From: Roseomonas gilardii subsp. gilardii
GTDB lineage: Bacteria; Pseudomonadota; Alphaproteobacteria; Acetobacterales; Acetobacteraceae
NCBI RefSeq assembly: GCF_023078375.1
Contig: NZ_CP095554.1
Span: 375,001 to 439,000 of the forward strand
Reading direction: 5' to 3'
DNA length: 64,000 nt
Below the pieces are notes generated by a model. It was not told the DNA's origin and did no database searches. It saw nothing but the letters and a program-made list of their open reading frames with translations. The translations under genes were made by a program, and so were the position numbers. Below are positions 1 through 64,000 of the stretch, piece after piece (position 1 is the first letter of the stretch; each line of letters opens with the position of its first letter).

Positions 1-268
1 TATTCATCTGTCAAGGAGCTCCGCCTCAGGACAAAAAACCACCTCAGGGACACCTCCTTCCCAGGAAGCTTCCCATCCAGTGACCGTCCAACCCTTCGGC
101 AGGTTCACCAGTCGCCGCCCGTCAGCCCCCTCAGGAACCAACCGCGCCGCCGGTGAACGGGCTTATACGGGGGAGCCGTGGGGCTGTCAAAGCCTTTTCG
201 ACAGCTTCGTGATGTTTTTCGATCAGCCCCATGACAAAGGCCCTGGCACCCGTCTGCCGGGCCCCGGC
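1..268. other. Left-edge non-coding stretch
   Basis: No convincing gene is seen here. Short frames on both strands have neither a good ribosome-binding site nor recognisable protein content. On the minus strand there is a strong Shine-Dalgarno-like AAGGAGGT near 55-65, which might serve a leftward gene starting beyond the window edge. An inverted repeat GCTGTC/GACAGC near 183-205 lies past the stop of the leftward peptidase gene and could be part of its 3' end. Confidence 0.4.
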
Positions 269-2062
269 CTAAGCGGTGGGGATCGCCTCCCAACCCTGCT
301 CCAGCCACTCCGCGGCAGCCAGCACCGCTTCCCGCTGCACGGCATGGGCCAAGCGGAAATCTTCCCCTTCGATCGTCTCATCCGGGAATTCCGTGATCAG
401 AGCCAAAGGCGGCCCCGGCCTTGGCCGTGGCGCGAGACTGTAGGGGATCCCAGCATGGCTTGGCTGCGGCGCTTCCCCCAGATGCGCCTCATAGAGGGCC
501 GCATGCCGCCGGTTGAAAGCTGCCAACCCCGGGATGGCCGCGACACGTGCGGCCACGTGGCGCATCAGCTCCCCCGCCATCCCCTCCAGCCCTGGCCCGT
601 GACGGAGGATCAGGAAAAATCCCCGGGGAATGCTCCAGGACTCGAAGCCGCGCGGCAGGTAGCCCGAAAGCGGCCTTGTCCATTCATGGGCGGGATAACC
701 GTGGAGATTCACATGCAGCCGGGCGCCGGTCCGGCGGAAGGCTTCCAGCCGGGCCGCCTTCTCGTGCCAGGGCGGCCCATCCCGCGCCTCCAGATCATCC
801 CCGAGCGCCGTGTAGCGCGCGGCGTGATGCATGTGATGCGGATGCACCCGCCGGAACCGCTCGTGCAACGCATAACCATCCGGATTTTCCAGCGGAATCA
901 GGGCGAAGCCCAGCCTGCCCGCGCCGGCCAGGATCCGCGCGGCCCGCAGCGCCCCGACCACGCCGGAGGTCTCGTTGGCATGCTGCCCCGCCGTCACGAC
1001 CAGGCCGATTCCGGTCGCGCCCGGTACCTGCACCCCGCGCACCGGCCTGCCCTGCACCGACAGGGCCCCGAAACGCTCGCCGGGCAGGGCTTCGAGCTCC
1101 AGCGCCACCCGTTCCAGCGGCAGGGGCCGGTCCGCTGCTTCCAGCCCATCTTCCACCCTCGCAGGGGCATGGCCCGGTTCGCCGTCCCCAGCCGCCTCCG
1201 CCACCTTCCCCGGAAGAATGGCGATCCGCAGGCGGGTCTCTCCCTGGGCAGGCCAGATATCCGGAACGATCTGGCCGGGCCGCAAACGCCGGTCCCCGGG
1301 CGGCAGCCCCGCGCGTGCACCGAAGAACTCCAGGGCCGAGAAATACAGATCCTCGTGCAGGGCCTCCCGCGTGCTGAGGCATTCCGCACCATAGGGCAGA
1401 GGCCGCTCGATGCCCCCTGTCTCCACCCGCATCTCCAGCATGCCGAAACGCGCCCCCGCTTCGCCCCAGTCGTGCCGCTCCAGGCTCTCCATCGCGAACC
1501 GGAAGGCCGCCTCGTATTCCGTCTCGAAGGCTTCGTCCTCCATGGGCCGTCCATCCGGGGCCGCCTCCCGGGAACGCCACCAGCCACAGGGCGAAAGGCT
1601 TTCCCGGCCCAGCAGATCCCGCCGAAGCCGGTTTGGCGCGAAAACCCGGTGGATCTCCTCGTCCCCGGAGCCCCGCCACAGGGTGACCTCATAATGCAGG
1701 TCGTCCCCACCGGGCTCGAAGCGCAACGGGCGGCCGCCCAGCAGTGCCGCCAGGGGATAGGCCTCCATCCGGAAGCGGAGCGGATTCGCCGCGGCAGGGA
1801 CGGGGTGGCGGACACGGATCGCCGTGACCCCCTCCAGCGCCACCTCCTCCAGAAAGAAGTGCAGCAGCGGCTTATAGGCGCTGCGCAGCCTGGCCTCGAT
1901 GCCGGCTTCGCGCAGCCTCTCCTCCGCGCCCCGCCGCGTGGCCTCGTCCTCGAAGAGCCAGGCCTCCGCCCGCCGCCCCGGCCCGCCGCCGAGACAGCGC
2001 CCGACCAGGAGATCCAGGCTGCGCGGAATCGCGATGTCGGTCAGGACGGTCATACCGGCCAT
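269..2062 (-). CDS. M14-family zinc carboxypeptidase-like protein
   Basis: The protein is 597 residues. The C-terminal half (from about residue 340) looks like a zinc carboxypeptidase domain: GQHANETSG gives the HxxE zinc pair (H361, E364), ENPDGYALHERFR matches the substrate-binding loop, LHVNLHGYP supplies the third zinc ligand (about H454), and TEFPDE near the C-terminus is a candidate catalytic glutamate. The N-terminal 300 residues are not recognised and may set specificity. No signal peptide is visible, so it is probably cytoplasmic. A second ATG three codons downstream is an equally good start. It lies 58 bp after a LysR gene on the same strand, which may control it. The substrate is unknown; peptide or amidated amino-acid hydrolysis is the family expectation. 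Confidence 0.75.
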   Translation of the reverse strand: MAGMTVLTDIAIPRSLDLLVGRCLGGGPGRRAEAWLFEDEATRRGAEERLREAGIEARLRSAYKPLLHFFLEEVALEGVTAIRVRHPVPAAANPLRFRMEAYPLAALLGGRPLRFEPGGDDLHYEVTLWRGSGDEEIHRVFAPNRLRRDLLGRESLSPCGWWRSREAAPDGRPMEDEAFETEYEAAFRFAMESLERHDWGEAGARFGMLEMRVETGGIERPLPYGAECLSTREALHEDLYFSALEFFGARAGLPPGDRRLRPGQIVPDIWPAQGETRLRIAILPGKVAEAAGDGEPGHAPARVEDGLEAADRPLPLERVALELEALPGERFGALSVQGRPVRGVQVPGATGIGLVVTAGQHANETSGVVGALRAARILAGAGRLGFALIPLENPDGYALHERFRRVHPHHMHHAARYTALGDDLEARDGPPWHEKAARLEAFRRTGARLHVNLHGYPAHEWTRPLSGYLPRGFESWSIPRGFFLILRHGPGLEGMAGELMRHVAARVAAIPGLAAFNRRHAALYEAHLGEAPQPSHAGIPYSLAPRPRPGPPLALITEFPDETIEGEDFRLAHAVQREAVLAAAEWLEQGWEAIPTA

Positions 2063-2120
2063 CCTGGCATGGGCCGGCGCGGACAGCGATCCGCCTCCCG
2101 TCCCACTTCGGCACCCCGTC

Positions 2121-3017
2121 TCAGCCGCCCTTGCCGAGATGCTCCCGCAGATGCTCGATCAGCCAGCGCCCCGCCCGGCCCGGGGGGCTCTGGCGCCGGT
2201 GCACCACGGACAGGGCCACGCTGAACCCATCGCGCTCCTTGGGATGCAGGCGCTTGAGCGCGCCGCTGCTCAGATGCGGCTTCACCAGATGCAGCGGCAT
2301 GTTGCACCAGCCGAAGCCGCCCAGCAGGAATTCCAGACGGGTGTGCATGTCGGCGAAGCGCCAGATGTGATGGCTGACCACCCCGACCGACCAGCCGGTC
2401 TGCTCCGAGACATCCGTCAGCACGAGTTGCACATGCTCCGCCAGCACGTCGCGCGACAGGGACCCCTCCATCGCGGCCAGGGGATGGGTGCTGCTCACCA
2501 CCGGCACCATGGCCACGTCGGTCAGGAACTCGCGCTCCAGATCGGTGGCCCCGGTGACGGCGGTGGCATAGACGGCCAGATGCGCCCGCCCCTCCCGCAG
2601 ATAACGTTCCGGCGCGCCGACCCCTTCCGTCAGCAGCCGGACCTGAAGCTGCGGGAATTCCAGGCTCATCGCCCGCAGCGCGGACATGAGGGCATCCAGC
2701 GGCAGGAGCTGGTCCACTGCCACGGTCAGCTCCGCCTCCAGCCCCGTGGCGATGCTGGCCGCCCGTTCCCGCAGTGCCGCCGCGCTGTCGAGCAGCCGCC
2801 GCGCATCGGCGATCATCACCCATCCCGCCTCGGTGGGGCGGGGCTTCTTCTCGGACCGGTCGAAAAGGGTCAGGCGCAGCGTGCCTTCCAGCGCCTGGAT
2901 GGACTGGCTGACCGCCGACTGCACGCGCTGCAGCTTGCGGGCGGCGGCCGAGAAGCTGCCCGTATCCGCCACCGCCACGAGGACGCGGAGCTGGTCCAGG
3001 GTCAAGGGATCGAGCAT
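2121..3017 (-). CDS. LysR-family transcriptional regulator
   Basis: This is a 298-residue protein of typical LysR length. Residues 1-60 form the winged helix-turn-helix (LDQLRVLVAVADTGSFSAAA, then RVQSAVSQSIQALE and LFDRSEKKPRPTEAG). Residues about 90-290 form the periplasmic-binding-like effector domain. The start is the ATG 30 bp after the rmuC stop, so rmuC, this gene and the M14 peptidase may be co-transcribed. The downstream peptidase is the most likely local target, but no operator was identified and the effector is unknown. Confidence 0.88.
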   Translation of the reverse strand: MLDPLTLDQLRVLVAVADTGSFSAAARKLQRVQSAVSQSIQALEGTLRLTLFDRSEKKPRPTEAGWVMIADARRLLDSAAALRERAASIATGLEAELTVAVDQLLPLDALMSALRAMSLEFPQLQVRLLTEGVGAPERYLREGRAHLAVYATAVTGATDLEREFLTDVAMVPVVSSTHPLAAMEGSLSRDVLAEHVQLVLTDVSEQTGWSVGVVSHHIWRFADMHTRLEFLLGGFGWCNMPLHLVKPHLSSGALKRLHPKERDGFSVALSVVHRRQSPPGRAGRWLIEHLREHLGKGG

Positions 3018-3047
3018 GGGCTCACTCCAGGGCCGTGCGGACCTTGC

Positions 3048-4316
3048 TCAGGCCCGCGGCAGGGAGGCCGGGGATGCCTCGGCCAGCGAAACGGCCGGCG
3101 GCGCGCCGGCCGCCTCCTCCAACTCCACCGCCGCCATGCGCTCGGAGGCGCGGACGATCTTCTCCGTGGTGATGTCGATCATCCGCACATCGTCCTGCAT
3201 GTCGGAGAAGTGCTTCTTGAGCTTGGCCACCCGCGTGTCGAGGCGGCCGACCTCGGTGGCCATGCGCTTCACCTCGTCCTGGATCCGCCTGGCCTCGGCC
3301 CGGATGCGCACGTCCTGCATCAGCGCCCGCATCGTGCCGAGCACGGCCCAGAGGGTGGAGGGCGAGACGATATAGACCCCCATCCGCGCCGCTTCCTCGA
3401 CCAGCGGCGCCTGGGTGGCGTGCAGTTCCGCATAGATCGCCTCGGAGGGCACGAAAAGCAGTGCCCCCTCCGCCGTCTCGCCGGGGATCAGGTACTTGGT
3501 GGCGATGTCGCCGATATGCTTGCGCATGTCGCTGGCGAAGGCCTTGGCGGCGGCGTCGCGCTCCCGCCCCTCGGAGTCGCGCTGGTTCAGCCAGCCCTCC
3601 AGCGGGAACTTGCTGTCCACCACCACCGGGCCGGGCGGGTGTGGCAGGTGGATCAGGCAGTCGGCGCGGTGCCGGTTGCTCAGCGTGTGCTGCCAGGAAT
3701 AGCCGTCCGCCGGCAGCCGGTCCTCCACCAGCCGGCGCAACTGCACCTCGCCGAAGGCGCCGCGTGACTGCTTGTTGGCCAGGATGCCCGACAGCGTCGT
3801 CACCTGCGCGCCCAGCGCCTCGATATTCCCGCGCGCGGCGTCGATCACCGCCAGACGCTCGCCGATCGCCTTGGCGGTTTCCTGCGTGGCGGCGAACTGC
3901 TCGGTGAGCTGCCGCGCCACCCGCTCGCTCTGCCCGGTGAGCGCGGCGTTCAGGCGTTCGTTCTGCGCTGCCACCGCCTCGTTCACCCGCCGGCCCTGCT
4001 CGATCAGGCTTTCGGTCATGGCCTGGGTCGCCTGCGCCAGCCGCTCGGCCAGCGCCGCCTCCTGCGCCCTGGCCCGCTCCGCCGCCAGGGCCTGGGCCTC
4101 CGCCAGCCGCTGGTTCTGCGCCGCCAGCGCCGCCTCGACCTCCCGCGCCTGCTGTGCCAGTTGCTCGCCGACACCGGACTGAATCGCGCCCAGCCGCTCC
4201 ACCAGGGGCATCAGCGTTTCCGCCGGCAGGGCGGCGGGAGAGGGACGGCGGAAGAGCAGCAGGAGCAGTGCCGCCAGCCCGGGCAGCAGGACCAGAAGGA
4301 TCAGCCAGGTTTCCAA
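3048..4316 (-). CDS. rmuC: DNA recombination protein RmuC
   Basis: RmuC proteins limit recombination at inverted repeats and carry a membrane anchor, a long coiled coil and a nuclease-like core. All three are visible: an N-terminal membrane helix (LETWLILLVLLPGLAALLL), about 150 residues of Ala/Glu/Gln-rich coiled coil, then the core with GAFGEVQLRRLVEDRLP, VVVDSKFPLEGW and SPSTLWAVLGTMRALMQD. The open frame continues upstream to 4499, but that extension has no conserved content. I place the start at a TTG (4314-4316) directly before the membrane helix, with GGGAG about 9 bases upstream. This gives 422 residues, the usual family length. The TTG choice is inference. Confidence 0.88.
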   Translation of the reverse strand: METWLILLVLLPGLAALLLLLFRRPSPAALPAETLMPLVERLGAIQSGVGEQLAQQAREVEAALAAQNQRLAEAQALAAERARAQEAALAERLAQATQAMTESLIEQGRRVNEAVAAQNERLNAALTGQSERVARQLTEQFAATQETAKAIGERLAVIDAARGNIEALGAQVTTLSGILANKQSRGAFGEVQLRRLVEDRLPADGYSWQHTLSNRHRADCLIHLPHPPGPVVVDSKFPLEGWLNQRDSEGRERDAAAKAFASDMRKHIGDIATKYLIPGETAEGALLFVPSEAIYAELHATQAPLVEEAARMGVYIVSPSTLWAVLGTMRALMQDVRIRAEARRIQDEVKRMATEVGRLDTRVAKLKKHFSDMQDDVRMIDITTEKIVRASERMAAVELEEAAGAPPAVSLAEASPASLPRA

Positions 4317-4596
4317 TCCGGAACTCCCAAAACTCGGTATCGCCGCGGATTCGGCGGGAAACGGCGCGAAAGGACGCGTTTCGTTCCCCTGTTTCCTTAT
4401 GGACTCTGTCCGGCTCAGGCCCAAGGGCAAAACCCGCCGCTTCTGTCGCCGGCAGTGCCCGGGCGCCTGCAACCAGCAAGCGAATCCTTCCAGGATCATC
4501 CGCGTGTGAGGATTTATGTTGCGGCCGTCATGAAACGATTCAGTAATGCGCCTGGATCGATCCTCCTCTTGTGACCCCCCTCATGAGGACGCCCGC

Positions 4597-4803
4597 ATGC
4601 CAAGGAAAAGCCTTCTCCCGGAACTGGTCGGAACGCTGGCCGTCACCGGCACGCTGCTCATGGTCTATCTGGCCGCTTTCCTGGTGATGGAGGATCAGAT
4701 GGACCATGGCACTGCCTGGCTGCCCGTCCGCGTCGCGCTGAACGAGGGGCCGCCCGCCGTTCTGCCCTGGGAGACCACCGGGGGCTCCGCCATCTCCCCC
4801 TGA
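4597..4803 (+). CDS. Small single-pass membrane protein, unknown
   Basis: A 68-residue hypothetical protein beginning MPRKSLLPELVGTLAVTG, with one hydrophobic helix at about residues 10-32 (LVGTLAVTGTLLMVYLAAFL) followed by an acidic, proline-containing tail. The start is the ATG at 4597 with GAGGA about 10 bases upstream; an in-frame ATG at 4546 lacks a good ribosome-binding site. It is divergent from rmuC and precedes the peptide ABC operon by 175 bp. I do not recognise the family. Its composition fits a real small inner-membrane protein. Confidence 0.6.
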   Translation: MPRKSLLPELVGTLAVTGTLLMVYLAAFLVMEDQMDHGTAWLPVRVALNEGPPAVLPWETTGGSAISP

Positions 4804-4978
4804 TCCCCCCTTGCCCTTCCCGCCAGGGCGTCAGCGCGGCCGGCTCTCTCCCGGTCTGGAGTGCTATCCTTCGGGGAGATCGTGCAATTTCCTAAAAAAC
4901 GCCGATTCGCCGTGATTTACGCCACAGCAAAACGGATTATCGTGGCCTCTTACGATTCTGTTATCGGAAGGTGTGACC
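4804..4978 (+). promoter_or_regulatory. Upstream region of the peptide ABC operon
   Basis: The last 100 bases before the binding-protein gene are much richer in A and T than their surroundings (runs such as CCTAAAAAACGCC and CAAAACGGATTATC), as expected for the operon promoter and leader. No riboswitch or clear operator is recognised. GGAAGG at 4966-4971 is the ribosome-binding site that decides the ATG start at 4979. Confidence 0.4.
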
Positions 4979-6598
4979 ATGAAGCCGACCCGGCGCGATG
5001 CCCTGTTGCTGGCCCCTGCCCTGGCCGCCGGCACGCTCCTCGGGCGCCGCGCCCTGGCCCAGGCCCCTCAAGGGGCCGCCGGCGTCACCCGCGGTGGGGT
5101 GCTCACGGCGCATCTGGCGGGCGAGCAGCGCATCCTGAACCCCGCGCTGCGCGCCTCCACCGGCGTCTACATCATCACCAGCAAGATAATCGAATCCCTG
5201 GTGGACCTGGATGCCGAGGGCAAGCCGGTCGGCATCCTGGCCACGGGCTGGGAGGCGGCGCCGGACGGCAAGACCATCACCTTCAGGCTGCGGGAGGGCG
5301 TGAAGTGGCATGACGGCAAGCCCTTCACCGCCGCCGACGTGCAGTACAACGCGATGGAGCTGTGGAAGACCCAGCTCAACTACTCCACCCAGTTGCAGCA
5401 GTACCTGACCGCGGTGGACACGCCGGACGAGCACACCGCCGTCTTCCGCTACTCCCAGCCCATGCCGCTGAACCTGCTGCTGCGCGCGCTCTGCGACCTC
5501 GGCTATGTGGTGCCGAAGCACGTCTTCGCCGGGACAAACGTGCTGGAGAACCCGGCCAACACCGCCCCGATCGGCACCGGCCCCTTCCGCTTCGTGCAGT
5601 ACGAGCGCGGCCAGTACGTGATCGCCGAGCGCAACCCGGACTACTGGCGCCAGGGCTTCCCCTATCTCGACCGGATCGTCTGGCGCTTCATCAACGACCG
5701 CTCGGCGGCCTCGGCGGCGCTGGAATCGGGGCAGATCCAGGTCTCGGCCTATAACGGGCTGCCGATGGCCGATCTCGACCGGCTGGCGAAGGACAGCCGT
5801 TTCACCGTGACCACCCGGGGCACGGAGGCGAACGCCTTCAACAACACGCTGGAATTCAACCACCGGCGCAAGGAGCTGTCGGATGTCCGGGTGCGCCGGG
5901 CCATCGCGCATGCCATCGACGTGCCCTTCTTCATCGAGAACTTCCTCTACGGCCAGGGCCGCCCGGCCAATGGCCCCATCCCCTCCTCCTCCACGGCCTT
6001 CTACCCGGCCGACGTGAAGTTCCCGTATGCCTTCGACAAGAAGAAGGCCGAGTCCCTGCTGGACGAGGCGGGCTACAAGCGCGGCGCCGGCGGGGTGCGC
6101 TTTACCCTGCGCCTCGTGCCGATCCAGAACGGCGAGGATGTGCCGCTGCTCGCCACCTACATCCAGCAGTCGCTCCAGGCCGTGGGCATCCGGGTGGAGA
6201 TCGTGAACCTCGACATCGCCGGCGCCCTTTCGGCCGTGTACCGCGACTGGAACTTCGACCTGGCCACGGGCTGGCACCAGTACCGCGGCGACCCCGCGGT
6301 CTCCACCACCGTCTGGTACCGTTCCGGCAGCCCCAAGGGCGCGCCCTGGACCAACCAGTGGGGCTGGAAGTCCGAGACGATCGACGAACTCACCGACCGT
6401 GCCGCGGCGGAGCTCGACCCGGCGAAGCGCAAGGCGCTCTATGCCGAGTGGACGAAGGAGATCAACGAGGCGCTGCCGATCTGGATGATCACCGAGCGCG
6501 AGTTCCAGACCGCCGCCAGCAAGCGGGTGCGGAACGGCATGAACTACCCACGCTGGGGCTCCGGCGACTGGCACGACACCTGGCTCGCCGCCGGCTGA
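4979..6598 (+). CDS. ABC transporter substrate-binding protein, peptide/nickel family
   Basis: This 539-residue periplasmic protein belongs to extracellular solute-binding family 5 (DppA/OppA/NikA type). It has a Tat-like signal (MKPTRRDALLLAPALAAGTL, ending near ALAQ). The fold markers are EQRILNPALRAS, WEAAPDGKTITFRLREGVKW, FTAADVQYNAMELW, IGTGPFRFVQYERG, RNPDYWRQGFPYLDRIVWRF and a C-terminal LPIWMITERE. The start at 4979 is set by GGAAGG seven bases upstream; a GTG at 4973 is the alternative. It opens an operon with two permeases and a double ATPase, so it should deliver a ligand to that importer. The ligand could be a peptide or a modified amino-acid conjugate; the downstream enzymes hint at a sulfur- or nitrogen-containing compound. 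Confidence 0.92.
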   Translation: MKPTRRDALLLAPALAAGTLLGRRALAQAPQGAAGVTRGGVLTAHLAGEQRILNPALRASTGVYIITSKIIESLVDLDAEGKPVGILATGWEAAPDGKTITFRLREGVKWHDGKPFTAADVQYNAMELWKTQLNYSTQLQQYLTAVDTPDEHTAVFRYSQPMPLNLLLRALCDLGYVVPKHVFAGTNVLENPANTAPIGTGPFRFVQYERGQYVIAERNPDYWRQGFPYLDRIVWRFINDRSAASAALESGQIQVSAYNGLPMADLDRLAKDSRFTVTTRGTEANAFNNTLEFNHRRKELSDVRVRRAIAHAIDVPFFIENFLYGQGRPANGPIPSSSTAFYPADVKFPYAFDKKKAESLLDEAGYKRGAGGVRFTLRLVPIQNGEDVPLLATYIQQSLQAVGIRVEIVNLDIAGALSAVYRDWNFDLATGWHQYRGDPAVSTTVWYRSGSPKGAPWTNQWGWKSETIDELTDRAAAELDPAKRKALYAEWTKEINEALPIWMITEREFQTAASKRVRNGMNYPRWGSGDWHDTWLAAG

Positions 6599-6602
6599 TC
6601 CG

Positions 6603-7580
6603 GTGCGTGTCCTGGCGCTCGCGGGGCGGCGGCTACTGGCCAGCCTGCCGACCCTGCTGATCATCCTGGTCGGCCTGTTCCTGCTGCTCCAGCTCGCCCC
6701 CGGCGACACGGTGGACGCGCTGATGGCGCAGATGGGCGGCGGTGACCCGGTGCAGATGGAACAACTCCGTCAGTTCTACGGGCTCGACGCCCCGGTGGCG
6801 GTGCAGCTCGGCCGCTACCTGATGCGGCTGGTGCGGTTCGACCTGGGCTTCTCCGCCATCTACGGACAGCCGGTGGTGCGGGTGATCGGGGAGCGCCTGC
6901 CGGTCACGCTGCTGCTGATGGGCTCGGCGCTCTGTTTCTCCTTCGCGGCCGGCACGGCGCTGGGGGTGCTGGCGGCACGGCGGGTGAACCGCTGGCCGGA
7001 CACGCTGATCTCCACGCTGGGGCTGGTCTTCTACGCCACGCCGTCCTTCTGGTTCGGGCTGATGGGCATCGTGCTCTTCGCGGTCCATCTCGGCTGGCTG
7101 CCGGCCGGAGGGTTCGAGGAGATCGGCGCGGGCCATACCGGCCTGACCCGCGCGCTGGACATCGCCTGGCACCTCGTCCTGCCCACCGCGACGCTCGCTT
7201 TGATCTTCCTCGCCACCTATCTGCGGATCATGCGCGCCGCGATGCTGGAGGTGATGACGCAGGACTTCATCCGCACCGCCCGCGCCAAGGGACTGGGCGA
7301 GACCGGGGTGGTGGTGCGCCACGCGCTGCGCAACGCGCTGCTGCCGATGGTCACGCTGGTGGGGCTGCAGGCCGGGACCATGCTGGGCGGCTCGGTGGTG
7401 GTGGAAAGCGTCTTCGCCCTGCCCGGCCTCGGCCGGCTCGCCTATGACGCGGTGGTGCAGCGGGACCTGAACATGCTGCTCGGCATCGTCTTCACCTCCG
7501 CCTTGCTGGTGATCGTGGTGAATTTCTGCGTGGACCTGCTCTACGCGAAGCTCGACCCGCGCATCGCCGCCGACCGCTGA
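6603..7580 (+). CDS. ABC transporter permease, DppB type
   Basis: A 325-residue inner-membrane permease of the peptide/nickel importer class, starting at a GTG four bases after the binding-protein stop. It has six predicted membrane helices. The EAA loop reads FIRTARAKGLGETGVVVRHA, followed by NALLPMVTLVGLQ and the typical C-terminal VNFCVDLLYAKLDPRI. It pairs with the DppC-type permease eight bases downstream. No truncation or unusual residue is seen. Confidence 0.93.
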   Translation: MRVLALAGRRLLASLPTLLIILVGLFLLLQLAPGDTVDALMAQMGGGDPVQMEQLRQFYGLDAPVAVQLGRYLMRLVRFDLGFSAIYGQPVVRVIGERLPVTLLLMGSALCFSFAAGTALGVLAARRVNRWPDTLISTLGLVFYATPSFWFGLMGIVLFAVHLGWLPAGGFEEIGAGHTGLTRALDIAWHLVLPTATLALIFLATYLRIMRAAMLEVMTQDFIRTARAKGLGETGVVVRHALRNALLPMVTLVGLQAGTMLGGSVVVESVFALPGLGRLAYDAVVQRDLNMLLGIVFTSALLVIVVNFCVDLLYAKLDPRIAADR

Positions 7581-7588
7581 ACGAGGCC

Positions 7589-8425
7589 ATGGACGCTTTC
7601 CGACGCTATCTTCGCAGCCCGCCGGCGGTGATCGGCCTGCTGCTGCTGGTCCTGGTGGTGGCGGCCGCCCTGGCCGCGCCGCTGCTCTATCCGGACGACC
7701 CGCTGCGCCTGGCCGGGCGGCCGCTGCAATGGCCCGGCGCCAATCCGCGCTTCCCGCTGGGCACCGATCCCTCGGGCCGCGACATCGCGGCGCAGATCCT
7801 CTACGGCGCCCGCGTCTCGCTGCTGATCGGCATCGTCGCCACGCTGATCTCGATCGCCATCGGCATCGTGGTGGGCGCGCTGGCGGGCTATTACGGCGGC
7901 TGGGTGGACGATGCGCTGATGCGCGTCACGGAGGCTTTCCAGACCCTGCCGAACTTCCTGCTGCTGCTGGTGCTGGTGGCGGTCTTCGGCTCCGACATCG
8001 TGACGGTGACATTGGCGATCGGCCTCGTCTCCTGGCCCGCCACGGCGCGGCTGACCCGGGCGGAGTTCCTGAGCCTGCGGCAGCGGGAATTCGTCCAGGC
8101 CTGCCGCACGCTGGGCATGGGCAACCCGCGCATCATCTTCCGCGAGATCCTGCCCAATGCCCTGCCGCCGGTGATCGTCTATGCCGGGGTGGTGATGGCG
8201 ACCGCGATCCTGCTGGAAAGCGCGCTGGCCTTCCTCAACCTCTCCGACCCGAACATCGCCTCCTGGGGCAACCTGATCGGCGCGGGCAAGGGCGTGCTGC
8301 GGGCGCAGTGGTATGTCTCGGCCATCCCGGGCGTGGCGATCCTGGTGGCGGTGCTGGCCGTCTCCCTGGTGGGGCAGGGGCTGAACGATGCGCTGAACCC
8401 CCGCCTGAAAGGGCGCGGCCCATGA
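7589..8425 (+). CDS. ABC transporter permease, DppC type
   Basis: A 278-residue second permease of the same importer. It begins with a short cytoplasmic segment and a first helix (VIGLLLLVLVVAAALAAPLL), then the family motif FPLGTDPSGRDIAAQILYGA. The EAA loop is EFVQACRTLGMGNPRIIFRE. It ends QGLNDALNPRLK. The stop overlaps the ATG of the ATPase gene by four bases (ATGA), which suggests translational coupling. Confidence 0.93.
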   Translation: MDAFRRYLRSPPAVIGLLLLVLVVAAALAAPLLYPDDPLRLAGRPLQWPGANPRFPLGTDPSGRDIAAQILYGARVSLLIGIVATLISIAIGIVVGALAGYYGGWVDDALMRVTEAFQTLPNFLLLLVLVAVFGSDIVTVTLAIGLVSWPATARLTRAEFLSLRQREFVQACRTLGMGNPRIIFREILPNALPPVIVYAGVVMATAILLESALAFLNLSDPNIASWGNLIGAGKGVLRAQWYVSAIPGVAILVAVLAVSLVGQGLNDALNPRLKGRGP

Positions 8426-10062
8426 GCTGCCTGGAGATCCGCGGCCTTTCCGTCGCCCTGCCGCCGGGCGCCGACCGGCCCTATGCCCTCCAGGACGTGT
8501 CCCTGACGCTGGAGAAGGGGAAGATCCTCTGCGTCGTAGGGGAAAGCGGCTCGGGCAAGTCCATGACCGCCGGCGCGGTGATGCGCCTGCTGCCGGAAGG
8601 GGTGCGCGTCACCGCCGGGCAGGTGCTGCTGGCGGGCGAGGATCTGCTGACCAGGTCCGAGGCGGAGATGCGCCGCCTGCGGGGGGCGCGCGTCGCGATG
8701 ATCTTCCAGGAGCCGATGACGGCGCTGAATCCGCTGCGCAGCATCGGCGACCAGATCGGCGAGAGCTTCCGCATCCACACCAGCCTTGATGCCGCGGAGA
8801 TCGAGCGCCGGGTGCTCGCTTTGCTGGAGGAGGTGCGCATCCCCGATCCGCGCCGGGCGCTGAAAGCCTATCCGCACGAGCTGTCGGGCGGGCAGCGGCA
8901 GCGCGCCATGATCGCCATGGCCCTGGCGCTGGAGCCGGAGGTGCTGATCGCCGACGAGCCGACCACGGCGCTCGACGTCACCACCCAGGCGCAGATCCTC
9001 GCCCTGATCCGCGACCTGCAGGCACGGCACGGCACGGCGGTGCTGTTCATCACCCACGATTTCGGCGTGGTGGCGGAGATCGCCGACCGGATCGCGGTGA
9101 TGCGGCAGGGCGTGGTGGTGGAACAGGGCGAGGCCGGGGACATCCTGAACCGGCCGGAGCATCCCTATACCCGCGCCCTGATTGCCGCCGTGCCGCCGCT
9201 GCGCCCCACCGCGCCGGATGGCCCGCCACGCCGCGCCGCGCCGGCGCTGATGGTGCGGGGGGTGAGCAAGACCTATGGCAAGGCGGGACTCTTCCGCCGC
9301 AACCGGCGCATCGTGAAGGCGCTGGACGATGTCAGCGTCAGCCTGCCCAAGGGCGGCACGCTGGGCATCGTGGGGGAGAGCGGCTCGGGCAAATCCACCC
9401 TGGCCCGCTGCGTGGTGCGGCTGCTGGACCCGGACGAGGGCAGCATCCGCCTGGGCGGCACCGACCTCGCGAAGCTCTCGGCGCGCGAGATGCGGGCGGA
9501 AACGAAGCGCATCCAGATGGTGTTCCAGGACCCTTTCGCCTCGCTGAACCCCCGCCGCCGGGTGGGCGAGCTGGTGGCGCAGGGGCCGATGGTGCATGGC
9601 ACGCCGCGCGCGGAGGCCATGGCCCGCGCCCGCGACCTGTTCGAGCTGGTCGGGCTGCGCCCCGATGCCATGGACCGCTACCCGCACGAATTCTCCGGCG
9701 GGCAGCGGCAGCGCATCGGCCTGGCCCGGGCGCTGGCCTTGCAGCCCGAGGTGCTGGTGGCGGACGAGGCGGTCTCGGCCCTGGATGTCTCGGTGCAGGC
9801 GCAGGTGCTCCGGCTGCTGGCGGGGCTGCGGCAGAGGCTCGGCCTCTCGGTGCTGTTCATCACCCATGACCTGCGCGTCGCGGCGCAGATCTGCGACCGG
9901 ATCGCGGTGATGCACCGGGGCCGCGTGGTGGAGGAGGGTCTGGCGGTGCAGGTCTTCGGCGATCCGCAGCACGACTACACGAAATCGCTCCTGGCCTCGG
10001 TGCCGGGGCGCGGCTGGACGCCGCCGGGCGATCTCGCCCCGGTGCCGGAGGAAATCGCGTGA
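8422..10062 (+). CDS. Fused double ATPase of a peptide ABC importer (DppD-DppF)
   Basis: A 546-residue protein with two complete nucleotide-binding domains in one chain. Domain 1 has Walker A GESGSGKS (about residue 40), [10 protein letters not shown] and Walker [13 protein letters not shown]. Domain 2 has Walker [10 protein letters not shown] (about residue 317), [10 protein letters not shown] and [12 protein letters not shown]. Each domain carries an oligopeptide-type C-terminal tail ([16 protein letters not shown] and [16 protein letters not shown]). The ATG at 8422 overlaps the DppC stop. Its own TGA overlaps the GTG of the next gene (GTGA), so the importer is coupled to the downstream flavin enzyme. 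Confidence 0.93.
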
Positions 10063-11557
10063 GCGGCCTCGCGGCGCTGGAAGCGGAGGTCCGCTGCGAC
10101 CTCGCCCGGCTGAACCACCCGCCGGCCAACTGGCCCCTCGGCATCCCCCTGGGTGACGGGGCAGCCGACGGGGCGCCGGTGCTGGACGTGCTGGTGGTGG
10201 GCGGCGGCATGTTCGGGCAGACCGCCGGCTTCGCGCTGATCCGCGACGGCATCCGCAACATCCGTATCGTCGACCGCGCCCGGCGCGGCGAGGAAGGCCC
10301 CTGGGGCACCTATGCCCGCATGCCCACCCTCCGCTCGCCCAAGCACCTGACCGGACCGGATCTCGGCATCCCCTCCCTCACCTTCCGCGCCTGGTGGGAG
10401 GCGCAGCACGGCGCCGAGGGCTGGGAGAGGCTCTACAAGATCCACCGGCTGGACTGGCTCGCCTATCTGCTCTGGCTGCGCGACGCGGCGGGCATCCCGG
10501 TGGAGAACGAGACGGCGCTGACCGCGCTGGAACCGGTGGCGGCCAGGGGCGCGGGGGATTGCTCCGCGCCACGCTGCGCGGCCCGGGCGGGGAGGAAAAC
10601 CTGCTGTGCCGGCAGGTCGTACTGGCCGGCGGGCGGGACGGTGCGGGCGGACCGAACATCCCCGCCTTCCCTTCCCTGCCGGCCGGGCTGGATGCGGCGG
10701 CGCGTGCCACGGGCCGGGTCTTCCACTCGGTGGACCTCGCCATCGATTTCGAACGCTTCCGGGGCGGGCGGATCGCCGTGCTGGGTGCCAATGCCTCGGC
10801 CTTCGACAATGCCGGCACGGCGCTGGAGGCCGGCGTCGCCGAGGTCACCATGTTCGCCCGCCGCGCCTTCCTGCCGCAGGTGAACAAGACGCGCGGCATG
10901 GTCTTTTCCGGCTTCCTGCGCGGCTTCGGGCGGCTGGACGATGCGACGCGCTGGCGCTTCCTGACCTATACCGCCGGGGAGGCCTCCCCGCCGCCCCATG
11001 AATCCGTGCTCCGCTGCGAACGGCATCCCGGCTTCCGGCTGGTCTTCAACGCGGGCTGGCGCGACGTGGCGGCGGATGCGGAGGGCGTCACGGTCACCAT
11101 GGCGGAGGGGTCGCAGCGCTTCGACGCGGTGATCTTCGGCACCGGCTTCACGGTCGATCCGGCCCGCATGCCGGAACTCGCCGCCTTCCGCGACGCGATG
11201 CAGCTCTGGGGCGGCCGCGTGGCGCCGGAGGAAGCCGCGCGCTATCCGGAACTGGCGCGCGCACCCTATCTCGGCGAGGGATTCGAGCTGACCCCGCGCG
11301 ACCCCGCCTCGCCGCTCGCGGGCGCCCTGGCGCGGCTGCGGCTGCTCGGCCCCGCCGCGGCCTCCAGCCACGGTATCCTGTCCGGCGACATCCCCGCCGT
11401 GGCCACCGGCTGCACCACCCTGGCGCGGGAGATCGGCCAGGCGCTCTTCGCCGAAGAGGTGGAGCGGCACTACGATGCCGTCGTCGCGTTCGAGGAGCCG
11501 GAACTGGCCCCGACGCCCTATTTCGTGCCGCCGGAGCAGCGCCTCCGTCGCGGCTGA
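10059..11557 (+). pseudogene. FAD/NAD(P)-binding oxidoreductase with a frameshift
   Basis: The N-terminal part (10059 to about 10550) has a dinucleotide-binding fold, VLVVGGGMFGQTAGFALIRD, and a flavin-monooxygenase-like GPWGTYARMPTLRSPKHLTG. The C-terminal part (about 10556 to 11557, another frame) continues with a second nucleotide site, GGRIAVLGANASAFDN, and VIFGTGFTVDPARMPE. The two halves join at a run of five G (10552-10556): adding one base restores a roughly 500-residue enzyme, and total length is 2 modulo 3. It starts at GTG overlapping the ATPase stop. The family resembles SidA/FMO-type N- or S-monooxygenases. I infer that it acts on the imported compound. The break is probably a sequencing undercall, though a real inactivating deletion is possible. 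Confidence 0.8.
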
Positions 11558-11567
11558 GGAGTTTCCG

Positions 11568-12053
11568 ATGTCGCAGGACCAGACCATCACCCCGATCATC
11601 GAGCGCCGCCGCATCGAGGCGGAGTTGCTGAAGGAGGTCTACGAGACGCTGAAGGCGAAGCTGGGTCGGGAGCAGGCGCAGGATCTCATCGCCGAATCCG
11701 TCCGCCGCTCCGCCATCGCCCAGGCCGCTGAATTCGCGAAATCCGCCCCCGGCGGCACCAGCCTGCAGAGCTTCGTGGACATCCAGCGCCACTGGACCGC
11801 CGGCGGGGCGCTGGAGATCGAGACGGTGGGCCGCGACGCGACGCATTTCGCCTTCAACGTCACCCGCTGCCGCTATGCCGAGATGTACAAGGCGATGGGG
11901 CTGGGCGAGATCGGGCACCTGCTGTCCTGCCAGCGCGACGGCGCCTTCTGCGAGGGCTATGACCCGAAGCTGAAGATGGAGCGGACGCAGACCATCATGG
12001 GCGGCGCCTCGCATTGCGACTTCCGCTACCGCTATGAGGAAAGCGCCGCCTGA
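11568..12053 (+). CDS. L-2-amino-thiazoline-4-carboxylate (ATC) hydrolase-family protein
   Basis: A 161-residue protein starting at ATG 11568 with TGAGGAG seven bases upstream, ten bases after the oxidoreductase stop. The C-terminal half matches the ATC-hydrolase family: NVTRCRYAEMYKAMGLGEIG, LLSCQRDGAFCEGYDP, then MERTQTIMGGASHCDFRY. Three cysteines and the final HCDFRY are the family hallmarks. Characterised members open the thiazoline ring of ATC during cysteine synthesis, but many members occur in unrelated operons and their substrates are unknown. Here it sits behind an importer and a flavin oxidase, suggesting hydrolysis of an imported, oxidised heterocyclic or amide compound. That role is inference. 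Confidence 0.8.
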   Translation: MSQDQTITPIIERRRIEAELLKEVYETLKAKLGREQAQDLIAESVRRSAIAQAAEFAKSAPGGTSLQSFVDIQRHWTAGGALEIETVGRDATHFAFNVTRCRYAEMYKAMGLGEIGHLLSCQRDGAFCEGYDPKLKMERTQTIMGGASHCDFRYRYEESAA

Positions 12054-12058
12054 CACCG

Positions 12059-13000
12059 GTGGCCGAAAGCGACGGGGGAGCGGCATTGGCCAGCGAAGGG
12101 CGCATCATCTGCATCGGCGGTGTGCTGTGGGAGACGAGCTTCCTCGTCGATGAGATCCCCGGCCGTGGCATGAAGCTCCTCCCACGCGGGATGCAGCAGA
12201 TCGCCTCCGGCATGGCGGTTAGCGCGGCGGCCGCGATCGCCCGGCTGGGCCATCCGGTGGAGCTCTGGTCCCTGGTGGGGCAGGACGCCAACGGGCGGGC
12301 CTGCCTCGACAACCTGGCCGCGGACGGCATCGATGTCGGGCACCTGCTCCGCCTGCCGGAGGCCCGCACGCCCGTCTCGACCATCCTGGTGGACCCGGCG
12401 GGGGAGCGGCTGGTCGTGCCCTATTTCGACCCCCGCCTCTATGCCGCACCGCTGGCCCTGCCGCTGGAACGGCTGGAGGGGGCCGGGGCTGTGCTGGTGG
12501 ATATGCGCTGGGCCGATGCCGGGGAGGTCGCGATGCGCCATGCCCGCTCCCTCGGCGTGCCCACGGTGCTGGATGCGGACCTCGCCCCGCCGGAGCGCCT
12601 GCGCCGCCTGATGCCGCTGGCCGACCATGTGCTCCTGTCCGAAGTCGCCCTCGACGCCCTGTCCGGCGGCCAGCCGCCCGACGGGGCGCTGCGCGGCCTC
12701 ATCGCGGAACTGCCCGGGGCCGCGGTCGTCGGTGTCACGCTCGGCCCGGAGGGGGCGCTGGTCTGGGAGCGCGCGGCGCCGGATCTGCTCCAGTCCTTCC
12801 CGGCGGAACGCATCCAGGCGGTGGACACGCTCAACGCGGGCGATATCTGGCACGGCGCCTATGTCCATGGGCTGGTGCGCGGCCTCGGCACCAGGGAGCG
12901 GGTGCGCTTCGCCCATGCCGCCGCGGCCATCAAATGCGAACGCCCCGGCGGACGCCTGGGCGCGCCCACACTGGCGGAGGTGCTGTCCCGCCTCGGCTGA
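12059..13000 (+). CDS. PfkB-family carbohydrate/nucleoside kinase
   Basis: A 313-residue ribokinase-fold kinase starting at GTG 12059, six bases after the previous stop. The N-terminus has IICIGGVLWETSFLVDEIP and SGMAVSAAAAIARLG (sugar-binding region); residues about 250-265 have the PfkB signature VDTLNAGDIWHGAY. The usual GAGD anion hole reads NAGD here; the catalytic aspartate is kept. The C-terminus CERPGGRLGAPTLAEV is typical. As the last gene of the importer operon it probably phosphorylates a sugar-like product of the imported compound. The exact substrate cannot be told from sequence. Confidence 0.88.
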   Translation: MAESDGGAALASEGRIICIGGVLWETSFLVDEIPGRGMKLLPRGMQQIASGMAVSAAAAIARLGHPVELWSLVGQDANGRACLDNLAADGIDVGHLLRLPEARTPVSTILVDPAGERLVVPYFDPRLYAAPLALPLERLEGAGAVLVDMRWADAGEVAMRHARSLGVPTVLDADLAPPERLRRLMPLADHVLLSEVALDALSGGQPPDGALRGLIAELPGAAVVGVTLGPEGALVWERAAPDLLQSFPAERIQAVDTLNAGDIWHGAYVHGLVRGLGTRERVRFAHAAAAIKCERPGGRLGAPTLAEVLSRLG

Positions 13001-13050
13001 CCCCGTCCCCCCCGGTTGCCATCCACCCCCGGAACCGCCATATGTCGCCT

Positions 13051-13148
13051 CGGAAGGCCGGCCGCGGACGGGCGCCTCGCCAACCCGGTCAGGTCCGGAA
13101 GGAAGCAGCCGCAACGAGTTTCCGCCCGGGTCGTGTGTCGGTCTTCCA
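13051..13148 (+). ncRNA. ffs: Signal recognition particle RNA (small bacterial 4.5S type)
   Basis: The universally conserved SRP domain IV loop (GGTCAGGTCCGGAAGGAAGC and the following AGCC) lies at 13088-13110. Flanking arms pair as a single long hairpin: GGAAGGCCG (13052-13060) with CGGTCTTCC (13139-13147), GGACGGGCG with CGCCCGGGTC, and CTCG with CGAG next to the loop. This gives a molecule of about 97 nt, the size of the small bacterial SRP RNA. Location just upstream of dnaX matches alphaproteobacterial synteny. Ends are set from the outer helix and are good to a few bases. Confidence 0.93.
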
Positions 13149-13227
13149 CCCCGAGCAGGACCGCCTTCCCCCGCCGGTTCCGCAGTCGCCCCACCTGTCG
13201 TCCACGACGCCCTTTCCCCGGGACCGG

Positions 13228-15153
13228 ATGCCCAGCGACCTTCCCTCGACCGAGAACGAGATCCCCGAGCCGCCCGCCGAGGGTCCCGGCCTGTTCGGGG
13301 AGGCCCCGGCTTCCCCGGCCCCCGGCCCCCTTCCTCCGCCGGCCGCCGCTCCGGCGCCCGCGGAGGCTCCGGCCCAGCCCTACCGCGTCCTCGCCCGGAA
13401 GTACCGGCCCAGCAGCTTCGCGGATCTGGTCGGGCAGGACGCCATGGTCCGCACCCTGCGCAATGCCTTCGCGCAGAACCGCATCGCCCATGCCTTCATG
13501 CTCACCGGCATACGCGGCGTGGGGAAGACCACCACCGCCCGCATCATCGCCCGCGCGCTGAACTGCACCGGGCCGGACGGCCAGGGCGGCCCGACCGTGG
13601 AGCCCTGCGGCGTCTGCCCCGACTGCCGCGCCATCCTGGCCGACCGGCACCCGGACGTGATGGAGCTGGACGCCGCCTCCAACAACGGCGTGGACAATGT
13701 GCGGGAGCTGCGGGAGCAGGTGCGCTTCCGCCCCGTCCAGGGCCGCTGCAAGGTCTTCATCCTGGACGAGGTGCACATGCTCTCCGGGCCGGCCTTCAAC
13801 GCGCTGCTGAAGACGCTGGAGGAACCGCCGCCCGGGGTGCGCTTCATCTTCGCCACCACGGAGCTGCGCAAGGTCCCGGCCACGATCCTGTCGCGCTGCC
13901 AGACCTTCCACCTGCGCCGCATGTCGCAGGCGGAGCTGGCCGGCCTCTTCTCCCGCATCGCGGAGAAGGAGGGCGCGAGGCTGGAGGACGAGGCGCTGGC
14001 CATGATCGCCCGTGCCGCCGACGGCTCGGCCCGCGACGGGCTCTCCCTGCTCGATCAGGCCATCGCGCTCTCCGAGGATGGCGGCAGCGTCACCGCCCAG
14101 GCGGTGCGCGACATGCTGGGCCTCGCCGATCGCGCCCTGGTGCTGGATGTGATGGAGGCCGCCATGCGCGGCGACGTCGCCGCCATGCTCGCCACCATGG
14201 ACCGGGCGCATGAGGTCGGCGCCGATCCGGGCGTGCTGCTTTCCGACCTCGCCGACCTGACGCACCAGCTCACCCGGCTGCGCTCCGTGCCCACGCTGCG
14301 CAACGACCCCACCCTGCCGGAGGAACTCCGCGGCCGTGGCGCCGCCCTGGCGGACAGGCTTTCCATCCCCGTGCTGGGCCGTGCCTGGCAGATGCTCCTG
14401 AAAGGGCTGGAGGAGATCGCCCTCGCCCCCGACCGCCGCGCGGCGGCGGAGATGGTGCTGATCCGCCTCGCCCATGTGGCGGAGATGCCGACGCCGGGCG
14501 AGATCCTGCGCCGCCTGCAGGAAGGCGGCAGCGTCCCGGCCCGCGCCCCCTCGCCGGGAGGCGGCCCCGCCCCCAATGGCGGCGCCCGCATGGCCGGTGG
14601 CGGCGGTTCCATGATGGCCGCCGGTGGCGGCGGGGCGGTGGCCTATGCCGAGGCCGCGCCCGCACCGCAGCCCGGCTCCTTCCGCGAGGTCGTGGCCCTG
14701 GCCTCGGGCCGCAAGCCGATGCTGCATGCCCATCTGGTGCACAGCGTCCGCCTCGTTTCCTTCGGGCGCGGCCGGCTGGAGCTGAACCCGACGCCGCAGG
14801 CGCCACGCGACCTCGCCGCCCAGCTCACCGCCCTGTTGAACGAGGTGACGGGTCAGCGCTGGACCGTGGTGCTCTCCAATGCCGGGGGCGAGCCGACCCT
14901 GGCCGAACAGGGCAAGGCCGTCGCCGCGCAGGCCCGCGAACTGGCCGAAAGCCACCCGCTGGTCCAGGCCGTGCTGGCCGCCTTCCCCGGCGCGAAGATC
15001 GAGGATGTGCGGGACAACACGCTGGACGAATACGGCCTGCCCCCCGCCGCCGCCGAGGAAGCCGCCTTCGGCACCGCCGGGATGGAGGAAGGCGACGACC
15101 GCGAGTTCGCCCCGCCGGATGCCGAGCCCGCCGGGATAGACGATCTCGACTGA
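13228..15153 (+). CDS. dnaX: DNA polymerase III subunit gamma/tau
   Basis: A 641-residue clamp-loader ATPase. After a Pro/Ala-rich N-terminal tail of about 50 residues comes YRVLARKYRPSSFADLVGQD, Walker A GIRGVGKTTTAR (about residue 94), the zinc module CGVCPDC (about residue 127), Walker B KVFILDEVHMLS and the SRC sensor ILSRCQTFHLRRM. The C-terminal tau part (from about residue 400) ends in an acidic tail. The open frame runs upstream to 12934 across the SRP RNA, which cannot be coding there; the ATG at 13228 is the first start after that RNA. Whether a gamma form is made by slippage cannot be judged; no long A run is present. Confidence 0.95.
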   Translation: MPSDLPSTENEIPEPPAEGPGLFGEAPASPAPGPLPPPAAAPAPAEAPAQPYRVLARKYRPSSFADLVGQDAMVRTLRNAFAQNRIAHAFMLTGIRGVGKTTTARIIARALNCTGPDGQGGPTVEPCGVCPDCRAILADRHPDVMELDAASNNGVDNVRELREQVRFRPVQGRCKVFILDEVHMLSGPAFNALLKTLEEPPPGVRFIFATTELRKVPATILSRCQTFHLRRMSQAELAGLFSRIAEKEGARLEDEALAMIARAADGSARDGLSLLDQAIALSEDGGSVTAQAVRDMLGLADRALVLDVMEAAMRGDVAAMLATMDRAHEVGADPGVLLSDLADLTHQLTRLRSVPTLRNDPTLPEELRGRGAALADRLSIPVLGRAWQMLLKGLEEIALAPDRRAAAEMVLIRLAHVAEMPTPGEILRRLQEGGSVPARAPSPGGGPAPNGGARMAGGGGSMMAAGGGGAVAYAEAAPAPQPGSFREVVALASGRKPMLHAHLVHSVRLVSFGRGRLELNPTPQAPRDLAAQLTALLNEVTGQRWTVVLSNAGGEPTLAEQGKAVAAQARELAESHPLVQAVLAAFPGAKIEDVRDNTLDEYGLPPAAAEEAAFGTAGMEEGDDREFAPPDAEPAGIDDLD

Positions 15154-15184
15154 TCCGGACGACGACCCGGTCTGGCGTCGCTCT

Positions 15185-15495
15185 GTCCCGGGGGACAAGG
15201 CTCCGCCTTTTCCCCCGGCCCCCTTATCCGCCAGGACCCTGAGGGTCCTGGACCTCCCATTCGTTGGTACTTCCTGCGCCCGGATCACACCGGAGAGCTT
15301 GGCTCTCCGGCGACTGCCGGTGCCACCAGCGCGGAGAAGGATTCTTTCTTTTCGGGAGCTGCGCTGATCCACCTGCGCTCAGGAATCGGACGGCAGACTG
15401 ACGACCACCATCGGTGCCAACGAAAGCCCGGGGTCCGGGGACCGGCTTCGGTCCCCGGCGGAGAGGGTGTGGGAGAGGCAGCGCCTCTCCCACGG
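15185..15495. repeat. Dispersed multi-hairpin intergenic element, copy A
   Basis: It fills the gap between the 3' ends of dnaX and the converging pirin gene and has no coding frame. In order: hairpin 1 (15188-15218, arms GGGGGACAAGGC and GCCTTTTCCCCC), hairpin 2 (15231-15251, arms CCAGGACCC/GGGTCCTGG), a strand TTCGTTGG (15260-15267), hairpin 3 (15290-15310, arms CCGGAGAGC/GCTCTCCGG), a GCGCGGAGAAGGATTCTTTC segment, CCAACGAA (15417-15424, complementary to the earlier TTCGTTGG), hairpin 4 (15435-15458, arms GGGGACCG/CGGTCCCC) and hairpin 5 (15469-15493, arms GTGGGAGAGGC/GCCTCTCCCAC). Copies B and C share this order. Any of the hairpins may also act as a bidirectional terminator. The family is not recognised. 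Confidence 0.85.
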
Positions 15496-15518
15496 AGGCA
15501 TCCGGCGGCGACGCCGCC

Positions 15519-16424
15519 TCAGGACATGGCGGGCGCCGAGGGCATCGGCCCGTCGGGCAGCGGGATGAATTCCTGGTCGTCCGCATCGGGCAGCTTCATG
15601 CGCCCGGCCCGCCAGTCAGCCGCCGCCTGGGCCAGCCGGTCCTTCGAGGAGGAGACGAAGTTCCAGTAGAGATAGCGCGGCCCGACCGGCTCGCCGCCCA
15701 GGATCATCACGGTCGCCTCGCCGATGGCACGGAGCGAGGATTCCCCCCGGCCCAGCACCAGCATCCGCCCCGGCCCGTACTGCACGCCGCCCATCTCCAC
15801 CGCGCCTGTGGCCACATAGAGCGCGCGTTCGGCGAAGCCCGCCGGGATCTCAGCCCGTGCCCCGGCTTCCAGCCCGAGATGCACGTAGAAGAGCGGCGAA
15901 TGGGTGCGCGCCGCGGCATTCAGACCGTAGGCGCTGCCGGCGATCACCTGGCCATGCACACCACCTTCGCTCCATTGCGGCAGGTCGGCGCCGGCGTGAT
16001 GGGAAAAGGCGGGGTCGGTCTCCTCCGCCCCGCTGGGCAGCGCGACCCAGGCCTGGATGCCATGCAGGCGGTCGCCTTCGGCGCGCGCCTTCTCGAATCG
16101 CTCGCTATGCGTGATGCCGCGCCCGGCCGTCATCCAGTTCACCTCGTTCGGCCGGATCGGCTGCTTCGAGCCGATGCTGTCGCGGTGCATGATCTCGCCG
16201 GAGAAGAGATAGGTCACGGTGGAGAGGCCGATATGCGGGTGCGGCCGCACGTCCAGCGACCGGTCGATGCCGGGGGCGAGCTCGATCGGGCCCATATGGT
16301 CGAAGAAGACGAAGGGCCCGACCATGCGCCGCTTCGCGAAGGGCAGGACGCGCCCGACCTCGATTCCACCGCCCAGGTCGCGGCGGCGCTGCTCGATCAC
16401 CAGTTCCACCAGAGGTTCGGCCAT
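15519..16424 (-). CDS. Pirin-family cupin protein
   Basis: A 301-residue protein with two cupin barrels. The N-terminal barrel carries the pirin metal site: FVFFDHMGP, RPHPHIGLSTVTYLFSGE and IMHRDS, with histidines and a glutamate expected to bind iron. EVNWMTAGRGITHSERFE follows, typical of the family. The C-terminal barrel includes LFYVHLGLEAGARAEIPAGF. I chose the ATG at 16424 (GGAGAAGAG upstream, protein MAEPLVELVIEQ); the frame extends to 16526 without conserved content. Pirins include quercetinase-like enzymes and redox-sensing regulators, so the function is open. It converges on dnaX across repeat copy A. Confidence 0.9.
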   Translation of the reverse strand: MAEPLVELVIEQRRRDLGGGIEVGRVLPFAKRRMVGPFVFFDHMGPIELAPGIDRSLDVRPHPHIGLSTVTYLFSGEIMHRDSIGSKQPIRPNEVNWMTAGRGITHSERFEKARAEGDRLHGIQAWVALPSGAEETDPAFSHHAGADLPQWSEGGVHGQVIAGSAYGLNAAARTHSPLFYVHLGLEAGARAEIPAGFAERALYVATGAVEMGGVQYGPGRMLVLGRGESSLRAIGEATVMILGGEPVGPRYLYWNFVSSSKDRLAQAAADWRAGRMKLPDADDQEFIPLPDGPMPSAPAMS

Positions 16425-16547
16425 GGGTCTCTTCTCCGCCGGAAGGGGAGTCAGCCTATCCCCCAATAGGCGTGATGGTCGAGGAAAGCGCGCAGGGCCG
16501 GAAACCCTGCGCGCCCCGGCAACCATGACGGCCCGTTGCCGGCCGCG

Positions 16548-17315
16548 TCAGAGCGTGGCCCGCAGGCTGAAGCTCGCCACCTCGATATCGAAGCTGCCAT
16601 CGGGGCCGATGGCGAAATGCGCGCGCACCTGCGCCGGCGCGCCATCCTGCAGGGCGCGGATCGCCGTGGTCATCTCCGGCGGGGTGCGGGTGCGGGCGGC
16701 CCAGACGGGGAACTCCATCCGCAGCCGGTGCATCCCCATCCCCTCCACCGCGAAGCCGGCACGGGCCAGGGCCGCGACCCATTCCGCGACGCTGTAGTTG
16801 CGTACATGGGAAGCGTCGCGCAGCAGCTCCACCGCCTGGAGATGCGTGTCCAGCGCCCGTTCCGCCGACGCCACCGTGTCGATGAAGATCGCGCGCCCAT
16901 CCGGCTTCAGCACGCGCCGCGCCTCGCGCAGCCCGGCCTCCATCTCCTGCCAGTGATGCGTGGTGAAGCGGCACAGCACCCAGTCGAAGGAGGCATCCGG
17001 GAAGGGCAGCCGCTCCGCCGGCGCCTGCTGCGTGGCGATGTTGGCCAGGCCGCGCTCCGCCGCCGTGGCGGCCACGGCCCGCAGCATGTCCGGCGTCACG
17101 TCGCAGGCCACGACCTCCGCCACATGGGGCGCGGCGCGATAGCTGACATGGCCGCCGCCGCAGCCGAGGTCGAGCACCCGCGCCCCGGACTGGCCGCGCA
17201 GGGCCTCCTCGATCCGGTCGAGATCCGCCCCGGCGCTGTGGACTGCGCTGGTGACGTAGTCCTGGGCCCGCGCCCCGTACTGGGCGGCGGCGAAGGCGTG
17301 CTGTGCGTGGCTCAT
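16548..17315 (-). CDS. Class I SAM-dependent methyltransferase
   Basis: A 255-residue protein. SAM-binding motif I is RVLDLGCGGGHVSYRAA, preceded by an N-terminal helix region (AFAAAQYGARAQDYVTSAVH) seen in UbiE/Methyltransf_11 enzymes. Motif II/post I is EVVACDVTPDMLRAVAATA, and FDWVLCRFTTHHW marks motif III/IV. The substrate is not evident. It is divergently arranged with an MmyB-type regulator 125 bp away, an arrangement that suggests the regulator controls it. Confidence 0.9.
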   Translation of the reverse strand: MSHAQHAFAAAQYGARAQDYVTSAVHSAGADLDRIEEALRGQSGARVLDLGCGGGHVSYRAAPHVAEVVACDVTPDMLRAVAATAAERGLANIATQQAPAERLPFPDASFDWVLCRFTTHHWQEMEAGLREARRVLKPDGRAIFIDTVASAERALDTHLQAVELLRDASHVRNYSVAEWVAALARAGFAVEGMGMHRLRMEFPVWAARTRTPPEMTTAIRALQDGAPAQVRAHFAIGPDGSFDIEVASFSLRATL

Positions 17316-17367
17316 GCGGGCTGTTCTCCGTGTCTGGCAGACTCCTTCTGCCCGTGTTCAGTGACTA

Positions 17368-17388
17368 GTATAAGTTGTCCGTTTATAC
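17368..17388. promoter_or_regulatory. Candidate operator between methyltransferase and MmyB-type regulator
   Basis: A perfect inverted repeat GTATAA-N9-TTATAC lies in an unusually AT-rich patch of the 125 bp divergent spacer. It is placed to control both promoters and is a good candidate for the site of the adjacent helix-turn-helix protein. This is inference from symmetry and position only. Confidence 0.45.
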
Positions 17389-17439
17389 GGGTATGAAAAC
17401 TTCCCCCATCCAGGATTCCGCCCGCATGACCTCCATGGC

Positions 17440-18237
17440 ATGACCCTTCCGGCCGAGCAGCGCCGGCTCCTCGGCGCCTTCCTGCGCGCGCATCGCGAGG
17501 CGCTGAGCCCCGAGGCCGCCGGGCAACCGACGAATCCCTTCGCCCGCCGCCGCACGCCGGGCCTGCGGCGGGAGGAGGTGGCGCAGCTCTGCGGCCTCAG
17601 CACCACCTGGTACACATGGGTGGAACAAGGCCGCGACATCGCCCTGTCCGCTGCCGCCCTGGCGCGGCTGGCCGACGCGCTGCGCCTGAATTCGCCGGAA
17701 CGGCACTACCTCTTCGAACTGGCAAGGCGCCTGGACCCGGCCCCGCCACCCGCCGAAGCCGATGCCGCGGCCCCGCCCGAACTCCTCGCCGTGCTGGAGA
17801 GCCTGCCGCATCCGGCCTATCTGCTCGACCGGCTCTGGCATGTGCGGGGGCGCAACGCGGCGGCGGAGCGGCTCTTCGCGCCCTGGTTCGCCAGCAGCGA
17901 GCCCTGCCTGCTGCGCTGGGTCTTCCTCGACACCGCGGGGCGGCGCTTCATCCTGGACTGGGACAACCGCGCCCGGCGCCTCCTGGCGGAGTTCCGCGCC
18001 GACACCGCGCATCATCCGGAAGACCCGCCCATGCAGGCCCTGGTGCAGGAGCTGCTGCGGCACAGTCCGGACTTCGCCCGCTTCTGGAACAGCCACGCCG
18101 TGCTGGCGCGGGAAGGCGGTCTGCGCTGCTTCCTGCATCCGGAGGATGGGGAACTCCGCTACGAGCAGGTCACCCTGATCCCGGCGGCCCATCCCGAGCA
18201 CAAGCTCGTCACGCTGCTGCCCGCGGCCTCCGGCTGA
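17440..18237 (+). CDS. MmyB-like helix-turn-helix transcriptional regulator
   Basis: A 265-residue regulator. Residues about 8-85 hold an XRE-type HTH with the MmyB start LGAFLRAHREALSP, TPGLRREEVAQLCGLSTTWY and WVEQGRDIALS. Residues about 105-255 form the PAS-like MmyB ligand domain (PHPAYLLDRLWHVRGRNAAA, then RRFILDWDNRARRLLAEFRA and FWNSHAVLAREGG). MmyB-type proteins bind small hydrophobic ligands and often sit beside the SDR or methyltransferase gene they regulate, which matches the divergent methyltransferase. It nearly abuts the convergent cupin gene. Confidence 0.9.
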   Translation: MTLPAEQRRLLGAFLRAHREALSPEAAGQPTNPFARRRTPGLRREEVAQLCGLSTTWYTWVEQGRDIALSAAALARLADALRLNSPERHYLFELARRLDPAPPPAEADAAAPPELLAVLESLPHPAYLLDRLWHVRGRNAAAERLFAPWFASSEPCLLRWVFLDTAGRRFILDWDNRARRLLAEFRADTAHHPEDPPMQALVQELLRHSPDFARFWNSHAVLAREGGLRCFLHPEDGELRYEQVTLIPAAHPEHKLVTLLPAASG

Positions 18238-18241
18238 AGCC

Positions 18242-18730
18242 TTACGGCACGCGATGCGTGTCGTCCGGCCGCTGCGGCGGCAGCTTGATCGCCAGGACGC
18301 GGAACCGCCCTTCCGTGGCGTGGGAGCCGGCATGGACCGTGCCCTTGGGGATGGTGATCAGGTCGCCCGGCTTCACCTGCACCTCGCGGTCGCCCAGCCA
18401 GAAGGTGCCGCTGCCCGCCAGCACCAGCTGCACCTCGTTGGCATCGGCATGGTAGTGCTTGAAGACATTGCCGCTCTGCACCGCCACGGTGCCGTATTCC
18501 GTCGTGACCAGGGTCCGCGAGCGCAGGTCGGTGCCGCTGACCAGGGGGCCGATCTCCTCCTCGCTCAGCCCGGTCAGGTTGAGCAGACCCGGCGTCAGGG
18601 GAGGCGGGGCCGCCGGGCTGGCCGCCGTTTGGGCCCCCGCCGGGGTGGTGAGGCGCGGCAGGTCGGGCGCCGCCAGCAGCCCGGCCACGAAGCCGATGCC
18701 GAGACTGCCGCAGAGAAGCATGAGGCGCAT
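18242..18730 (-). CDS. Exported cupin-domain protein
   Basis: A 162-residue protein with an N-terminal signal or anchor (MRLMLLCGSLGIGFVAGLLA) and a proline-rich linker. A single cupin barrel at about residues 85-150 has HYHADANEVQLVLAGSGTFW (HxH...E metal motif) and IPKGTVHAGSH (second histidine). The start ATG 18730 has AGGGGAAACG upstream; the longer frame start at 18769 lacks one. A periplasmic metal-binding or small-molecule role is likely; there is no specific function to name. Confidence 0.78.
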   Translation of the reverse strand: MRLMLLCGSLGIGFVAGLLAAPDLPRLTTPAGAQTAASPAAPPPLTPGLLNLTGLSEEEIGPLVSGTDLRSRTLVTTEYGTVAVQSGNVFKHYHADANEVQLVLAGSGTFWLGDREVQVKPGDLITIPKGTVHAGSHATEGRFRVLAIKLPPQRPDDTHRVP

Positions 18731-18814
18731 GGTCGTTTCCCCTGGAATTCCTTTTGTTCCCAGGAGCATGGGGCCAGGACCACGGCTTCGGCAAGCATGC
18801 CGTGGCGATGCCCC

Positions 18815-19993
18815 TCAGCCCGCTGGCACCGAGGCGCAGAATTCCACCAGCCGGTCGATCTCGGCCTCGTTGTTGTAGTAGTGCGGCGAGGCGCGCAGCA
18901 GGCTGGGCAGGCCGCGCCTTTCGGCATCGATGCGCGTGCTGCCGGGTTCGGAGGCGCCGATGGTGATCCCCGCCTCCCCGGCCTGGGCAACCACGGCGCG
19001 GGCATCCCGCCCTTCCAGAGTGAAGCTGACGATGGCCGAGGGGTTCCGTCCCAGGTCGCGGAGCATGGCGCCGGGGATCGCGCGCAGCCCCTCCCGCAGA
19101 CGAGTGGCCATGGCGTGGCAGCGCGCCTCGATCGCTTCCAGCCCCAATGTCAGCGCATAGTCCACCGCCACCCCCAGCCCGGCGCGGGCGGCGTAGTTGT
19201 TCTCCCAGGTCTCGAAGCGCCGGGCATCCGCGCGCAGCCGGCACTCGCCCCGGCTGACCCAGGGCGCGGCGAAATGGTCGATCATCACCGGCTCCAGCCG
19301 CTCCAGCAGCCCCTGCCGCACATAGAGGAAGCCCGTGCCGCGCGGCCCACGCAGGAACTTCCGCCCGGTGGCGGACAGCATGTCGCAGCCGAGGGCCTGC
19401 ACATCCACCGGCATCTGCCCCACCGCCTGGCAGGCATCGAGGAGATAGGGGATGCCATGCGCCCGGGCGATCCGCCCGATCGCGGCAGCCGGGTTGGCCA
19501 GCCCGCCATTGGTCGGCACCCAGGTGACGGCGATCAGCTTCACTCTGCCATCGATCATCCGCTCCAGCGCCGCGAGGTCGAGTTCCCCAGTCGCGTCGCT
19601 CGGCACCACCTCCACCACCGCGCCGGTGCGCCGCGCCACCTGGAGGAAGGCGACGTAGTTCGCCGCGTATTCCGCCTCGGCGGTCAGGATGCGGTCCCCC
19701 GGACCGAAGCGGAGGCTGTAGAACGCCATCTGCCAGGCGACGGTGGCATTCTCGGTGAGGGCGATCTCCTCCGGCGCCGCGTTCAGCAGCCGCGCCACCG
19801 AGCGGTACACCCCGTCCAGCCGCACGGCCTCCTGCGCCGCGGCGGCATAGCCGCCGATCTCCGCCTCCAGGTCCAGATGCGCCTTGACCGCCCCGACCAC
19901 CGGCACGGGCATCAGACCGGCCCCGGCATTGTGCAGATAGGCCCGCCGGGCCGTGGCCGGCGTGTCCGCCCGGACCCTCTCGATATCGATCAT
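18815..19993 (-). CDS. Class V aminotransferase-fold PLP-dependent enzyme
   Basis: A 392-residue enzyme of the cysteine desulfurase/isopenicillin-N-epimerase fold. Features: RRAYLHNAGAGLMP at the N-terminus, ALTENATVAWQMAFYSL, the PLP-contacting PYLLDACQAVGQMPVDV, and the Schiff-base lysine in LSATGRKFLRGPRGTGFLY. It lacks the mobile-loop cysteine of typical NifS/IscS desulfurases, so epimerase, lyase or EgtE-like activity is as likely as desulfuration. It stands alone, 45 bp past the cupin start on the same strand. Confidence 0.85.
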   Translation of the reverse strand: MIDIERVRADTPATARRAYLHNAGAGLMPVPVVGAVKAHLDLEAEIGGYAAAAQEAVRLDGVYRSVARLLNAAPEEIALTENATVAWQMAFYSLRFGPGDRILTAEAEYAANYVAFLQVARRTGAVVEVVPSDATGELDLAALERMIDGRVKLIAVTWVPTNGGLANPAAAIGRIARAHGIPYLLDACQAVGQMPVDVQALGCDMLSATGRKFLRGPRGTGFLYVRQGLLERLEPVMIDHFAAPWVSRGECRLRADARRFETWENNYAARAGLGVAVDYALTLGLEAIEARCHAMATRLREGLRAIPGAMLRDLGRNPSAIVSFTLEGRDARAVVAQAGEAGITIGASEPGSTRIDAERRGLPSLLRASPHYYNNEAEIDRLVEFCASVPAG

Positions 19994-20222
19994 GCCACCC
20001 TCCGAAGCCGGCCTGGAACTCCGGGGCCAGCTTCATCCCCGCCGCCAGGGCTGCCAAGGCCACCAGCCGGCGCGACCGGGGCGGCCGCCCGGAATAAGGC
20101 ACCGGAAACCGGGCGGGCCGGTGACGCAGGCCGACCCCTGCCCTAGATACCGGGGGAGACAGCTTTCCCCCCGGCGGCGGCCTCCGGCACGCCCCGGCAA
20201 CCCTTAGCCAGGACATCCACGC

Positions 20223-20567
20223 ATGAAGAACCTGACCAACATGCTCAAGCAGGCCCAGCAGATGCAGTCGAAGATGCAGGAGATGCAGGCCAAGCTGGAG
20301 GCCCAGGTGGTCGAGGGCCAGTCGGGCGCGGGCATGGTGAAGGTCTCGCTCTCCGGCAAGGGCGACCTCAAGAGCGTGACGATCGACCCCTCCCTGATGT
20401 CGGCGGAGGAGCGCGAGGTGCTGGAGGACCTGCTGATCGCCGCCCATGCCGATGCCAAGACGAAGGTGGAAGCGATGATGGCCGAGGAGATGCAGAAGGC
20501 CACCGCCGGGCTGAACATCCCCGGCATGGGTGGCGGCCTGCCGGGCGGCTTCAAGCTGCCGTTCTGA
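20223..20567 (+). CDS. ybaB: YbaB/EbfC-family nucleoid-associated protein
   Basis: A 114-residue DNA-binding protein of standard family length: MKNLTNMLKQAQQMQSKMQE, then VKVSLSGKGDLKSVTIDPSL and LIAAHADAKTKVEAMMAEEM, with a glycine-rich tail. It forms a tweezer-like dimer on DNA. It sits between dnaX and recR as in most bacteria, though here five genes have been inserted between dnaX and ybaB. Confidence 0.95.
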   Translation: MKNLTNMLKQAQQMQSKMQEMQAKLEAQVVEGQSGAGMVKVSLSGKGDLKSVTIDPSLMSAEEREVLEDLLIAAHADAKTKVEAMMAEEMQKATAGLNIPGMGGGLPGGFKLPF

Positions 20568-20833
20568 GCGGAGCCCGGTTGCCGGAGACGGTCCGGGGCC
20601 AATTCCTGGGGCCGCTCCCGGGAAGGCGGCGCCAGCGTGGCCCCCCGGCCGGAAGCGGTTCCAGCATCCGCGCCCCGGGGCGCCGGCAAGGCGGGGCCGG
20701 TGGCCCACCGCGACATGGGCCGGCACGGTGGGCACCCTCGCGGAACTCCCGGCCGATCCCTATATGTTCCGGGTATCGGTCAAGCCCGGTTCGCGCCCCG
20801 CGGCGGTGCGGAAGGTGCCGCGCGGAGCATGGA

Positions 20834-21433
20834 ATGAGCCATCCCAACGACCCTGTCGAACAGCTTGTCGGCCTGCTGTCCCGCCTGCCCGGCTACGGCC
20901 GGCGCTCGGCGCGGCGGGCGGTGCTGAAGATGCTGCAGGACCCGCAGCGGCTGATGCTGCCCCTCGCCGACGGGCTGCGGATCGCGGCCGAGGCCGTGCG
21001 GCCCTGCGAGGTCTGTGGCAATCTCGACACCGCCTCCCCCTGCCATGTCTGCCGCGACCCGCATCGCGAGCGCGGGCTGGTCTGTGTGGTGGAGGGGGTG
21101 GCCGATCTCTGGGCGCTGGAACGGGCGGGGGCGCATCGCGGCCTCTACCATGTGCTGGGCGGCGTGCTGTCGCCGCTCGGCGGGGTGGGGCCGGAGGATC
21201 TGCGCATCCAGTCCCTGGTGCGGCGCGTGGCGGAGGATGGCATCCGCGAGGTGATCCTCGCCCTCCCCGCCACGGTGGAGGGCGCCACCACGGGCCACTA
21301 CCTGCATGACCGGCTGCACGACCTGCCGGTGCAGGTCACGCGCCTCGCCCAGGGTGTTCCCATGGGGGGCGCACTGGATGTGCTCGACGATGGCACCCTC
21401 GCCGCCGCCTTGCGGGCACGCCGGCCGGTTTAG
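20834..21433 (+). CDS. recR: Recombination mediator RecR
   Basis: A 199-residue protein: helix-hairpin-helix LVGLLSRLPGYGRRSARRAV, the four-cysteine zinc finger CEVCGNLDTASPCHVC, the TOPRIM domain VCVVEGVADLWALERAG and the C-terminal Walker-B-like VTRLAQGVPMGGALDVLDDG. It loads RecA together with RecF/RecO. I use ATG 20834; the frame is open to 20579 but without conserved content. It lies 266 bp after ybaB, and that gap holds nothing recognisable. Confidence 0.95.
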   Translation: MSHPNDPVEQLVGLLSRLPGYGRRSARRAVLKMLQDPQRLMLPLADGLRIAAEAVRPCEVCGNLDTASPCHVCRDPHRERGLVCVVEGVADLWALERAGAHRGLYHVLGGVLSPLGGVGPEDLRIQSLVRRVAEDGIREVILALPATVEGATTGHYLHDRLHDLPVQVTRLAQGVPMGGALDVLDDGTLAAALRARRPV

Positions 21434-21490
21434 CCAGCCCCGTCCCGCGCGGCAGGATACGGCCGGGGCCACTGCCTTGGCCCTATCCCA

Positions 21491-22114
21491 TCAGTCACAG
21501 TTTCCCGCCACGGGCGACAGGCGGCTCGTGAGACCGGACACATCGAAGGCCGCTACCCGCCCCTCCCCCGAACGCCGCATCAGTTCCACCGTGATGTTCC
21601 TGGCGGTCTCTATCCGCGCCAGCAACACGGCGGGCACGGGCGCATATGTTCGCTGCCGGTCTCCGGAAAGGCGCCAGACGCTGACCATGGCGGCATCCCT
21701 TTCGATCAGGACGGACACCCTGGGGTCCACGGAAGCGGCCGGCACCTTCCAGTCGATCCACAGGACGGCGTTGCCATTGCGGCAGCCGACCACAAGCTGC
21801 GGCCGTTGGCCATTCGTTCCACGGAAGGTTCTGGCCTCCACCCTGTGGACCGAAGTGACGATGTCCCCTCCACCGGGTGCCGCCACGTCGCCATCCTCGG
21901 ACGATCGCCCCGGGGAGGGGAACTGCACGGGCGTTGCCAGGCCGGAGGGCAAATCCAGGGATCGCGCTTCCGGGAATGATACGCCCCGGAGTGGGTAAGC
22001 ACGTGCCGCATCATCGGCCGCCCCGGCAGCGTCGGGGAGAATGTTCGATAGAACAAGGGCAAGAACCGCCAGCTTGGTCAGACTGCCAGCCGTCTTACGG
22101 CCGCACAGGGACAT
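21491..22114 (-). CDS. Exported VasI/TagO-like protein
   Basis: A 207-residue protein with a Sec-type signal (LTKLAVLALVLSNILPDAAG, cleavage near AGA-AD). The C-terminal 100 residues match the pattern of type VI secretion associated VasI/TagO and similar exported proteins: PQLVVGCRNGNAVLWIDWKV, a tryptophan-serine strand VSVWRLSGDR, VLLARIETARNITVELMR, then VAAFDVSGLTSRLSPVAGNC. No other type VI genes are in the window, so a secretion role is unproven. It converges with recR and has an AT-rich 5' region. Confidence 0.6.
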   Translation of the reverse strand: MSLCGRKTAGSLTKLAVLALVLSNILPDAAGAADDAARAYPLRGVSFPEARSLDLPSGLATPVQFPSPGRSSEDGDVAAPGGGDIVTSVHRVEARTFRGTNGQRPQLVVGCRNGNAVLWIDWKVPAASVDPRVSVLIERDAAMVSVWRLSGDRQRTYAPVPAVLLARIETARNITVELMRRSGEGRVAAFDVSGLTSRLSPVAGNCD

Positions 22115-22326
22115 GGCAGTTTCTCCAGTTCAGGGAATGAGCAAAAGCTGCGGAACGCGACAGCCATCCCCCTGCTCTCAATGCAACCGCCACAACCCAC
22201 AAGGCAACCATTGAAGGTATTTCTGCAAACATTCACACTTTTTTGTGTAAAATCTTAAGTTTCATACAACCATGGCGCCTCATATGGGTTCGCCCCCGAG
22301 AAGCCCCTCCTGGTCCGGTTCCGCCG
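22115..22326. promoter_or_regulatory. AT-rich spacer upstream of the VasI-like gene
   Basis: This 212 bp spacer separates the VasI-like gene (start 22114, leftward) from the stop of the DUF4403 gene. About 22205-22270 is strongly AT-rich against the background. It contains a small symmetric element, ACAC-TTTTTT-GTGT (22235-22248), which may belong to the promoter or a weak terminator for the leftward DUF4403 gene. No motif is firmly recognised. Confidence 0.35.
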
Positions 22327-23916
22327 CTACGGCACCGGCAGATCCGTCACCTCCGCCTCCACCCCGGCCTCGGCGGTGCCCAGGACGGTCAAGGCGTCGT
22401 TCTCCGGCACCACCTGTTCCAGGCGCAGGCTGGGCTTCGTCAGGGTCACGCGCAGCCCGCCGGTGAAGGCAGGGTCCGAGAGGCGGCGGCGCAACTCGGC
22501 CATGGCGCCGTCCATCACGTCCTTGAGGTCATAGACGGCGAGCTCGCTGATCCGCTCGCGGAGCTGGCGCTCGAAGATCAACGTGGCCAGCGACCAGGCC
22601 GTGCTGTCCAGGCTGCGGGCGAAACGCAGATCCTCCAGCCCGATCCGCGTGCCGCCCCGGCTCAGCACCGGCCGGGCCGAGAAGACCACCCGCCCCGTGG
22701 TGTCGGGCCAGAGGCCCGGCAGGTCGGCACTGAAGCGCACCGCCAGGGCGATGGCGGGGGCGCTGGGATACAGGAAGATCTCCTGCACCCGCAGCCGCGC
22801 CGTTCCCAGCGGAGTCTCGACCGGGATGTCGCGGTGACCGAATTCCCGCATCAGCCAGTCGCGGATCATGTCATAGCCGGCACGCACCGGAACGGAGAGA
22901 CGCAGACGCCCGTCACGCTCGTTCCAGCGTTCCGGCAGGGTGTCGAGCGGCGGCAGGAAGCCCGGCGGCGCCTCCTCCGGCTTCCGCGAGGCGATGCTGG
23001 TGCGGGCGCGCAGACCCAGCACCACCCGCAGCCGTTCGGGCTCCACGAGCAGTTCCGACAGGCCCACCGATTGCGGCTGGATGCCGATCCAGAGCGGCGG
23101 CGCGGCGGGAAGCTGCACCCGGATGTCGCGCGGCTGCCAGAGTTCCAGCGCCTGCCGGCGGATGGCGTCGCAGGGCATCAGCTTGGCGAGTTGTTCCGGC
23201 AGGCCGCGCAGGGCCGTCTCGATCTGCGCCCGGACCCGCTCCTCGATGCCGATCCAGACGCCGCCGAGGATCTCCAGCCGCGGGCTGCGGGTCCAGCGAT
23301 AGTCCACCGCCATGTCCACCACGGGGCACCAGCCCCGGTCGAGGGTCAGGCCCAGATCCGCCCGCACCATGGCGGCGGCGTCGATCTTCTTCTCGTCGAG
23401 CGACAGGAACTCCGCCAGCCCGCCGCCGAGCCCCACGGAGCCGGAGACGGAGAGCGGCACCTGGACCCGCAGCCTTCCCCCGGCATCCGAAAGGACAAAG
23501 CCTCCCTCGCGCCGGATCACCAAGTCATAAAGCGTTTCGGCATCCGCCTCGCTCGCTTGGCGGAACTCGGCCGGAACAGCCCGTTCGGCGGCTTGGCGCA
23601 GCAGGCCGAAGGGCAGGCGCAGTTGCAGGGCGACGGCACTCTCCCTCGCCGGCAGGTCCAGCCGGGCGGCGCGGCGCTCAGGTTCAGTGGCCAGCAGCAT
23701 GTCCCGGTCCCGCAGCCAGAGGAGCCCACCCGCGGCGGCGAGGAGAATCAGGCCCGCCAAGAGCCCACGCGCCAGCCGGCGCGGCCACCGCCGGGACGGG
23801 GTGCCTGTCGCCTTGCGTTCCGCCACGGTCAGCGCGACAGGCCTGGGCGACAGGCCGGGGGCGACGCCCCGCGAAGGCAGCCCGTCACGCCTCTCCGCCC
23901 CCATTCCTCTGGGCAC
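22327..23916 (-). CDS. DUF4403 family protein, membrane-anchored
   Basis: A 529-residue protein with an Arg-rich N-terminus and one membrane helix (LARGLLAGLILLAAAGGLLWL, about residues 48-68); the rest is probably periplasmic. The repeated beta-rich layout, SAVALQLRLPFGLLRQAAER near the N-terminus, VDYRWTRSPRLEILG in the middle and paired WIGIQPQSVGLSELLVEPERL segments match DUF4403, a family of tubular lipid-binding-like (BPI/SMP-like) fold. Its stated start overlaps the upstream LysR gene by 32 bp; a GTG at 23826 is a shorter alternative. No experimental function is known to me for this family. Confidence 0.72.
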   Translation of the reverse strand: MPRGMGAERRDGLPSRGVAPGLSPRPVALTVAERKATGTPSRRWPRRLARGLLAGLILLAAAGGLLWLRDRDMLLATEPERRAARLDLPARESAVALQLRLPFGLLRQAAERAVPAEFRQASEADAETLYDLVIRREGGFVLSDAGGRLRVQVPLSVSGSVGLGGGLAEFLSLDEKKIDAAAMVRADLGLTLDRGWCPVVDMAVDYRWTRSPRLEILGGVWIGIEERVRAQIETALRGLPEQLAKLMPCDAIRRQALELWQPRDIRVQLPAAPPLWIGIQPQSVGLSELLVEPERLRVVLGLRARTSIASRKPEEAPPGFLPPLDTLPERWNERDGRLRLSVPVRAGYDMIRDWLMREFGHRDIPVETPLGTARLRVQEIFLYPSAPAIALAVRFSADLPGLWPDTTGRVVFSARPVLSRGGTRIGLEDLRFARSLDSTAWSLATLIFERQLRERISELAVYDLKDVMDGAMAELRRRLSDPAFTGGLRVTLTKPSLRLEQVVPENDALTVLGTAEAGVEAEVTDLPVP

Positions 23917-24796
23917 GCGGGCCGAAATGCTCCGTCAGGAAATCGATCAGGGCGCGGGTCTTGGGGACGGGCAGATGCCCCGGCGGCTGCACGGCATGGA
24001 GGATGAGTTCCCGCCCGCGGAATTCCGGCATCACCTCCACCAGCCGCCCTTCGCGGATGGCTGTCTGGGTCAGGTTCAGCGGCAACAGGCAGAGGCCGGC
24101 GCCATCCAGCGTCGCCTGCATCAGCACATCCACGTTGTTGACGGTGAAGCGGCTGGTGACCGGCACGGACACCGCGCCATCCGGTCCCTCGAAGCTCCAG
24201 GTCTGCCAGGCCGTGCCGATCAGGTGCAGGCAGGCATGCCGCGCCAGATCGGCCGGGTGGCGGGGCGTGCCGTGCTTCTCCAGATAGGAGGGCGAGGCAC
24301 AGAGGAGCATCCGTGAGGTCGTGATCCGGCGGGAGATCAGGCTGGAATCGGGCAGGCGACCGACCCGCAGCACGAGGTCGTAGCCTTCCTCCACCAGATC
24401 CACGACACGGTCCGTCAGCACCAGCTCCAGCTCGATCTCCGGATAGCGGGCGAGGAAGGTGCTGACGAGCGGGGCGAGATAGTGCTGGCCGAAGGAGACG
24501 GGCGCGTTCACCCGCAGGCGCCCGCGCGGGGTCAGGGCGCCGACGCTGGCCTCCTCCTCCGCCAGGCCGATCAGGTCCAGCACCTGGCGGGCCCGCTCCA
24601 GGAAGACCTGCCCCTCGGATGTCAGGCTGACGCGGCGGGTGGTGCGGTTCAGCAGCCGCACGCCCAGATGCCGCTCCAGCTCCGCGACATGGTCACTGGT
24701 GGCGGAGCGCGACAGGTCCATGGCCTCGGCGGCCCGGGTGAAGCTGCCGGTTTCCGCGACCTTGGCGAAGACCTCCATGGCCTGCAGCTTGTTCAT
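23885..24796 (-). CDS. LysR-family transcriptional regulator
   Basis: A 303-residue LysR protein of the group with MNKLQAMEVFAKVAETGSFT at its start. The HTH (residues 1-60) includes MDLSRSATSDHVAELERHLG and LLNRTTRRVSLTSEGQ. The effector domain has RLRVNAPVSFGQHYLAPLVS, LVEEGYDLVLRVGRLPDSSL and a C-terminal VPKTRALIDFLTEHF. I chose ATG 24796; the frame runs much farther upstream with non-conserved sequence. The downstream DUF4403 gene overlaps it, so the two may be co-transcribed. Confidence 0.9.
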   Translation of the reverse strand: MNKLQAMEVFAKVAETGSFTRAAEAMDLSRSATSDHVAELERHLGVRLLNRTTRRVSLTSEGQVFLERARQVLDLIGLAEEEASVGALTPRGRLRVNAPVSFGQHYLAPLVSTFLARYPEIELELVLTDRVVDLVEEGYDLVLRVGRLPDSSLISRRITTSRMLLCASPSYLEKHGTPRHPADLARHACLHLIGTAWQTWSFEGPDGAVSVPVTSRFTVNNVDVLMQATLDGAGLCLLPLNLTQTAIREGRLVEVMPEFRGRELILHAVQPPGHLPVPKTRALIDFLTEHFGPRAQRNGGGEA

Positions 24797-24922
24797 GGCC
24801 GTCCGGGGTCTCCGCTGTGCCGGGGCGGCTGTCAACCGTTGCGCACCACCGTGCCCGCAACGCCCCCGGCGTGGATCATAGGGCGTCCGGTCCGGGCCGG
24901 TGTCGTTCCCCGCCTTCACAAT

Positions 24923-24964
24923 GGTTCGAGAGCGGGGGTTCGAGAGCGGGGGTTCGAGAGCGGG
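24923..24964. repeat. 14-bp tandem repeat, three copies
   Basis: GGTTCGAGAGCGGG occurs three times head to tail without a mismatch, in the non-coding spacer between LysR and the small-peptide unit. The GGTTCGA core resembles a tRNA T-loop, but no tRNA fold surrounds it. It may be a slippage-generated minisatellite. Confidence 0.85.
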
Positions 24965-25010
24965 CGAGCCGGGGAAGGTTTCCGGCCCGCCCGCGGAGCC
25001 CGCATGAAGA

Positions 25011-25037
25011 AAGGGCGCCCCCATCCGGAGCGCCCTT
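25011..25037 (-). terminator. Rho-independent terminator after the small-peptide unit
   Basis: A perfect 8 bp stem, AAGGGCGC/GCGCCCTT, with an 11-base loop. On the minus strand it is followed by TTTCTTC and lies 29 bases past the stop of the 34-residue peptide gene, as expected for the end of that leftward transcript. Confidence 0.7.
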
Positions 25038-25065
25038 GCATCGTATCGAGAGGGAGGGAGCCGCC

Positions 25066-25170
25066 TTAGCCGAGCCGGGGCGGCTGCTGCGGGTGGCCGG
25101 AAAGCCAGTCCAGCAGCAGCAAGATCCAGAGCGGGGAGGACGCGCTGTTCGTATCGTTTCCGGATTCCAT
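25066..25170 (-). CDS. 34-residue hydrophobic small protein
   Basis: A short frame beginning MESGNDTNSASSPLWILLLL and ending in a proline-rich tail (GHPQQPPRLG). The start ATG at 25170 is preceded by AAAGGACGTCGGACC, a well-placed Shine-Dalgarno. It has one hydrophobic stretch (about residues 14-21). It begins 41 bp after the stop of the secreted SNAGSS protein and is followed by a terminator hairpin, so the two genes form a closed transcription unit. I do not recognise it. Good start context and position support it as real, but length makes this uncertain. Confidence 0.5.
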   Translation of the reverse strand: MESGNDTNSASSPLWILLLLDWLSGHPQQPPRLG

Positions 25171-25211
25171 GGTCCGACGTCCTTTCAAAAGGCTGGCCGA
25201 AAGGCCGGCGG

Positions 25212-25580
25212 TCAGCGCGAGGCCACCAGGGTGTGGTGGAAGGTGCGGGCCTGGGTGCCGTAGCCACCGCCCACCGCACTGGAACCCGAGCCCGAGAAGT
25301 CGGTGGGCGAGGCGCCGATGCTGTTCTGGCTGAGCATCACCTGCTCCGCCGCCAGGGGAGAGCCGATGCCGACGGCCGAGGAACCGGCATTGCTGGTGTT
25401 CCGGGGGGTGGAGCCGAACAGGGCATGGGTGGTCGCCTCATAGGAAGGCGTGCCCTGAATGCTGGAGGAGCCGGCGTTGGAGAAATCCGTCACCTCGGCG
25501 GCCCCGGCGAAGGGAGCGGCGAAAGCGCCCAGCGACAGGGCCAGGGTGGCAGCGGCGATACGGGAAGAGATGCGGGACAT
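25212..25580 (-). CDS. Secreted Ser/Gly/Ala-rich protein with SNAGSS repeats
   Basis: A 122-residue protein with a clear Sec signal (IAAATLALSLGAFAAPFAGA, cleavage near AGA-AE). The mature part has three spaced, related segments: DFSNAGSSSIQG, NTSNAGSSAVGIG and DFSGSGSSAVGGG. These are separated by polar stretches, and there are no cysteines. Low complexity and repeat structure suggest an exported, possibly surface or envelope, protein. No known family is recognised. It heads a two-gene unit with the 34-residue protein. Confidence 0.72.
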   Translation of the reverse strand: MSRISSRIAAATLALSLGAFAAPFAGAAEVTDFSNAGSSSIQGTPSYEATTHALFGSTPRNTSNAGSSAVGIGSPLAAEQVMLSQNSIGASPTDFSGSGSSAVGGGYGTQARTFHHTLVASR

Positions 25581-25663
25581 CGTCTGGCCTCTTTGAGCCG
25601 GTCGGGCCTGATTGCCCGTCGGTAAGGACGATATGCGCCGTGTTTGGCATCGCGAGAACGGGC

Positions 25664-25688
25664 AAAAAACTGATTGTACCGATCAGTT
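25664..25688 (-). terminator. Rho-independent terminator
   Basis: On the minus strand a perfect 7 bp stem AACTGAT/ATCAGTT with a 7-base loop runs directly into a T run (the stem end plus TTTT), a classical intrinsic terminator. It lies about 255 bp beyond the pckA stop, so it may end the pckA transcript or an unrecognised small RNA transcribed leftward between 25690 and 25905. Confidence 0.65.
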
Positions 25689-25904
25689 CATGTGATGCTC
25701 AGGAGGTTTCTTCAACCTTTCGCCGCTACCGGTCCCTCCCGGGCCGGGAGCACCGGATAGGCGCGTGAACGGGCCGATCCGGGACTGGCGGAGCAGGAAA
25801 GTCGGGAAAGAGGCCGCTGTCGGCGGCGCCATGGAGTAGGGCACCGGATAGGAAGGGGAAGCATCGGCCAGGGGCCAGGGCCGGCAGGAAATCCCGCACG
25901 GGGT

Positions 25905-25935
25905 GATCCGGCCCGGAAGAAGCCCGGGCCGGATC
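25905..25935 (-). terminator. Strong hairpin just after pckA
   Basis: A perfect 12 bp stem, GATCCGGCCCGG/CCGGGCCGGATC, with a 7-base loop, eight bases beyond the pckA stop. There is no T run, so it could be a stabilising 3' hairpin or a Rho-assisted terminator. Confidence 0.6.
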
Positions 25936-25942
25936 CGTCGTC

Positions 25943-27552
<1,610 letters not shown>

Positions 27553-27744
27553 TCCGGCATGACCTCCTGAGAGAAGACGGTGGCTGAGTCCGCAGCCATA
27601 TAAAAGATCCAGCCTCGCCTTGCTATCCCAGCATGTGGTCACGGGGGTGGATTTCCGATAAAAAACGTTTCCTCGTCTCAATAACGTCGATTTTCGCAAC
27701 GGTTTCCAGCCGCCAGCGGGCGTCTCAAACCTGCCGGCCGAATC

Positions 27745-28470
27745 TCACAACAACGCGAGCAGCTCCTCCCGCAGCGCCTCGGGTGAACTGGCAGGGACCG
27801 GCAGGGGCAGCCTGACCACCGCCTCCTCGAGGCCCAGATCGGCCCCGTCCACATCCAGGCCGAGCAGCCTCCACTCCCCTGCCCTGCCCCCGGAAAGACG
27901 GGCGCCGGCGGCCGCCAGGGCCGTGGCGTGTCCGGCGTTCAGCGCCTCCAGGAGTTCCGCCTCGGCGCCGGCCAGGGCCGCCACCGCGCCCGGCTCCGGG
28001 GCCAGTTCCCCACCGCGCAGGCGGCGGGCCTGGGCGAAGCCCGCGACCAGCAACGCGCCGCCGGGCCGCACCCGCCAAAGGTCGAAATCGCCGAATCCCG
28101 CATAGAGCGCGGCATAGGGATGCCGCAGCAGCCAGCGCGACTTGAGCGCATCCGCCTCGTCTTCCGGCACGGGGATGGCCAGGCCGGTCACCGTCACGCG
28201 GGGGGCGGTCTGCGGGTTGATCTCCGGCGCGGGGCCTGTGAAGAGCAGGGCACAGCGCGGCTCGGCCATGAGATGGCGGGTGTGCTCGGACAGGGTCGAA
28301 AGGAAGAGCAGGACCGAACCGTCCGGCGCCACGGCGGGGGTGACGAGGCTGGCGAAGGGCTGTCCGCCGGCCTGGGTGGCCAGGGTGGCGGCCGCCGCGC
28401 CCCGCATCAGGCCCCTGGCCCTCGCACCGGCCGCGAAACCATCCTCGTTGCCGCTCCCCGGTTGCGCCAC
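27745..28470 (-). CDS. HugZ-like / pyridoxamine-5'-phosphate-oxidase-fold protein
   Basis: A 241-residue protein with an FMN/heme-binding split barrel at residues about 15-150 ([59 protein letters not shown]) and a C-terminal DUF2470-like domain ([19 protein letters not shown] and [12 protein letters not shown]). This two-domain layout is that of HugZ heme-utilisation proteins and relatives. Start is a GTG at 28470 with GAGGTAG upstream. It is divergent from chvI with only 57 bp between starts, so the two may share regulation. Heme oxygenase activity is not proven by sequence. Confidence 0.78.
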
Positions 28471-28527
28471 AATCTACCTCCAGTATCCAGAACCCAAGAC
28501 CACGGAACGCCTGGACTCCCCTATAAC

Positions 28528-29229
28528 ATGCCTCAGACCATCGCCCTCGTGGATGACGACCGCAACATCCTCACCTCGGTCTCCATGACCCTGGAGCAGG
28601 AGGGCTATCAGGTGCGGACCTATACGGACGGGGAAAGCGCGCTGCAGAGCCTGCTCGCCCGGCCGCCCGACCTCGCCGTGCTCGACATCAAGATGCCGCG
28701 CATGGACGGGATGGAGCTGCTGCAGCGGCTGCGCCAGCGCACCAGCCTGCCGGTGATCTTCCTGACCTCGAAGGATGACGAGCTGGACGAACTGATGGGC
28801 CTGCGCCTCGGTGCCGACGACTACATCACCAAGCCCTTCTCCCAGCGCCTGCTGCTGGAACGCATCCGCACCTTGCTGCGGCGCAACGAGGCCTCCCGCG
28901 CCGAAGGATCGGGCGTGGCGGCCACCGGCGTGCTGTCGCGCGGCGACCTCGTGCTGGACGAGACCAAGCACACCTGCCTCTGGAAGGGGCAGCAGGTGCA
29001 GCTCACGGTCACGGAATTCCTCCTGGTCAAGGCGCTGGCCATCCGCCCCGGCATGGTGAAGAACCGCGACCAGCTCATCGACGCCGCCTATGGCGAGAAC
29101 ATCTATGTGGATGACCGCACCATCGACAGCCATGTGAAGCGGGTCCGCAAGAAGTTCCGCGTGGTTGATCCGGAATTCTCCCAGATCGAGACGCTCTACG
29201 GCATCGGCTACCGCTACAAGGAGGCCTGA
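28528..29229 (+). CDS. chvI: Response regulator ChvI
   Basis: A 233-residue OmpR/PhoB-type regulator. The receiver domain (1-120) has acidic pocket VDDD (9-11), phosphoacceptor D53 in [15 protein letters not shown] in IFLTSKDD and the conserved lysine in DDYITKPF. The winged-helix domain (about 135-230) has [36 protein letters not shown] and the terminal [11 protein letters not shown]. The motifs and the adjacent kinase identify ChvI, which with ChvG responds to acid and envelope stress in alphaproteobacteria. No strong Shine-Dalgarno precedes ATG 28528. Confidence 0.92.
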
Positions 29230-30985
29230 TGCCCGACGGCAGCGCCCCCCTCGGCCCCGCGGCCTCCCCGCCGGGCGGCCCCGCCCATGACGCCGTCGCG
29301 GCCTCCGCCCGCGACGAGCGGCCGCGCGGCTGGCTGGGCATGCGCCGCAACGTGTCGCCGCTGCTGCGGCGCATCCTGCTGCTCAACGCGCTGCCGCCTT
29401 TCCTGCTGGCGACCTCGCTGCTCTACCTCGACCAGTACCAGAACGGGCTTCTGGCCGGAGAGGTGCAGGCACTGCGCACCCAGGCGCGATCTATGCCAAT
29501 GGCGTGGCCGAGGCCGCCGTCCGCATCCAGGACGACCATCCGGTGCTGGTGCCCGACATCGCCCGGCCGCTGCTGCGCCGCCTGACCGAGCCGAGCCCGG
29601 CCACCCAGGCCAAGCTCTTCGACAACAACGGGCTGCTGGTGGCCGACAGCCGGGTTCGGGAAAGCGCCAACGGCAATATCGTCGCCGAGCCCCTGCCCCC
29701 GCCCAGCCCGCCCGGCCCGGTGGGCGGCTTCGCCGACCGGCTGATCACCACGCTGCTGCGCTGGGGCGTGCCGCGCGCGCCGGACGACGTGGTGGTGGAT
29801 GTCGGGCCGGATGCCCCTTCCTTCGACTGGCAGCCGGAATTCAACAACACCGCCGGTGGTCCGGACCGGCGGGAGGAGCTGCGCTTGGCGCTGGAGGGCG
29901 GCGTGGACCCCTATGTGCGCCGCACCGCCGACGGGCGCCTGCTGGTATCCGTGGCGGAACCGGCGCGGCGGGCCAACCAGCCGGTCGGCATCGTCCTGCT
30001 GACCCGCGAGGCGCGGGAGGTGGACCAGCGGCTGATCGAGATCCGCGGCTCGGTGCTGGCACTCTTCTCCATGGCACTGGTGCTGACGGTCGCGTTGTCC
30101 CTCTATCTGAGCCGCACCCTGGCCTCGCCGATCCTGGCACTGGCCTCCGCCGCCCGGGCCATGCGCCAGGGCAAGGGCCGCGCCGGCTCCGTGCCGCAAC
30201 GCCTGCTGGAGCGGGGCGACGAGATCGGCACGCTGGCCCGTGCCTTCCAGGAGGCCGCAACCGCGCTCTGGGCGCGGGTGGACAGCAACGAGCGCTTCGC
30301 CGCCGATGTGGCGCATGAGCTGCGCAACCCGCTGACCTCGGTGCGCTCGGCCATCGAGACGCTGCGGCGGATCGAGAACCCGGAGCACCGCGCGCGGCTG
30401 CTGGCCATCATCGCCGAGGATGCGGTGCGAATGGACCGGCTGATCGGCGACATCTCCGATGCCTCCCGCGTCGATGCGGAGCTCTCCCGCACGGCGACGG
30501 AACCGGTGGACATCGCGCCCATCCTCTCGGCGCTGACCGAGCTGCATGCCGCGACGCGCGAGAACAGCCCGCTGGGCGAGGACGCGCCGGTCATGGTGCT
30601 GGAGGCACCGCCGAAGGGCCTGGTGGTGCGCGGCGTCGAGGGGCGGCTGGTGCAGGTCTTCCGCAACCTGCTCGGCAATGCCGTCTCCTTCTCCCCGCCC
30701 AGGGGCACGGTCTGGGTGAAGGCGCGCACCACGGGCAACGTGGTGGAATTCGCCGTGGAGGACGAGGGCCCCGGCATCCCCGAGGCGAAGCTGGAGAACA
30801 TCTTCGACCGCTTCTACAGCGAGCGGCCCAAGGGCGAACAGTTCGGCCAGCATTCCGGCCTGGGCCTGTCCATCTGCCGGCAGATCGTGGAGGGGCTGAA
30901 CGGCCGCATCACGGCCGAGAACCGCCGTGGCGAGGATGGCGGCATCGCCGGCGCCCGCTTCGTGGTGCGCTTGCCGAAGGGCTGA
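29229..30985 (+). pseudogene. chvG: Sensor histidine kinase ChvG, frameshifted as read
   Basis: The ATG overlaps the chvI stop by one base. The first frame encodes a cytoplasmic tail and a first membrane helix (RRILLLNALPPFLLATSLLY). The second frame carries the periplasmic sensor domain, a second helix (VLALFSMALVLTVALSLYL), a HAMP segment, the phospho-acceptor helix FAADVAHELRNPLTSVRSA, and ATPase motifs NLLGNAVSFSPP, EDEGPGIPEA and HSGLGLSICRQIVEGLNG. The frames join near 29487-29490; one extra base there gives RTQAAIYANGVAEAAVRIQD. Loss of this kinase is usually harmful in alphaproteobacteria, which favours a sequencing error over a real mutation. Length is 2 modulo 3. Confidence 0.88.
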
Positions 30986-31001
30986 TCCGGACCGGCGCCC
31001 G

Positions 31002-33136
31002 TCAGAGCAGGGGGTGGCGCAGCGAGGACAGCCCGCGGAACCAGCTTTCCCATTCATCGGCCGGCAAGGGGCGCCCCAGATAGAAGCCCTGCGCCTCGTC
31101 GCAGCCTTCCTGGCGCAGGCGATCGAGGATCCCCGGATTCTCCACCCCTTCCGCCACCGTGGTGACGCCCAGGCCGCGTGCCAGGCCGATGATGGCGCGC
31201 ACGATGGCGGCATCCTCGCGCTTCTGCGGCAGGCCCTGGATGAAGGAACGGTCGATCTTGATCCGGTTGACCCGGAAGTGGCGCAGGTAGTCCAGGCAGG
31301 AAAAGCCGGTGCCGAAATCGTCCAGCGCGACGCTGACGCCATCGCGGCGGAGCGCGTCGAGGGTCTGGGCGGTGCTGGCGCTGCGGTCCATCACCACCCC
31401 CTCGGTCAGTTCCAGCTCCAGCCGCGACGGGTCGATGCCGGCGGCCTGGGTGGCCTGCATCACCAGGCGGTGCACGTCCTGCCGGCGGAACTGGTTGGGC
31501 GAGACGTTGATGGCGACGCGCAGGGGCGGCAGGCCGCGCGCCTCCCATTGCCGGATCTGGGTGCAGGTCTCGTTCAGCACCCATTCAGTCAGCAGCACGA
31601 TCAGCCCGCCATCCTCCGCGGCGCTGAGGAAGCCGGCGGGCGAGCAGAGGCCGTGGCCGGGGCGGTTCCAGCGCAGCAGGGCCTCCAGCCCGATCACCTG
31701 CCCCGAATGCAGGTTGACCTGGGGCTGGTAGTGCAGGACGAACTGGCCGCCGGCGATCCCTTCCCGGATCCCCGCCTCCAGCGACTGCGCCTGTTCCAGC
31801 CGGAGCCGCAGGTCCGGGCGGAAGAAGCGGTAGCCGTGGCGCCCCTCGGCCTTCGCCTGGTACATGGCGAGGTCAGCGTTCTTCAGCAATTCGTCGATGT
31901 TCGAGGAATCGCGGCCGCAGACGGTGATGCCGATGCTGGCGCTGATGTTGACCTGGTGCCCGCGCACCTGGATCGGCTCCGCCAGGACCTGGCCGACCGA
32001 ATCCGCCAGCGCCGCGGCCTCGCGGGTGTCGGAGATGCCTTCCTGCAGGATGGCGAACTCGTCGCCGCCGAGGCGCGCCACCGTGTCGTGCTCCCCCACA
32101 TGCGTGCGGAGCAGCCGGGCCACGGTGATCAGAAGCTGGTCGCCGAAATCATGGCCCAGCGAATCGTTCACGTTCTTGAAGCGGTCGAGATCGAGAAAGT
32201 GCAGCGCGCAAAGGCGGCCGGAGCGCGCGGCCCGCTCGATGCCTTCCTCGATCCGCTGCGCCAGCAGGGAACGGTTGGGCAGATCGGTCAGCGCATCGTG
32301 GCGGGCCAGGTGGTGCAGGTGGCGCTGCGCGCTCTTCTGGTCGGTGATGTCGAGCGAGGTGGTGAGCACGTTCACCACCTCCCCGATGCTGTTGCGGAGC
32401 GGCGACTTGGTGGTGAGCTGGGTGCGCAGCACGCCATCCCGGTCGATGAAGTTCTCCTCGTAGCTCGGCAGGGCCGCGCCACGCTCGAAGACCAGGCGGT
32501 CGAACAGCACGTCGCGCTCGATCTGGTCGCGCGCCGTCAGCTCCTTCATCGGCAGGCCGACGCATTGCTGCACGCTGCGCCCGACATGGCGCGCATAGGC
32601 GGCATTGGCGAAGCGGCAATAGCCTTCCGGATCGGCGGTGTGGACCAGCACGGGCATGGTGTCGATGATCTGGGCCAGCAGGTCGGCCCGCTGCGGTGCC
32701 GCCCCGGGTTCCCTGACGCCGCCATGGATCTGGTCGTTGGCGGGCGGCGGGGGGAGGGATGGCGCGCGGCGTCCAGCAGGTCGCGGACCTGATTCTGGAA
32801 TTCCGCATGCTTGATCGGCGTCTGCAGGAAGCCGGTCGCGCCGGCCTCCAGCGCCCGGATGCGGAAATTCGGGTCGTCATAGGCGGTGATGACGAGGATC
32901 GGCGTGGCGGCGCAGCCGGCGATGGCGCGCACGGAACGGGTGAAGTCGGCCCCGTCCATGCCCGGCATCCGGTAGTCGGTGATGATCAGGTCGGGGCGAT
33001 GATGCGCGATCCAGGCCAGGGCGGCATTGGGGTCGGCGAAGGCCTCCGCCGTGGTGCCCTGCGTGACCGACTTGGCCAGCATCGTGAAGACTTGCCGATT
33101 CGTATTCTGATCATCGACAATCGCAATGACTGGCAT
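31002..33136 (-). pseudogene. REC-PAS-GGDEF-EAL cyclic-di-GMP protein, frameshifted as read
   Basis: The N-terminal frame (33136 to about 32760) is a receiver domain: IAIVDDQNTNRQVF, phosphoacceptor in LIITDYRMPGMDG, LVITAYDD and GFLQTPIKHAEF. The second frame gives PAS (about 160-275: GYCRFANAAYARHVGRSV), GGDEF (ARLGGDEFAIL, about 357) and EAL (LEALLRWN, about 486; ALDDFGTGFSCLDYL; AEGVENPGILDRL). Both catalytic signatures are intact. The position of the inhibitory RxxD reads GEHD, so product inhibition may be absent. The domains join across a run of six C near 32745-32755, where a seventh C gives one protein of about 711 residues. Phosphorylation of the receiver presumably tunes c-di-GMP turnover. 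It converges with chvG 16 bp away. Confidence 0.85.
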
Positions 33137-33392
33137 CGGCCAAATACATCCACATCCGGACCTTGATCCAGATCGACCCGAGTGACGTGCATCGTGCTGG
33201 ATGTTTTCATTTCATAGTGAAAAAACGCAATAAACTCAACTTAAAATTGCCGTGTTCAAAGACCGGACGCCTGATGCAGCCGAACGTTACGCGGCAGGTA
33301 CCTTGCGTTGGTTGTGCCTTGAATGCCCAATGGCTGATTTTCTAACTTGAAATTGCAACGCCTGTTCCGGCCCGCCTGCCGGGCGGCGGGCC
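33137..33392. promoter_or_regulatory. AT-rich region upstream of the c-di-GMP gene
   Basis: The 256 bp between the start of the c-di-GMP gene and the stop of an SDR gene include one of the most AT-rich stretches of the window (about 33205-33260, with GTGAAAAAACGCAATAAACT). It should contain the promoter for the leftward c-di-GMP gene. No operator or RNA element is recognised. A 60-residue rightward frame here has no coding character. Confidence 0.4.
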
Positions 33393-34169
33393 TCAGCCCG
33401 CCGAGGCGTCTCCGGCATCGCCGAAGGCCATCCAGCCGCCATCGACGCTCAGAACCGTTCCGGTGATGTAGGAGGCAGCCGGCGAGCAGAGGAACCAGGC
33501 GGCCTCGGCGAGTTCCTCCGGCTCCGCCAGGCGGCCCATGGGGATGCGGCGCCGGATTTTCGCCCCGTCCAGCCGCCCCTCCGCTTCCAGCTTCGCGACC
33601 AGGGCGGTGCGGACATAGCCGGGGGCGATGGCATTCACCCGGACGCCCTGCCCCGCCCATTCGCAGGCCATGCCGCGCGTCATGGCGACGATGCCCGCCT
33701 TGGCCGCGCCATAGGCGTTGCGGCGTGGCAGGCCGGTCAGCCCGGCGATGGAGGCGAGGTTCAGGATGGCGCCGCCGCCCGATTCCGCCATCGCCCGCGC
33801 CGCCTCGCGGGAGGCGGTGAAGCTGCCCTTCAGGTGCACCGCCAGGATGCGGTCGAAGGTCGCGACATCCTGTTCCAGCGTCGGGCGCTGCGGGTCACCG
33901 ATGCCGGCATTGTTCACCAGCACGTCCAGCCGCCCGAGCTGTTCCAGCGTGTCGCCGACCATGCGGATCACCGCCGCCTCCTCGGCCACATCGGCGGCCA
34001 GGGCGACATGCCCGCGGCCGAGCTCCCAGGCGCGCTCCCGGACCCGTTCCTCCGCCAGGTCGGCCAGGACGACGCGGCAGCCGGCGGCGGCGAAGCGGCG
34101 GGCGATGGCCCAGCCGATGCCGTCCGCCGCGCCGGTGACCAGGGCGACCGGCTTGCGGCCGGCGCTCAT
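33393..34169 (-). CDS. SDR-family NAD(P)-dependent oxidoreductase
   Basis: A 258-residue classical short-chain dehydrogenase: cofactor motif VTGAADGIGWAIA, NNAG in LDVLVNNAGIG, catalytic Ser in LNLASIAGLTGL, YxxxK in AYGAAKAGIVAMTR, and C-terminal ITGTVLSVDGGWMAFG. Its ATG overlaps the stop of the upstream SDR (ATGA), indicating coupled translation. D38-like LADLAEE after the second strand favours NAD over NADP. Likely part of a catabolic cluster with the adjacent SDR, NIPSNAP and flavoprotein genes. Confidence 0.93.
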   Translation of the reverse strand: MSAGRKPVALVTGAADGIGWAIARRFAAAGCRVVLADLAEERVRERAWELGRGHVALAADVAEEAAVIRMVGDTLEQLGRLDVLVNNAGIGDPQRPTLEQDVATFDRILAVHLKGSFTASREAARAMAESGGGAILNLASIAGLTGLPRRNAYGAAKAGIVAMTRGMACEWAGQGVRVNAIAPGYVRTALVAKLEAEGRLDGAKIRRRIPMGRLAEPEELAEAAWFLCSPAASYITGTVLSVDGGWMAFGDAGDASAG

Positions 34170-34990
34170 GCCGGCCGCGCCTCGCCCGGCTTCCCGAAGC
34201 CGGGGCGCGGGATCAGGTTCATGATGCCGCGGGTGAAGCCGCCATCCACCACGATCTCGTCGCCGCTGACATAGGCGGCGCGGTCGCTGGCCAGGAAAAG
34301 CACGGCATCGCGGATATCCTCCGGCTGGCCGATCCGCCCCACCGGCACCACGGCGTTGCGGCGCTCCGTCACGCCCGGCGTGTCGTAGAAGCCCTGGCTG
34401 AGCGGCGTCACCACCATGCCGGGGCTGACCACGTTGCTGCGGATGCCGGCGGGGCCCCATTCGGTGGCGATCTGCCGTGACAGCATCACCGCCCCGGCCT
34501 TGCTGACGCTGTAGGCGCCGCTGAAGCCCTGGGCATGGCCGGCGGCGATGGAGGCGACATGCACCAGCGCGCCCCGCCCCGCCTGCCGCATCTGTGCGCC
34601 GAAGGCCTGGGAGCAGAGGAAGTAGCCGGTCAGGTTCACCGCGAGCAGCGCGTTCCAGGCGGCCAGCGTCAGGTCTTCCAGCGGGCCGGGGCGCAGCAGG
34701 GCGGCGTTGTTCACCAGCACATGGGCGGGGCCGAAGGCCTCCTGGCTGGCACGGGCTGCGCCGGTCACGCTCTCCGGGTCCGAAACGTCGCAGGCCAGGG
34801 CGAGCGGGGCGGCGCCCAGCGCCCGCGCCGCCGCCAGGGTGCCGTCCATGGCCTCCGCCGTGCGGTCCAGCAGCACCAGCCGCGCCCCCGCCGCGGCGAA
34901 GCCCAGGGCGATGGCGCGGCCCAGCCCGCCGCCCGCGCCGGTCACCACGCAGATCCGGCCTTCCAGGCCGAGCCAGCTCGTCTCCGTCAT
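34166..34990 (-). CDS. SDR-family NAD(P)-dependent oxidoreductase
   Basis: A 274-residue short-chain dehydrogenase: VTGAGGGLGRAIALGFAAAG, VLVNNAALLRPGPLED, Ser in LVHVASIAAGHAQG, YxxxK in AYSVSKAGAVML, and VSGDEIVVDGGFTRG. VLLDRT after strand 2 suggests NAD preference. It is first of two coupled SDR genes and follows the NIPSNAP gene by 13 bp. Two SDRs in tandem imply sequential alcohol/ketone oxidations of a shared substrate; which one is unknown. Confidence 0.93.
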   Translation of the reverse strand: MTETSWLGLEGRICVVTGAGGGLGRAIALGFAAAGARLVLLDRTAEAMDGTLAAARALGAAPLALACDVSDPESVTGAARASQEAFGPAHVLVNNAALLRPGPLEDLTLAAWNALLAVNLTGYFLCSQAFGAQMRQAGRGALVHVASIAAGHAQGFSGAYSVSKAGAVMLSRQIATEWGPAGIRSNVVSPGMVVTPLSQGFYDTPGVTERRNAVVPVGRIGQPEDIRDAVLFLASDRAAYVSGDEIVVDGGFTRGIMNLIPRPGFGKPGEARPA

Positions 34991-35003
34991 GGCAGCGTGC
35001 TCC

Positions 35004-35336
35004 TCAACCGGCCAGGGAAGGCATGTTGGCGCGCAGGATCAGCCGGTTCTCCTGCGCCACGATCAGCTCGGCCGAGGCCCTGAGATAGGCGGGCCAGTCG
35101 GGATCCCTGTCGCGCTCGGCGTGCCGGCGCTGGAACTCGCCCATGTCGTCGAAGCCCCAGAGGTGAACCACCTGGTTCAGCGGCCCGACGGCGCTGGTGA
35201 AGATGCCCAGCGGCCGGCCCAGGTAGCGGAGCTGCACCGGCATGGCGAGGCGGTCGAAGACCTCCAGGAACTCGCCCATGCGGCGCAGGCGGATGGTGTA
35301 GGTGCGCAGATCGACCAGCGGCTTGCTGTCCGTCAT
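35004..35336 (-). CDS. NIPSNAP-family protein
   Basis: A 110-residue protein of single NIPSNAP domain size: LVDLRTYTIRLRRMGEFLEV at the start, the family's GPLNQVVHLWGFDDMGEFQR in the middle and a DPDWPAYL segment. NIPSNAP proteins have a ferredoxin-like dimeric alpha-beta barrel and often sit in catabolic operons with unknown biochemical role. It lies between the SDR pair and a binding-protein gene, all on the minus strand with short gaps. Confidence 0.85.
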   Translation of the reverse strand: MTDSKPLVDLRTYTIRLRRMGEFLEVFDRLAMPVQLRYLGRPLGIFTSAVGPLNQVVHLWGFDDMGEFQRRHAERDRDPDWPAYLRASAELIVAQENRLILRANMPSLAG

Positions 35337-35357
35337 GGGCGGGCTCCTTCTCGTGCT

Positions 35358-36596
35358 TCAGCTACGGGTGATGGGGCAGCCGCCATCGGCGATGGGGCGG
35401 AAGGCCTCTTCCGCGCCGATGGCGGAGACCAGCTTGTAGATGTCGCCGGCCTTCTGGCTGTCCCCGGGCGGCTTCACCTGGAAGAGATAGGCCGGGTGGA
35501 GCTTGCGCCCGTCGGCGCGGATGCTGCCGGGGCCGAAGGCATCGTCGTCGGTGGGCAGGCGCTTCATCATCGCCACGGTCTCGCGGCCGGAGGCCTTGGC
35601 CTTCCCGACACCGAGTTCCTTCACCGCCTTGAGGTAGTGCAGCAGGCCGGAATAGTCCCCCGCCTGGCTCATGTTCGGGAAGGTGTTGGCGGGCAGCTTC
35701 GGCCGGATGCGCTCCATGAAGGCGCGGGTGCGGTCGTTCAGGTCCCAGTAGAAGGTCTCGGTGAGCGTCAGGCCCTTGGCCACCGGCAGCCCCATGCCGA
35801 GAACGTCGGTGATGTAGCCGACCATCGCCGCCATGCGCACGCCGCCGCGCGAGAGGCCGAATTCCTGCGCCTGCTTCAGGCAGTTGATCAGGTCCGTGCC
35901 GGAATTGGCGAAGGCGATGACATTGGCGCCGCTGCGCCGCGCCTGCAGCAGGAAGGAGGTGAAGTCCGTGGTGCTGCCATAGGGATAGCGCACGGCGCCC
36001 AGCACCTTGCCACCCGCGCTTTCCACGAAGCGCGTCGCATCCGCCTGCGCCGCATGGCCGAAGGCGTAGTCGGCGGTGACGAAGAACCACTTGTCGCCGC
36101 CGGTCTTCACCAGGCTGGTGGCGGTGGAATGCGCCAGGCACCAGGAGTCCCAGGACCAGTGCAGCGTGTTGGCGGAACAGGCCTTGCCGGTCAGGTCGGA
36201 ACTGCCGGCGGAGGTGACGATGGAGACCTTGTCGCGCGCCTCCACCAGATCCCTGGCGCCCAGCGCCACGGAGCTGTTGCCGACATTGGTCAACACATCC
36301 ACGCCGCCCTGGTCGAACCACTGGCGGATGATGGAAAGGCCGATATCGGCCTTGTTCTGATGATCGGCCACCAGCAGTTCCACGCGGATTCCCGGATTCT
36401 GCGCGGTGAACTCGTCGATCGCCTGCTGCGCGCAGGCAACGCTGGTCGGGCCTTCCACGTCGCGATAGACACCCGACATATCGGTGATATGGCCGACCCG
36501 GATCGTGCTGGCCGCCTGCGCGCGGGATGGCCCCGTCGCCAGCATGGCGGCCGCGGCGAGGCCGGAGGCCAGGATGTCACGCCTGTTCCACTGCAT
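35358..36596 (-). CDS. ABC transporter substrate-binding protein, branched-chain amino-acid type
   Basis: A 412-residue periplasmic protein of the Leu/Ile/Val-binding (HAAT) group with a Tat-like signal (MQWNRRDILASGLAAAAMLA, cleavage near SRAQA). It has IRVGHITDMSGVYRDVEGP, VELLVADHQNKADIGLSIIR, KWFFVTADYAFGHAAQADAT and a C-terminal HPAYLFQVKPPGDS. No permease or ATPase of this class is nearby, so it must use a distant membrane complex or serve as a sensor. HAAT proteins also bind aromatic acids and other catabolic substrates, and the adjacent oxidoreductases suggest such a ligand. Confidence 0.9.
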   Translation of the reverse strand: MQWNRRDILASGLAAAAMLATGPSRAQAASTIRVGHITDMSGVYRDVEGPTSVACAQQAIDEFTAQNPGIRVELLVADHQNKADIGLSIIRQWFDQGGVDVLTNVGNSSVALGARDLVEARDKVSIVTSAGSSDLTGKACSANTLHWSWDSWCLAHSTATSLVKTGGDKWFFVTADYAFGHAAQADATRFVESAGGKVLGAVRYPYGSTTDFTSFLLQARRSGANVIAFANSGTDLINCLKQAQEFGLSRGGVRMAAMVGYITDVLGMGLPVAKGLTLTETFYWDLNDRTRAFMERIRPKLPANTFPNMSQAGDYSGLLHYLKAVKELGVGKAKASGRETVAMMKRLPTDDDAFGPGSIRADGRKLHPAYLFQVKPPGDSQKAGDIYKLVSAIGAEEAFRPIADGGCPITRS

Positions 36597-36649
36597 CTTG
36601 TCCGTTTCCCTGTTCTTGTCGTGGTTTTCGTCGCCGCTTCCGGCGCCGC

Positions 36650-38425
36650 TCAGTGCGGGGCGCCGGCCGTCTCCCGGCCCGTCCGGGCATCCTGTGCCGG
36701 CGCCATCTCCTGGCCCGCCAGGTGGTGGCCCAGCACGTAGCCGAAGGTCAGGTGCGGCCCGAGGGTGATGCCCGCGCCGGGATAGTTGCCGCCCATGATG
36801 CTGGCCGCGTCATTGCCCAGCGCGTAGAGGCCGGGGACCGCCTGCCCGTCCTCACCCAGCACGCGGCAGGCGGCGTCGGTGCGGATGCCGTTGAAGGTGC
36901 CGAGGTCGCCGACATAGAGCTTCACCGCGTAGAAGGGGCCTCGCTTCACCGGCGCCACGTTCGGGTTCGGCTTGTGCGCGGGATCGCCGAGGAAGCGGTT
37001 GAAGGCGGTGCTGCCGCGGTGGAATTCCGGGTCCTCGCCCCGCTCGGCAGTAGCGTTGTAGCGGCGCACCGTCTCCTCCAGCCCGGCGGCGTCGATGCCG
37101 GCCTTGCGCGCCAGATCGGCAAGCGTCGCGCCCTTCAGCAGGTAGCCGCTGCGTGTGTAGAGGGAGAGTGGCATCGGCGCCGGCTTGGCGAAGCCCAGCC
37201 CGTATTTGCGGATCGTGGCATGGTCGGCGATCAGCCAGGCGGCGGTCTCGCGCTCGCCCTCGCAGGTCCGCTGCATGGCGGCGCCGACATCGTGGTAGCT
37301 GTTGGACTCGTTGCAGAAGCGCTGCCCGTGGCGGTTCACCGCGATGATGCCGGGCTTGTAGCGGTCCACCAGATGCGGGAAGACGCCGGTCTTCCTGCCG
37401 CCGAGCGGCACCTTGGAGACGGGGATCCAGGCGGCGGCCTCGGGATAGTCGGTGACCATCCCGGCGCCCACCGTCCCGGCCAGCCGCGCGCCGTCGCCGG
37501 TATTGCCCGGCGGCGCGGGCGAGACATGCTCGCCGCCGCGCTTCACATGGCGGAACTGCTCCCCGGTGCGCTCCGGGTTGCGCGGATAGCCGCCCGCGGC
37601 CAGCACCACGCCGCGCCGCGCCAGCACGTGCACCGGCCCGTCCTTGCCCTGCACCACCGCGCCGGTGACACGGCCACCCTCGCGCAGCAGCTCGCGCGCC
37701 GGGCTGTCCGTCCAGATCGGGATGCCGAGGTCGAGCGCCGATTTCGCCAGCCGCGCGGCCAGCGCGTTGCCGGCGGTGAGCTGCACTCCGCGGCGATGCG
37801 TGGCGAGGTCCTTGAAGTGGCTGGCGAGCCGCTTGGCCACATAGGCGGCGGAGACGGGCGAGCGGGTGACGTTGAAGAAGTGCTTCAGGTCGGCGTTCGA
37901 GGAGTTGAACATCATCCCCAGGAAGGTGATCGTGCGCAGCGGCGGACGCAGCCGCGCCAGCTCCTTGCCGAGACGGCGCGCGTCATAGGGCGCCGCCACC
38001 ACGGAGCGGCCGACCGCCACGCCGCCCTCCACATCCGGGTGATAGTCCGGATAGTCGGTGGCGATGAAGCGGACCTCGGTGTCCTTTCCGAAGAACTCGA
38101 TCATGCGCGGGCCGTTCTCGAGGAAGACCTCGGCCTTCTCCGCATCGAAGCGGTTGCCCGCCTCGTGGCGCAGGTAGGTGCGCGCCGCCTCCTTCGTGTC
38201 GGCGATGCCGCGCGCCTTCGCCTGCGGGTTGCCGGGAATCCACAGCACGCCACCGGAGAAGGCCATGGTGCCGCCGAAGAAGGGCTCCTTCTCCACCACC
38301 AGCACGTCGAGGCCGAGCTTGCGCGCCGTGACGGCGGTGGAAAGCCCGCTGGCACCGGCGCCGATCACCAGGACGTCGCATTCGACGCCGCGCTGCGGGG
38401 AGGTGGATTCCGGGGAAAAGGGCAT
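36650..38425 (-). CDS. FAD-dependent oxidoreductase, KstD/fumarate-reductase flavoprotein family
   Basis: A 591-residue flavoprotein: FAD site CDVLVIGAGASGLSTAVTA, then VVEKEPFFGGTMAFSGGVLW, the second dinucleotide strand RGVVLAAGGYPRNPERT, catalytic-domain motif FNGIRTDAACRVLGEDGQAV and C-terminal LYALGNDAASIMGGNYPGAG. This is the 3-ketosteroid-delta1-dehydrogenase/FAD_binding_2 family; the ending AGITLGPHLTFGYVLG is typical. Start ATG 38425 has AGGA upstream; the frame is open to 38476. It heads a leftward group with the binding protein, NIPSNAP and SDRs and is divergent from an AraC gene. It may oxidise a cyclic ketone or similar ring. Confidence 0.9.
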   Translation of the reverse strand: MPFSPESTSPQRGVECDVLVIGAGASGLSTAVTARKLGLDVLVVEKEPFFGGTMAFSGGVLWIPGNPQAKARGIADTKEAARTYLRHEAGNRFDAEKAEVFLENGPRMIEFFGKDTEVRFIATDYPDYHPDVEGGVAVGRSVVAAPYDARRLGKELARLRPPLRTITFLGMMFNSSNADLKHFFNVTRSPVSAAYVAKRLASHFKDLATHRRGVQLTAGNALAARLAKSALDLGIPIWTDSPARELLREGGRVTGAVVQGKDGPVHVLARRGVVLAAGGYPRNPERTGEQFRHVKRGGEHVSPAPPGNTGDGARLAGTVGAGMVTDYPEAAAWIPVSKVPLGGRKTGVFPHLVDRYKPGIIAVNRHGQRFCNESNSYHDVGAAMQRTCEGERETAAWLIADHATIRKYGLGFAKPAPMPLSLYTRSGYLLKGATLADLARKAGIDAAGLEETVRRYNATAERGEDPEFHRGSTAFNRFLGDPAHKPNPNVAPVKRGPFYAVKLYVGDLGTFNGIRTDAACRVLGEDGQAVPGLYALGNDAASIMGGNYPGAGITLGPHLTFGYVLGHHLAGQEMAPAQDARTGRETAGAPH

Positions 38426-38809
38426 GGCAAGGGCGTTCCTGTCCAGCGGTGGTGGCCGGCCGGAGGCACAGGCCATGCCGCGATCGCGGCGGGGCCGGCC
38501 TGGAGCGGCGGGAGGGAAAGGGCAGGGGGGATGATGCAGGGGGGGGCATCGCCCCGGCCGGGGGAGATCAGGGCCGCTGGCTCATGGTGGTTTGCGGATC
38601 ATGGATGCGGTTCCTCCTGGGCGGCGTCTTCGCCACGGGTTCCAGCCCCGGGGGGCGCCTCGATGCCAGGCAAGCTAGTCCTCGCTGCGCTGCACTCTCC
38701 ATGGACACAACCCGGTCCTGCTTGCACTTTTCCCGGCCCCGTTTGGCGGGACAGGACAAGGGAAGGGTCCGGGGGAAGCAGTCCCGGCGGAACGCGGAGG
38801 AAGGACGCC
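38426..38809. promoter_or_regulatory. Divergent spacer between flavoprotein and AraC genes
   Basis: This 384 bp spacer must hold the promoters of both the flavoprotein group and the AraC-type regulator. I see a strong GGAGGAAGGA Shine-Dalgarno for the AraC gene, but no clear inverted repeat, riboswitch or gene. A regulator binding site is expected here by arrangement only. Confidence 0.45.
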
Positions 38810-39712
38810 ATGGGAGGCAAGGCCCCGGAGAAGGGCACCGAGATCGAACGCTATGCCCTCTATGGCGAAAGCCTGGACGGCAGCGCGGTCCGCTTCCTGC
38901 ACCTGGAGCCGATCCATGAGCGCAGCGGCGCGCATGGCTGGACCATCGCCCCCCATGCCCATGCCGGGTTGCATCAGATCCTGCTCGTCGAGGTCGGCGG
39001 CGGGCACATGCGGGCCGAGGCCACCCGTTTCGTGATCGAGCCGGCGGCGCTGGTGCTGGTGCCGGCAGGCATCGTGCATGCCTTCGGCTTCCGCCCGCAG
39101 ACCGATGGCTGGGTGATCACCGTGGCCGATGCGCTGGTGGCGGAGGTCACGCGGGGCGACCCGGCGGTGGCGGCCCTGCTGCGGCAGCCCGCCTGCCTGG
39201 GCAGCCTGCCCGGCGCGGCGCGCGGCGCGCTCTCCGCGGTCTTCGCCGAGTTGTCGCGGGAGTTCCACTGGTCCGCCCCGGGGCGTTCCCTGGCCATCGA
39301 GGCCGCGCTGCTGCGCCTGCTGGTGCTCTGCCTGCGCGAGGCAGCGGAGCGCAGCGAGCTGCAAGGCGGCACGCGCAGCGCCGATGACAGGCTGACGGAC
39401 CGTTTCCGCGCCCTGGTGGAGGAGGATTTCCGTGGCGGCGCGCCGGTCGCCGCCTATGCCGCCAAGCTGCATGTGACGGAGGACCGCCTCCTCGCCGCCT
39501 GCCGCCGCCGCCTGGGCGACACGCCGAAGGCTCTGGTCCAGCGGCGCGTCATGCTGGAGGCACAGCGATACCTGCTCTACACGAGCCTGTCCGTCGGGGA
39601 GATCGGGGCGGCGCTCGGATTCGAGGACCCGGCCTATTTCTCACGCTTCTTCCACCGCCATGCCGGGCGCTCGCCCAGCGCCTTCCGCACGGCGCAGATG
39701 CCGGAGATCTGA
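38810..39712 (+). CDS. AraC-family regulator, PobR/HpaA-like
   Basis: A 300-residue protein with an N-terminal cupin-like effector domain (LHLEPIHERSGAHGWTIAPH, HAGLHQILLVEVGGGHM, VLVPAGIVHAFGFRPQTDGW) and a C-terminal double HTH (AAKLHVTEDRLLAACRRRLG and SVGEIGAALGFEDPAYFSRF). This architecture is that of PobR/HpaA regulators of aromatic-acid catabolism. Start ATG 38810 with GGAGGAAGGA is decisive although the frame is open far upstream. It is divergent from the KstD-like gene, its probable target, which suggests an aromatic or cyclic inducer. Confidence 0.9.
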   Translation: MGGKAPEKGTEIERYALYGESLDGSAVRFLHLEPIHERSGAHGWTIAPHAHAGLHQILLVEVGGGHMRAEATRFVIEPAALVLVPAGIVHAFGFRPQTDGWVITVADALVAEVTRGDPAVAALLRQPACLGSLPGAARGALSAVFAELSREFHWSAPGRSLAIEAALLRLLVLCLREAAERSELQGGTRSADDRLTDRFRALVEEDFRGGAPVAAYAAKLHVTEDRLLAACRRRLGDTPKALVQRRVMLEAQRYLLYTSLSVGEIGAALGFEDPAYFSRFFHRHAGRSPSAFRTAQMPEI

Positions 39713-39932
39713 CGGCGCCCCTTCCCCCCTCTCGCCTCCCGGCCGGTTTTCGCGCAGTTTAGGCAGCGAGGATGCAGAGTGCGAAACGGAGGCCCCGGAT
39801 GTGCCGGGATGACGCCCGCCGGCCCGTTGCCGCATCCGCAGATCCGGCCGGAACCGCCGGCTGGAACCGAACGGCCATCGATGCGGCCCCGGAGGCGATC
39901 GCGCCTCGCCGGGCCGTGGGGACGGGAGTGGT

Positions 39933-41156
39933 ATGATGCAGTTCTCGCGCCGCCTGCTGCTGGGCGCTTCCCTGACTCTTCCCGCCACGCTCGCCCGGCC
40001 CGGCCTGATCCGCGCCCAGGGCACGGCGCCCATCCGCATCGGCGAGATCAACAGCTACACCACCCAGCCCGCCTTCACCCTGCCCTATCGCGACGCCATG
40101 CATCTCGCGGTGGAGGAGATCAACGGCAAGGGCGGCGTGCTCGGGCGGCCGCTGGAGCTGATCACGCGCGACGATGCCGGCAAGCCGCAGGATGCCGTGC
40201 GCCTGGCGGGCGAACTGCTGAACGAGTCGAAGGCGGATGTGCTGGCCGGGGCCTATCTGTCCAATGTCGGGCTGGCGCTGGGCGAGTACGCCGCGCAGAA
40301 CAAGCGCCTCTACGTGGCGGGAGAGCCGCTGACTGACGCGATGGTCTGGGAGAAGGGCAACCGCTTCACCTTCCGCCTGCGCCCCTCCACCTACATGCAG
40401 GCCTCCCTCCTGGCGGAGGAGGCGGCGAAGCTGCCGGCGAAGCGCTGGGTGACGGTGGCGCCGAACTACGAATACGGCCAGTCGGCGGTGAAGTGGTTCC
40501 GCCAGATCCTCTCGGCCAGGCGACCGGACGTGCAGTTCGTGGGCGAGCAGTGGCCCGCGCTGGGCCGCATCGATGCCGGCGCCACGGTGCAGGCGCTGGA
40601 GGGGATGAAGCCCGAGGGCATCTTCAACGTGCTGTTCGGGCCAGACCTGACGAATTTCGTGCGCCAGGGCAACACGCGCGGGCTGTTCGAGGGGCGCGGC
40701 GTCGCCTCCATGCTGACGGGAGAGCCCGAATACCTTGACCCGCTGGGCGACGAGGCGCCGGAGGGCTGGATCGTCACCGGCTATCCCGGCGAGGCGATCG
40801 ACACCCCGGCGCACAAGGCCTTCGCCGAAGCCTATCGGGCCAAGGTCAAGACCAAGCCGATGTGCGGTTCGCTGGTCGGCTTCTCCCTGATCCATTCCAT
40901 TGCCGCCGGCATCGCCCGGGCCGGGGCGCTCGATCCCGACAAGCTCGTGGAAGGCTTCCGCGGCGTGGAATTCGCCACGCCGGCCGGGCCGGTGGGCTAT
41001 CGCGCCATCGACCACCAGAGCACGCTGGGCGTCTTCGTCGGGCGGACGGCGCTGAAGGGCGATGCCGGCGTCATGACCGACTGGCGCTATGTCGATGGGC
41101 GCGACCTGCTGCCGGGCGACGAAGTGGTGCGGAAGCTGCGTCCTTCCGAAAGCTGA
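39933..41156 (+). CDS. ABC transporter substrate-binding protein, branched-chain amino-acid type
   Basis: A 407-residue HAAT-type binding protein with a Tat-like signal (MMQFSRRLLLGASLTLPATL, cleavage near IRAQ). Fold markers are IRIGEINSYTTQPAFTLPYR, LELITRDDAGKPQDAVRLAG, KRWVTVAPNYEYGQSAVKWF and GYRAIDHQSTLGVFVGRTAL. Two adjacent ATGs (39933 and 39936) are possible starts. It stands without permeases or ATPase and converges on the cobW gene across repeat copy B. The 220 bp before it shows nothing recognisable. Confidence 0.9.
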   Translation: MMQFSRRLLLGASLTLPATLARPGLIRAQGTAPIRIGEINSYTTQPAFTLPYRDAMHLAVEEINGKGGVLGRPLELITRDDAGKPQDAVRLAGELLNESKADVLAGAYLSNVGLALGEYAAQNKRLYVAGEPLTDAMVWEKGNRFTFRLRPSTYMQASLLAEEAAKLPAKRWVTVAPNYEYGQSAVKWFRQILSARRPDVQFVGEQWPALGRIDAGATVQALEGMKPEGIFNVLFGPDLTNFVRQGNTRGLFEGRGVASMLTGEPEYLDPLGDEAPEGWIVTGYPGEAIDTPAHKAFAEAYRAKVKTKPMCGSLVGFSLIHSIAAGIARAGALDPDKLVEGFRGVEFATPAGPVGYRAIDHQSTLGVFVGRTALKGDAGVMTDWRYVDGRDLLPGDEVVRKLRPSES

Positions 41157-41195
41157 TCCGTCCGGCGTTGCGCCTCACGCGTCTGGCGTTGCGCT

Positions 41196-41515
41196 TTTCC
41201 CGGGGGACAAGGCTCCGCCTTTCCCCCGGCCCCCTATCCGCCAGGACGCTGCGCGCCCTGGACCCCATTCGTTGGCGCCTGCTGCGGCAGATCGCGCCGG
41301 AGAGCATGGCTCTCCGGCGACTGCGGGTGCCACAAGCGCGGACAAGGTGTTCTTTTTCTTTTCAGGATCCCCGCTGATCCACCCGCGCCAAGGGGACCAG
41401 CCTACAGACCAATGGCAGCCACCAGCACCAGCGAAAGCCCGGGGTCCGGGGACCGGCTTCGGTCCCCGGCGGAGTGGGGGTCCGGGGGCGAGGCGGAGCC
41501 TTGCCCTCGGAGGGC
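41196..41515. repeat. Dispersed multi-hairpin intergenic element, copy B
   Basis: Lies between the 3' ends of a rightward binding-protein gene and the leftward cobW gene. Order matches copy A: hairpin 1 (41199-41229), hairpin 2 (41241-41261), TTCGTTGG (41268-41275), hairpin 3 (41297-41317), GCGCGGACAAGG with a T-rich tract, CCAGCGAA (41428-41435, pairing with TTCGTTGG through one G-T), hairpin 4 (41446-41469) and hairpin 5 (41486-41506, arms GGGCGAGGC/GCCTTGCCC). In hairpin 2 the eighth pair is G-C instead of C-G, and in hairpin 5 the fourth pair is C-G instead of A-T. Both are two-sided changes that keep the stem. Confidence 0.85.
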
Positions 41516-41543
41516 CACCACGAAGCGGAACGGTCCGCTCGTA

Positions 41544-42475
41544 TCACCCCGGCCCGGCGATGCAGGCCGCCATGACCTGTTCGATCTCCGCGGCCGAGAG
41601 GGCACCGATCTCCGCGATGAAGACGATCCGCGCGCGGGGCAGGTCCGGCGGCGGCGGACCGGCCGGGGCCAGGGTTGCCCGTCCTCGGCGAGCTGGAACA
41701 GGAATTGGCGGCCCGGCTGCTCCACGGTCTCGAACAACCCCTTGGCGCGGGCGAGGCGGGGGGCGAGCCGGGCGATGGCCTGCTGCAACCGGGGCAGCGA
41801 GAGGGGCCGGCCGGAGGTCCAGCTCAGCGTCTCGAAACGGTCGGCGGATGGGCGGCGGCGGCCCGGGTCACGCGGCGCCGGCAGGTGGGCGGGGTCTTCC
41901 GGGAAGAGCAGTTCCAGCGGCACCCGGCCCTGCGGCGCATCGACGACGACCGCCGCCGGGCGCAGCGCCTTCACGGCGGCACGGACCGCGTCCCGCCCGG
42001 GGGCATCGGCGAGGTCCACCTTGCTCAGCGCCACCACATCCGCGGCACGGAGCTGGGCGCGGAGCAGCGGATCCTCCAGCGCCGCCGGCGGGGCGGCCGC
42101 ATCCACCACGCAGAGCACGGTCTCCAGCGGCGCCTCGCGCCAGATCACCGGGTCCATGAGGTTGCGGACGATGTCGCCGGGCTCGGCCACGCCGCTGGTC
42201 TCGATCACGATGGCCTCCGGGCGCGGGTCGCGCCGCAGGAGGGTGGCCAGCGTGCGCAGCAGGTCGCCTTCCAGCGAGCAGCAGATGCAGCCGTTGGACA
42301 GGCTGACGACCCCGTCGCTGGCGCCGGCGATCAGCTCCGCGTCGATGTTGATCGCGCCGAAGTCGTTGACCACGGCGGCGATGCGCCGCCCCCCGGCATG
42401 GGCCAGGAGATGGTTCACCACCGTGGTCTTGCCTGCCCCGAGGAAGCCGGCGACCAGCAGGACGGGGACGGGCAT
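41544..42475 (-). pseudogene. CobW/COG0523 GTP-dependent metallochaperone, frameshifted near its end
   Basis: A GTPase of the CobW/YjiA/ZNG family: P-loop VAGFLGAGKTTVVNHLL, VNDFGAINIDAELI, the metal-binding CICC in LSNGCICCSLEGDLL, IVIETSGVAEPGD and guanine motif LSKVDLADAPG. The C-terminal domain reads RFETLSWTSGRPLSLPRLQQ to FLFQLAEDGQPW, after which the frame is lost. One extra C near 41650-41665 restores RARIVFIAEIGALSAAEIEQ and a stop at 41544, giving about 310 residues. It follows an amidohydrolase gene by five bases. Such chaperones deliver zinc or other metals, and its metal-dependent neighbour is an obvious client. Confidence 0.85.
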
Positions 42476-42480
42476 GCCGC

Positions 42481-43971
42481 TCAGCGGGCGATGGCGGGGC
42501 GGCGCACCGGCCGGCCGGGCCGCGCCGCCACGTCCATCACGCCATCGGCGATCACCGGCTCGCCGCTGACGATCAGGTGCCGCACGCCTTCCGCAGGACG
42601 GTTCATCGCGGTGAACTCCGCCTTGTCGCTGAGCGTGTCGTAGTCGAAGACCACCACATCGGCATCGGCGCCCAGGGTCAGGCGCCCCTTGCCGGCCATG
42701 GCGGGCGTGCTGGCCTCTAGGATCTGCGCCGGGATCAGCGAGCACTTGCGGATGCCCTCGATCAGCGGCACCGCCTGGCGCTCCCGCACCCAGTGGCGGA
42801 TGAAGCGGGTGAAGCAGCCGGCGGAGCGCGGGTGGGAGGTGGCTTCCTCCGGCAAGGGCCAAGCATCGCCCGTATAGGTGCTGCCATCCGGCATGCTCCA
42901 GGGCATCGCGTCCGAGGCGATGGCGCCGTCCGGATAGAGCACGGCCATGTCGAGCAGCTCGCGGTGGCGTTCGTTGTGCTCCGTGTCCAGCACGTGCCAG
43001 AGCACGAGCTGCGAGGGGTCCTCCGCCTGCGCCGCCAGCAGCTCCTCACGGTCGCGGAAGCGGTGGCCGTCCGTCACGCGCTGCACGGAATCATAGCCGA
43101 GGCCATTGCGGGACTCGAAATGCGGATCGCTGAAGAAGGCGGCCGCCAGCACGGTCGAACCGGTGCCGTAGGGATAGGCTTCGACGGTGATGTTCAGCCC
43201 CTTGCGCTGCGCGTTGCGCACCAGCTCGGTGCAGCGGGCGATGTCCGTCTTGCTGGAACTGTTGAAGTGGCAGATGTGCATGTGCGCGCCGGTCGCCGCG
43301 GCATAGCCGATCAGGCGGATATAAGCCTCGGCCGCGCTCTGCGGATCGATGCGCGCCATGTAGGCGACATGCGTGAAGGTCGGCACGTTCCTGGCGGCGG
43401 CGAGACGGCAGACCTCGATCAGCTCCTGCACGCCGGCGCCGGGCGCATAGGCGTTGAGGATGCCGATGCCGATGCCGCCCTCGTCGAGCCCCTGGGCCAG
43501 GCGCTCCAGGATGCCCTTCACCTCGGCCTCGGTCGCGATGTTGTCCATCCAGCGGCGGTCGCGCATGGCGCGGCCGAAGGCCTCCAGCGAGGATTCCTCG
43601 TTGGTGCCGACCATGGCGCCGATGCGGGCGAAGGCCCAGTTGGTGGCGGCACCGTAGTTCAGGATGCGGCCCTGTTCCGCCTGCCGCCGGTACCAGGAGG
43701 CGACGGGCATCACGCCGGCCTCCAGGTCGAGCGTCGTGGTCACGCCGTCGAAGGCCTGCATGCGGTCGGCGGGGATCGACTGGCCATGCGCGTGCAGGTC
43801 GATGAAGCCCGGCGCGACCACGAGCCCGGTGGCGTCGATCACACGCTCGGCGCCGCCCAGCCCGGTGCCGACAGCGGCGACCTTGCCATCCACCAGGGCG
43901 ACGTCGCCCACGGCGTCCATCCCGCTCGCCGGGTCCACCACCCGGCCGCCGCTGATCACCAAGCCGCCCAT
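42481..43971 (-). CDS. N-acyl-D-amino-acid deacylase-like amidohydrolase
   Basis: A 496-residue amidohydrolase-superfamily enzyme. It has the N-terminal beta-sandwich (LVISGGRVVDPASGMDAVGD), the metal-binding HxH in APGFIDLHAHGQSIPADRMQ, further histidines in FTHVAYMARI and HMHICHFNSSSKTD, and the catalytic aspartate in DGAIASDAMPW. C-terminal ADADVVVFDYDTL closes the sandwich. The family includes D-aminoacylases and related zinc amidases. I chose ATG 43971 with GAGGTGACGG upstream over in-frame ATGs at 43995 and 44007. It is followed at five bases by the CobW metallochaperone gene. Confidence 0.88.
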   Translation of the reverse strand: MGGLVISGGRVVDPASGMDAVGDVALVDGKVAAVGTGLGGAERVIDATGLVVAPGFIDLHAHGQSIPADRMQAFDGVTTTLDLEAGVMPVASWYRRQAEQGRILNYGAATNWAFARIGAMVGTNEESSLEAFGRAMRDRRWMDNIATEAEVKGILERLAQGLDEGGIGIGILNAYAPGAGVQELIEVCRLAAARNVPTFTHVAYMARIDPQSAAEAYIRLIGYAAATGAHMHICHFNSSSKTDIARCTELVRNAQRKGLNITVEAYPYGTGSTVLAAAFFSDPHFESRNGLGYDSVQRVTDGHRFRDREELLAAQAEDPSQLVLWHVLDTEHNERHRELLDMAVLYPDGAIASDAMPWSMPDGSTYTGDAWPLPEEATSHPRSAGCFTRFIRHWVRERQAVPLIEGIRKCSLIPAQILEASTPAMAGKGRLTLGADADVVVFDYDTLSDKAEFTAMNRPAEGVRHLIVSGEPVIADGVMDVAARPGRPVRRPAIAR

Positions 43972-44442
43972 TCCGTCACCTCGCGCGCCAGACATCCGCC
44001 CACGCACCGTGCCGGCGGCGACGCGTGCGGCCAGCCCGGTGCGGGCGCGGCACTAGAAACAGATTCTCCAGGGCTGGCAATCGCAGGGGACGGTTCCATG
44101 CGCGGGCCCAGGGTGCAAATCGTCCTGGCGGAGAGGGGGTTCCGGGGCGAGAGGCAGGGCCTCTCCCCCCGGGGCTGGCCACGAGGCGCGGCGCCGGACC
44201 CTCGCAGGCCCGTATTCGCACTTTGACGGCAAGAGCCCGCCGCCCTTAGGCTCAGCCCAGGGACAGGACAACACCAGCGCATCGCGGCTCCACCAGGATT
44301 TCGGGACACTGCGCAGTGGAACATGCGGGAAACGATGCGGTGCCTGTCCGCCATGATCCGGCGGCCGCCGCTTCCGTCCCGCTCGCCGGACGCGGATGCC
44401 GGCACGCCCTCCCCCCGACCAGGACCTTCGGAGAATGACGGC
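43972..44442. other. Spacer between amidohydrolase and flavin monooxygenase genes
   Basis: The 471 bp divergent spacer should contain promoters for both directions. It carries the single hairpin module related to the dispersed element (listed separately). The 120 bp before the monooxygenase is an in-frame extension without conserved content. GGAGAA precedes the chosen ATG at 44443. Nothing else is recognised. Confidence 0.45.
44127..44178. repeat. Partial copy D of the dispersed element (last hairpin only)
   Basis: The run GGCGGAGAGGGGGTTCCGGG followed by a hairpin with arms GAGAGGC and GCCTCTC and a trailing CCCCGGGGCTGGCCA matches the 3' end of copies A and C. The other four hairpins are absent. 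Unlike the full copies, it lies in a divergent, not convergent, spacer. Confidence 0.6.
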
Positions 44443-45792
44443 ATGAGTGGCCATCGTCGCGACATGAAGCTCGGCTTGAACATCGTGGCCAACGGCGCGC
44501 ACTCCGCGGGGTGGCGGATGCCCGATGCGCAGGAAACGGCGGCCATGGACTTCGCGCTCTGGAAGCGCCTGGCCCAGGCGGCGGAGCGGGCGCGCTTCCA
44601 CTTCATGTTCTGGGCCGACGGCATCGCGGTCCGCCATTCCGCCAGGAGCGATGACGAGCTGAGCTACCTCGCCCGCATCGATGTCTTCGAGCCGCTGACG
44701 CTGATCGGCGCCCTGGCGGCGGTGACGGAGCGGCTGGGCTTCGTGGCCAGCGCCTCGACCACCTATAACGAGCCCTATCACATCGCGCGCAAGTTCGCCT
44801 CGCTCGACCATATCAGCGGCGGCCGCGTGGGCTGGAACGTCGTGACCTCCTGGAGCGAGCAGGAGGCGCACAACTTCGGCAGTGACCGGTTGCTGGCGCA
44901 CGAGAACCGCTACCGCCGCGCCGAGGAATTCGTCGATGTCGTCTTTGGCCTCTGGGACAGCTGGGAGGACGATGCCTTCATCCGTGACAAGGTCTCGGGC
45001 CGCTACTTCGACCCGGCGAAGCTGCACAACCTGCGCCATGAGGGCGAGCATTTCCGCGTGGCCGGGCCTCTGAACGTCGCGCGGCCGGTCCAGGGCTATC
45101 CGGTGATCGCGCAGGCGGGCTCCTCCGGGCCCGGGCAGGTGCTGGGCTCGCGCATCGCCGACATCATCTACACGGCGCAGAAGTCGCGCGAGGATGCCGT
45201 CGCCTTCTACAGCAGCGTCAAGTCGCATGCCGCGGGCACGGGCCGCGATCAGGAGAGCATGCTGGTGATGCCGGGCATCATGCCGATCCTGGGCCGCACG
45301 CGTGCCGAGGCCGAGGGCAGGTTCGCGCAGCTCCAGGACCTGATCCACGAATGCCTGGGCCTGCCGATGCTGGCCTCCTCCTTCGGCGACCTGTCGGGCC
45401 TGCCACTGGACGGGCCGCTGCCCGCGCCGCTGGAGAACAGCAACGCGGTCAAGAGCGGGCACGAGAAGCTGGTGCGGATGGCCCGGCAGGAAGGCATGAC
45501 GATCCGCAAGCTCTACCAGATCGTCGCCGGTGCTTCCGGCCATAACCTCGTGGTGGGCACCGCCGCCGACGTGGCCGACCTGATGGAGGACTGGTTCACC
45601 GCGCGCGGCTGCGACGGGTTCAACATCATGGCCTCCCACCTTCCGGCGCCGGCCTACGAGGCCTTCGAATGGCTGGTGCCGGAACTGCAGCGGCGCGGCC
45701 TGTTCCAGACCGAGTATGGCGGCGACGGCACCTTCCGCGGCAGCCTCGGCCTGGCGCGGCCGGCACACGGCTCGCACCGCAGGCGCGCCTGA
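44443..45792 (+). CDS. LLM-class FMNH2-dependent monooxygenase (NtaA/SnaA/DszA type)
   Basis: A 449-residue flavin-dependent monooxygenase of the nitrilotriacetate/DszA branch: MKLGLNIVANGAHSAGWRMP, FHFMFWADGIAVRHSARSDD, LTLIGALAAVTERLGFVASA, STTYNEPYHIARKFASLDHI, then SGGRVGWNVVTSWSEQEAHN and PVIAQAGSSGPGQVLGSRIA. Members oxidise aminopolycarboxylates, sulfones or similar organosulfur and organonitrogen compounds using reduced flavin from a partner. A flavin-reductase-like gene converges on it 64 bp away, an expected partner. The start ATG 44443 is set by GGAGAA and the family N-terminus. The exact substrate is unknown. Confidence 0.9.
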   Translation: MSGHRRDMKLGLNIVANGAHSAGWRMPDAQETAAMDFALWKRLAQAAERARFHFMFWADGIAVRHSARSDDELSYLARIDVFEPLTLIGALAAVTERLGFVASASTTYNEPYHIARKFASLDHISGGRVGWNVVTSWSEQEAHNFGSDRLLAHENRYRRAEEFVDVVFGLWDSWEDDAFIRDKVSGRYFDPAKLHNLRHEGEHFRVAGPLNVARPVQGYPVIAQAGSSGPGQVLGSRIADIIYTAQKSREDAVAFYSSVKSHAAGTGRDQESMLVMPGIMPILGRTRAEAEGRFAQLQDLIHECLGLPMLASSFGDLSGLPLDGPLPAPLENSNAVKSGHEKLVRMARQEGMTIRKLYQIVAGASGHNLVVGTAADVADLMEDWFTARGCDGFNIMASHLPAPAYEAFEWLVPELQRRGLFQTEYGGDGTFRGSLGLARPAHGSHRRRA

Positions 45793-45856
45793 GGCCATGA
45801 TGCCCTTGTGAGCGATGTGGGCCTGGATGGAATGGAGGCCATCCGCCCGCGCGGTG

Positions 45857-46549
45857 TCAGCCCTGGCGCCGTGCCGGCACCTGTCCGGCGGCATGGTCGC
45901 GGGCGCTCATGGTGGGCAGGTCGAAGCGCTGGCGGGTGCCGGCATAGCCGTGCCCGCCCATGCGGCCCACGGCATCGATGACCGACGGGTCGATGTGCAG
46001 CCGCTCATCCACCGCATCGGCACGCAGATGCGCGTGGAGAACCTCGCCCAGCACGATCTCGCGGGAGTTGCCGATCTCCAGGAAGGAATGCAGGCGGCAT
46101 TCCAGCGCGGCGGGGGCCCGGGCGATCCAGGGGCAGGCGACGGCATGGCCGGGGCGGATCTCCAGCCCGGCCTCGGCCAGCTCGTCCACGCCCGGATCGA
46201 AGGGGGTGGCGCAGACATTCATCGCCTCCACCAGCGCGTCGGAGACGATGTTGACGGTGAAGCAGCCCGTGTCGCGGATGTTGCGGCCGGTGTCCTTCGG
46301 CCTGCCATCGGCGCGGAACTCGATGCCCAGGGCCACGATGGCGGGATCGGCGGAGAGGCAGTTGAAGAAGGAGAAAGGCGCCGCGTTCGCGCGCCCATCC
46401 GCCCCGACCGTCGTCACCAGCGCGATGGGGCGCGGCACGACGCTGCCGATCAGGATCTTGTAGCGCTCGCGCGGGGACAGGGCGGCGAAGTCGAAGCCCA
46501 GGCTCCCTGTGGTGCTTTCCGTGGCGCCGGCGCGGGTGATGTCGCTCAT
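45857..46549 (-). CDS. Flavin reductase family protein (FMN-binding split barrel)
   Basis: A 230-residue protein: LSPRERYKILIGSVVPRPIA, LVTTVGADGRANAAPFSFFN, DTGRNIRDTGCFTVNIVSDA and LEIGNSREIVLGEVLHAHLR match the DIM6/NTAB flavin-reductase group, longer than the 160-170 residue minimal reductases. The C-terminus GGHGYAGTRQRFDLPTMSAR is typical of the long form. ATG 46549 has AAGGAACGAG upstream. It is placed to supply FMNH2 to the adjacent LLM monooxygenase, although it is transcribed in the opposite direction. Confidence 0.87.
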   Translation of the reverse strand: MSDITRAGATESTTGSLGFDFAALSPRERYKILIGSVVPRPIALVTTVGADGRANAAPFSFFNCLSADPAIVALGIEFRADGRPKDTGRNIRDTGCFTVNIVSDALVEAMNVCATPFDPGVDELAEAGLEIRPGHAVACPWIARAPAALECRLHSFLEIGNSREIVLGEVLHAHLRADAVDERLHIDPSVIDAVGRMGGHGYAGTRQRFDLPTMSARDHAAGQVPARRQG

Positions 46550-46742
46550 GTCTCGTTCCTTCGGCATCGTCGCCAGACCGTATCGGTGGCCGCAGGTGGG
46601 AGGCTCCGGGATGCCATCGACAGCGGCCCCCCGGCAAGTTCCGCCCGGCCGGCTTGAATCCCGGGGATCGCCGGCGCTTCATGGCGGCGCGCGGCCGGGA
46701 GGGTCCGGCCCGCCATCGCCCCACCTGGAGGAAACGCCCCGC

Positions 46743-47951
46743 ATGACGCATGACCTGCTGCTCCGGAACGTCCGGCCCATGGGGGGCGGGGCCACCGACG
46801 TGCTGGTCCGTGACGGGCGCGTGGCCGCCTGGGGCGCCGGCCCGGATGCCCTCCTGGAGGCGCCCGGCGTGCCGGTGGAGGATGGTGCCGGGGCCCTGCT
46901 GATCCCGGGCTTCGTCGAGGCGCACACGCATCTCGACAAGTCGCTCTGGGGCATGGGCTGGCGCCGGCACCAGGCCGGCCCGCGGCTGATCGACAAGATC
47001 GAGACCGAGCGCCGGCTGAAGAAGGAATGGGACATCGACCCGGCCCGCCAGTCGGCGCGGCAGGTGGTGCAGTCGCTGCGCATGGGCACGACGCATATCC
47101 GCACGCATGTGGATGTGGACGATGCGGTGGGCCTCGCTGGCATGGAGGGCGTGCTCGCCACCAGAGCCGCCTATGCCGGGGTGATGGAGATCGAGACCGT
47201 CGCCTTCCCGCAATCCGGGGTGATGGCCCGCCCGGGCGTGGCGGAATTGCTGGAAGAAGCGATGCGCATGGGTGCGGATGTGGTGGGCGGGCTCGACCCC
47301 TGCGCCATCGACCGCGACCCCAAGGGGCAGCTCGATCTGGTCTTCGCCCTGGCGGAGCGCTTCGGCAAGCCGGTGGACATCCACCTGCACGAGCCCGGGC
47401 AGCTCGGCGCCTTCAGCCTGGAGCTGATCATCGAGCGCACCCGGTCGCTGGGCATGGCCGGGCAGGTGACGGTGAGCCATGCCTTCTGCCTGGGCGACCC
47501 GGACCCGGCGCTGGTGAACCCGCTGCTGGAGCGGATCGCGGAGCTGGACATCGCCATCGCCACCACCGCGCCCGCCAGCCGCCCCGTGCCCGCCGCCGCC
47601 GCGCTGCGCCGCATGGGCATCCGGCTCTGCGCCGGCTCCGACGGCATCCGCGACACCTGGGGCCCCTACGGCAATGCCGACATGCTGGAGCGGGCGATGC
47701 TGATCGGACTGCGCAACAACTTCCGCCGCGACGAGGAGGTGGAGATGGCGCTGGACATCTGCACCCGGGGCGGTGCCGGAGTGATGCGGCTCGCGGGCTA
47801 TGGGATCGAGCCCGGCTGTCAGGCGGATCTCGTGCTCGTGGACGGGGAATCGCTCACCGAGGCCGTGGCCGCCCGTCCACCGCGCCGCCTCGTGGTCAAG
47901 CGGGGCCGGGTGGTGGCGCGCAACGGCGCCTCCCTGGTCGAGGCGCCCTGA
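46743..47951 (+). CDS. Amidohydrolase, cytosine-deaminase-like
   Basis: A 402-residue metal-dependent hydrolase: N-terminal sandwich LLLRNVRPMGGGATDVLVRD, HxH metal motif IPGFVEAHTHLDKSLWGMGW, VDIHLHEPGQLGAFSLELII, VTVSHAFCLGDPDPALVNP and aspartate in CAGSDGIRDTWGPYGNADML. HLDK, HLHE, SHAF and GSD..D are the cytosine deaminase/CodA subgroup pattern, so deamination or hydrolysis of a heterocyclic amine or amide is expected. ATG 46743 has GGAGGAAACG upstream. It may share a promoter region with the divergent flavin reductase (193 bp apart). Confidence 0.88.
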   Translation: MTHDLLLRNVRPMGGGATDVLVRDGRVAAWGAGPDALLEAPGVPVEDGAGALLIPGFVEAHTHLDKSLWGMGWRRHQAGPRLIDKIETERRLKKEWDIDPARQSARQVVQSLRMGTTHIRTHVDVDDAVGLAGMEGVLATRAAYAGVMEIETVAFPQSGVMARPGVAELLEEAMRMGADVVGGLDPCAIDRDPKGQLDLVFALAERFGKPVDIHLHEPGQLGAFSLELIIERTRSLGMAGQVTVSHAFCLGDPDPALVNPLLERIAELDIAIATTAPASRPVPAAAALRRMGIRLCAGSDGIRDTWGPYGNADMLERAMLIGLRNNFRRDEEVEMALDICTRGGAGVMRLAGYGIEPGCQADLVLVDGESLTEAVAARPPRRLVVKRGRVVARNGASLVEAP

Positions 47952-48101
47952 CCCCCGCCCATCGCGACGGGGCGCTGCCGGCGCCCCCACCGCGATGTGA
48001 ATTCCGCCTCTTCCCTGCCCCCGGCAAGGTCCGGAACAATGGGCTGCCGGTCGTCGACCAGGGATGCCGGCGGGTTCCATGGCAGGGAAAAGGCGAGGCG
48101 C

Positions 48102-49391
48102 ATGGCTGAGGACCGCAGTCACAGGACCATGCTCGGCAACCACCGGCTGAGCCCCGAGACGCTGATGCTGGGTTATGGCTACGACCCGGCCCTGTCGGAA
48201 GGCGCGGTGAAGCCGCCGGTCTTCCTCACCTCCACCTTCGTCTTCCGCTCGGCGGAGGAAGGGCGCGACTATTTCGACGTGGTGGCCGGGCGCAAGCCGG
48301 CGCCGGAGGGCGGGGCGGGCCTGGTCTATTCCCGCTTCAACCACCCGAACAGCGAGATCGTGGAGGAGCGGCTGGCCCTCTACGAGGGGGCGGAGGGCGG
48401 GCTGCTCTTCGCCTCCGGCATGGCCGCGATCGCTACCACCATCCTGGCCCATGCGCGGCCGGGGCAGGTCATCCTGCACAGCCAGCCGCTCTACGGCGGC
48501 ACGGAAACGCTGCTGGCCCGCACCCTGGCGGAATACGGCATCCTGGCCGAGGGCTTCTCCCACGGCACCGATGCCGGTGCCATCCGCGCCGCGGCGGACC
48601 GCGCCATGGCACGCGGCCCGGTGACGATGATCCTGGCCGAGACCCCCTCCAACCCGTTGAACACGCTGGTGGACCTCGCCCTGCTCCGGGAGGAGGCCGA
48701 GCGCGTTGGGGCTGCCCAGGGCGGGAAGCGCCCGCTGCTGGTCTGCGACAACACCCTGCTCGGCCCGGTCTTCCAGACGCCATTGGCCCAGGGGGCGGAC
48801 ATCTCCGTCTATTCGCTGACCAAGTATGTCGGCGGGCACAGCGACCTGATCGCCGGCGCGGCGCTGGGGTCGCGCGCGGTGCTGCAGCCGGTGCGGTTGT
48901 TGCGCGGCGCCATCGGCACGCAGCTCGACCCGCATTCCTGCTGGATGATCGGCCGCTCGCTGGAAACGCTGTCGCTGCGGATGCGGGCGGCGGCAGCCAA
49001 TGCCGAGGCAGTGGCGGAGTTCCTGTCCGGCCATCCGCATGTGAGCCGGGTGCACGCGCTGGGGCCGGACCGGGGCGACGAGGCGACACGGCGGGTCTAT
49101 GCGGCGCAGTGCAGCGGCCCCGGCTCGACCTTCAGCATCGAGCTGCGGGGTGGGCAGGCCGAGGCCTTCCGCATGCTGAACGCGCTGCGGGTCTTCAAGC
49201 TGGCAGTCAGCCTGGGCGGGACGGAATCGCTGATCAGCCACCCGGCCTCCACCACCCATTCCGGCGTGCCGGCGGAGGTGCGGGCACGGATCGGCGTCAC
49301 CGACGGGCTGGTGCGGCTGAGCATCGGCATCGAGAACCCGGACGACCTGATCGCCGATCTCGCCCAGGCCCTGGCGGCGCTGGACGACTGA
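48102..49391 (+). CDS. Cys/Met-metabolism PLP enzyme (cystathionine gamma-synthase/methionine gamma-lyase family)
   Basis: A 429-residue fold-type I PLP enzyme: [57 protein letters not shown], phosphate-binding [55 protein letters not shown] and the Schiff-base lysine in [18 protein letters not shown]. The C-terminal [19 protein letters not shown] and [20 protein letters not shown] are family standards. The family includes C-S lyases and synthases; the activity cannot be assigned. Start ATG 48102 follows AGGCGAGG. Its position before a cystine-type importer suggests it handles a sulfur amino acid. Confidence 0.9.
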
Positions 49392-49524
49392 CCGCCCGCC
49401 CCCGCGCAGGAGAGCACGGGCCGGGGCTGTGGCCCTGGCCAAGCCGGGCGGTTCATGCAAAGGGTTCGCAACAACTTCGCGGCCTCCCGTCGCCCCCGCC
49501 GGGCGCGGGGCCACCGGAAAGGCG

Positions 49525-50697
49525 TTGCGCCATGCCCGAGACATCCTCTCCCCCTGCCCGCCCCGCCGGGCCGTGCTGCGCCACGGGCTGGCCCTGGCTC
49601 TTTCGGGCCTTGCGGCCCCGCTGGCGGCCCCCACCGTGCTGCGGGCGCAGGAAGCCCCCCGCGCGCGCGACCTGCTGGGCCGGGAGATCGTCCTGAAGCA
49701 GCCGGCCCGGCGGATCGCCCTGGGCCAGGGGCGGCACCTCGCCGTGCTGAACCTGCTGCACCCCGACCCGGCCAGCCTCGTCGTCGGCTGGGCGGAGGAC
49801 ATGCGGCGCGGCGAGAAGGGGGAATACCAGGCTTATCTGCAGCGCTTCCCCGCCCTGGACAGCCTGCCGGTGCTCGGCTTCTCCACCGGGGTCGGAGTGC
49901 TGGAGCAGTTGCTGACGGTGAAGCCGGACCTGCTGCTGCTGAGCCGCCGCAATGTCGCCAGCCTGGGCGGCGACGCGGCCGCCGCCAGCTTCTTCGCGCC
50001 GCTGGAGGCGGCGGGCGTCGCCGTGGCGGTGGTGGACTTCTTCGTCCGCCCGCTGCGCGACACGGAGCCGAGCCTGGAGATCCTGGGGAAGCTGCTGGGG
50101 CGGGAGGAGCAGGCCGGCGCCTTCCTGGACTTCTACCGCGCGCGCATGCAGGCGGTGCAGGCGCGCCTCGCCGGGATCGGGGAGAACCGCCCCCGCGTGA
50201 TGATGCACGCCCATGCCGGGGGGCTCGCCTGCTGCTTCTCCCCGGGCCGGGGCGTCTATGACGACTTCATCCGCTTCGCCGGCGGGCACAATATCGGCGC
50301 GGACAGCATCGCCACCGAGACCGGCCAGCTCAGCCTGGAATACGTGCTGACGCAGGATCCGCAGGTCTATATCGCCACCGGCGGCCCCTATGGCGGGCGC
50401 GGCGGGGTCAGCCTGGGGGCCGGGGTCGATCCCGCTTTGGCCCGGTCGAGCCTGGCGCAGGTGATCGAGAGCCAGCACCTCTCCGGCCTCGGCGCCGTGA
50501 AGCAGGGCCGGGCCCATGCGCTCTGGCACGCCTTCAACGACTCGCCCACCCATCTCATGGCCATCGAGGCCATGGCGCGCTGGTTCCACCCGGAGGCCAC
50601 GGCCGGGATCGACCCCGCCGGCACGCTGGCGGCAATGAACCAGCGATTCGCCGCCGTGCCGATGCAGGGAACCTACTGGACCGACCTGGGCGCCTAG
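49525..50697 (+). CDS. Iron-complex-type ABC substrate-binding protein
   Basis: About 390 residues with a Tat-like signal (PRRAVLRHGLALALSGLAAP, ending near LRAQ) and the two-lobe class III binding-protein fold: GREIVLKQPARRIALGQGRH, LVVGWAEDMRRG, EQLLTVKPDLLLLSRRN, VAVVDFFVRPLRDTEPSLEI, LLGREEQAGAFLDFYRARM and GGHNIGADSIATETGQLSLE. These bind siderophores, heme or cobalamin-like complexes. The start is unsure: TTG 49525 (GGAAAGG upstream) stays in frame, whereas ATG 49532 is one base out of frame and would need one extra base to read MPETSSPPA then PPRRAVLRHG. No matching permease or ATPase is present nearby. Confidence 0.82.
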   Translation: MRHARDILSPCPPRRAVLRHGLALALSGLAAPLAAPTVLRAQEAPRARDLLGREIVLKQPARRIALGQGRHLAVLNLLHPDPASLVVGWAEDMRRGEKGEYQAYLQRFPALDSLPVLGFSTGVGVLEQLLTVKPDLLLLSRRNVASLGGDAAAASFFAPLEAAGVAVAVVDFFVRPLRDTEPSLEILGKLLGREEQAGAFLDFYRARMQAVQARLAGIGENRPRVMMHAHAGGLACCFSPGRGVYDDFIRFAGGHNIGADSIATETGQLSLEYVLTQDPQVYIATGGPYGGRGGVSLGAGVDPALARSSLAQVIESQHLSGLGAVKQGRAHALWHAFNDSPTHLMAIEAMARWFHPEATAGIDPAGTLAAMNQRFAAVPMQGTYWTDLGA

Positions 50698-50816
50698 GCC
50701 CCTCCCCCGCCCTTCCGCATACGAACCATTGTGGAGGTGGCGGCATTCTTGCTCTGCTCCCCATGGCGGGGCCGGTTCATCCCGGCTCCGGGGGACAGCG
50801 AGGGGGTACACACCCG

Positions 50817-51713
50817 ATGGACGACCAGACCAACCGCGCCAATCTCGTCCGGCGCGGCTTCTTCGGGCTTTCGGCGCTCGGTGCCGCGATGGGGACGGGC
50901 CTCGGCCTGCTCACGCCCAAAGCGGCACATGCCCAGGCGGCGGGCAGGAGCCGGTTGCAGGTGGTGAAGGACCGCGGCAAGCTGATCGTCGGCACCGGCA
51001 GCACCAACCCGCCCTGGCATTTCGAGGATTCCAGCGGGAAGCTGGTGGGCATGGACATCGACCTCGCCCGGCTGCTGGCGAAGAACCTGTTCGACGACTA
51101 CGACAAGGTGGAGTTTGTGCTGCAGGGCTCCGATGCCCGCATCCCGAGCCTGGTCACCGACAAGGTGGACATCGTGGTGCAGTGGATGACCGTCACCGGC
51201 GGCCGCGCGCAGCAGGTGGAGTTCACCATCCCCTATTACCGCGAGGGCGTGACGCTGCTGATGCTGGCGCGCGGCGGCAAGTACAAGACCTTCGACGAGC
51301 TGAAGGCCGCCGGCGGCGGCGTCACCATCGGTGGCATGCAGAACGTCTTCCTGGAGGATTGGGTCCACAAGGCCCTGCCGCAGGCGAAGGTCGATGCCTT
51401 CGAGAGCCCCGACGCCGCGATCCAGGCGCTGAACGCCCGCCGCATCGACGCCTCGATGCAGGACCAGTCCGCCGCGCGCTGGCTGATGCAGCAGGCGCCG
51501 GGCCGCTTCGTCGATGCCGGCTATGGCTGGATGCCCAACTCCTATGCCTCCGCCGTCAAGCCGGGCGACCAGGTGTGGCTGAACTACGTCAACACCGTGT
51601 ACAAGGAGGCCATGATGGGCGTCGATTTCGACTACTTCGCCGCCTCCTACAAGAAGTGGTTCGGCATCGAACTGCCGACGCCCAAGGTCGGCTTCCCGTC
51701 CGAATTCTCCTGA
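50817..51713 (+). CDS. Polar amino-acid-type ABC substrate-binding protein
   Basis: A 298-residue periplasmic protein of solute-binding family 3 with a Tat-like signal (LVRRGFFGLSALGAAMGTGL, cleavage near AHAQA). It has RGKLIVGTGSTNPPWHFEDS, GKLVGMDIDLARLLAKNLFD, DARIPSLVTDKVDIVVQWMT and ARRIDASMQDQSAARWLMQQ. It opens a complete importer operon with two permeases and an ATPase. Family 3 ligands are polar amino acids, cystine and their analogues. The WHFED segment in place of the more usual PPFEF, and the neighbouring sulfur-related enzymes, leave room for an unusual ligand. Confidence 0.92.
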   Translation: MDDQTNRANLVRRGFFGLSALGAAMGTGLGLLTPKAAHAQAAGRSRLQVVKDRGKLIVGTGSTNPPWHFEDSSGKLVGMDIDLARLLAKNLFDDYDKVEFVLQGSDARIPSLVTDKVDIVVQWMTVTGGRAQQVEFTIPYYREGVTLLMLARGGKYKTFDELKAAGGGVTIGGMQNVFLEDWVHKALPQAKVDAFESPDAAIQALNARRIDASMQDQSAARWLMQQAPGRFVDAGYGWMPNSYASAVKPGDQVWLNYVNTVYKEAMMGVDFDYFAASYKKWFGIELPTPKVGFPSEFS

Positions 51714-51783
51714 TCCCCCCGCCGCCCCGCCGGAACCGTCCGGCGGGGCCCGCATCCTTTTGCACGCAGCGACCGGGACAGGC

Positions 51784-52452
51784 ATGATCGACTACCATTT
51801 CGACTGGTCCGTCATCTGGCGGAACTGGGACCGTTTCGCGGCCTCGCTCGGCCTGGGCCTCGGGCTGGCGCTCGCCTCGCTCGCCATCGGCACGGCGATC
51901 GGCCTCTTCTGCGCCATGGGGCGCGTCTATGGGCCACGCTGGATCAGTTGGCCGGTCTGGGCCTATGTGGAGATCATCCGCAACACGCCGCTGCTGCTGC
52001 TGGTCTTCTTCATCTATTTCGGCCTGCCGGAGCTGGGTATCTACTGGCTGGACAAGATCCAGTCCTTCATCCTCACCCTCTCCATCTATGCCGGCGCCTA
52101 TATGTGCGAGGTCTTCCGCGCCGGCCTCGGCACGGTGCCACGGCAGTACATGGAGGCCGCCAAGGCCATCGGCATGCGGCCCTGGCAGCGGCAGCGCCAC
52201 GTCATCCTGCCCGTGACCTTCCGTATCACCCTGCCGGCGATCAGCAACAACCTGATCTCGCTGTTCAAGGACACCTCGCTCGCCGCCGCCATCGCGGTGC
52301 CGGAACTGACCTTCACGGCGCGGCAGATCAACGCCAACACCTTCCGCGTGATGGAATCCTGGCTCACCGCCAGCGCGCTCTATCTCGTCACCGCCTATGC
52401 GATCGCCTTGCTGCTGCGGCAGGTCGAGCGCCGCTACGCCGTGATCCGCTGA
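51784..52452 (+). CDS. Amino-acid ABC transporter permease
   Basis: A 222-residue HisM/GlnP-type inner-membrane permease starting at ATG 51784. It has the family start YHFDWSVIWRNWDRFAASLG, a conserved EIIRNTPLLLLVFFIYFGLP and the EAA loop MEAAKAIGMRPWQRQRHVIL with LPAISNNLISLFKDTSLAAA. It is the first of two permeases in the polar amino-acid importer. Confidence 0.93.
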   Translation: MIDYHFDWSVIWRNWDRFAASLGLGLGLALASLAIGTAIGLFCAMGRVYGPRWISWPVWAYVEIIRNTPLLLLVFFIYFGLPELGIYWLDKIQSFILTLSIYAGAYMCEVFRAGLGTVPRQYMEAAKAIGMRPWQRQRHVILPVTFRITLPAISNNLISLFKDTSLAAAIAVPELTFTARQINANTFRVMESWLTASALYLVTAYAIALLLRQVERRYAVIR

Positions 52453-52464
52453 GGGAGAAAGAAG

Positions 52465-53130
52465 ATGGATCTCGACCTCTTTCTCGAACAGGCCTGGCTC
52501 GCCCGCTTCTCGCTGCTCTCCGGCCTCCAGGTCACCATCGGCACCTCGCTGCTCAGCATCCTTCTCGCCACCCTGGCCGGGCTGGCGATGGGGGCCGTGC
52601 TTGCCTATGCCTGGGCCCCCTTCCGCTGGCTGGCGCGCGCCTATGTGGATTTCATGCGCGGCATTCCGGTGCTCGTGCTGATCCTCTTCACCTTCTACGG
52701 CCTGGCGCTGTTCAAGGTGAACGTCGCCCCCTTCACCGCCGGGGTGATCGCGCTCTCCGCCTTCGCCACGGCGCATGTGGCGGAGAACCTGCGCGGCGCG
52801 CTGCAATCCGTGCCCGCCGGGCAGATGGAGGCGGCCAAGGCCATCGGCCTGACCTTCCCGAAACGCCTCTGGTACGTGATCATCCCCCAGGCGGTGCGCC
52901 GCGCGCTGCCGCCCTGGGTGAACATCTGCCTGGAGATCGTGAAGGGCTCCACGCTGCTTTCGGTGATCGGCGTGGTCGAGCTGCTGCTGGCGACGCAGCA
53001 GGCGATCTCGCGCAACTACATGATCATCCAGTTCTACCTGCTCGCGGCGATCCTCTACCTGATCGTCAACTTCGCCATCGCCCAGCTTGGCGCGCTGCTG
53101 GAGCGGCGCTTCTCCTATATCCGCAGTTGA
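52465..53130 (+). CDS. Amino-acid ABC transporter permease
   Basis: A 221-residue HisQ/GlnP-type permease with GAGGGAGAAAG before ATG 52465, twelve bases after the preceding stop. Features: FSLLSGLQVTIGTSLLSILL, DFMRGIPVLVLILFTFYGLA, and EAA loop MEAAKAIGLTFPKRLWYVII followed by RRALPPWVNICLEIVKGSTL. It forms the heterodimeric membrane channel with the preceding permease. Confidence 0.93.
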   Translation: MDLDLFLEQAWLARFSLLSGLQVTIGTSLLSILLATLAGLAMGAVLAYAWAPFRWLARAYVDFMRGIPVLVLILFTFYGLALFKVNVAPFTAGVIALSAFATAHVAENLRGALQSVPAGQMEAAKAIGLTFPKRLWYVIIPQAVRRALPPWVNICLEIVKGSTLLSVIGVVELLLATQQAISRNYMIIQFYLLAAILYLIVNFAIAQLGALLERRFSYIRS

Positions 53131-53140
53131 GGTTCCCATC

Positions 53141-53941
<801 letters not shown>

Positions 53942-53966
53942 CACCCGGCCCACTGTTCCGGCATTG

Positions 53967-54300
53967 CTCTGTCCCTCCGGGGGACAAGGCTCCGCCTTTT
54001 CCCCCGCCCCCTTATCCGCCAGGACCCTGCGGGCCCTGGACCCCGTTCGTTGGCACTCTCTGACGCTGGATCGCGCCGGAGAGCGATGCTCTCCGGCGAC
54101 TGTGGATGCCACCAGCGCGGAGAAGGATTCTTTCTTTTCGGGAGCCCCGCTGATTCACCTGCTTCCCGGGTTTGGGCCACAGCACAGCGGCACCCACCAG
54201 GGCCAACGAAAGCCCGGGGTCCGGGGACCGGCTTCGGTCCCCCATCATGGTCATGGGCGGAGTGAGGGTCCGGGCGGAGAGGCAGAGCCTCTCCCCCGGG
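53967..54300. repeat. Dispersed multi-hairpin intergenic element, copy C
   Basis: Lies between the 3' ends of the importer ATPase gene and the leftward DUF4214 gene. Same order as copies A and B: hairpin 1 (53977-54006), hairpin 2 (54019-54039), TTCGTTGG (54046-54053), hairpin 3 (54076-54096, same stem as A with loop GAT), GCGCGGAGAAGGATTCTTTC identical to copy A, CCAACGAA (54203-54210), hairpin 4 (54221-54242) and hairpin 5 (54276-54294). A short insertion (about 54243-54256) separates hairpins 4 and 5. No coding frame is present. Confidence 0.85.
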
Positions 54301-54324
54301 GCCAGCCATGGAAAGCAAGGACGA

Positions 54325-56409
54325 TCAGACGAAGGCGATGCCGTTGTGGATACCGTCGCTGCCGGTGTTCGCCTTGGTCAGCGCCTGGTGTTCCGGGCTC
54401 TCGGACACGGCCAGCAGCACTCCCCCACGCGAAAGGGCGTGGGTTTCCAGCAGGTTCATGAAGAAGGCGTAGCCCCCCGCATCCGGCTCGCGATGCAGGG
54501 CGGTGTGATAGAGGCCGCTGACGAAGGCCGCGTCGCTCTGCTGCCCATGCACCATGTTCCATTCCGGCGTGGTCAGCCACAGTTCCGGCAGTTGCGCGAA
54601 GGTGAATTTCTCTCCCTTCACCGCCGTCACCCAGTTCTCGAGCCCCTCTCGGTCCGGCAGGCGCCCGAAGGCCGCGTCGTAGAGGCGGGCGATGGGGACC
54701 GCGGTCTGGTCGGGGATCCAGATTCCTGCCTCGATCTGGCTGGCCGTATTGGCGCGGTTCTCCCGCCCCTCGGACATCGACAGCACGGCCTGTTCCAGCC
54801 CCTCCGACGAGAAGGCGGACAACGAGACGATGCCGCTGGAGGCCGATCCGTAAACATGGCTCTCGATCCGCGCCAGGATGCCCGCCAGATCCGTCGCGCC
54901 TCCCGCCCGGAATTCCGGACTGGCCAGGAAGTCGTGCGCCAGTGTCTCCAGGCTGCCGCCCGCCTCCAGGAAGGCGACGTGATGCTGCAGGCCGGCCTGG
55001 TCCGGCAACCGGTTCAGGATGGATTTATAGAGCCGAACGACCTCCGCCGCCGCATCATCCGCGCCGAAGACCAGCCGGCCATCCGTCAGGGTGACGACAT
55101 CCAGCGCCGCGGCGTGATAGGCGGTGCTGCCGTGCAGGATGGTGACGCCGCTGCTGCCGTCGCTGACCTGGACCTCCCGCAGCCCGGTCGCGTGCAGGGC
55201 GGCGACGCTCCGGCCCGCCGCATCCTGGGTGACGGCCAGGGCCTGCAACACCCCGGTGGTCACAGCCACGCCGGTGGCGGGAGTCCAGAGCGGCAGGCCC
55301 TGATCGTCATAGACCGCATGGCCCTGGCCCGAGCCGCTGTTATCCGCAAGCCGGCCATAGCCCCAGCCGTAATGGAGCGTCCCGCCCGTCAGCGGCAGGT
55401 CCGACGCGAAGTCCAGCCGCAGCGTGTCGCCATCCACGACCGTGACATGCGTGGCGGCGATGGAGGTTCCATCCGCCAGCCGGACCGTCCATCCCAGGCC
55501 GGAGGCCGCCGCGTCGCTGAGCGCGGCGAAGGCATGGGCGCCGTCATGCTGCACATCGACGGTCAGGCTGGTGGCGCCGATCCGCCGCGCCCAGATGACC
55601 TCCGGCCCCTCATTGTCGATATGGCCCAACGCCAGCGCGAGGGGTGAGCCGGGCAGGGCGTATTCCGCCCAGCCCTCCGCGATGCTGAGCGCGGCGCGCT
55701 GGATCACCAGAGCGGCATCGCCGGCAGACATGTGGCCGCCACCGTAATCCGTGGTGGCCGCATTGGCGTCGAGGTTGTCGAAACTCATGTCCAGGTCGAG
55801 GGCCCGGGCGGCGATCACGGCATTGAAGCTCGCATCGGCCGCCAGCTTCTCCATGACCTGGCGGATCACCTGGAGGCCATCAGGCGCGTAGTCGCGATAG
55901 GGGATCGCGCTGACGAAGTCATAGGACATGTCCAGCGCCGAATCGCCGAAGGCCGCGCGCAGCAGCGCGGCGTCGTAGCGGACAGCGCTTTCCCACATCG
56001 CCGCCGCGGTGGCCGTGGTGAGGCTGCCGTTCTGGATGCCGTGCTGCAGGGTCAGGCTGTCGGTCTCGTTGTGCAGCCAGAGCACGGTGGTGGGATTGTC
56101 CCGCAGATCGGCGGAAAGGCCCTGGACGTAGTTCAGCAGCCGCTGTTCCACCGTGCCGGCTGTCCAGCCCTGCTGCCAGTCGCCGTTCACCGCCGTCAGC
56201 CAGTCGCCCAGGAAGCCGGTGGCGCCCTGGATGGTGGTGGCCGTGCTGTCCGAGGCACTGAGAGGTCCGGCCAGGATATGGACCTGGTTCTGGACGCCAT
56301 CGAAGCCGAGAAGCGCCTCGACGGCCTGTTTCAGCCTGTTCGCGCCGCCGAAATTGAGCGCCAGGAGCTCAGCATTGGACTGGCCCCGCACCAGAATGTT
56401 GAGATCCAA
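54325..56409 (-). CDS. DUF4214 protein with SGNH/sialate-esterase-like N-terminal domain
   Basis: A 694-residue protein without a Sec signal. The N-terminus NILVRGQSNAELLAL carries the GQSN block of SGNH/SASA carbohydrate esterases, with TTVLWLHNETDSL and DYGGGHMSAGDAALV offering possible oxyanion and histidine positions. A beta-rich middle (about 260-430) follows. The C-terminal third has three DUF4214 units: VVRLYKSILNRLPDQAGLQH, IARLYDAAFGRLPDREGLEN and VSGLYHTALHREPDAGGYAF. DUF4214 occurs in large exported and S-layer-type proteins, often type I substrates; the C-terminal NGIAFV would fit such a secretion signal. It could act on surface polysaccharide. Catalysis is inferred only. Confidence 0.75.
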   Translation of the reverse strand: MDLNILVRGQSNAELLALNFGGANRLKQAVEALLGFDGVQNQVHILAGPLSASDSTATTIQGATGFLGDWLTAVNGDWQQGWTAGTVEQRLLNYVQGLSADLRDNPTTVLWLHNETDSLTLQHGIQNGSLTTATAAAMWESAVRYDAALLRAAFGDSALDMSYDFVSAIPYRDYAPDGLQVIRQVMEKLAADASFNAVIAARALDLDMSFDNLDANAATTDYGGGHMSAGDAALVIQRAALSIAEGWAEYALPGSPLALALGHIDNEGPEVIWARRIGATSLTVDVQHDGAHAFAALSDAAASGLGWTVRLADGTSIAATHVTVVDGDTLRLDFASDLPLTGGTLHYGWGYGRLADNSGSGQGHAVYDDQGLPLWTPATGVAVTTGVLQALAVTQDAAGRSVAALHATGLREVQVSDGSSGVTILHGSTAYHAAALDVVTLTDGRLVFGADDAAAEVVRLYKSILNRLPDQAGLQHHVAFLEAGGSLETLAHDFLASPEFRAGGATDLAGILARIESHVYGSASSGIVSLSAFSSEGLEQAVLSMSEGRENRANTASQIEAGIWIPDQTAVPIARLYDAAFGRLPDREGLENWVTAVKGEKFTFAQLPELWLTTPEWNMVHGQQSDAAFVSGLYHTALHREPDAGGYAFFMNLLETHALSRGGVLLAVSESPEHQALTKANTGSDGIHNGIAFV

Positions 56410-56592
56410 TGAATTGCCCCCGCAAGAAATTCATTGGATGTCCAATACGCGCCCCGCATGTAATTTCCCTTAATCGAGAAAATTTCTATTTTTTATTGAT
56501 TTCGTTTTGCCTTGTGGGTTCTTTGTTCATCACTTGTTCGTGGTTTAACCAGCGGACAACATTCCGAATCAGGAATTTCCCCTTTCCGGGCG
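56410..56592. promoter_or_regulatory. AT-rich region upstream of the DUF4214 gene
   Basis: About 56455-56570 is among the most AT-rich DNA of the window (for example GAAAATTTCTATTTTTTATT). It should contain the promoter of the leftward DUF4214 gene. The base composition contrasts strongly with the flanks and may mark a recombination junction with the adjacent gene remnant. No specific motif is recognised. Confidence 0.4.
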
Positions 56593-57153
56593 GGTGACTG
56601 CAGCACGCGGATCCGCAAGTATGTCGGGCAGACGGGCGGCAAGCTCGCCACGCCCACCGTCATCACCACGGCCTTCACCGATGCGCCGTCCGGCCACACC
56701 GGCATGATCGCCGGGGCCATGTTTCACATGACCGGGGCCTGGCAGCAGTCCGCCGATGTCCAGAAGGAGGGCTTCTACCTCGCCGCCGCCCACAACGCGG
56801 CCTCGGGTGTCGAACTGATCCGGGTTTCCGATCCCGCCAAGGCCGACATCACCCCGCACTACGAGGAGGCGACGGAGGATGCCATCGGCCTGAGCATTCC
56901 CTTCGCCGGTACCTACAAGCGGCCGGAATACGAATGGAGCCGCGCCTATAGCGTGATGACCCAGCCGCCATGCCCTGAACCGGGAGGCCGATGCCGGCGG
57001 CCACGCGGCCTGGACGCAGATACTCGACAGCGGCGCGATGAGCCGGACCCAGGTGCTGCTCAACTTCGCCCATGGCGAGGCCCATCTGAGCGTGGACAAG
57101 GACCAGGTGATGAGCGACATCCCAGAGGCCACTACGGCATCGCCTTCGCCTGA
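56593..57153 (+). pseudogene. Remnant of a second DUF4214-type protein
   Basis: No start codon with a plausible ribosome-binding site exists. The first 370 bases encode an unrecognised fragment (RKYVGQTGGKLATPTVITTA to RPEYEWSRAYSVMTQ). In another frame, about 56965-57130, follows a DUF4214-like tail: RHALNREADAGGHAAWTQIL then SRTQVLLNFAHGEAHLSVDK. It aligns with the last unit of the neighbouring 694-residue protein (YHTALHREPDAGG). A third frame supplies the ending HYGIAFA, matching that protein's NGIAFV. At least two frame changes are needed, of opposite sign, plus a missing 5' end, so this one looks like genuine decay or a chimeric junction. Confidence 0.55.
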
Positions 57154-57186
57154 CAGCCCTGCCCGCTTCCTGGCGGACAGGCGCGC

Positions 57187-58130
57187 TCAGCGCGGCCTGT
57201 CCGTCAGGCTCGAATGGACCCAGCCCCAGGGCTGATCCGCCCCCACCTGGTACCAGCCGCCTAGGGCCTCCCGGAAGACGGACAAGGCGGTGCCGCGCGG
57301 CAAGGTGCGCAGGACCTGCGACGGGTTCCGTGGCTCGGTGCGCAGGTTGCCGGCCTGCCTCATCGTGATCCTCGCGATGACCGGGGCGGCCGGTGCCGCT
57401 TCCTCCACGCGCCGGGCCTGAGCGGGGGTTCCGCATCCGGTCTGGCCGGCACCGGCGCGGCATCCGGCAGGCGGGCCGCCGGGCGGGGATCATCCGTTCC
57501 CGGCCTCGCATCGGGGGCCGGCATGGGCGGCCGTGGCGATGGCGCCTGAGCCGGGGGGATGGCTCCGGGATCAGCGGAAGGCCCCGGCAGGGGCTGGGCC
57601 GGGAGAGCTTGAGGGGGAAGAGGCCGGGCGGGGGGTGGCTGAGGAGGCGCAGGGAAGAGCAGGGTCCGGACAGCCTCCACCCCCTCCGTGGGAAGCAGGA
57701 TCCAACCACCGGCCAGCAGGCCGGCGCAAACCAGCAGGCCAGCCATCCACCCCCTGCCGTGGCGGGTGCCGGGCGGCCGGGATGCCTCGGGGTCGGAAAG
57801 TGGCGCGGGCCGATCGGCCAGTTGCTCCGCCCATCGCTCCCGGGAAGCCTGGGAAGTCGAGAGAAGCCGTTGGACCGCCATCAGCGTGGCCCGCATCTTT
57901 GCCGGGTCAGGCTGCTCGGCCCGAAGCTGCGTCCGGATGTCGAGCAGCAGGAATTCGATATTGGCACGTGCAGGATATGGGATGGAATGCAACCTGCCGG
58001 CGATGTCATCGACCGTTGCCAGGATCCTGAGGGCTTCGAATCTCCGCTTCGCCGTCTGTCCAGCCTGTGCGCCGAATTCCGCCTTGTTCGTTCCCTGCCG
58101 CGATCGCGCATCCTGCTGGAACATATTCAC
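57187..58130 (-). pseudogene. Membrane protein with proline-rich linker and bacterial SH3 domain, frameshifted as read
   Basis: The N-terminal frame has a helical cytoplasmic region (FEALRILATVDDIAGRLHSI, IEFLLLDIRTQLRAEQPDPA), one membrane helix (WMAGLLVCAGLLAGGWILL, about residues 131-150) and about 80 residues of Pro/Ala-rich linker. In a second frame (57187 to about 57420) comes an SH3_3 domain: NLRTEPRNPSQVLRTLPRGT, FREALGGWYQVG and WGWVHSSLTDRPR. One extra C in the CCCCC run near 57426-57430 fuses them as AQARRVEEAAPAAPVIARIT, giving about 314 residues. Start is GTG 58130 or ATG 58124. It probably places an SH3 domain in the periplasm, binding peptidoglycan or another ligand. Its partner is unknown. 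Confidence 0.65.
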
Positions 58131-58435
58131 CCCTGATCTTCCCAGAGTAGCAAAAGGAACATCGCATCAACTTACGATGTTCCCGCGCAAGCCAGCGAAA
58201 GAGATCCTCCTCGTCGCCTCGCTCTTCGATTTCAGGGGACTTAAAAACAGACTCCGGGCATGAGTGCAAATTCCATCGGCGTGCCGCAGGAATTCTTTGG
58301 ATGCCTGGAGTCAGGCTTTCTTGCCCTGCCCGGAAGACTCATCCGGACCACCGGATCGGGCAGCGAAACAATGGGCGGGACGCGCCGTGTCAGCCAAGCC
58401 CCTCTGCTTACCGGAGCAGAGGGGCATGCATCAGA
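58131..58435. other. Spacer between SH3-protein and CapA-like genes
   Basis: The 305 bp stretch contains the promoter side of the leftward SH3 gene (AT-rich near 58135-58180) and the hairpin that probably ends the leftward CapA-like transcript. Small frames here lack ribosome-binding sites and conserved content. Confidence 0.45.
58399..58424 (-). terminator. Hairpin after the CapA-like gene
   Basis: A perfect 10 bp stem, CCCCTCTGCT/AGCAGAGGGG, with a six-base loop, 11 bases beyond the CapA-like stop. There is no T run on the minus strand, so termination would be Rho-assisted or weak. Confidence 0.6.
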
Positions 58436-59102
58436 TCAGCGCGGCGCCTGCTGCCGACCCTCCGCCGGGGTGCCCGCAGCAGCAGCGGATATCCTGATCA
58501 CCCCGACATCGCCATCCGTCTCTATGACGGTGTTGAAGGGCCGTGAGAAATCCTGCAGATCCTTCAGGATACGCTGCGCGACATCATGGTCCGGCACGCG
58601 CGGCGTGCCCATCTGCGACCCGTGCCGGTTGCGGCCCAGATCGAGCGGATAGAGCCGGATTTCGGCGAAGCGACCATTCCCGTAACGGGTCGTGGCCAGG
58701 ACCGTCCCGAGATTGCAGGAGTTTGCAGCCAGGCCCAGCAGCGGGCATTCAACTGCCCGAGCCCCATGGCTGTCGTCGTCGGGCCCGGCATGATCTCGGT
58801 CTGGAACACGTGGCTGGACAGGCCGTAGAAGATTGGCCGCCCCTGTAGATCGCCGCCAGCAGGGCCTCGCCGGCGGTGCTGCCCAGGAGCAGCCGGTTTG
58901 GCTCCTCCCCCACAACGATGTACCACGGACAGATGCGCGGTGCGGGAGCGCCAGCCCTTGGTCCGGGGATGATCGGGCCAGGGATCGTTGCCGAGCAGGG
59001 CAAGGTGTTCAAGGCCATGGAGCGGCGAATGGCCGCCGAACCGGATGAAGAGTGCGTCACCCGCCACGTCACGTCGGAAGGACAAGAAAACCGGATGGTC
59101 AC
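58436..59102 (-). pseudogene. CapA-like (poly-gamma-glutamate synthesis family) gene, broken
   Basis: Three successive frames give one family-like C-terminal half: PWYIVVGEEPNRLLLGSTAG and LLAAIYRG, then GRPIFYGLSSHVFQTE, then ECPLLGLAANSCNLGTVLAT, FAEIRLYPLDLGRNRHGSQM and PRVPDHDVAQRILKDLQDFS. The IYRGRPIFY and EIRLYPLDLG blocks are CapA/PgsA metallophosphatase-family landmarks. Each join needs one extra G (in GGGG near 58845 and in GGG near 58750). The N-terminal metallophosphatase half is missing: upstream of about 59000 no frame is recognisable. So even with base corrections it is a fragment, probably a true pseudogene. Confidence 0.5.
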
Positions 59103-59168
59103 GTGATGTCCGGCGACAGCGAAAGACCCATGGCAGGCGTTGCTTTCGCCATCGCGCCTGCCATGTCC

Positions 59169-59210
59169 TTCTGGATCAGCCCTTCTGGATCAGCCCTTCT
59201 GGATCAGCCC
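59169..59210. repeat. 14-bp tandem repeat, three copies, overlapping the prpB stop
   Basis: TTCTGGATCAGCCC occurs three times exactly, plus a partial fourth unit that enters the prpB coding end. The stop codon TGA of prpB (59204-59206, minus strand) lies inside the unit nearest the gene, so the array seems to have grown outward from the gene's last codons. Confidence 0.85.
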
Positions 59211-60127
59211 TTCTGGGGCATGCCCTGCGGCACCACGGTCCTCACGATGGACGCATCCAGCGCCTCGTAATCGCCATAGCCGATGGTGGCGTAGAGTTCC
59301 GCACGGGTCTGCATGCGGTCGAGCATCTTCTGCGTGCCGCCGTCGCGGCGGATGGCGGCATAGAGTTCCTCCTGCGCCTTGTTCGCGACGCGGAGCGAGG
59401 AGACCGGCCAGATCACCATCGAATAGCCCATCTCCTCGAACTCCTGGGCCGTGAAGAAGGGCGTGCGGCCGAACTCCGTCATGTTGGCCAGCAGCTTCAC
59501 CCCCGGCATGCGGCGGGCGAACTCGCGGAACATCTCCGCATTGGTCAGCGCCTCGGGGAAGATCGCATCCGCCCCCGCTTCCAGATAGAGCCTCGCCCGC
59601 GCCACGGCACCGTCGATGCCCTCGCTGGCCGCCGCATCGGTGCGCGCCACCAGAACGAGGTGCCGCCGCGCCCGCGCCGCCGCGGCCACCTTCGCCGCCA
59701 TGTCATGCGCGTCGGCCAGCTTCTTGTCGTTCAGGTGCCCGCATTTCTTGGGCAGGAGCTGGTCCTCGATATGCACCGCGCCGGCCCCCGCCTCCTCGAA
59801 GGCGCGGACCATGTGCATGACGTTCAGCGCCTCGCCATAGCCCGTGTCGCCATCCACCAGCAGCGGCAGGCCGGAGGCACGCGCAATCTGGCGGATGAAG
59901 AAGCAGACCTCGTCCACCGTGATGATGCCGAGATCCGGCAGGCCCATCGAGGCGGTCATCGCCGCGCCGGACAGGTACAGCCCCTCGAAGCCCGCGGCCT
60001 TCGCCTGCAGCGCCGCCTGGCCGTTATGCGCGCCGGGGAGCTGGAGGATGCCGGGGCTGTCCAGCAGGGCGCGGAACCGTTCCCCGGCCGGACGGTCGGG
60101 GAGGTCGCTGGCGGTGAGATAGGTCAA
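59204..60127 (-). CDS. prpB: 2-methylisocitrate lyase
   Basis: A 307-residue isocitrate-lyase/PEP-mutase superfamily enzyme that splits 2-methylisocitrate into pyruvate and succinate, the last step of the methylcitrate cycle for propionyl-CoA. It shows [40 protein letters not shown], the Mg-binding [16 protein letters not shown] and the catalytic KKCGHL loop. The likely start is TTG 60127, which overlaps the prpC stop in a four-base TTGA; no ATG or GTG lies near. Without TTG the protein would lose its conserved N-terminus. It is the third gene of a D-C-B operon. Confidence 0.92.
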
Positions 60128-61293
60128 GACAGGCTCTCCCGCTTCTCCAGTGGCACGAAGGGACGGTCCTCCGGGCCGGTGTAGTGGGCATTGGGACGGA
60201 TGATCTTGTTGTCCGCCCGCTGTTCCAGCACATGGGCGGACCAGCCGGCCGTGCGGGCGATGACGAAGAGCGGCGTGAACATCGCCGTCGGCACGCCCAT
60301 CATGTGGTAGGAAACGGCGGAGTACCAGTCGAGGTTCGCGAACATCTTCTTGGTGTCCGCCATCACCGCCTCGATGCGCTCCGCGATGCGGAACATCTTC
60401 ATCGACCCGGCCTGCCGCGACAGATCCTCCGCCACCGCCTTGATCACCGCGTTGCGCGGGTCGGAGACGGTATAGACCGGGTGGCCGAAGCCGATCACCA
60501 CCTCCTTGTTCTCGACGCGGCGGCGGATATCCGCCTCGGCCTCGTCCGGATCGGCATAGCGCTTCTGCACGGCGAAGGCGAACTCGTTGGCGCCGCCATG
60601 CTTGGGCCCGCGCAGCGCGCCGATGCCGCCGGCGATGGCGGAATAGAGGTCGGACCCCGTGCCCGCGATCACCCGGCAGGTGAAGGTGGAGGCGTTGAAC
60701 TCGTGCTCGGCATAGAGGTTCAGCGAGGTGTGCATCGCCCGCACCCACTCCGCCGGCGGCTCGCGCCCGTGCAGAAGGTGCAGGAAGTGGCCGCCGATGC
60801 TGTCATCGTCCGTCTCGACCTCGATGCGCCGGCCGTTCTGCGAGAAGTGGTGCCAGTAGAGCAGCATCGAGCCAAGCGAGGCCATCAGGCGGTCGGCGAT
60901 GTCGCGCGCACCGCTCGGGTTGTGGTCCTCCTGCTCCGGCAGGACGCAGCCCAGCGCCGAGACGGCGCTGCGCATCACATCCATCGGATGCGAGGCCGCG
61001 GGCAGCGCCTCCAGCACCTGCTTCACCGCATGGGGGATGCCGCGCCAGGAGCGTAGCTTGGCCTTGTAGCCGCGCAGCTCCGCCTCGGTGGGCAGGGAGC
61101 CATGGACGAGGAGATAGGCGATCTCCTCGAACTCGCATTGCGCCGCGATCTCCAGGATGTCGTAGCCGCGGTAATGCAGGTCGTTGCCGCTGCGCCCCAC
61201 GGTGCAGAGCGCGGTGTTGCCGGCGACGACCCCCGACAGGGCGACGGATTTCTTGGGTTTCGGCGTGCCCGTGGAGGCATGGGTCCCGCTCAT
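60124..61293 (-). CDS. prpC: 2-methylcitrate synthase
   Basis: A 389-residue citrate-synthase-family enzyme condensing propionyl-CoA with oxaloacetate. Features: [40 protein letters not shown], histidine in [32 protein letters not shown], and catalytic [13 protein letters not shown]. The short N-terminus and placement between prpD and prpB favour methylcitrate synthase over housekeeping citrate synthase. ATG 61293 has GGGAGGAGAAG upstream, preferred over the frame start at 61323. Confidence 0.93.
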
Positions 61294-61306
61294 GGCTTCT
61301 CCTCCC

Positions 61307-62821
61307 TTACCCGTGCCAGCCAAAGATGCCGCGCCGCTCGTTGCGCGCCAGCCTGCCCTGCGGCAGCGCCACGGTCAGCCCGGCGAGTTCCTCCGCCCGC
61401 AGTTCCGGCAGGCGCTGCACCAGCGCGAGGAAGCGCTCCGCCTCCGCCGTGTCGAGGATGCCTTCGGTCAGCGTGCGGAACTTGCGGATGTAGTCCGGCC
61501 GCTTCCAGGGGGTGGCGCCCAGGCTGTGCGCATTGGCCACGGCCAGCTCGTCGCTGATCGTGCTGCCATCCTTCATCCGGATGGTGATGCGGCCACCGAA
61601 GGCCTTCACCGCCGGGTCATGCGTGTGATAGCGCTCGGTCCATTTCGGGTCCTCCACCGTGCGGATCTTGTGCCAGAGCCGCACCGTGTCGGGGCGCCGC
61701 GCCCGCTCCGGGGCATAGGAGCGCACATGGTGCCACTCGCCGTCCTGCAGGGCGACGGCGACGATGTACATGATGGAATGGTCAAGCGTCTCGCGCGACG
61801 CTTCCGGGTCCATCTTCTGCGGGTCGTTGGCGCCGGTGCCGATGACGTAATGCGTGTGATGGCTGGTCTCGATCAGGATGTCGTCCACATCCTCCCAGTC
61901 CTTCACCTTCCGGCCCATGCGGAAGGCGAGGTCGATCAGCGCCTGGCTCTGGTATTCCGCCGAATGCTCCTTGGTATAGGTGTCGAGGATGGCGCGCTTC
62001 GGCTCGCCCTTGCCCGGCAGCGGCACGCGGTAATGCGCGTCCTTGCCGTCCAGCATCCAGGCGATCACGCTGTCCTCGCCTTCGTAGATCGGGCTCGGCG
62101 CGCCCTCGCCCAGCATGGCGCGGTCCACCGCCTCCACCGCCAGCTTGCCGGCATGGGAGGGGGCGAAGGCCTTCCAGGAGCTGATCTCCCCCTTGCGGCT
62201 CTGGCGCGTGGCCGTGGTCACGTGCAGCGCCTGCTGCACCGCCTGGTAGATGGTGGCCGTGTCCAGCCCCAGCAGCGTGCCGATGCCCGCCGCCGCCGAG
62301 GGGCCGAGATGCGCCACATGGTCGATCTTGTGCTTGTGCAGGCAGATCGCCTTCACGAGATCGACCTGGATCTCATAGCCTGTGGCGAGGCCGCGGATCA
62401 GCGCCTTGCCGTCCGCGCCGCATTGCTGCGCCACGGCCAGGACGGGCGGGATGTTGTCGCCGGGATGGGAATATTCCGCTGCCAGGAAGGTGTCGTGGTA
62501 GTCCAGCTCCCGCACCGCCGTGCCGTTCGCCCAGGCGGCCCATTCCGCATGGACGCGGACATCCGGCCCCAGGCCGAAGACCGTGGCGCCGCCCGCGCGG
62601 GGATGCGCCAGGGCCTGGGTCCGCGCCGTGGTGACGGGGTGCCGGTTGATCGCGGCGATGGCGACGGAGGCGTTGTCGATGATCCGGTTGACGATCATCT
62701 CGGAGACTTCCGCCTCGACCGCCACCGGGTCGGTCGCCACCTCGGCGATCTTCCAGGCCAGTTGCTCTTCCCGCTTCAGCCGGTCGGCCTCGGGATGCAC
62801 GTGCACGTCATGGATCTGCAT
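61307..62821 (-). CDS. prpD: 2-methylcitrate dehydratase
   Basis: A 504-residue MmgE/PrpD-family enzyme converting 2-methylcitrate to 2-methyl-cis-aconitate without an iron-sulfur cluster. It carries [60 protein letters not shown] and a C-terminal FGWHG. It is the first gene of the leftward prpDCB operon, divergent from the regulator gene, with GGGAGCGAGG upstream of its ATG. Confidence 0.94.
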
Positions 62822-62923
62822 GGGCTGACCCTCGCTCCCTGGTATTTTGCCAAGTTTGTCATGCTACCCCTGGGAGGTCAGCCCGGCTTTCGGCATAATC
62901 GTGCCATTTCCGGCAGATGTTTT
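62822..62923. promoter_or_regulatory. Divergent prpDCB / regulator promoter region
   Basis: A 102 bp spacer containing TTTTGCCAAGTTTGTC (62845-62860), which resembles the TTTGCAAA-type sites bound by RamB/PrpR-class regulators of propionate and acetate genes. The match is imperfect, and its use here is inference from the regulator family. Confidence 0.35.
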
Positions 62924-64000
62924 GTGAAATCTGTGAAGACCCCACGGCAGCAGGACAGCAAGCTTTTCGCCGGCGACCGGCTGCGGCGGCTGCGCCTGTC
63001 ACGCGGGCTGAGCCAGGCGGCGCTGGCGGAGACGCTCGGCATCTCGCCCAGCTATCTGAGCCAGATGGAGGCGGATCTGCGCCCCCTCACCGCCCGGCTG
63101 CGCCGTCGCGCGGCGGAGCGGCTGGGCGTGCCCGAGGGGCTGTTCGGCGAGGAGCGGGACGAACGCCTCGCCGACAACCTGCGCGAGGCCTGCGGCGACG
63201 CGCTTTTCGGCAAGGGCACCGTCTCGCCGGAGGAGGCCCGGGCGGCGGTGCGGGCGGCGCCGGAGGTGGCGGACCGCTTCCTCACCCTCTACCGCGCCTA
63301 TCTGGCCTTGAGCGAGCAGCACCAGGAGCTGCACGACCGCGTCGCCACCAGGGGGGATGCCGGCGAGGATTTCACCGCCGTGCCGCATTTCCCCTATGAC
63401 GATGTCGGGGACTGGGTGCAGTCGCGCAACAACCATTTCGACCGGCTGGACCGCGCCGCCGAGTCCCTGGCGCAACGGCTGAGCCCCGACGGTGCCATCA
63501 CCCAGGAGCATCTGGCCCGCCATCTGCGCGACCGGCACGGCATCGCCACCGCCGAGATGCCCGGCCTGCTGGCCCAGGGCACGGTCTGGCGGCTGCAAAG
63601 GCGGGAGGGGCAGCTTCTCCTCGCCAAGGAGGCCGCGCCCGCCAGCCGGCTCTTCTGGATGGCGCATGTGATCGCCCTGCTGGAACAGCGCGCGCTGATC
63701 CTGGCCGAGATCCGCGCCGCCGGCCTCGCCAGCGCCGAGGCTCGCGCCCTGGCGCGGATCGGGCTGGCCAACTACTTCGCCGGCGCGCTGCTGATGCCCT
63801 ACGAGCCCTTCCTGCGCGAGGCCGAGTTGCTGCGCTACGACATCGAGCAGTTGCAGACGCGCTTCGGCGCCAGCTACGAGCAGGTCTGCCACCGGCTCAG
63901 CACCCTCCAGCGCCCGGGCCGCCCCGGCATCCCCTTCTTCCTGGTGAAGACGGACATCGCCGGCAATGTGCTGAAGCGCAGCAGCGCCACGCGCTTCCGC
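62924..64000 (+). CDS. XRE/IrrE-type regulator of short-chain acyl metabolism (5' part, runs off the window)
   Basis: At least 359 residues, cut by the window end. Residues about 10-70 hold an XRE-type HTH (LRRLRLSRGLSQAALAETLG, ISPSYLSQMEADLRPLTA). The middle has an IrrE/DUF955-like domain (RHGIATAEMPGLLAQGTVWR, LLMPYEPFLREAELLRYDIE, FGASYEQVCHRLSTLQRPG), and the end begins a DUF2083-like part (PFFLVKTDIAGNVLKRSSAT). This is the RamB/PrpR-like architecture that senses short-chain acyl-CoA status. Starts are two in-frame GTGs (62924 and 62933), neither with a strong Shine-Dalgarno. Divergence from prpDCB makes it the likely operon regulator. Confidence 0.88.
   Translation, partial: MKSVKTPRQQDSKLFAGDRLRRLRLSRGLSQAALAETLGISPSYLSQMEADLRPLTARLRRRAAERLGVPEGLFGEERDERLADNLREACGDALFGKGTVSPEEARAAVRAAPEVADRFLTLYRAYLALSEQHQELHDRVATRGDAGEDFTAVPHFPYDDVGDWVQSRNNHFDRLDRAAESLAQRLSPDGAITQEHLARHLRDRHGIATAEMPGLLAQGTVWRLQRREGQLLLAKEAAPASRLFWMAHVIALLEQRALILAEIRAAGLASAEARALARIGLANYFAGALLMPYEPFLREAELLRYDIEQLQTRFGASYEQVCHRLSTLQRPGRPGIPFFLVKTDIAGNVLKRSSATRFR

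What the first reader, a model, noticed from the sequence alone, without database searches (positions are those of the whole stretch)
15185..15495. Undescribed ~310 bp structured intergenic element (copy A) with five hairpins and a long-range helix
The same ordered set of hairpins occurs three times in this 64 kb window (with 41196-41515 and 53967-54300). Stems are conserved while loops and linkers vary. Between copies A and B, hairpin 2 changes a C-G pair to G-C and hairpin 5 changes A-T to C-G, both sides together. An 8 bp strand TTCGTTGG pairs with CCAACGAA about 150 bases later in copies A and C, and with CCAGCGAA through a G-T pair in B. This is evidence of selection on RNA or DNA secondary structure. 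I know of no named family with this layout. It could be a non-coding RNA family, a 3'-end processing or termination module, or a non-autonomous mobile element.
Basis: partly seen in the sequence, partly recalled or inferred. Interest (0 to 1): 0.88.

Follow-up and report, generated by a model that had tools for sequence, protein, structure and literature searches.

The report
Origin-centred structured repeat at gene ends
About ninety copies of a 340-letter folding DNA repeat sit directly after the ends of genes in a Roseomonas chromosome, clustered around the probable replication origin and almost missing from the opposite side, which makes it a large, unusual relative of the small gene-end repeats known from other bacteria.

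Summary
The three window copies belong to a family with 88 hits (87 copies, full or partial; a lower bound) in this genome (Roseomonas, near R. mucosa), median full length 341 bp, no Rfam match. In 71 aligned copies, 126 cells show both-sided pair changes against 48.6 ± 8.8 in shuffles. The element is one long quasi-palindrome: two hairpin arms, inverted to each other, around a central domain.

Copies lie at gene ends: 49 of 88 hits between convergent genes, 35 codirectional, 2 divergent; 91 of 107 flanking stop codons are within 30 bp. Orientation is indifferent. No Y1 (RAYT-type) transposase was found in the genome. This is the behaviour of REP/BIME repeats, in a much larger composite form.

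Unexpected: copies centre on parB, taken as origin marker. In G000, 86 of 88 lie within 1.25 Mb of it; in sister genome G003, 39 of 39 pattern sites, though one diverged copy lies just outside. Sampled ter-half DNA has conserved genes and similar convergent-junction density but almost no copies. At shared sites, position and orientation persist while sequence is mostly replaced.

Best reading: a bidirectional transcript-end module (inferred, not shown). The cause of the distribution is open.

The parts
15170..15502 (+). Copy A, full element, between dnaX (13228-15153, +) and a pirin gene (15519-16424, -)
   Evidence: nhmmer hit C1:390170-390502; flanking Pfam matches
15188..15218 (+). hp1, outer hairpin of arm 1
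   Evidence: fold and alignment
15219..15232 (+). outer stem, 5' strand (CCCCCTTATCCGCC), pairs with 15457-15468
   Evidence: consensus fold, helix 4: 89.5% of cells paired, 0 of 11 pairs with a both-sided change
15233..15249 (+). hp2, arm 1 side hairpin with the C-G to G-C change
   Evidence: helix 5
15250..15267 (+). inner stem 5' strand including TTCGTTGG
   Evidence: helices 6 and 7
15290..15310 (+). hp3, perfect 9-bp palindrome with variable 3-nt centre, the best paired hairpin (98.2% of cells)
   Evidence: helix 8; pattern counts 80 fwd + 83 rev in the genome (both strands of a palindrome count), control 0
15340..15354 (+). conserved pyrimidine-rich tract (TTCTTTCTTTTC) in the centre
   Evidence: alignment
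15365..15389 (+). central hairpin (GATCCACCTG...CAGG.ATC)
   Evidence: helix 10
15417..15436 (+). inner stem 3' strand including CCAACGAA
   Evidence: helices 6 and 7
15437..15456 (+). hp2', arm 2 side hairpin
   Evidence: helix 11
15457..15468 (+). outer stem, 3' strand
   Evidence: helix 4
15469..15493 (+). hp1', outer hairpin of arm 2, with the A-T to C-G change
   Evidence: helix 12
41181..41527 (+). Copy B, full element, between a periplasmic-binding-protein gene (+) and a cobW-like gene (-); the orthologous site in G003 has no element
53955..54316 (+). Copy C, full element, between an ABC-transporter ATPase gene (+) and a DUF4214 gene (-)

Best explanation
It is a high-copy, composite structured repeat of the REP/BIME kind in the broad sense (not of the RAYT/GTAG family). 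Two palindromic arms, inverted to each other, enclose a central hairpin domain. Because it is quasi-palindromic it folds in much the same way on both strands. I think it most likely works as a bidirectional transcript-end module: RNA from either flanking gene runs into it just after the stop codon, folds into the stacked hairpins, and is terminated or protected from 3' exonucleases there. Shown: copy number, structure, gene-end placement, orientation indifference, no strong U-tract terminator in the three window copies, presence/absence between species, and sequence replacement at most conserved sites. Inferred: the termination or 3'-protection function, gene conversion between copies as the cause of the replacement, and an unidentified mobilising activity. 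The parB-centred distribution is shown; its cause is not explained by this function alone.
For: Placement: 49 of 88 hits convergent against 62 of 380 background junctions (16%), 2 of 88 divergent against 83 of 380 (22%) (own ORF caller). Distance to a stop codon: median 16 bp, 91 of 107 at most 30 bp (5 of these 107 are negative, the called ORF running into the element); to a start codon: median 93 bp, 3 of 34 within 30 bp. That leaves little room for another terminator. The same placement is described for REPs (PMC3733652, passages read: conv-REPs next, <20 bp, to both 3' ends). Orientation relative to codirectional genes 18:17. Covariation beyond shuffles and slid controls. No consistent favoured strand. 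Weak hint of RNA-level selection: arm-1 hairpins have 10 pairs with A-C over G-T against 3, arm-2 hairpins 3 against 8, as expected if each transcript uses the arm it leaves through. At copy B the empty G003 site has a short spacer in a stretch able to form a single hairpin (read by eye).
Against: No RNA-seq or termination assay. The terminator scan found one weak U-tract site in each of copies A and C, none in B, and no excess over shuffles in the regions scanned. The element is much larger than a terminator needs to be. Termination does not explain the near-absence of copies from the ter half, whose convergent junctions are as frequent in evenly spaced G003 stretches (27 in 220 kb against 22 in 180 kb). 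In those same G003 stretches only 2 of the 7 copies over 90 bits fell in a called convergent gap, so the convergent excess rests on G000. Compensatory changes could also come from template switching within palindromes, without selection. The arm asymmetry in G-T and A-C rests on few pairs of shared ancestry.
Confidence: 0.45

Rival explanations
1. Chromosome-organising site: the palindromic DNA (hp3 above all) is bound by a protein that marks the origin-proximal half, as SlmA or Noc sites do in nucleoid occlusion, or a segregation or supercoiling factor. The gene-end position is then only the harmless place to keep it.
For: Copies centre on parB: G000 mean direction 31 kb from parB, 86 of 88 hits within 1.25 Mb; G003 68 kb, 39 of 39 pattern sites. 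Density falls outward, though not strictly bin by bin (G000 per 0.25 Mb: 22, 28, 18, 10, 8, 0, 2, 0; G003: 19, 4, 8, 4, 4, 0, 0, 0). In G013, 12 of the 14 hp3 sites listed on C1 lie within 1.25 Mb of its parB (positions; distances by hand; the one C2 site left out). 360 kb sampled from the ter half of G000 held 1 partial copy against 12.4 expected at origin-half density. Noc (about 70) and SlmA (24-52) palindromic sites are not uniformly distributed either (PMC4726725, passages), SlmA sites being more abundant near the origin (PMC4117426, start of abstract in the listing).
Against: Far larger than a protein site, and many hairpins, not one, are maintained. No binding protein identified. 11 of 15 genomes of the genus have no hp3 match at up to 2 mismatches, although some of these have arms or a similar layout with other sequences. 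The origin is placed by parB only. The origin-proximal half is somewhat better conserved between G000 and G003 (91.3% against 88.6% identity in matched DNA), which could preserve old copies.
Confidence: 0.2
2. Selfish, non-autonomous mobile repeat with no host function, spread by an unidentified transposase or recombinase, surviving only where it does no harm (gene ends) and homogenised by gene conversion.
For: Copies present in G000 and absent at the orthologous G003 site: 4 of 16 comparable sites; 10 full and 2 partial at the same site. Lineage-restricted sequence family. Deletion derivatives and half copies.
Against: No clear target duplication at 7 occupied/empty comparisons. No Y1_Tnp match in the genome, while the control rang in 5 of 14 genomes; other transposase families were not searched. 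No autonomous parent seen. Nearly absent from plasmids (1 record with a 79-bp arm match in 72,556) and phages (0 of 50,697 records). Depletion from the ter half. Structure kept in most copies (90.3% of cells paired).
Confidence: 0.25
3. A trans-acting small RNA gene family with its own promoters.
For: Stable fold, compensatory changes.
Against: Similar fold on both strands, no consistent strand preference of G-T over A-C, no promoter-like site near the three window copies (sigma-70 consensus only), copies many and mosaic.
Confidence: 0.05

Closest known systems
REP sequences and BIMEs (bacterial interspersed mosaic elements; PMC2817692, PMC3733652, passages read)
   Same: High copy, palindromic units in inverted arrangement, mosaic exchange of hairpin modules, placement near stop codons between convergent or codirectional genes, complementary mutations kept, an IS110-like insertion sequence inserted in one hairpin (family recognised by eye; IS110 elements target REPs, PMC1525189, passages).
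   Different: About 340 bp with a fixed order of hairpins closed by long-range stems, rather than 20-40 bp units; no GTAG tag noticed; no Y1 (RAYT-type) transposase match in the genome; parB-centred distribution.
CGTC-tagged REPs of alphaproteobacteria (PMC3733652)
   Same: Palindromic, alphaproteobacterial, gene-end placement, apparently no dedicated transposase.
   Different: 8-9 bp stems and short units; that paper reports them missing from Acetobacteraceae; the outer ends here often read CGTC but are only weakly conserved.
SlmA and Noc binding sites (PMC4726725 passages, PMC4117426 abstract start)
   Same: Tens of palindromic chromosomal sites with an uneven distribution that favours the origin side.
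   Different: Those are short protein sites (14 bp for Noc); no binding protein is known here.
MITEs
   Same: Non-autonomous, short, repeated, structured, with inverted ends.
   Different: No sharp terminal repeat boundary and no target duplication seen.

Membership tests
REP/BIME (broad class) | High-copy intergenic palindromic repeats (>100 copies usual, PMC2817692 abstract) | tested here: met
   88 hits, 87 copies full or partial, plus further diverged ones in stretches not chosen for them; a little under the usual count, and the unit is far larger
REP/BIME (broad class) | Palindromic units in alternating orientation | tested here: met
   Arm 1 and arm 2 match each other's reverse complement in many copies
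REP/BIME (broad class) | Placed close to 3' ends, convergent or codirectional, rarely divergent | tested here: met
   for G000; in seven G003 copies from unselected stretches only 2 were in convergent gaps
GTAG REP / REPIN of the RAYT system | RAYT (Y1, IS200/IS605-like) transposase in the genome | tested here: not met
   0 matches of PF01797 in G000
GTAG REP / REPIN of the RAYT system | GTAG or CGTC tetranucleotide at one end of each short hairpin | tested here: inconclusive
   No GTAG tag noticed by eye in alignments; CGTC frequent at the weakly conserved outer end but not fixed; no formal count made
MITE | Target-site duplication at occupied/empty site comparison | tested here: inconclusive
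   None evident at 7 comparisons, but flanks are about 85-95% identical and low-complexity
Known Rfam RNA family | Score above gathering threshold | tested here: not met
   Only the SRP RNA at 13053-13149 in the window; best at copy A E = 0.19, noise
Intrinsic terminator | GC hairpin followed by U tract | tested here: not met
   One weak site in each of copies A and C, none in B, no excess over shuffles in the scanned regions
Nucleoid-occlusion-type site | Origin-proximal, terminus-avoiding distribution | tested here: met
   origin placed by parB only, terminus not located
Nucleoid-occlusion-type site | Specific DNA-binding protein that acts on division | not testable with these tools
   Needs pull-down or ChIP

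The most novel reading that the evidence does not exclude
A previously undescribed chromosome-address system: about 90 large structured palindromic elements, maintained by ongoing sequence conversion at fixed sites, mark the origin-proximal half of the Roseomonas chromosome and are kept out of the terminus half, acting through a DNA- or RNA-structure-binding factor in segregation, division timing or supercoil control while doubling as gene-end insulators.
Probability: 0.18. Interest if true: 0.87.

Novelty: new variant of a known kind. Interest (0 to 1): 0.62.

Why it matters
If the reading holds, REP/BIME-like repeats can take the form of 340-bp composite elements in a genome without a detectable RAYT-type transposase, and can show strong chromosome-scale order: centred on parB in two species (the same trend in a third) and nearly missing from the far half, although the sampled far half has conserved genes and similar numbers of suitable sites. 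That makes a long-standing question, whether such repeats organise chromosomes, end transcripts, or merely persist, directly testable in Roseomonas. Copies that stay at the same site and orientation while their sequence is replaced are also a clean natural case of concerted evolution in a bacterium.

Tried and rejected
Rejected or unproductive: (1) Rfam: gathering threshold over the window and E-value mode at copy A only: nothing. (2) RAYT/IS200 mobiliser: no Y1_Tnp hit; no other transposase family was searched. (3) Replication terminus by a recalled E. coli-type dif motif: 0 of 4 genomes matched, so ter is only inferred as opposite parB. (4) parS by a recalled motif: one 2-mismatch palindrome at C1:736758, 42 kb from parB, not enough on its own. 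(5) GC skew: weak and noisy in both genomes, not used as proof of the origin. (6) dnaA at 3.61 Mb is not the centre of the distribution; parB is taken as origin marker, an assumption from general knowledge. If the origin were at dnaA, 'origin-centred' should read 'parB-centred'. A second, below-cut-off parB-like match lies at C1:3.15 Mb. (7) Foreign ter half as the reason for absence: 340 kb of G000 ter stretches are covered 6.7% by 180 kb of the G003 ter half at 88.6% identity, about 8% being expected if fully conserved (expectation by hand), so mostly not foreign. (8) Independent insertion at shared sites: no inverted case was reported among full-full comparisons, which include the 14 pairs (12 sites). 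(9) Target duplication: none evident. (10) Pirin-flank comparison over 15 genomes: uninformative outside the near relatives; the script's stop and next-gene choice was also wrong in the near ones. (11) Literature: six searches (listings showed 20 of 4,121, 11 of 11, 10 of 146, 8 of 8, 12 of 2,506 and 4 of 4 papers); none listed describes this element by title or abstract start. Roseomonas was a term only. The REP survey PMC12306157 (passages) has no mention of Roseomonas. Only open-licence PMC papers were searchable.

Results against the reading, or limits: the outer stem has no both-sided change. The G-T to A-C balance depends on the structure: 480:334 for the fold predicted on the + strand, 285:620 for that predicted on the - strand, 228:265 for the core, which takes most helices from the latter. 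In 5 of 14 orthologous pairs the orthologue is still the closest copy in the other genome, so those were not replaced. Pattern searches missed diverged or partial copies (L211, L212, L213, L215, L217), so 88 is a lower bound and was not corrected. One of the 88 hits is the second half of a copy split by an insertion sequence (L065), giving 87 copies. One full copy lies at 2.49 Mb, one partial at 3.35 Mb, and G003 has one at about 1.11 Mb (1.32 Mb from parB). 17 of the 88 hits (partial or incomplete) are dropped from the 71-row alignment and from the 107/34 distance counts. The four 'empty' calls against G004 rest on poorer flanks. Part of the background junction set came from stretches chosen between known copies.

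Full report
WHAT WAS CHECKED. Copy A folds far better than shuffled sequence on either strand (z -6.6 and -5.5). Rfam finds nothing there. The window lies at C1:375001-439000 of a 4.62 Mb genome.

HOW MANY COPIES. A similarity search returned 40 long matches (229-311 of 311 query bases; 78-86% identity apart from the query itself) and 3 short ones, with 40 of 189 candidates scored. Two pattern searches (the list was cut) and that search merge to 84 sites. I fetched these with flanks, and an HMM gave 88 separate hits, 87 copies since one is split by an insertion sequence. 71 run nearly end to end; their median length is 341 bp. Further diverged or partial copies turned up in stretches not chosen for them, so the count is a lower bound. 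None of the listed sites is on the second replicon.

ANATOMY. Order: weakly conserved end, hp1, outer stem, hp2, inner stem, TTCGTTGG, central domain (hp3 with a 9-bp stem and a free 3-nt centre; a pyrimidine tract; a second hairpin), CCAACGAA, inner stem, hp2', outer stem, hp1', weakly conserved end. Arms 1 and 2 match each other's reverse complement, so the whole is one long quasi-palindrome. Conservation fades gradually about 25 bp outside hp1 and no sharp terminal repeat is seen. Whole-hairpin variants recur in separate combinations: an insert in hp1 is seen in L042, L058, L074 and L111, and a different insert in hp2 in L058, L074, L076 and L113. All four combinations exist (by eye), which points to recombination between copies.

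COVARIATION. For a stated structure of 87 pairs on 71 copies: 90.3% of cells paired (shuffles 88.1 ± 0.1), 126 cells with both-sided changes (48.6 ± 8.8; slid controls 18-41), covariation score 0.109 (0.075 ± 0.002; slid 0.033-0.058), 25 pairs with a both-sided change (17.9 ± 2.4, 3 of 500 shuffles as high). 'Further pair types' is weaker (81 vs 76.0 ± 2.9, 31 of 500). The structure was taken from this alignment, which favours it over slid versions. The strong cases are local: hp1, hp2, hp2' and hp1'. The outer long-range stem has 0 of 11 pairs changed on both sides; the inner stems have 4 of 16. Between species, hp3 reads GCCGGAGAGC-NNN-GCTCTCCGGC in nearly all listed G000 and G004 sites but GCCGGGGAGC-NNN-GCTCCCCGGC in all 15 G013 sites found at up to 2 mismatches: both sides changed in every one. 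G-T cells (228) and A-C cells (265) are about equal in this core structure; other structures shift the balance either way, so there is no consistent strand preference. Split by arm, arm-1 hairpins lean to A-C and arm-2 hairpins to G-T (10:3 and 3:8 pairs), a weak hint that each arm acts in the RNA that leaves through it. Template switching within palindromes could also produce paired changes.

PLACEMENT. With an ORF caller of my own, 49 of 88 hits lie between convergent genes, 35 between codirectional genes, 2 between divergent genes, 2 undetermined. Among background junctions of 30 bp or more, 62 of 380 are convergent and 83 of 380 divergent (part of these stretches were chosen between known copies). 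For the 71 nearly complete copies, 91 of 107 flanking stop codons are at most 30 bp away (median 16; 5 negative values where the called ORF enters the element), but only 3 of 34 flanking start codons (median 93). Orientation relative to codirectional genes is 18:17, relative to fork direction from parB 43:45. This is the placement reported for REPs (PMC3733652, passages). In evenly spaced G003 stretches only 2 of 7 copies over 90 bits fell in called convergent gaps, a small sample that does not show the convergent excess.

CHROMOSOME-SCALE DISTRIBUTION. Nearly all copies occupy C1 0-2.0 Mb and 3.78-4.2 Mb. The only parB match over its cut-off on C1 lies at 778 kb. The mean direction of the 88 hits is 31 kb from parB, and 86 of 88 lie within 1.25 Mb (52.4 expected); counts per 0.25 Mb of distance are 22, 28, 18, 10, 8, 0, 2, 0. 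In G003, 39 of 39 hp2' sites lie within 1.25 Mb of its parB at 4.12 Mb, mean direction 68 kb from it; one more diverged copy lies 1.32 Mb away (L194). In evenly spaced G003 stretches the two halves have similar convergent-junction densities (22 in 180 kb, 27 in 220 kb) but 6 against 1 copies over 90 bits. Eighteen 20-kb stretches of the G000 ter half held 1 partial copy against 12.4 expected. The ter half is mostly not foreign, though matched DNA there is a little less alike (88.6% against 91.3%). G013 shows the same trend: 12 of its 14 listed hp3 sites on C1 within 1.25 Mb of its parB (distances by hand; its C2 site not counted). parB as origin marker is general knowledge, not a measurement here; dnaA lies elsewhere, dif was not found and GC skew is too weak to decide.

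DYNAMICS. Against about 400 kb of G003, 16 nearly complete G000 copies had both flanks placed: 10 full copies at the same site, 2 partial, 4 empty. Copy B of the window is one of the empty ones; G003 has a spacer of about 30 bp there, in a stretch able to form a simple hairpin (read by eye). Against about 390 kb of G004, 8 were placed: 2 full, 2 partial, 4 empty, with poorer flanks. In 14 pairs of full copies at shared sites (12 sites), no inverted case was reported, flanks are 91.1-96.5% identical, but element identity is 0.68-0.93, against a paralogous mean of about 0.77; 2 of 14 exceed 0.9, and in 5 of 14 the orthologue is the closest copy in the other genome. The site and direction persist while the sequence is mostly replaced, most simply by gene conversion. 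At site A, G004 has only the first half; other shortened copies lost the middle or one arm. One G000 copy carries an IS110-like insertion sequence inside hp2 (family recognised by eye, recalled).

RELATIVES. Among 15 genomes of the genus, 4 have hp3 at up to 2 mismatches (G000, G003, G004, G013). Several others have arm-length matches only, and G005 and G014 show an element of similar layout with different hairpin sequences (by fold and by eye, not tested statistically). Plasmids: one 79-bp arm match in 72,556 records; phages: none in 50,697.

INTERPRETATION. Position, palindromy, mosaicism and copy number place it with REP/BIME-like repeats as a class, but the RAYT test failed and the unit is far larger. 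I commit to a bidirectional transcript-end module as the most likely function (0.45), with a selfish repeat (0.25) and a chromosome-address element (0.2) as serious rivals. The parB-centred distribution is what a transcript-end role alone does not explain, and is the most interesting part.

Noticed in passing
L065:1805-3000 (C1:706404-707599): An IS110/IS1111-like insertion sequence (family recognised by eye) sits inside hp2 of one copy, in line with the known taste of IS110 elements for REP palindromes.
   Followed up: partly
window 41402-42475 (-): The cobW-like ORF beside copy B reads on into the element and its CobW_C domain matches only positions 1-53 of 94; possibly a frameshift or an altered gene end compared with G003.
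   Followed up: no
window 56392-59203: A 2.8 kb stretch with no gene called by codon usage, next to a DUF4214 gene; long ORFs exist on both strands.
   Followed up: no
window 13053-13149: Bacterial small SRP RNA (RF00169), just upstream of dnaX.
   Followed up: no
L037:1300-1700 (G005) and L130 (G014): Other Roseomonas species seem to have elements of the same layout (hairpin, stem, hairpin, inner stem, centre, mirrored) with different hairpin sequences: a possible genus-wide structural class.
   Followed up: partly
C1:736758-736773: The only parS-like palindrome found with up to 2 mismatches, 42 kb from parB.
   Followed up: no
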